Below, piece after piece: positions 1 to 20,437 of a stretch of 20,437 nucleotides of DNA. A model generated the notes under the pieces. The model was not told the DNA's origin. It saw nothing but the letters and a program-made list of their open reading frames with translations, and did not search any database. Numbering within the stretch: the stretch's first letter is position 1; each line of letters opens with the position of its first letter. Both the position numbers and the translations under genes were made by a program. This stretch comes from a virus. The stretch lies in the IMG/VR virus record IMGVR_UViG_3300030098_001461, positions 1,562 through 21,998 of that record. One strand, given 5' to 3'.

Positions 1-173
1 GGTTTGACGTGATCGAGTGTAAGTTCATTAATTTCGTAGTTATTACCGCAATAAACACATGTACAATTGAAGTGCTCTTTAATAGCTCTTCTCCAGAGCC
101 GTTTAGCATCAGGACTTGTCATGGTTATTAGGTTGTATAAGTAGTGTTTTGGGCTAGGTAGTAGTGGGGTCAT
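1..173 (-). CDS. HNH homing-type endonuclease, N-terminal part
   Basis: The gene runs off the window at position 1, so only its N-terminal 57 codons are visible. From the inner ATG at 122 it reads MTSPDAKRLWRRAIKEHF, then a zinc-knuckle pair CxC..C (residues CTCVYCG), then LTLDHV, the first DH of an HNH nuclease core. These enzymes nick or cut DNA through a beta-beta-alpha-metal fold; many phage copies act as free-standing homing nucleases. I favour the ATG at 173: its reading frame continues without a stop into the 122 ATG, and it overlaps the stop of the preceding gene as ATGA, the coupling seen at other junctions here. The alternative is the ATG at 122. The catalytic second half lies outside the window, so activity cannot be judged. 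Its position between the small terminase and the expected large terminase is a common site for phage HNH genes. Confidence 0.8.
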   Translation of the reverse strand, partial: MTPLLPSPKHYLYNLITMTSPDAKRLWRRAIKEHFNCTCVYCGNNYEINELTLDHVK

Positions 174-403
174 TTACGAATTTTTAGTCTGCTTTTACGA
201 TTAATAGATGGAGACTGTGTTCTCCCTTTGGTAGTACTACCTTTATAGTGAGCAGCATCTTTGCCATCACCATTACCGTAAGTACCTAGTTTTCTATTAA
301 GCCTGTTAGCGTTGACTCTTAACTTGAGACCCTTTTTAGTTTTGTTATACGCTTTCTGTTGAGCTTTATAATTGCCGTTAGCGTATTTCGCTCCGCTTGC
401 CAT
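170..403 (-). CDS. Small basic HNH-like conserved phage protein
   Basis: This is a 77-residue, strongly basic protein. The N-terminal half is rich in Lys, Asn and Gln. The C-terminal half has the order RxNANRxNRKLG, then GNGDGKDAAHYKG, then a Ser/Arg/Lys-rich tail ending in SINRKSRLKIRK. The G-x-GDGKDxxH...SxNR pattern resembles short phage proteins that look like a degenerate HNH fold without the full set of catalytic residues. That resemblance is from memory and not proven. It is probably a nucleic-acid-binding or small virion protein; no function is assigned. The first 26 bases overlap the end of the small terminase gene, and its stop overlaps the preferred start of the HNH endonuclease gene. 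No strong ribosome site precedes the ATG, so coupled translation is likely. Confidence 0.75.
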   Translation of the reverse strand: MASGAKYANGNYKAQQKAYNKTKKGLKLRVNANRLNRKLGTYGNGDGKDAAHYKGSTTKGRTQSPSINRKSRLKIRK

Positions 404-632
404 ATAGTCTGCTTTGTACGAGTTCGGGATCTACTTTTGGCATAACAGCTGCAAGTTTGGCGAGTGGACTACCTTCTACAGCTATACCGCTAATATCATT
501 TGTTTTAAGCCAATCACAGGCTGCCTTGAGATCTTGAGTAGAAGCTTCGCCACTTTTGACTCGCTTTAGAAACTCAGTTGTAACAAGGTTATGTAGTTCA
601 TTAAATTGGTCTTCAGTGGCTCGTTTCTTCAT
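378..632 (-). CDS. Small terminase subunit (T7 gp18-like DNA maturase A)
   Basis: The 84-residue protein recognises concatemeric phage DNA and hands it to the large terminase for packaging through the portal. The sequence has the order seen in T7-type small subunits of cyanophages: FNELHNLVTTEFLKRVKSGEAS, then DLKAACDWLKTNDISG, then an acidic/basic tail ending PELVQSRLYGKRSEIR. Its length is close to that of T7 gp18. The start overlaps the stop of the upstream 54-aa gene as ATGA, with AGGA about 8 bases upstream. The 77-aa gene begins inside its last codons. The large subunit is not in the window and should lie beyond position 1, on the far side of the HNH gene. The call rests on motif order, length and position between the tail-fibre block and the expected large subunit. 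Confidence 0.82.
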   Translation of the reverse strand: MKKRATEDQFNELHNLVTTEFLKRVKSGEASTQDLKAACDWLKTNDISGIAVEGSPLAKLAAVMPKVDPELVQSRLYGKRSEIR

Positions 633-793
633 TCTTTCATTCCTGGAAATAGATTACGTCTGACAATCTCTACTGCTTTATCGTCAATGGTGTTATCAGT
701 GGATTTGGCATAAGCCTCTAATAGTTGAATGATCAAATTCTTCACTGCAGTAGTGGAGAGGAATGTCATTAGGATTGGTTTAATGATCAACAT
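629..793 (-). CDS. Small conserved phage protein, 54 aa
   Basis: The ORF reads MLIIKPILMTFLSTTAVKNL, continues through LLEAYAKSTDNTIDDKAVEIV and ends FPGMKE. The first 25 residues are hydrophobic enough to be membrane-associated, and the second half is a polar helix with a distinctive KSTDNTIDDKAV core. I recall similar short proteins (hydrophobic start, then K-[RS]-TDN-T/S-DD) in many cyanophages, with no known function. A good ribosome site, AAGGA, sits about 8 bases before the ATG, and the stop overlaps the small terminase start as ATGA. Conserved placement before the terminase and coupling to it suggest a real gene. No function is assigned. Confidence 0.8.
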   Translation of the reverse strand: MLIIKPILMTFLSTTAVKNLIIQLLEAYAKSTDNTIDDKAVEIVRRNLFPGMKE

Positions 794-797
794 ATCT

Positions 798-917
798 TTA
801 TCCTTCATCTGCCTTTACAAACTTACCATTAGCATCTCTTTTCTTGGATGACTTTGTCTTCTTTGCTTTAGCTTGTTCAGCTTCCATCTTTGCAATGGAA
901 TCACTTAATGTACTCAT
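798..917 (-). CDS. Small Lys-rich protein, 39 aa
   Basis: The ORF reads MSTLSDSIAKMEAEQAKAKK and ends RDANGKFVKADEG. It is a charged helix followed by a short NGKFVKA tail, with no membrane segment. Its ATG overlaps the TGA of the upstream exported-protein gene (ATGA), and its stop lies 4 bases before the next start, with the ribosome site of that next gene made from its last codons. That tight embedding, rather than recognised homology, is why I call it a gene. No function can be given. Confidence 0.65.
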   Translation of the reverse strand: MSTLSDSIAKMEAEQAKAKKTKSSKKRDANGKFVKADEG

Positions 918-1699
918 TTAGATTTAGTGGTATTTGGACATTGATACTCCTGTTTCTGCCAAGGGAATTTAAAACCCTTAACTGGAGTGCATTCGTTTTT
1001 TAGATACTGTTTAACAGCAACCTTTTTATTCTTTTTGTATTCAACAATTGGTACTACGTCATGACACATGTCATATACACGAGTACCTTCAGCTATCATG
1101 AATCCCTTCTGTTGGAGTTCAGCACATTTCAGAACACGTACAAGCTCATAATCAAGCCTCATCTTTTCTTCTTGCCGTTTGGCTATACGTCTACATTGTG
1201 CTAAACCTTTACGATCTAAGGGAAACATAAAGTTGATCTGACCTCCCCAGTTTTCAGCTACTGTATAGCTTCTCTGAGACATCTCCTCATCAAATGGGAC
1301 TGTATGATTACCCATATAGAATGGGCTAAATGTCATCGTTGAACCGTTACAGCTAACCCCAGAGCCATAGTGCTGCCTTGAAGGAGCACCATTGTTCTGG
1401 AATTGCACTGCTTGATTGGTGACATTTCCCGTTGCAGCAGCAACAGGATTAGATACGTTTTGAGTCTCTGGTTCTGTTGCTTTAGCTGGTGCTATTGAGA
1501 GAAGACTGATAAGGAAACAGTAGTAGATTCCTGTGAGATAGTTCTGTCTACCTCTATAAGTTCTATTATCTGACTCGCTGCTCTGGTTACTACTTCTAAC
1601 GAGAAGTCTGAGCCAGGAGTGGTCAGAGTAAAGATTGAATCTTCGTCTACTATTCCTCCAGAGCTTGCTGATGTATGGGTTATATTGTCTCCTGACCAC
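914..1699 (-). CDS. Exported Cys-rich conserved cyanophage protein; start uncertain
   Basis: The open frame is 261 codons from a GTG at 1699. A clear export signal (LTGIYYCFLISLLSIAPAKA, residues about 56-75) is followed by TEPETQNVSNPVAAATGNVT and NQAVQFQNNGAPSRQHYGSG. The mature part has six cysteines and the segments MTFSPFYMGN and EKMRLDYELVRVLKCAEL. I recall this family in T4-like and T7-like cyanophages, next to relatives of the 123-aa gene, with no known function. In those relatives the signal peptide is at the N-terminus. Here no ATG, GTG or TTG occurs in frame between 1699 and the signal, so the real start is unresolved. The first 207 bases overlap the 3' end of the 123-aa gene in the -1 frame. 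The stop is coupled to the 39-aa gene by ATGA. It is probably periplasmic or surface-located, perhaps disulphide-bonded (inference). Confidence 0.75.
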   Translation of the reverse strand: MVRRQYNPYISKLWRNSRRRFNLYSDHSWLRLLVRSSNQSSESDNRTYRGRQNYLTGIYYCFLISLLSIAPAKATEPETQNVSNPVAAATGNVTNQAVQFQNNGAPSRQHYGSGVSCNGSTMTFSPFYMGNHTVPFDEEMSQRSYTVAENWGGQINFMFPLDRKGLAQCRRIAKRQEEKMRLDYELVRVLKCAELQQKGFMIAEGTRVYDMCHDVVPIVEYKKNKKVAVKQYLKNECTPVKGFKFPWQKQEYQCPNTTKSK

Positions 1700-1863
1700 T
1701 TGCTTAACGCTGCTCCATAGGTGGTGGTGGTTATTGTTTCTTCTATATCAACCGTTGTAGTGGTTGTAGAGTTCATTGACCCTTGGGTGAAATTTGGTTG
1801 TACTAATTCTGCTCTAACTGCTGTAGGTGATGCCAGCATTAAGAGTAATAACCATTTCTTCAT
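1492..1863 (-). CDS. Exported conserved cyanophage protein, 123 aa
   Basis: The N-terminus MKKWLLLLMLASPTAVRA is a textbook signal peptide with an Ala-x-Ala-type cleavage site near residue 18. The mature part starts ELVQPNFTQGSMNSTTTTT and is Ser/Thr-rich, with a pattern suggesting a small beta-sandwich, ending TVSLSVFSQ. I recall related proteins (FTQG.M..TTTT ... SLSVF.Q end) in many cyanophages, paired with the downstream Cys-rich gene. The function is unknown. There is no lipobox cysteine, so it is not an obvious Rz1-type lipoprotein. Its ATG overlaps the stop of the holin-like gene (ATGA). Its C-terminal third is also read in the -1 frame as the start of the next ORF. Position in the late small-gene block suggests a virion or cell-envelope role (inference). 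Confidence 0.82.
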   Translation of the reverse strand: MKKWLLLLMLASPTAVRAELVQPNFTQGSMNSTTTTTVDIEETITTTTYGAALSKWSGDNITHTSASSGGIVDEDSIFTLTTPGSDFSLEVVTRAASQIIELIEVDRTISQESTTVSLSVFSQ

Positions 1864-2171
1864 TTTTTAACTGTTAGATCACTTTTGCTATTACCATTTT
1901 TCTTACCATTACCGTTACCAGTAGATAGCCCAAAAGTTGCGAGTGCGCCTGTAAAAATCGAAGCAGGGAAAGTTATATCCCCACCTGGACTTTTCTTAAA
2001 CATTGGTAATTCTACGTAATTTAAAGTTATGATAAATCCACTCCAAATGACTACTCCCAAACGCACCATTGCGCCTAAGATCACCATCTGTTCTTCGTGG
2101 TCATCTACATTATCTTTTAGTTTACCGAGGAGTCCTTTAGGTTTTTCTTCTGTTGTTTTTGTTCCTTCCAT
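1860..2171 (-). CDS. Small two-segment membrane protein, holin candidate
   Basis: The 103-residue protein has a charged N-terminus (MEGTKTTEEKPKGLLGKL), a hydrophobic stretch at about 29-50 (MVILGAMVRLGVVIWSGFII), a second one at about 66-85 (PASIFTGALATFGL), and a Lys/Asn-rich tail. Two membrane segments, a short length and a basic C-terminus fit class II-like holins, which open the inner membrane to time lysis. It also sits where T7 has its holin (gene 17.5), between the fibre and small terminase genes. I recall close relatives in cyanophages, annotated variously. Holin function is inference: no endolysin is adjacent. Its first 55 bases overlap the proline-rich gene, and its stop overlaps the 123-aa start. 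Confidence 0.78.
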   Translation of the reverse strand: MEGTKTTEEKPKGLLGKLKDNVDDHEEQMVILGAMVRLGVVIWSGFIITLNYVELPMFKKSPGGDITFPASIFTGALATFGLSTGNGNGKKNGNSKSDLTVKK

Positions 2172-2521
2172 TTATCTACTTTTGTCTGTAGGAATTTCTG
2201 TACTTGTTTCTTGATCTTGTCAAAGAAAGGTGTAGCAAGGGTGGTAGTGGCTACAGCTGCTACAGCTGCATAGGTTGCAGTGGCTACAATTTCTGTAGTT
2301 GGTAAAGGTAAGTCAATATCAATAACAGGTAGTTTTACTTTAGGTTGCTCTGTTTGTACTTCTTCCTTTTCTTCCTTTTCTACGCCTTTAGGAGCTACCA
2401 AATTACTAGGAGGTATGACAATGGGTGGGAAGACTGGCATATCTGCTGTAGGCGGCTCTAGAGGGATGCTAGGCATGTCTAGAGCTTTTGGTAGTTGAGG
2501 TTTGATGGATGGTATTTTCAC
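2117..2521 (-). CDS. Proline-rich membrane protein conserved in cyanophages
   Basis: The 134-residue protein starts at a GTG; no in-frame ATG gives the KIPSIKPQLP start. Residues 1-75 are rich in Pro, Ile and Val (PSIPLEPP, FPPIVIPPSNL) with an acidic stretch EKEEKEE. A hydrophobic segment follows at about 82-101 (IVATATYAAVAAVATTTLAT), then a basic coiled-coil-like tail (IKKQVQKFLQTKVDKWKEQK). The layout, an extended Pro-rich arm plus one membrane helix plus a charged helix, suggests a membrane-spanning linker, but no enzyme motif is visible. I recall similar proteins in both T4-like and T7-like cyanophages with unknown role. The gene overlaps the holin candidate by 55 bases, which suggests a shared lysis or envelope function (inference). 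Confidence 0.75.
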   Translation of the reverse strand: MKIPSIKPQLPKALDMPSIPLEPPTADMPVFPPIVIPPSNLVAPKGVEKEEKEEVQTEQPKVKLPVIDIDLPLPTTEIVATATYAAVAAVATTTLATPFFDKIKKQVQKFLQTKVDKWKEQKQQKKNLKDSSVN

Positions 2522-2530
2522 TTCATATTT

Positions 2531-2725
2531 TTATGGCAATGGAGCGTTAGGAATCCAGTCAGGATTCTTTTCTAAAAATAACGCCCACCCTGCCTCTAAC
2601 TGTTCTTGTGTTGGCTCTGGATCAGGACCGATCCATTTAAAAATAGAATTAGGTGCATCACTTTTAGTTAAGCGAAATTCATTATGTTCTACACCTAATT
2701 CCATTAATGCTAATATTGTGTCCAT
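2531..2725 (-). CDS. XkdW-like small protein, possible fibre assembly factor
   Basis: The 64-residue protein ends with IFKWIGPDPEPTQEQLEAGW followed by ALFLEKNPDW. The W-x-x-P-x-P-x-P-T-x-E-x-L-x-x-x-W pattern is what is seen in XkdW-like and similar small proteins encoded just after phage tail fibres. That match is by eye. In many phages such small genes after the fibre act as chaperones or minor tail parts, and this is the basis of the functional guess. The ATG lies one base after the stop of the collagen-like fibre gene, with an AAGGA ribosome site formed by that gene's last codons, so it is expected to be made together with the fibre. Confidence 0.75.
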   Translation of the reverse strand: MDTILALMELGVEHNEFRLTKSDAPNSIFKWIGPDPEPTQEQLEAGWALFLEKNPDWIPNAPLP

Positions 2726-2726
2726 T

Positions 2727-4265
2727 TTATTCCTTGTAAATTTCTATAACAGTATAAATACTATCCCAATTCGGATTATTGGAATTAATTCCGAAGCCGA
2801 TGTTAGTAGCTGCCTGTTCAGTATAGTGCCTAATCCCAAATAGTTTAGTGGCTGAAATCGTAAATCTGTGCATGTATTGAGGGCGTACCGTTACATAAGA
2901 AGAAGAGGAACTAACTTTTGAGTACTCTATCGTTGATCTTCCAATATTTCCGTCATCTACTTCCGCTGTAGTTTGCTGTCTTACATAAAAAAATGTTCTA
3001 CCAACTTGCACCGCTGGACAGCTTATACGAAATGTATAAGTACCTGCACCTAAAGCAAACATTTTAACAGGGGTAGATACTGAATAAGTATCACTTCCAT
3101 TTGATTTTGTAGTACCTGTTGAAATATTGTTCAGTCCTAAAACTATACCGTCTGGATCCCATCTTTCTGTGTTTATATCTCTCCAGTGAAATAGCCCTGC
3201 TGAGGAAGAGCCACCATAAACATTATAAGATTTTTTATCTTCTAAACGTGCATAAGAAGTAAATAGACCACCACCATCAGCACCATCAGCACCATCTTGA
3301 CCATCTTGGCCATCTTGGCCATCTTCGCCATCTTCGCCAGCAGGACCAACTAAAGAGGTTCCAGTTCCCCACCCTGATCCGTCTTTAGGTCCAAATATTT
3401 CATTGCTATCGGTATTTATAAAAAAATCACCAACAGAACCTTCGCTACTGGGGTTGCTAGTACCATTCAGTATTGTTTTACCATCCGTACCTGGATTACC
3501 TGGATTACCTGGATTACCTCTAGGAATAGTGAATTTAAAATTAGCGGTAGTAGTATCACCTTCATTTGTTACTGAAGCATTAGTACCAGCATCACCAGTT
3601 TCTGTTGAATGAACGCTTACAGTTGCAGCATTACCGTCTGGACCTCTTTGTCCTGTATTACCTCTAGGTATTGTAAAGCTGAATTCAGTATCACTTAGGG
3701 ATACACTAGCATCAGTATTTTCATCGCCAGTAGTCGTACTGCTAACTGTGTAGTTAAGTTCCGCCCAACTACCATCTCCTCTTAGGAAATTTATAGTTTG
3801 ATCACTAGCAGGTAACGCAGGTACTAAACCAGCAGCATCACTACCAGATACAGCAGAATAAGGTACTGTCCAAGTACCATCAGCTTTAAGAAATTTACCT
3901 CCATGAGGATTAGGTAGTTGAGGTGCTAAACCATTTCCATTTACGGAAACAGGAGCAGACCCCGTTGGTATAGCCCAAGAACAAGTTCCATCACCATTTG
4001 CTTTTAAGAATTTAGTACTATCTTCATTACTATTAGTTGTAGATTTTACATTTTCACCTTCTACAGTAGGTGTATTGAATGTAGGTGCTGATCCGTTATT
4101 AGACGTTAATACCTTACCATCGCTATCATTATCTCCATTAGCTAACTTAGCTAAGGTTACAGCTCCATCAGCTATCTCAGTTGTACCGATTGCATCATCT
4201 GGGATCTTAACCGACGTGACGGCATCATCTTTGACGCCGCCTGTTTCTACTTGTGTTGCTCCCAT
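2727..4265 (-). CDS. Collagen-like second tail fibre
   Basis: The 512-residue protein is a probable trimeric fibre or receptor-binding adhesin. The N-terminal 60 residues (VKIPDDAIGTTEIADGAVTL) are of a kind common in fibre proteins. Three repeats of an FLKADGTW-type motif lie at about 86-98, 125-134 and 160-168. Gly-x-y collagen triplets occur at about 202-212, 250-263 and 306-333; the last is very Asp-rich (GEDGEDGQDGQDGQDGADG). The last 170 residues look like a beta-sandwich with a C1q/TNF-like rhythm (GAGTYTFRISCPAV, MHRFTISATKLFGI, DSIYTVIEIYKE), a typical trimeric tip. The start lies one base after the gp17-like stop. Collagen-like fibres are known in phages, and the tip assignment is inference. 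Whether it attaches to the first fibre or directly to the tail is not visible. Confidence 0.8.
   Translation of the reverse strand: MGATQVETGGVKDDAVTSVKIPDDAIGTTEIADGAVTLAKLANGDNDSDGKVLTSNNGSAPTFNTPTVEGENVKSTTNSNEDSTKFLKANGDGTCSWAIPTGSAPVSVNGNGLAPQLPNPHGGKFLKADGTWTVPYSAVSGSDAAGLVPALPASDQTINFLRGDGSWAELNYTVSSTTTGDENTDASVSLSDTEFSFTIPRGNTGQRGPDGNAATVSVHSTETGDAGTNASVTNEGDTTTANFKFTIPRGNPGNPGNPGTDGKTILNGTSNPSSEGSVGDFFINTDSNEIFGPKDGSGWGTGTSLVGPAGEDGEDGQDGQDGQDGADGADGGGLFTSYARLEDKKSYNVYGGSSSAGLFHWRDINTERWDPDGIVLGLNNISTGTTKSNGSDTYSVSTPVKMFALGAGTYTFRISCPAVQVGRTFFYVRQQTTAEVDDGNIGRSTIEYSKVSSSSSYVTVRPQYMHRFTISATKLFGIRHYTEQAATNIGFGINSNNPNWDSIYTVIEIYKE
3274..3336 (-). repeat. 9-bp tandem repeat coding Gly-Asp-x collagen triplets
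   Basis: Seven head-to-tail 9-base units of the form CCATCNNNN (plus strand) lie here: two ccatcagca, one ccatcttga, two ccatcttgg and two ccatcttcg, with a degenerate eighth unit. Each encodes three residues of the Gly-Ala-Asp, Gly-Gln-Asp or Gly-Glu-Asp type on the minus strand. The identical neighbours suggest recent duplication by slippage. Confidence 0.9.
3489..3515 (-). repeat. 9-bp tandem repeat coding Gly-Asn-Pro triplets
   Basis: Three perfect copies of acctggatt (plus strand), followed by a related acctctagg, encode GNP GNP GNP in the middle collagen segment of the second fibre. It is a second, independent slippage-prone array in the same gene. Confidence 0.85.
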
Positions 4266-4266
4266 A

Positions 4267-7200
4267 TTACTTAATTAGTAGTTTGGTAGATGATATAGCT
4301 ATTCCAGCTAATACCTCTGGTGTACCTGCTGTAGTAGATAAGGTACCATCAGTAGCAACATAGTATTTACTGCCTGCTGTTAAACCTGATTGAGTTGTTG
4401 TATTACCAACTACATTTATTTTTCCTGTTGTACCATTTGAAATTGAAGAAGCTGAGAACCCTATAAAATTATCAGCTGTAAGGTTGGTTGTACCATCTGC
4501 TACATCTAGTACACGATGCTTAGACTTAGAATTATCATAATCAGTCCATGTATGTATAAACTTCCCATTAACTGAATCAAAACCTAAACCAACTTGGTAT
4601 TCAGTATCACTAGCTATCGTTCCTGTTGATAAATTCTTAGGTACAAATGTAGCTCCTGTCGTAGCCGAGTTGATTAATGCTGTAGCTCCATCAGTTTGGA
4701 ATCTTGCGTAGTATAAAGGATTGACACCACTTGATGTTTCTCCTCTCCATACGACATGGTATTTCCCAACTTTTGAATCATATTCAATTCCTCCAGTTAT
4801 TGAATATTGACCATCAAATATATCAGTAGATATCAGACGAGTACTATCACTAAGATCTGTATTTGATAAAGGTGAACTACTACCTATTAAAATATCATCA
4901 TTATCTACTACTCCTATAATACCTCTTAGAGCAGAATTAGTAGTACCACCACCACCAAACTCTGAGTACCATACAAATGCAAATTCAGCACCATTTACTG
5001 CTATGTCTCTTTTATTATTTTGTGTACTATCGAATTCAGTATCTGTAGTTGAGCCTACTGTTAAATCTTCAGTAAATTGAAGTGTTTTTGTTATCGAATA
5101 AGTATCACTAGAACGTGTAATCAAATGGAAATAACCATAAGCACCAGTAGTATCAGTGCCGTCTGAGTTACTACTATGAGAAGTCATCATTATGTACGAA
5201 CTCTTATCAGGCATCCAAGCACCAGTAAGATGGTGTGTTACATCTAACGATGTAGTAATTATGCTACTTTGAGTTAAACTACTTGTCGTGTAAGAAATAT
5301 GACAAGCTTTCAAGTCATTGGTAGAGCCATCACTCGCCCAAAAAGTAGCATTACCATTTCCTTCACAAATGAATATATTCCTTGAAGAAAACATCGTAGG
5401 AATATTTGCATCTGGTATTTGGTAAGAAGCTACATTTATTGTATCTGTACCTGTGATCCAAATTCTGTAAAACTTACAGTTAGTTTTGGTTGCAAGAGAA
5501 GTATTATTTGTAGTTGATGTATAAGCTATAAACTGGCTGATACTTGAATCATATACAAGACCAAAATTATTTTGAGCAACAGTTGCATTTATGAGTTCAA
5601 CTTTTGTACCCCACGTAATATCATTACCACTTATAGACCCTGCTGAAGCATAGATTTTATTATCGTACCTAAAAACTGCTACAACTTTTCCAATGTTTGA
5701 AGCAACAGCTATTCTATGCTGAGCAGGAGCCTGATCATCAACGAAAGCATCTTCAATTGATCCCCATGTTTCGCTTCCATGATCGTCTACCTCTGTAATC
5801 TTTCCAGAGACTAAACATACTGGTTTATTAGCAGCTATATAAGAATCTGCTGTAGCTGTTATTGTTCCTCCAGCTGGTTCCCATGCACCATCACCTCTTA
5901 GAAATGTATCACTGCTTGCTGTACCTGTAGCATTTATTTTTTCCATAGATACTGAGTTATCAGCTGGTGTACCTATACTTAACGCCGATCCTAAAGTAGT
6001 TACAAAGATATTAGTATCACTAGTAGGAGGAGCAGAGAAGATTATGTCATGACCATCAATAGCAAACCCTTCACTAGGTTGTGAAGTACCAGTATTAGGT
6101 TTTTGAATAACTCCAGCACGACTAACGATATGATGTGCAGCTGTGACACCAGTAGGATGGTTAGTTAGTTTAAACCTGAAAGCAGTACCGTTAAAAGTTG
6201 CTGAACTACCACCATCTTCTGCACTAGCGTCAGAAGCAGTAAGACCATTAATAAAGGTTTCACCAGTGGTAACAAGATCTATCCACTCTCCTGAGTTACC
6301 ATCATATACCTTCATCTTGTTATTATCTCCATCCCACCAAAGATCCCCATCATGATTATTAGAGGCAGGAGCACTGTTTGCTATTCGATACCTAGCGAAG
6401 AAATCATTTACATCATCAGATAGTTGTTTAACATCATCTGTTGTAGGTAATAATCTATGGAAATTATAAGTATGATTTGAACCTGTAGATATAACTAAAA
6501 GACCAGTATTATTAGGTAGTGGGAAAGGATTAGCGTTTTCACCATTACCACCTCTTAATGATGCTGGGAAATTATTAATTGTTACGTTATCTGATCCATT
6601 ACCAGCTGTACGTGCTGTAGTAGAAGTACCACTACTATCTACAGTAATTCCTGTAGCATTAGCAATACTAACTATAACTCCAGCTACTGGTATAGTTGAT
6701 GGGAAATTATCTTCATCATCAATAGCTTCAAAACCACCAATAGCTGATATAGAGTTAGTAACATGAGCAGCTACAACCTTTGAAGAAGGTATCTCGGTAT
6801 CGCTATCGGTAGTTAATGATCCATCAGTTGATGTTCTAAAGCTTTTACCACTTATAGCTGTAAGAAGAGCATCTTCATCTTGTTTAGCATCTAACTGGTC
6901 TTGTATATCAGAGGTAACACCACTTAAATAATTTATTTTAGTTGTTGTAACACTTGTTGTATCTACACCATCTAATAGTTCTATTTCAGCTTGTGTTAAA
7001 GCTGCTAAAGCTCCAGATCCTCCAGTTTGACAGTTTGAAAGATTAGTTAAATCAGTATCAGCATTTTGTTTTAAAAGTAATCTAGCTTGAATAGCTTTAG
7101 TAGTTGCTATCTTTGTATCTTCATCTGTGTACCATGTTTCTGTACTATGAACTGTGTCGTCACCATCTTGCCAAGCTGTTGCAATATCTCGTTTAGCTTC

Positions 7201-7509
7201 TTGTGTAACAAATAAGTTTTGATTAAAGTTATCATTTAGATCTTGTGACTTAATAGCTGAACCTGCATAGAAGGTTGCTTCTAAGTTATCTACATTTGTA
7301 TCACGATAAATCCTAATTTCTCCAGCACCAGAGACAGGTACATGTTCGCTATTAAATTGTATGGTTGTTGGAGCACTAGGTGGGATAGTGAACTCCGACG
7401 TAGGTACACCAGCAACGCTAACTTTAACGTCGCTGGGCTTTAAATATTCAAATTCAAAAGTATAGGTGGCGGAGCCTGTACTATCATAAGTTTTTTCTGT
7501 ATCTGCCAT
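4267..7509 (-). CDS. Tail fibre protein, T7 gp17-like N-terminus
   Basis: The 1080-residue fibre binds the host surface; its N-terminus docks on the tail. Residues 5-75 form the T7 fibre N-terminal domain (TYTFEFEYLKPSDVKVSVAG, then a T-I-x-F strand and GEIRIYRDT). A helical stretch follows (SQDLNDNFNQNLFVTQEAKR). Residues 170-210 carry AELxLLDGV/INYLSGV-type shaft repeats. Residues 370-550 hold modules ending DTFLRGDGAWEPAG. Residues about 600-1000 repeat a blade-like pattern (FGLVYDSSISQFIAYT, GGIEYDSKVGKYHVVW, VGLGFDSVNGKFIHTW) that suggests a beta-propeller. The C-terminus (AGSKYYVATDGTLST, AGIAISSTKLLIK) is a cap I recall from marine phage fibres. It is about twice the length of T7 gp17 (553 aa). 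It lies directly after the gp16-like gene, as in T7. Confidence 0.9.
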   Translation of the reverse strand: MADTEKTYDSTGSATYTFEFEYLKPSDVKVSVAGVPTSEFTIPPSAPTTIQFNSEHVPVSGAGEIRIYRDTNVDNLEATFYAGSAIKSQDLNDNFNQNLFVTQEAKRDIATAWQDGDDTVHSTETWYTDEDTKIATTKAIQARLLLKQNADTDLTNLSNCQTGGSGALAALTQAEIELLDGVDTTSVTTTKINYLSGVTSDIQDQLDAKQDEDALLTAISGKSFRTSTDGSLTTDSDTEIPSSKVVAAHVTNSISAIGGFEAIDDEDNFPSTIPVAGVIVSIANATGITVDSSGTSTTARTAGNGSDNVTINNFPASLRGGNGENANPFPLPNNTGLLVISTGSNHTYNFHRLLPTTDDVKQLSDDVNDFFARYRIANSAPASNNHDGDLWWDGDNNKMKVYDGNSGEWIDLVTTGETFINGLTASDASAEDGGSSATFNGTAFRFKLTNHPTGVTAAHHIVSRAGVIQKPNTGTSQPSEGFAIDGHDIIFSAPPTSDTNIFVTTLGSALSIGTPADNSVSMEKINATGTASSDTFLRGDGAWEPAGGTITATADSYIAANKPVCLVSGKITEVDDHGSETWGSIEDAFVDDQAPAQHRIAVASNIGKVVAVFRYDNKIYASAGSISGNDITWGTKVELINATVAQNNFGLVYDSSISQFIAYTSTTNNTSLATKTNCKFYRIWITGTDTINVASYQIPDANIPTMFSSRNIFICEGNGNATFWASDGSTNDLKACHISYTTSSLTQSSIITTSLDVTHHLTGAWMPDKSSYIMMTSHSSNSDGTDTTGAYGYFHLITRSSDTYSITKTLQFTEDLTVGSTTDTEFDSTQNNKRDIAVNGAEFAFVWYSEFGGGGTTNSALRGIIGVVDNDDILIGSSSPLSNTDLSDSTRLISTDIFDGQYSITGGIEYDSKVGKYHVVWRGETSSGVNPLYYARFQTDGATALINSATTGATFVPKNLSTGTIASDTEYQVGLGFDSVNGKFIHTWTDYDNSKSKHRVLDVADGTTNLTADNFIGFSASSISNGTTGKINVVGNTTTQSGLTAGSKYYVATDGTLSTTAGTPEVLAGIAISSTKLLIK

Positions 7510-7525
7510 TGTATGGTTGTGTTAA

Positions 7526-10500
7526 TTATCTGGGTAGATTTAGTAATTCATCAATTTTTTGATTTGTATCAGCATTCTTCTTAGCCTTTTCTATAAGACC
7601 TTTTTCCATATATTTCTTAGATATAGCTTTACCAGTACCTTGAATATCAAGATGTTTATATCTTGGATCAAGTGCTATGCGTGCTTCAGCTTTTCTTTGA
7701 GATCTCTTAAGTATCTTTCTTAAGTGTTGATAAACAGGAAGCCTATCTTTGTAATCTTTTATCTCCTGAGCTGACTTAGATCGATCATTAATGAATTGTC
7801 TAAGACCATCAAGTTCTGCATTCCATCGTTCATTAGTCCTCATCTTGTCAACTTCTTTCCAAAGCTGGTCTTCACCCATAAACTGAGCTATCACCTCTCT
7901 TTCTTCAGCACTATATTCTACGTCTTTATCATATTTATTCTTAAGAATACCAATATCATCAAAACCACTATTAAGTAACCAAAGTCTCCAAGGTTCCTCA
8001 CCTCCACTAACTTTGATTGGACTTGCAGCATTTAATATGCGTAGGAAATGATTGTCTATTTCATTAACCTTTTCACCTGTCCAATGATCTCTTTGTGAAT
8101 GAAGGGTTTGTTTAAATGGAGTTGAGTTTAGGACATATCCTAAAAAGTCATCATAGATATCTTTCTGAGCTTGAGTAATAGCATTAGCAATAACACCCAT
8201 AGCACCAGATTCAGGTATAGCACCTCTTACAATGTTTGCTGCTAGTCTCTTAAATGCTGCCTCATCACCATTCATAACAGACAGAAATGGTTCAATACCA
8301 TATAGAGGTGTGTTATTTAGGTATGTAGCAGATATGGTCCAACCAATTTTATCTAATAATTGGGTAGTCATATTTGTACCTAAAGCAGTTTGGTAATAAG
8401 CAATATCACCAACCAAGGCAAACATCTGTTCAACCATAGGAATACCTTTATAGCTGACCCAGTTATTGCCTATCTTAACTGTATAGGGTCTCCAACCTTT
8501 TCTCATTAACTCTTGTCTTTCTGATGCGTTAGCAGGTCCATTACCTCTAATACCACCTGACATTGCATACCAGTATCCCATGATTGCAGTTGCACTACCA
8601 ACCATCATTCGACCTTCATACTCATCCTTAAGCTGTTTATATATAGCCATTGCATTAGGAGTCTCATCGAAGTTTTTAATTCCGTGAGCTTGTAGTGCAT
8701 CTTTGATTAGCTCTATATCATCACCAGCCTGTAAGACTTTTGCATACTTACTTTTCCATCCAGGTATCTTACCAATAGGTAGATATGATAATGCCAATTT
8801 AACTTGGTTTATACCAGTCCTGGGGAACATCATAAATGTCTTCAATGCTGGTACTTTGGTTAACCAAGGATTTAAAGCATCAGCAATACCATCATCTAGG
8901 TTTAAAGCAATTTCACCTGATGCATTCTTAGCAGCAGTGTCAGTTAAAAGACCATTCTTATCAAACATTTTGCTGTAGTTTAATTCTTCAGCTTGTTTGA
9001 GTTGTTGGCTAAATATATCTGGATCTATGGTTTTACCATATCTACCAAAGATATCATCATATGCTTTAACTCTAGAATTAAACGTAGCCATAAAGGTATC
9101 TGTAAAAGCATCAACCCCAGCCATAGCTGTCATACCTGTTCTCATCCACTTCATACGTGCAATAGAACGATTTAACTTAGCCCAGCCATAAAAGAATTGA
9201 CTTTTTATATCACCTTCTTTTTCCCATTGTTCTGAGAAATCTTCAATAATTTGATAAGCATTATCTTCCTCTACAACAAAGTCCTTTCGGATTGCTTTCA
9301 TCATAAAGTCTGGATCACTATGAACTTTTGCCATACGTGCCGTCATATCACTGAAGGCTCTACGTGTAGTTTCAAAGATTGAACCATGTAGATACATCAC
9401 CCTTTCAATAGGTTCTATATCACGCTTCAATATGGATCTAACACCAGCTCTAGTTAATGAAGTTAATGGTTTAAGAATTAACATACTTCCATTACCTACA
9501 GCTGCTCTTAGTCCAGATAAACCAGATAGAACATTGTTGTAAGTAACAGCCCATGCACCTTTAGCAAAGAGGTTCATACCTCTCTTACCACTGTATATAA
9601 GACCACCTGGAGATATTTGTTCTTTAGCCCATTGATTTAAACCACGAATACTATTGATATCACCATCGCTATAGTCATAGGCTTCTTTAAGTGTTTGAGC
9701 TAGACGTGGATTTTCAGCTTTTACTTTCTCTAGATTCTCTCTAAATACTTTAAAGTCTGAATGTACTTTAGTTGCATTCCTATTGAACTCTTCAAAGGTC
9801 ATTTGAGCAAGTTCTTCAGGATTACCTTTCCTCCATCGTTTCCACCATTTAAGGTTTTGAAGCGTCCAACCAGCTACATATTTAGACTTTCCAAACTCAG
9901 CCTCTAACAGCTCTACACGGTCCATAATGTTCTTGAATACAACATCATCATCCATTAAGCCTTTGAAGCTTACAGAGGCATTAGAGATGGCTGAGATCTC
10001 CTTTCCAAGGGTAGACATAACCCTAGCTGAAGTCTCCTGAGTTTCTCTTCCTAAATAAACATCTAACAAGTCACTAATAGCTACAGCTGCAGCTTCAGTA
10101 GCTTGTGGGTTTAAGTATTGAACTTCAGCATCACCCAATACTTCATTGAGTAGTGTTTCTTTTCTTAGATACTTTGGATCACTCAGTACTTGTGCTAACT
10201 GCTCACCTGTACCAGGCTTCATTATCCTTTCATAGATATTCCATGCAGCTTGTGATCTAACACCTGATCTCCATTTATCTTGGAAATCAGCATATTTACC
10301 AGATTCTCTTACCTTCTTAGCTATATCAGCAACCATATAATGAGATTTACCAAGGACTAAACCTTTTTCTCTCATAGCCTCTGTATAAGGTGCAGTAGGT
10401 ACAGCATTTCTTGAATGCTCACCCATCTCTTGTGCTGTTACATCTAATGTGTTCCTTACAGCTGCACCAGGAATAAATGCCTTTTCAGTTTGTTTGGTTT

Positions 10501-11689
10501 CACTAGCTAGTTTAGGTGTGATATCAGGATCAAAGTTTGTACCAGATGGATTTTCTGCAATCTTTTTAAGTGCTCTATTATCTCTATATGCCTGACGTGA
10601 TCTTTGCTTATCTCTGATGATAGATTCAGCAGGATTACCAGTAGCTTCCGAATAACCTGTCTTTGTTACCTGATCTATTAATTGAGCTTTCTTAGCAAGT
10701 AGATTTTTAGTTTGTTCTTCACCTATAGTCCCACTTCCTAATACTGCATCTATATCAGCAATAGCATTTTTCGTATCACGCTCCATATATTGAAGCTGAT
10801 TTGCTCTTTTAAAGTTCTTAGCTCTTTTGTTTAAAGGTTTGAATTTCCATAGAAGAGGTTTAGAGGCATTAAAGGCGTAACCAATAACATCTCCTATACC
10901 ACTTAAAATAGTTTCATCAATACCAACTAATAACCTATTAAGTTCAGGATCAATACCATCTATCTTTGTTAAATCATCAGATATTGGGTATCTACCTTGA
11001 GGACCAAATATCTCAGGGAAAAATTCTTGTAAACGTTTAAAGTTTTGTGGACTAGTTAAGAATCTATTCTCAGGGTTTTCACCAAAGTCACTAATACTAG
11101 CTATAGCTCCATTAATTGCACCCACACCACCTACATTAGCTACAGCTTTAGTTAACGCTGGTAGTTTTGATGCTCCTACAAACTTTCCATAAGCTCCAGC
11201 TGTAAGAATAGTAGGAAGAATAACACTTGCAGCTGCTCTAAATTTACGAGCACCCTCATGATTATTCTTTGTTATTTCATCCCACTTATCATCAACGAAA
11301 CCTAAACCAGGAAGAAGACCAACAACGTCAAAAGGTACATCTAATGCACCCATTGTCCCTAAATAAGCCCATGTATTTGGGTTCATATCTAATTCCATAT
11401 CACTATGGAAATCAAGTAGATGTTTAGGTTTTTTCTGCTCTGGTACTGGTGGCTCTTGTGGTTGTGGTGCAGGTGGTTCTGGTTGTTGTCCTACAGGTGG
11501 TTCCTGTAAAACTTGGCCAGCTCTTTCAATTACTTTAGAATCTATATCCTCTGGAGTTGGCTGACCTAATGCAGTATCAGGTGTGTTATACGAATGACCT
11601 TCTGATAATTTCTGTAGCTCTTCTTGAGCCATCTTTTTCCTATGTTCTTGAAGGATAGTTTGTTGTTCTAATATCTCTTCGTTATACAT
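7526..11689 (-). CDS. Internal virion (ejection) protein, T7 gp16-like
   Basis: The 1387-residue protein is the largest core protein. In T7, gp16 is ejected with gp14 and gp15 to form a DNA conduit across the cell envelope. Length (T7: 1318) and gene order support the call. Residues 1-60 are polar and helical, 63-88 are Pro/Gln-rich (EPPAPQPQEPPVPEQKKPK), and 150-200 are hydrophobic with many Ala/Gly (AAASVILPTILTAGAYG). The rest is mainly long helical, with a hydrophobic stretch near ATAIMGYWYAMSGGIRG. I do not see the N-terminal lytic transglycosylase domain of T7 gp16 (no E-S-x-x-x-x-x-A-x-S motif), so wall digestion must come from elsewhere. The ATG has a strong ribosome site inside the end of the gp15-like gene, which it overlaps by 8 bases. 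Confidence 0.88.
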   Translation of the reverse strand: MYNEEILEQQTILQEHRKKMAQEELQKLSEGHSYNTPDTALGQPTPEDIDSKVIERAGQVLQEPPVGQQPEPPAPQPQEPPVPEQKKPKHLLDFHSDMELDMNPNTWAYLGTMGALDVPFDVVGLLPGLGFVDDKWDEITKNNHEGARKFRAAASVILPTILTAGAYGKFVGASKLPALTKAVANVGGVGAINGAIASISDFGENPENRFLTSPQNFKRLQEFFPEIFGPQGRYPISDDLTKIDGIDPELNRLLVGIDETILSGIGDVIGYAFNASKPLLWKFKPLNKRAKNFKRANQLQYMERDTKNAIADIDAVLGSGTIGEEQTKNLLAKKAQLIDQVTKTGYSEATGNPAESIIRDKQRSRQAYRDNRALKKIAENPSGTNFDPDITPKLASETKQTEKAFIPGAAVRNTLDVTAQEMGEHSRNAVPTAPYTEAMREKGLVLGKSHYMVADIAKKVRESGKYADFQDKWRSGVRSQAAWNIYERIMKPGTGEQLAQVLSDPKYLRKETLLNEVLGDAEVQYLNPQATEAAAVAISDLLDVYLGRETQETSARVMSTLGKEISAISNASVSFKGLMDDDVVFKNIMDRVELLEAEFGKSKYVAGWTLQNLKWWKRWRKGNPEELAQMTFEEFNRNATKVHSDFKVFRENLEKVKAENPRLAQTLKEAYDYSDGDINSIRGLNQWAKEQISPGGLIYSGKRGMNLFAKGAWAVTYNNVLSGLSGLRAAVGNGSMLILKPLTSLTRAGVRSILKRDIEPIERVMYLHGSIFETTRRAFSDMTARMAKVHSDPDFMMKAIRKDFVVEEDNAYQIIEDFSEQWEKEGDIKSQFFYGWAKLNRSIARMKWMRTGMTAMAGVDAFTDTFMATFNSRVKAYDDIFGRYGKTIDPDIFSQQLKQAEELNYSKMFDKNGLLTDTAAKNASGEIALNLDDGIADALNPWLTKVPALKTFMMFPRTGINQVKLALSYLPIGKIPGWKSKYAKVLQAGDDIELIKDALQAHGIKNFDETPNAMAIYKQLKDEYEGRMMVGSATAIMGYWYAMSGGIRGNGPANASERQELMRKGWRPYTVKIGNNWVSYKGIPMVEQMFALVGDIAYYQTALGTNMTTQLLDKIGWTISATYLNNTPLYGIEPFLSVMNGDEAAFKRLAANIVRGAIPESGAMGVIANAITQAQKDIYDDFLGYVLNSTPFKQTLHSQRDHWTGEKVNEIDNHFLRILNAASPIKVSGGEEPWRLWLLNSGFDDIGILKNKYDKDVEYSAEEREVIAQFMGEDQLWKEVDKMRTNERWNAELDGLRQFINDRSKSAQEIKDYKDRLPVYQHLRKILKRSQRKAEARIALDPRYKHLDIQGTGKAISKKYMEKGLIEKAKKNADTNQKIDELLNLPR

Positions 11690-14084
11690 AATAACCTCCA
11701 GATGATATAAAGTCTCCTAGACCAAACTCCTCAACTTTATATTCATAGTCATCATCTGCTTTCATTTGTTCCCTTGTAATTACTGTTTCTAAAACTGATG
11801 GAACTGACAATTTACGTCTAACTGTATTAGACATAAATCTTGGATCTCTTGTTGATGATGGGTTTCTCACTACCTGTAAAGTCTGTAAGAACTCACCTTT
11901 TGTTCTGATATTATTAATCATCTTTTGAGCTGTAGGGTCTGCTACATCTCTAAATAATGTGTACCTAAAATCCTCTACTTTAAGATCCATCTTCTCAAGA
12001 AGTTTTTTATCAACAGCAGCTTTTAATTGCCTTTGCCATATATCTGTAGGACTACCAAATACATTTGGATCAGCCTTTGATATTTCAAAGAAAACTTCAG
12101 GGAGACGATAACTCTTACCTTCTTTTATTTGAGTAGCTATCTCTTTTAGTCTTTCTGGATGAATTAATAATTCTTTATCTAATATTGTAGGATCAGCTGC
12201 TGCTTTAGCAACAATTTTATCTCGCTCTATATAATCAGATGTATTTAAAACTTTAGGTGCATCTTTATGAGACCCTGGAGTGAATGTTGCAAAGAAGGAT
12301 TGAGTACCCATCCCTGGTTTAAGCATATCTGCTGTGATGACTCTGAACACACCTCTACCTTCATTGTTTGCATCTCCCTTACCAATTTCTATAAGTTTTT
12401 CAACTTTCTCCATTGCCTTTAAATAGTCACCACCATTAGCTTTGAACTCTTTTCTAAAAATAAGTTCAGCCTTTCGTTTAGCTTTAAAAAAACTAGGATG
12501 TAATGAGGTTTCTAAATCAAATTCTTTTAATGATGCTCGTAAATAACCACCAAGGTCTTGATTAACATCTTTAAAATCTACAGTTGCAAATAAAGCATCA
12601 TTCTCTCTTGCTTGCTTTATGTACTTATTTTTTAGATCTTGAGGAACCCAAGGACTTGCTAAGTCTTCAGTTGTAAGAGTTCCATTTTCTGCTGCATCAT
12701 TAATTATCTTTCTCCATTGATCACCATCAGCTCTACCTTGGACACTTTGATCTAGGTATGGTAAAAATTCAGCTAATTCATCATCAGTAAAACCTTGAGC
12801 TTTCATCTCTGACATCAGCTTTGATCCAACTCTTCTATCGTTATTCCATCTGGTTGGATCTTTGAAGAACTCTCTTTTATCTCTAAGGATCTCTTCTTTC
12901 TTTTGTTTTACTAAAGCTGCAGTATTCTTTTCTCTAGTTGCTCTTTTAATCCTACGTTGATCTTGAAGGTCAAAAAGTTGTTGCTGATTGGCTTTAGCCC
13001 ATGTACTATTTTGATTTAAAAGTTTAGTGTTCTGGAGTAAATTTTCAACTTCTGTATCAGTATATCTATCAATATTACCTAGTTCATCAAAGGTAAGTTG
13101 CTTTGCTTCAGATGGTGTGAAGAAAGTACCTGTCTTTGGATTTATCTCTCTTGTTTTTGCTAAATAAAATTGATTTAAACTATCAGGTGTTTTAAAAGTT
13201 GCAAGAACTTCTAAAGCTTCAGCACTCCTCTTTTGAGTAAACGCTACTGATTGTCGATGTATTGATTTATCAAGAATTGATTGAGTACCTTTCCTCATTT
13301 GCTGGAACATTGGTTCCAAGAAATCAGAAGTTAAACCATATAATTTATGCTCTTTTAGATACTTAATTCTTAATGCTTCTAATGCTTGCCTTTGTCTAAC
13401 TGGATCAGTAATACCCATACGAGCTATCTGTTCCTGAGCAAACGTAGACCAACCCTCACCAGCTTTAACAGAGTATGCCTTTAATCTTCCATAGTCTGAA
13501 GCATTACCTTTACCTCTTACATAGTTAACTTCTTGATTTGTATAACCTTCAGCTCGTAGCTGATCTGCTAAGGCTTCAAAGTCTTGACTCTGAGACCATT
13601 GCTTATCTTCTAAAAGATCTTGTCTTATTTGATCTTCTAAAGACGTACCATGATTCATATGGTACTGATAAGACTCATTAGCAGTAGCTTCCCAGTTCTT
13701 TGCCTGTATAGTTTGGTAATCAGCAAAGCCTTGTTTACTGAAACCTATAATCTGCAGTAGGCCTCCTTGTTGTTTAATCTTTGCTAATTCAGCATTGTTA
13801 TTCTGAACAGCTTGATTTCTTTTGTTTACGAGTGCTCTTTCTCGTGTTGAAAAGGCTTGTTGATCTATGTTGATCTCTTTACGATTAGCCTCTTCAGATT
13901 TCATAATCCGTTGCAGGTCTGCCTCAGCTTGTAGATCCCTGTTTCTTCTCTCTTTCTCTGCTTGTTTAAGGTCAGCTAGATCTTGATTTTGCTTTTCCTG
14001 TAAACGAGTAAGAGATGAGAAACCTGGGTCTATATTGCTAAAACCTTTTCCAACGGCGTACCCTTGGAATCTTCTTTTTGCCAT
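11682..14084 (-). CDS. Internal virion (ejection) protein, T7 gp15-like
   Basis: The 800-residue, helix-rich, mostly soluble protein lies between the gp14-like and gp16-like genes. T7 gp15 (747 aa) occupies the same slot and forms the periplasmic part of the ejection tube. Residues 25-110 are a strongly charged coiled coil (LQEKQNQDLADLKQAEKERR). No signal peptide, enzyme motif or membrane segment is visible. Near the C-terminus it has VRRKLSVPSVLETVITREQM, and it ends SSGGYYV. Identification depends on size, position and composition rather than on a motif. Its ATG follows the gp14-like stop by 13 bases without a good ribosome site. Confidence 0.82.
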   Translation of the reverse strand: MAKRRFQGYAVGKGFSNIDPGFSSLTRLQEKQNQDLADLKQAEKERRNRDLQAEADLQRIMKSEEANRKEINIDQQAFSTRERALVNKRNQAVQNNNAELAKIKQQGGLLQIIGFSKQGFADYQTIQAKNWEATANESYQYHMNHGTSLEDQIRQDLLEDKQWSQSQDFEALADQLRAEGYTNQEVNYVRGKGNASDYGRLKAYSVKAGEGWSTFAQEQIARMGITDPVRQRQALEALRIKYLKEHKLYGLTSDFLEPMFQQMRKGTQSILDKSIHRQSVAFTQKRSAEALEVLATFKTPDSLNQFYLAKTREINPKTGTFFTPSEAKQLTFDELGNIDRYTDTEVENLLQNTKLLNQNSTWAKANQQQLFDLQDQRRIKRATREKNTAALVKQKKEEILRDKREFFKDPTRWNNDRRVGSKLMSEMKAQGFTDDELAEFLPYLDQSVQGRADGDQWRKIINDAAENGTLTTEDLASPWVPQDLKNKYIKQARENDALFATVDFKDVNQDLGGYLRASLKEFDLETSLHPSFFKAKRKAELIFRKEFKANGGDYLKAMEKVEKLIEIGKGDANNEGRGVFRVITADMLKPGMGTQSFFATFTPGSHKDAPKVLNTSDYIERDKIVAKAAADPTILDKELLIHPERLKEIATQIKEGKSYRLPEVFFEISKADPNVFGSPTDIWQRQLKAAVDKKLLEKMDLKVEDFRYTLFRDVADPTAQKMINNIRTKGEFLQTLQVVRNPSSTRDPRFMSNTVRRKLSVPSVLETVITREQMKADDDYEYKVEEFGLGDFISSGGYYV
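11690..11699 (-). promoter_or_regulatory. Strong ribosome binding site for the gp16-like gene
   Basis: GGAGG lies 5 bases before the ATG at 11689 and is made from the last Gly-Gly codons of the gp15-like gene. Most genes here have weak or no such site. A second GGAGG (15001-15005) serves the gp14-like gene, so two of the three core-protein genes carry the best ribosome sites in the late operon. Confidence 0.85.
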
Positions 14085-14097
14085 TTGTTTTTAATAA

Positions 14098-14991
14098 TTA
14101 AACAAGATATGATCCACCATAATCAGGTGTTTGTGGAGGTGGTTCAAAACTAGTTGTACCTGCAGTACTTGCTGCATAAGCACTAAAACCTGCACCAACT
14201 GCACTAGCTAATGTACTTGCAAAACTAGGTACTTGAGTAGTAGCTACCCCCTTAATAGGCTTTGGTCCAAAGTCAAAATCTTGTAATGCTCTAGGCATCT
14301 CATAGTCAGCTACTGGAGTAGCAAGAGGTTTAAGTGGTTCTGGTGGTGCCTCTGGTCTTAACATTCTATTCGCATCAGCTTTAGTTAAGAACTGCTTATA
14401 CTCCATTCTGGTGTTGTTATTACCACTAAGTAATGACTCAGTTAATATGGCATGTTGTCTACCACCATCAGCTATTAAAGATTGCATAGCTTTATTGGAA
14501 CTAGCACCAGCTTGAGATTTAACTGATAGTTCTCCTTTTTTTATAATGCTTTCAATGATGTTATCTTCATTTTCAAAAGCCATCTGCTGATACGTTTCAC
14601 GCTCTTGTAAAGCTTTACGCTCAGTAGCATCCATTATGGATTGACCATAAAGACGTTCAGACTTATTAAATAATCTATTCTGTTGATCTATTTGATAACT
14701 TCTAATCTTTAGTTGTTGCTGATAGTTTCTTAAATTATTTTTATCTTTAAAGGCTGCTAATTTTAACTCATTTCTTTGCTTGAGTTCTATCCCTCTGATT
14801 ATTTCGTCTCTCTGTGCGATAAGACGATCCTTTCCCATATTCCACAGAGGAAGATCGTACTCATCGTACTTCTTCTGTAAGAATTTCTCCTCTGCTCTCC
14901 TTTGTTTCTTCTTATTTCTACGATTAAAGAAGCCCCCTAAAAAATTTAAACCTGCACTAACAGCCACATATGTTGATACTGGTTCTGCCAT
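14098..14991 (-). CDS. Internal virion protein, T7 gp14-like
   Basis: The 297-residue protein has two hydrophobic ends: residues 6-22 (TYVAVSAGLNFLGGFF) followed by a basic patch RRNKKKQRR, and 255-280 (TLASAVGAGFSAYAASTAG). Between them lies a long charged coiled coil. T7 gp14 (196 aa) inserts in the outer membrane during ejection, and membrane-seeking ends are consistent with that. This one is half as long again. The gene lies directly after tail tubular protein B and before gp15-like, the T7 order. A GGAGG ribosome site 9 bases before the ATG is made from the last Arg codons of the tail gene. Confidence 0.82.
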   Translation of the reverse strand: MAEPVSTYVAVSAGLNFLGGFFNRRNKKKQRRAEEKFLQKKYDEYDLPLWNMGKDRLIAQRDEIIRGIELKQRNELKLAAFKDKNNLRNYQQQLKIRSYQIDQQNRLFNKSERLYGQSIMDATERKALQERETYQQMAFENEDNIIESIIKKGELSVKSQAGASSNKAMQSLIADGGRQHAILTESLLSGNNNTRMEYKQFLTKADANRMLRPEAPPEPLKPLATPVADYEMPRALQDFDFGPKPIKGVATTQVPSFASTLASAVGAGFSAYAASTAGTTSFEPPPQTPDYGGSYLV

Positions 14992-14994
14992 ATC

Positions 14995-17640
14995 TTAAGT
15001 CCTCCTATAAAATCTCGGTGAGTAGTTTCCTTCCCACATCATCGAGTTGAGAGAGACGGGAAATGGTGAGTCAGTAAAGACCCGTAAAGTAAAGTTCTTA
15101 CTTCTTTGGTGTATTGGTAATGTAAATATTGTTGACTCATTCAGTGCTATATCATCAGCTATATATGTATTAGCTGCAGTAACAGGTTGTAGGTCATACC
15201 ATTCATCTAGGTAGATAACTATCTTAGCTCCTGTTGCTGGTGCTGTAGTAAATTCAATTTCAGTATCACTTACAAAACTAAATGCTGTATTGGTTACATT
15301 ATTTACCTTAACTTTAACTTGGTTTCTATCTACATAATCCAAATCTGAAGTAGTCCATTGGAACTTCTTAGTGGTGTTATCACCTACATGTTCTTTCTTA
15401 CCTGCAAACCTACCAACAGCATTAAGTTTAAAACCTAATACACCTGATAAACCTACATCAAACTTAAGCCTAGATATTGTTAAACTAGCTGTGAAGTCCT
15501 TTATCCTACCCTCCTGATCAAGCTGGTAATAGACCTGTGGTAGGGTCATATCGAAGTTATAAGCATAACCTACATAGACGTTACTTGCGACGCTCTCAAG
15601 GTCTTGTCCAGGCACTTTAAAGTATGTACCAGTATCATCTGTACCTGTCTCTGGTGTGATGGTAAAACCTGAATTATTAAATGTACCAGCTGCTGTTGTA
15701 CCAGCTATAAGCAATACATTCTTTTCATCAGTTAGGTTGGCATAAGGTAAATAACATTTAGAAAAATCATTATCTGTGTCATAATCTACAGAACTAGCCT
15801 GTGCATATAAGTCCATACATGGGTTAATCTTCTGACCCTGTGCATTGGTTATTATCGCTACATCTGGACTCTGAGTTAGGTTTGAATTAGATAGAGTATA
15901 TTGATCACCTTGCTTAGTAACACAGTACATATCATCCTGATCTAGAGCCATAGCCTGAACAGTTCCAGGCAGTCTCCACTTAAACCAAGACTCCATCAGT
16001 AACTCATCACCATTCTTATAAGTCCTATAGAAATAGATCTCTTTACTTGACTGACTAGACATAGCAATGAACTCATTCTGGATACTAGCCACAAGAGTAT
16101 CTACATCTATTGTTATCCACTCATTAACTACACGACCTATATCGAGGATATCAGGACTCTCTCCTAATCCTTTAGGTTGCATAGCAAAGACCCTTACAAA
16201 GTTAGGAGTCTTACTGATGAAGTTAAAGTGTGTACCTATATCTATTGGATCAACTGTATCACTCATCTCCATGTTGGAGATAGGTCTGATCTTTGTAGAC
16301 TGTGGTGTTAAAGGTCCATCATCTGAATAGATAATAAACTGTTGATTCTTACTGAATAATAGTAAACCCTGTCTAGCTGGTTTTATTGCATGTAACTTAG
16401 TAGGTCTAGTTGATGCACAGTTAACATCTATTGGATCAGCAGGTGTATGTGTTCTAGCTGATACTGCATATAACTCATAAGGTTCTTTAGCTCTGCTAAG
16501 GATGACATTATCTTCAGATAAGAATCCAAGTCTATCGTCATGGAAGAATGTCTTTTTAATAGTCTTACCAACAAAGCTAGGGTGGCTGTTTGTTAAGTCA
16601 TCTCCTACAATTCTTGGTCCCCATGTAATAGCTTCAAATACAAAAGTATCAGTACCTGTATTCCTTAACCTATGAGGCATACTAGAGGCTGTTAAACCTG
16701 GAGATTGGTTATTACCTATACTCTCTTTCCAATAACCTGAACCACCTGTTGATGGGTTATCAGCTACAAACTTTGCATAGTAGTTATCCTCATCATATAA
16801 AGGTGAGTTAACTATGGTTACTACATGGTTATGAAATGAGTTAGGAGGTAGCCAAGATTCGTTAGAAGCCCAGTCTTGGAATACAACAAGCCTTTCATTA
16901 TCATCTCCACCTGTAGCACTTAATGTAAATGCAGTTCTGGTAGAACTAATAACTCTATCTAGTTGTAAAGATGTACCATGTTTGGTTACTGTTAGACCAC
17001 TAATACTTAAATCATTAATCTTAGATTCTAAGTCATCTAATATCTGATCGAAATCAGCATCTGTAGGTGCAGTATAAGCATCTGTTGTACTACCAGCTAC
17101 TGTTACAGAGAATGTCTCTCCCTGCATCTGCTCTATCTTTCCACTTAGTAGAAGAGTTCCTCTACTCTGAGCTACAAAATCAGTAGCGTCTGGTTGTGCA
17201 GTTACAGTGAATGTATCATTAGTAATGATAGTTGTATCCTGAACTGTATTAATGTTGTAGTTATTATTAGCTGTTCCAGTTAGATAATCATGTGTATCAC
17301 CATTAGTAACGGTACATGCATCACCAGTATCTGCATTCCATACATAGATACTGCCATTAGTACTATCAATTTTAGGAACGATACAGCCTATATATCTGGT
17401 AGTTGTATCTCTATTAATGTAGAACCACTTAGCATTATCTAACTGAGTTCCACTAAAGTCAGTACCACCTGTATTCTTTAATTTAGATATAAACTTAAAC
17501 CCAGGTCTCTTTGTCATACCTAATGTCATATCAGGTAAACCATTAATACATTCTTTAACCTGACCTGGAAGTTTCTTACTATCTGTCTGTTTAGATACCC
17601 CACTTAAATAGTTAGATATCCTTTGAGTTACTGCAGCCAT
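14995..17640 (-). CDS. Tail tubular protein B (T7 gp12-like nozzle)
   Basis: The 881-residue protein forms the nozzle of the short tail. The N-terminus has the hallmark of the family: RISNYLSGVSKQTDSKKLPG, then QVKECINGLPD and a KRPG motif (TKRPGFKFISKL). The middle contains AWRE-like beta-rich segments, FFHDDRLGFLSEDNVILSRA, and LLLFSKNQQFIIYSDDGPLT, typical of gp12 homologues. The C-terminus MMWEGNYSPRFYRRT is also family-like. An apparent insert at residues about 754-814 resembles the tail-fibre N-terminal domain of this same phage; see findings. T7 gp12 has 794 residues, so the extra length fits the insert. The start overlaps the gp11-like stop as TAATG. Confidence 0.92.
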   Translation of the reverse strand: MAAVTQRISNYLSGVSKQTDSKKLPGQVKECINGLPDMTLGMTKRPGFKFISKLKNTGGTDFSGTQLDNAKWFYINRDTTTRYIGCIVPKIDSTNGSIYVWNADTGDACTVTNGDTHDYLTGTANNNYNINTVQDTTIITNDTFTVTAQPDATDFVAQSRGTLLLSGKIEQMQGETFSVTVAGSTTDAYTAPTDADFDQILDDLESKINDLSISGLTVTKHGTSLQLDRVISSTRTAFTLSATGGDDNERLVVFQDWASNESWLPPNSFHNHVVTIVNSPLYDEDNYYAKFVADNPSTGGSGYWKESIGNNQSPGLTASSMPHRLRNTGTDTFVFEAITWGPRIVGDDLTNSHPSFVGKTIKKTFFHDDRLGFLSEDNVILSRAKEPYELYAVSARTHTPADPIDVNCASTRPTKLHAIKPARQGLLLFSKNQQFIIYSDDGPLTPQSTKIRPISNMEMSDTVDPIDIGTHFNFISKTPNFVRVFAMQPKGLGESPDILDIGRVVNEWITIDVDTLVASIQNEFIAMSSQSSKEIYFYRTYKNGDELLMESWFKWRLPGTVQAMALDQDDMYCVTKQGDQYTLSNSNLTQSPDVAIITNAQGQKINPCMDLYAQASSVDYDTDNDFSKCYLPYANLTDEKNVLLIAGTTAAGTFNNSGFTITPETGTDDTGTYFKVPGQDLESVASNVYVGYAYNFDMTLPQVYYQLDQEGRIKDFTASLTISRLKFDVGLSGVLGFKLNAVGRFAGKKEHVGDNTTKKFQWTTSDLDYVDRNQVKVKVNNVTNTAFSFVSDTEIEFTTAPATGAKIVIYLDEWYDLQPVTAANTYIADDIALNESTIFTLPIHQRSKNFTLRVFTDSPFPVSLNSMMWEGNYSPRFYRRT

Positions 17641-18254
17641 TATCTACTAAGTGCTTTGTATGGTTGATAACTGACATAAGGGTGTGCTCCGTCAGGATGA
17701 CCAAAGAATGAATAATCACCTTGGGTTGTTTCATACTCCAGAGCCATAGCTCTCATGTATGCCTCTTTTTGTTGGAGCATTTGGTATTGACCTTGATCTC
17801 CAATGATTCGACTAGATACAACAGTAGATGCTCTAGCTGTTATGTAGTCCTGTACTGGTCGTGGTAGATCTACCCAATCAAATAGCCATGTAATATCGCA
17901 ATCGACAGGTCCATCTTTCCACTCCCATGTGTGGTGTTCTTTATCATATAATTTCCCGCCTTTTCTGATTGCCTGTTTGTCACCAGCATGAGATTGGCTA
18001 AGGTCTATTTGTAATACGTTATTTGGTATTGCTATCTCATTATTACTATCGGGTATCATCTCATAATGTGGCTCTTTGTTGAAAGACCAGCCTTCACTTT
18101 GTACCTCTCTAGATACTTCTAGTAGAGTTTGATATGCAATCGCAACGTCTGGGTTGGTTTCATCTAAAGTGGTGACTGGTGCCTGACCACAAGCCATCAG
18201 TATTTGATTTATAGCGGGTAGTTCTTGAACAGCGTTAGTGGTAGGGAAAGCCAT
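17640..18254 (-). CDS. Tail tubular protein A (T7 gp11-like adaptor)
   Basis: The 204-residue protein joins portal and nozzle and provides fibre attachment sites in T7-like tails. The start MAFPTTNAVQELPAINQILM, followed by the CGQAPV segment, is the expected family beginning. YQTLLEVSREVQSEGWSFN and the central LPRPVQDYITARAS motif with its final helical QKEAYMRAMALEYE are also typical. T7 gp11 has 196 residues. It follows the capsid gene, with the terminator between, and is coupled to the nozzle gene through a TAATG overlap. No clear ribosome site precedes the ATG. Confidence 0.93.
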   Translation of the reverse strand: MAFPTTNAVQELPAINQILMACGQAPVTTLDETNPDVAIAYQTLLEVSREVQSEGWSFNKEPHYEMIPDSNNEIAIPNNVLQIDLSQSHAGDKQAIRKGGKLYDKEHHTWEWKDGPVDCDITWLFDWVDLPRPVQDYITARASTVVSSRIIGDQGQYQMLQQKEAYMRAMALEYETTQGDYSFFGHPDGAHPYVSYQPYKALSR

Positions 18255-18271
18255 AGGTATAAATATTTATG

Positions 18272-18303
18272 AATAAAAAAAAGGGAGCCATAAAGACTCC
18301 CTT
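18272..18303 (-). terminator. Intrinsic terminator after the capsid gene
   Basis: On the minus strand AAGGGAGTC-TTTAT-GGCTCCCTT forms a stem of about nine pairs (one G-T wobble), followed at once by eight T residues. It sits six bases after the capsid stop codon, the position of T-phi in T7. It should lower, but not abolish, transcription of the tail genes so that capsid protein is made in excess (inference from T7). Confidence 0.92.
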
Positions 18304-18308
18304 AATAG

Positions 18309-19439
18309 TTAGAATGCAGAAGGTGCAGTATCACCTACATACAATTCGACTGCAGCAGCAGGATTAATATAATCCGCACCACAGGCTAAGCGACCCAATA
18401 TCACGTCACCTTGGTAAATGACCGATACGTCACCCTTGGTTACTTGAACTTGAGGTCCAATTGCTTCTACAATACCAGCAGCTTCACGTTGGAAGATAAG
18501 TCCACATGACTTAGCTCCTAGCTCTGAGTTAGTACCGTAGTCGTTATGGATACCAGCTTCATTCTCATCGGCATCCTCTGGAGTTACACTCAGAAAGTCG
18601 CCTGGGTTTGTTGGTTCTGTTACACCAGTTGTACCACCATAAGCAGTACCATATTTGCCAAGGAACGGTATGTTCATTGACTTGTAGATCTTGATACCAG
18701 CGATCTCCACAATTCCATTACCCTTCTGACGGGATGTACCTTGTGCGTCTCTGTTAACTAGACCATTCTCACCAACCTGTTGTATCAATTCATAGTATTG
18801 ACGAGCGTTCAAAACTGAGACTCTCCCGTCAGAACTGACTCCTTTCTCGTCGAGTGCAGCAGCTGCGTCATAGAACGCATTAACTAGGTTTGATGGAACG
18901 TAAGCATCAGAGTCGTTAGTTGTTGAACCAACACGAATCTGAGTACCACCTGGCTCTTTCCAGTCAGTCTTAGAGATAGGTGATGCAGCTCTTGCTCCAC
19001 GTGTAATTGCACGGAATGCAAGTCTGTCATACTTCTCAGCTAAAGCATAACCGATCTTACGAGAGATCTCTGATCTCAAGTCATAATGTGCAAGTGTCTC
19101 ATCTAGCTCATATAAAAATGCTGAACTGATAAGCAACTCGTCTACAGTTATAGTCTTCTCAGATACTGGAGGTGCTCCATCACTGTTACCTAATATTGAA
19201 TTTCCTGGCGTGTGAAATTCACTTTTGGTGCGACCCGTGTAGATAAACTGTAAAGATTTGCCATTCTTCAAGGTACGCTTCATGATGAGATCCCTAGCAA
19301 TTGTGTTGTGCTGGAACCCCTTGAACATCTCACCACTGAACAATTTAAGATAGAGTTCTCGTCTGTCCGAGCCTCCATTCTTAGCACCAGGTACGGTTAC
19401 CGACGCCTGATGATCTGTTGATTGATGTATTGTTGACAT
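18309..19439 (-). CDS. Major capsid protein (T7 gp10-like)
   Basis: The 376-residue HK97-fold protein builds the icosahedral head. Recognised stretches of T7-like cyanophage capsids are DRRELYLKLFSGEMFKGFQH, MKRTLKNGKSLQFIYTGRTK, then EKTITVDELLISSAFLYELD, GYALAEKYDRLAFRAITRGA, IAGIKIYKSMNIPFLGKYGT and GDVSVIYQGDVILGRLACGA, ending NPAAAVELYVG. T7 gp10A has 345 residues, so length is normal. A Glu/Asp-rich loop at about 270-300 is likely surface-exposed and variable. No ribosome site precedes the ATG: the upstream bases are all A and T. The gene has a structured leader and its own terminator, so it is probably expressed as a discrete high-level unit. No gp10B-type frameshift extension is evident, because the stop is followed directly by the terminator. 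Confidence 0.96.
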   Translation of the reverse strand: MSTIHQSTDHQASVTVPGAKNGGSDRRELYLKLFSGEMFKGFQHNTIARDLIMKRTLKNGKSLQFIYTGRTKSEFHTPGNSILGNSDGAPPVSEKTITVDELLISSAFLYELDETLAHYDLRSEISRKIGYALAEKYDRLAFRAITRGARAASPISKTDWKEPGGTQIRVGSTTNDSDAYVPSNLVNAFYDAAAALDEKGVSSDGRVSVLNARQYYELIQQVGENGLVNRDAQGTSRQKGNGIVEIAGIKIYKSMNIPFLGKYGTAYGGTTGVTEPTNPGDFLSVTPEDADENEAGIHNDYGTNSELGAKSCGLIFQREAAGIVEAIGPQVQVTKGDVSVIYQGDVILGRLACGADYINPAAAVELYVGDTAPSAF

Positions 19440-19559
19440 TATTAAAAATTAATTTGATATATACGTTTCTCAGCTGAAATTTTTTGATCATTTTTTTTGT
19501 GGTCTATCCCACCGTCTAGACGGCTAATAGGTATCCTCCGTAGAGGGCTAAAAGCCAAA
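19440..19559 (-). promoter_or_regulatory. Structured AT-rich leader of the capsid gene
   Basis: The only sizeable intergenic stretch before the capsid gene. In mRNA direction it has three short hairpins: GGCT/AGCC (19546-19556), CCTC-TACG-GAGG with a UNCG-type loop (19535-19546), and the 12-base palindrome CCGTCTAGACGG (19512-19523). An A-rich run and an AT-only stretch follow, up to the ATG. No purine-rich ribosome site lies near the start. It may hold a late promoter, an RNase processing site or a stabilising 5' structure. I cannot recognise a phage promoter consensus. Confidence 0.5.
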
Positions 19560-19578
19560 TTACAGAGAGGTCCGACAC
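19516..19578 (-). CDS. Possible 20-aa membrane peptide in the capsid leader
   Basis: A GTG frame encodes SDLSVIWLLALYGGYLLAV after the start, almost entirely one transmembrane helix, and ends in a TAG within the palindrome. GAGAGG lies 7 bases before the GTG, a proper ribosome site. It overlaps the end of the 40-aa ORF in another frame. Being so short it could be chance, but the hydrophobic run with a correctly spaced ribosome site is suggestive. Size and layout recall tiny phage membrane peptides; no function is assigned. Confidence 0.4.
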   Translation of the reverse strand: MSDLSVIWLLALYGGYLLAV

Positions 19579-19682
19579 TGAGGTGCCTCTCTGCTATGGA
19601 AGTTCACATGAAGAACTTCTATATGTATGAAGAAGGCTAGAGTAAATAATACTACTAGCCATAGTTCATTGAACTTCTTCAC
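19560..19682 (-). CDS. 40-aa single-span membrane protein, GTG start
   Basis: The ORF reads (V/M)KKFNELWLVVLFTLAFFIH, then IEVLHVNFHSREAPQCRTSL. Two lysines precede a hydrophobic segment at about residues 5-25, so an N-in single-span protein is likely. The start is GTG, overlapping the TGA of the 49-aa gene (GTGA), in line with the coupled junctions elsewhere. The last ten codons also form the 5' arm of the hairpin at 19563-19593. Function unknown; lysis control, envelope modification or a small photosystem-like peptide cannot be told apart from sequence. Confidence 0.55.
   Translation of the reverse strand: MKKFNELWLVVLFTLAFFIHIEVLHVNFHSREAPQCRTSL
19563..19593 (-). promoter_or_regulatory. 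Hairpin covering a ribosome site and GTG start
   Basis: CAGAGAGG pairs perfectly with CCTCTCTG (8 pairs), with an inner CAC/GTG pairing. The 5' arm contains the GAGAGG ribosome site and the inner stem contains the GTG of the 20-aa ORF, so both would be hidden until a ribosome translating the 40-aa ORF opens the stem. There is no T run after it, so it is not an intrinsic terminator. Confidence 0.6.
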
Positions 19683-19828
19683 TTTTTATCAGGTATATCA
19701 CTAGCTGGAATCTCTTCCTCAATAGTTAATGGATCCATCATGTGTAGAGGTATTCCTGATTTAGAAAATTCAGGTTCGGGAGTCAGTGAAGTAACTGACG
19801 CCCTAGCCTTATCACTTTGATGAGCCAT
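19679..19828 (-). CDS. Small acidic protein, 49 aa
   Basis: The ORF reads MAHQSDKARASVTSLTPEPE, passes through SGIPLHMMDPLTIEEEIPAS and ends DIPDKK. It is acidic, Pro-containing and probably disordered, with no membrane segment. Its ATG overlaps the stop of the outer-membrane-like gene as TAATG and its stop overlaps the next GTG. Reality rests on this tight packing. It lies where T7 has its scaffold gene but is far too short to be a normal scaffold (T7 gp9: 307 aa). No function is assigned. Confidence 0.6.
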   Translation of the reverse strand: MAHQSDKARASVTSLTPEPEFSKSGIPLHMMDPLTIEEEIPASDIPDKK

Positions 19829-20190
19829 TAGAAACTATACTTAGCTCCAGCTTTAACGTTATAAACATTATCTAAGTCACCAGCAGTGATGCCAGAGAAC
19901 TCACCATAGAAAGCTAACTTGTCAGTTGCGTTATAGTTAAGTCCAGCTTTACCAGAGATTTCATTCTCAGTACCATCAACACCTTCAGTAGCTATGATAG
20001 TTGGACCACCTTGGATGTAGTAGGAAGTTTTACCTTCTCCACCTTCAGCACCAATGTGGAAATCTATAGCTCTACCAAAGTATTCTTTACCTTCATAACC
20101 TTGGTTCAACTCAGTGTTGAAATATACTCCAGCGGATGCAGGTGCAGACGCTAATGTGGTGGCTGCGAGAGCAAGTGCAATTGTTTTCAT
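19828..20190 (-). CDS. Exported outer-membrane-barrel-like protein
   Basis: The 120-residue protein begins with a signal peptide MKTIALALAATTLASAPASA. The mature 100 residues are amphipathic beta strands in hairpin rhythm (FGRAIDFHIGAEG, TSYYIQGGPTIIAT, ISGKAGLNYNATDKLAFYGE) and end VKAGAKYSF. A final Phe with Tyr two residues before is the C-terminal signal that the BAM machinery reads in outer-membrane barrels. The fold could be a small barrel of about six strands, or a piece that oligomerises. I recall similar short porin-like proteins in cyanophages, of unknown role. Altering the host outer membrane (superinfection exclusion or release of progeny) is inference. No ribosome site is visible before the ATG, which lies 4 bases after the 35-aa ORF, so it may be coupled to it. 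Confidence 0.85.
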   Translation of the reverse strand: MKTIALALAATTLASAPASAGVYFNTELNQGYEGKEYFGRAIDFHIGAEGGEGKTSYYIQGGPTIIATEGVDGTENEISGKAGLNYNATDKLAFYGEFSGITAGDLDNVYNVKAGAKYSF

Positions 20191-20194
20191 TAAA

Positions 20195-20302
20195 TTAATT
20201 TTTGTAAGTTTTGTAGTATTCGATGCCTCGATATTTAAGTTTCTCTTCTCTATCTAATACTTTTTGCTCTTTAACACGAGCTTGTAATTCGATTGGAGAC
20301 AT
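20195..20302 (-). CDS. Small charged protein, 35 aa
   Basis: The ORF reads MSPIELQARVKEQKVLDREE and ends KLKYRGIEYYKTYKN. It is a highly charged helix with a final KYRG-x-x-Y motif that I recall from tiny cyanophage proteins. A GAGG ribosome site lies 8 bases upstream, and the stop is 4 bases before the next gene. The two-hairpin RNA element ends a few bases before this start. Function unknown. Confidence 0.65.
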   Translation of the reverse strand: MSPIELQARVKEQKVLDREEKLKYRGIEYYKTYKN

Positions 20303-20316
20303 AGTAAAAACCTCAA

Positions 20317-20373
20317 TACCTAAGCCCCGTTCCATGCTTAGGTTTCATGCGTCCCAAGGGGATGAACGGACGT
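20317..20373 (-). ncRNA. Two-hairpin structured RNA element
   Basis: In mRNA direction the first part, ACGTCCGTTCATCCCCTTGG followed by GACGCATGAA, can fold as CGTCC/GGACG (20350-20372) or, mutually exclusively, as TTCAT/ATGAA with an inner CCC/GGG (20344-20366). A second hairpin, ACCTAAGC/GCTTAGGT, is a perfect 8-pair stem (20318-20343) with a 10-base loop ATGGAACGGG. The unpaired or loop sequences GTTCATCC, GGGACGCATGA and GGAACGGGG look like a motif I recall recurring in cyanophage genomes, possibly Rfam PhotoRC-II or a related phage element. The family name is a hypothesis. It sits just before the 35-aa ORF, so a 5'-UTR role is likely. Confidence 0.55.
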
Positions 20374-20375
20374 GG

Positions 20376-20435
20376 CTAATGTGGATCCATTTGACCTTTC
20401 GGTAGATAGGCAAGTTCTCTTAGTGCCTTTACGCT
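20376..20435 (-). CDS. Possible C-terminus of an upstream gene
   Basis: A frame entering from beyond the window reads SVKALRELAYLPKGQMDPH and stops at TAG just before the RNA element. The composition (helix, then polar tail) is protein-like and the stop position is natural. Another frame also stays open for 32 codons into the element, so the choice is uncertain. If real, this could be the end of the scaffold gene expected upstream of the capsid, but nothing visible proves that. Confidence 0.35.
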   Translation of the reverse strand, partial: SVKALRELAYLPKGQMDPH

Positions 20436-20437
20436 TG

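Follow-up and report, generated by a model that had tools for sequence, protein, structure and literature searches.

A predicted Glutamine-II riboswitch preceding a DUF4278-like micropeptide ORF in the late operon of a T7-like cyanophage

Organization of the locus

The window, by which we mean the whole 20,437-nucleotide stretch of viral DNA analyzed here, matches T7-like cyanophages (53 records) with its late region in BLASTN searches, and the features considered below all lie on its minus strand (Table 1). Read in that direction, an upstream ORF ends in a TAG at 20377-20375 and is followed by a compact RNA element, a 35-codon ORF that starts at the ATG at 20302, an ORF for an outer-membrane-like β-barrel protein whose ATG lies 4 nt past the stop of the micropeptide, a 49-aa ORF, a second structured RNA and the gene for the major capsid protein. 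The element of 57 bases sits between coding regions, as described in an earlier note made from the letters of the sequence. For the end of the upstream ORF (19 codons, SVKALRELAYLPKGQMDPH), tblastn found no convincing relative among the loci. The virus record, 21,998 nt long, stops 66 bases upstream of the aptamer, so that the leader is visible in part.

Table 1. Features of the late region of the window
Feature	Position	Strand	Basis or remark
Major capsid protein gene	18309..19439	-	ORF list; similar to P-SSP7 gene 10 and relatives
Second structured RNA, leader of the major capsid gene, separate from the riboswitch	19497..19600	-	model R1, 93.1 bits
49-aa ORF	19679..19828	-	ATG overlaps the β-barrel stop (TAATG)
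120-aa cyanophage outer-membrane-like β-barrel ORF (PF24653)	19828..20190	-	Pfam E 4e-35
35-codon ORF MSPIELQARVKEQKVLDREEKLKYRGIEYYKTYKN, YRGxxY micropeptide	20195..20302	-	ATG 20302
Shine-Dalgarno-like GAGG of the 35-codon ORF	20311..20314	-	sequence only
Glutamine-II riboswitch aptamer	20319..20371	-	RF01704 model positions 1-60, cmscan
P2 hairpin, 8 bp (the hairpin of the earlier note)	20318..20343	-	20343-20336 with 20325-20318
Pseudoknot 3' strand GAACG, G36-G40, within the P2 loop	20328..20332	-	structure, accessible text of PMC6698751
Linking strand C17 G18 C19	20349..20351	-	placed by alignment
P1 hairpin UCCC-CUU-GGGA	20352..20362	-	
Pseudoknot 5' strand CGUUC, C1-C5 (numbering of Huang et al. 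2019)	20364..20368	-	pairs with 20332-20328

Identification of the RNA element

A cmscan search matches the element to RF01704, the Glutamine-II riboswitch aptamer formerly termed the "downstream-peptide" motif, at 20371-20319 of the minus strand, with a score of 49.5 bits that exceeds the gathering cut-off of 33 (E = 1.7e-9 over the whole window, 3.7e-11 over its last 438 nt). This is the single match of the whole window to the Rfam covariance models, and a record-wide search finds one RF01704 copy in the 21,998 nt. Comparison of the region 20000-20437 with 4227 Rfam families returns nothing except RF01704 at E ≤ 1; PhotoRC-I, PhotoRC-II and wcaG, the models that the earlier note had put forward, give no match at this threshold and were rejected. 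On sequence grounds the element is real, and is a Glutamine-II riboswitch aptamer, a known class; it would represent a glutamine riboswitch that a T7-like cyanophage carries in its late operon and, as a member of its family, is predicted to bind L-glutamine. The earlier guess of a regulatory 5'-UTR or a sensor thus agrees with the riboswitch class indicated by the RF01704 match, and the likeness to elements of other cyanophages that it pointed out is genuine: a Glutamine-II riboswitch occupies the same place in P-SSP7, P-SSP10, S-RIP2, S-TIP37 and others. The density of pairing, on which that note had based its case against chance, is unexceptional: the minimum free energy (MFE) is -17.7 kcal/mol, shuffled sequences average -14.88 (sd 2.78, giving z = -1.01), and 28 of the 200 shuffles fold equally well or better. 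It is the family match (E = 3.7e-11) together with covariation that sets the element above chance.

Fold, ligand site and covariation

P1, P2 and the loop-to-5' pseudoknot of the family are all present in the window copy. P2 is the perfect hairpin of eight pairs that had been singled out from the start: its strands ACCTAAGC (20343-20336) and GCTTAGGT (20325-20318) are fully complementary on the minus strand and enclose the loop ATGGAACGGG. The earlier note gave no strand and overlooked the pseudoknot between CGUUC (20368-20364) and GAACG (20332-20328). In the crystal structure, according to the accessible text of PMC6698751, the loop-to-5' pseudoknot builds the glutamine site, G18 belongs to a ligand-site triple and C19 pairs with G41 (20327 here). 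The site nucleotides of the structure that can be placed are all present in the window (C1 G2 U3, G18 C19, A33, and A38 C39 G40 G41 G42), and its sequence allows each of the interactions described in that text, namely C1:G40, G18>G2:C39, C19:G41 and A33:G42.

Copies for comparison comprised at least 120 viral stretches found by pattern, 17 with a changed pseudoknot pair, and annotated cyanophages; the 149 with a recognised YRG ORF reduce to 134 unique copies, 133 of which were parsed, L131 being excluded for its distance to the ATG. Among the matches listed, P2 extends to at least 6 bp in 126 of the 133 parsed copies, and its pairs 2-8 show 13 to 62 both-sided changes apiece, with pairing retained above all 500 shuffles. 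The P1 pair 7:16, again among the 133 copies from the matches listed, is U:A in 125, A:U in five, G:C in two and C:G in one. As most pseudoknot positions are set by the search patterns, pair 5:36 alone provides an informative test of covariation there: it is C:G or U:A, with U:A in 17 of 17 double-change matches, and a scan for changes on its 5' side only returned none. For pair 4:37, scans of viral contigs for double or 5'-only changes gave none. The stems thus covary strongly among homologues, which the earlier note had named as a check, and on this alignment the conserved fold of the phage copies is P1, P2 and the pseudoknot; both stems covary, as does pair 5:36 of the pseudoknot.

The earlier note had envisaged a different switch, a two-hairpin RNA in which CGUCC/GGACG and the combination of UUCAU/AUGAA with CCC/GGG exclude each other. 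Both alternatives can indeed be drawn (CGTCC/GGACG and TTCAT/ATGAA in the DNA), and the pseudoknot-free MFE fold of the window computed with ViennaRNA consists of CGUCC/GGACG and the 8-bp hairpin. Among the matches listed, all five CGUCC/GGACG pairs are possible in 83 of 133 copies, and UUCAU/AUGAA is complete in 38 of 133. The CGUCC/GGACG helix would mask the ligand-site nucleotides C1 and G18, and so could be one OFF fold for the lineage of the window. Comparison of the copies nevertheless lends this helix no support: both-sided changes number zero at all five positions, pairing is retained no more than in shuffles, and copies with a changed P1 pair 7:16 do not restore the alternative helix. 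We therefore consider a switch of this kind to be highly improbable.

Two phages carry aptamers of unusual form. In S-CBP1 (L133 1455-1538) the P1 region is larger, giving 84 nt overall, yet the aptamer scores 45.7 bits. In S-SBP1 (L135 1787-2422) an insertion of about 150 bases apparently splits the riboswitch between the CGTACGTTCATC strand and GACGCATG, with P2 and the YRG peptide kept.

The downstream YRGxxY micropeptide

A YRG-bearing ORF of 12-60 aa follows 114 of 120 viral copies among the matches listed, and the six copies in this set that lack one have at most 141 bases of contig remaining. The start codon lies 22-31 nt past CATGGAACGG in 133 of 134 unique copies among the matches listed. 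These copies were selected for encoding YRG, so that the conservation of Y, R and G in them is there by construction; outside the selected letters, all 133 parsed copies among the matches listed have a Y at +5. The motif varies synonymously, its R being encoded by six codons and its G by four, and pN/pS is 0.51 over 11 codons. The earlier note had named conservation of an encoded peptide instead of the stems as grounds for abandoning a structured RNA; the peptide that is conserved here is encoded past the RNA, on its downstream side, and not within it.

The window peptide has weak matches to phrog_5049 and phrog_24160 and no match in a Pfam search, where it stays below the gathering score of 25.3 for DUF4278 (PF14105); we therefore term it DUF4278-like and do not file it as a DUF4278 member. 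A relative (L115) passes DUF4278 with 26.8 bits, and several other phage peptides fall below the cut-off. A pattern scan of GTDB genomes yielded at least 120 host copies, nearly all from Prochlorococcus or Synechococcaceae among 80 listed by name, and a YRG ORF comes next in 117 of the 120. These host ORFs mostly contain three YR(G/R)xxY repeats, and three of three host proteins tested exceed the Pfam DUF4278 cut-off. The phage and host peptide profiles align with an hhalign probability of 92 (E 6.4e-7, 15 columns), the phage peptides matching the last repeat of the host proteins only. A contig of a Porticoccaceae MAG (L168) has a phage-like Glutamine-II element with no recognised YRG ORF in a non-cyanobacterial bin, and may be a wrongly binned phage contig.

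Phyletic and genomic distribution in cyanopodoviruses

When 23 cyanopodovirus records were searched in full, 19 of them, including P-SSP7, P-SSP10, P-GSP1, S-RIP2 and S-TIP37, each gave a single match over the cut-off, and the site is before the capsid gene, usually after psbA. At the same site, S-SBP1 and S-CBP3 have sub-threshold aptamers (19.6 and 16.1 bits), which are damaged while the YRG peptide is retained. The whole-record search finds no aptamer in S-B28 and only a chance-level 9.2 bits in DSL-LC07, and in these two phages the interval before the capsid gene contains neither aptamer nor YRG peptide. Among the matches listed, 71 of 120 loci have psbA upstream and the capsid gene downstream within 5 kb, with the capsid gene alone in 24, psbA alone in 12 and neither in 13; every one of these 120 loci except L039 carries at least one of seven query genes.

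A sample chosen independently of the riboswitch was obtained by scanning for the capsid leader RNA described below, which yielded at least 120 loci, 53 of them already in the riboswitch-pattern set. Among the matches listed, a loose regular expression detects the riboswitch in 12 of the 67 new loci, while 23 of the 67 give no such match and have fewer than 500 bases upstream. Another 17 from the matches listed are negative by this expression with at least 1500 bases upstream; eight of these match the aptamer at E ≤ 2e-5, three of the eight over the cut-off, and nine of the 17 have no aptamer at E ≤ 0.1. With four of 23 records lacking a scoring aptamer and nine of 17 leader loci lacking any, the switch is common but not universal.

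Mechanism of switching

According to the accessible text of PMC6698751 and PMC6316151, GFP fusions show the family to be an ON switch, which probably acts on translation; this text proposes that the ribosome site is hidden by an alternative structure, which it does not identify. By this precedent, once L-glutamine binds, the pseudoknot between CGUUC and the GAACG of the P2 loop would be locked onto P1 and P2. Without ligand, an alternative pairing would restrain the ribosome-binding site (RBS), so that high host glutamine would turn translation ON. The direct target would be the short YRGxxY peptide, 35 aa here and 12-60 aa in relatives.

A candidate for the restraining pairing emerges upstream of the pseudoknot. 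The leader (16 nt 5' of C1, plus C1-G2) pairs with the ribosome-binding region at -6.53 kcal/mol against -4.74 (sd 0.27) after permutation, none of 500 permutations being as good; the set consists of 53 cluster representatives of the 131 copies with enough upstream DNA among the matches listed. Two windows further upstream show no excess pairing with the RBS region (z = 0.1 and -1.3). The sequences involved differ by lineage (TAATCTCC/GGAGATTA, TTCGTAC/GTACGAA, GACTCCA/TGGAGTT), and the helix reaches -7 kcal/mol or better in 21 of the 53 representatives; in the window it is weak, at -3.8 kcal/mol. A control with reversed leaders also deviates, though less (-4.91 against -4.29 kcal/mol, 1/500), which means that part of the signal is composition. 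We propose the leader-RBS helix as an OFF structure supported by these permutations for many relatives and unsupported for the window copy. It offers a concrete candidate for the structure left open in the accessible text of PMC6698751. An anti-Shine-Dalgarno strand within the 5' strand of P2 (GAAACCU/AGGUUUU) was rejected, as 165 of 200 permutations are as good across relatives; in the window this pairing amounts to -7.2 kcal/mol, rank 9 of 133 natural copies among the matches listed.

A universal ON/OFF change in accessibility of the ribosome site is not seen with the ViennaRNA ensemble calculation: with the pseudoknot strands freed, the mean unpaired probability of the RBS is 0.51 against 0.51 in 133 copies among the matches listed and is higher in 36, with 0.66 against 0.63 in the window. 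This would suit a host-captured relic, a Glutamine-II-like fold that no longer switches and provides the late transcript with a stable spacer or a processing site, as would the degenerate or interrupted copies of S-CBP3 and S-SBP1 and the two isolates without any. A mere spacer would hardly be expected, however, to retain the binding-site nucleotides, to covary in P1, P2 and pseudoknot pair 5:36, or to keep so strict a spacing to the start codon; moreover, the aptamer is co-conserved with the YRG peptide, and the two aptamer-free isolates also lack the peptide in the interval upstream of the capsid gene. We regard the relic as quite improbable.

Functional implications and relation to known systems

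Taken together, these observations make it likely that the element is a translational ON switch of the Glutamine-II class for a DUF4278-like micropeptide in the late operon of a T7-like cyanophage, with nitrogen sensing as its likely purpose. The ON direction of the window copy is assigned by analogy with the family experiments, and the peptide is a candidate effector. It resembles one repeat of the three-repeat DUF4278 proteins under the same switch in Prochlorococcus. The switch might serve to sense host nitrogen status after the block of auxiliary genes and before capsid synthesis, so that a small effector of host nitrogen metabolism would be made when nitrogen is plentiful. In the window genome the β-barrel gene is probably translated by coupling to the micropeptide, given its start 4 nt downstream.

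Such coupling raises the question of what the switch governs. If the peptide were a leader acting only in cis, glutamine would gate the β-barrel and capsid genes as a nitrogen checkpoint on late expression, a reading that the presence of the capsid gene within 5 kb downstream in 95 of 120 loci among the matches listed would accommodate. Of 120 assessable copies among the matches listed, 17, the window included, have a gene of at least 80 aa, in most cases the β-barrel gene, that starts between -4 and +12 nt of the peptide stop; against this, 103 of these 120 have no coupled gene. Furthermore, about 300-600 nt usually separate the riboswitch from the start of the capsid gene, which is preceded by a structured leader of its own, and the peptide motif is conserved as amino acids and matches the repeat of the host proteins. 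A checkpoint of this kind appears unlikely, and the micropeptide is the favored target.

Cyanophages take over host photosynthesis and carbon metabolism. The switch proposed here would equip the late operon of cultured models (e.g. P-SSP7) with a nitrogen sensor, and the virus may thus read the nitrogen state of its host before building capsids. As the YRG ORF is usually unannotated, such a link between nitrogen state and phage production is easy to miss. Few viral metabolic effectors would be smaller than the peptide, should it indeed act on nitrogen metabolism. More tentatively, and as a scenario that we hold to be possible rather than probable, most marine T7-like cyanophages might carry a host-derived cassette in which a glutamine ON riboswitch controls a micropeptide with one IF17-like DUF4278 repeat, which would retune host glutamine synthesis as an inhibitor or a dominant-negative decoy at the change from auxiliary to capsid genes, with individual lineages having re-evolved the anti-ribosome-site strand 5' of the pseudoknot.

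The closest known counterparts are the Glutamine-II (RF01704) elements of marine picocyanobacteria, which share the P1-pseudoknot-P2 architecture, the ligand-site nucleotides and a short DUF4278/YRG-type ORF directly downstream, but precede host genes instead of standing in a phage late operon. Their cargo is about 55-63 aa with three repeats, whereas that of the phages is usually a single repeat of 12-38 aa, and they occur in several copies per host genome, as reported in the accessible text of PMC6316151, against one per phage record examined. Prochlorococcus Yfr6/PMM1846 (DUF4278, IF17-N-terminus-like) likewise combines a Glutamine-II 5' UTR with a short conserved YRG-type peptide, though as host genes. 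The Yfr6 peptide has 33 aa (PMC2518516), and PMM1846 is a 7 kDa protein with an NtcA-type promoter, a role of such proteins in inhibiting GS being a proposal only (both in the accessible text of PMC6316151). The motif was reported from cyanobacteria and marine samples by Weinberg 2010 (accessible text of PMC2864571).

Glutamine riboswitches borne by phages have precedents: they are mentioned for T4-like cyanophages in the accessible text of PMC9602691 and PMC9964418, and for the myophages Melnitz and Mosig in that of PMC9004378. The latter text describes Melnitz as a myovirus with a glnA-like (type 1) element by its tmRNA gene, whereas the elements considered here are of type 2, belong to T7-like podoviruses and precede the capsid gene, accompanied by a micropeptide. 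Literature searches, with subscription papers outside their scope, found nothing linking DUF4278 with phage, and found "glutamine riboswitch" together with "T7-like" in PMC9602691 only, where the riboswitch appears in one introductory sentence. New here are the conserved late-operon site in T7-like cyanophages and the single-repeat peptide cargo, although the Rfam member list of RF01704 may already include these phages, as well as the pairing of leader and RBS among relatives and the capsid leader RNA as a separate element.

The capsid leader RNA

The second RNA, of about 100 nt, consists of a hairpin, a segment of the form GGCN...[stem, UACG-type loop]GAUACC...NGCC, and hairpins of CCGUC/GACGG and GUGG/CCAC. 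Both-sided changes occur at 10 of its 16 predicted pairs when 45 diverse copies are aligned. Model R1, derived from this alignment, matches 23 of 24 sources (the window and 23 phage loci), missing S-TIP28, and 86 of 87 viral loci, many of which are in or near its training set; these 87 are the ones with downstream sequence among 120 pattern loci from the matches listed. An Rfam search with this RNA gives nothing over the cut-off, and the RNA also occurs in the riboswitch-free S-B28 and DSL-LC07. It may constitute a new RNA family with a part in the stability, processing or control of the capsid mRNA. In NATL1A-7 (L134) it overlaps an annotated tRNA-Gly at 2431-2561, and in many relatives (e.g. 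S-TIP37) its first hairpin resembles a tRNA T-arm. This overlap and the T-arm likeness suggest a tRNA relic or a tRNA-like processing signal.
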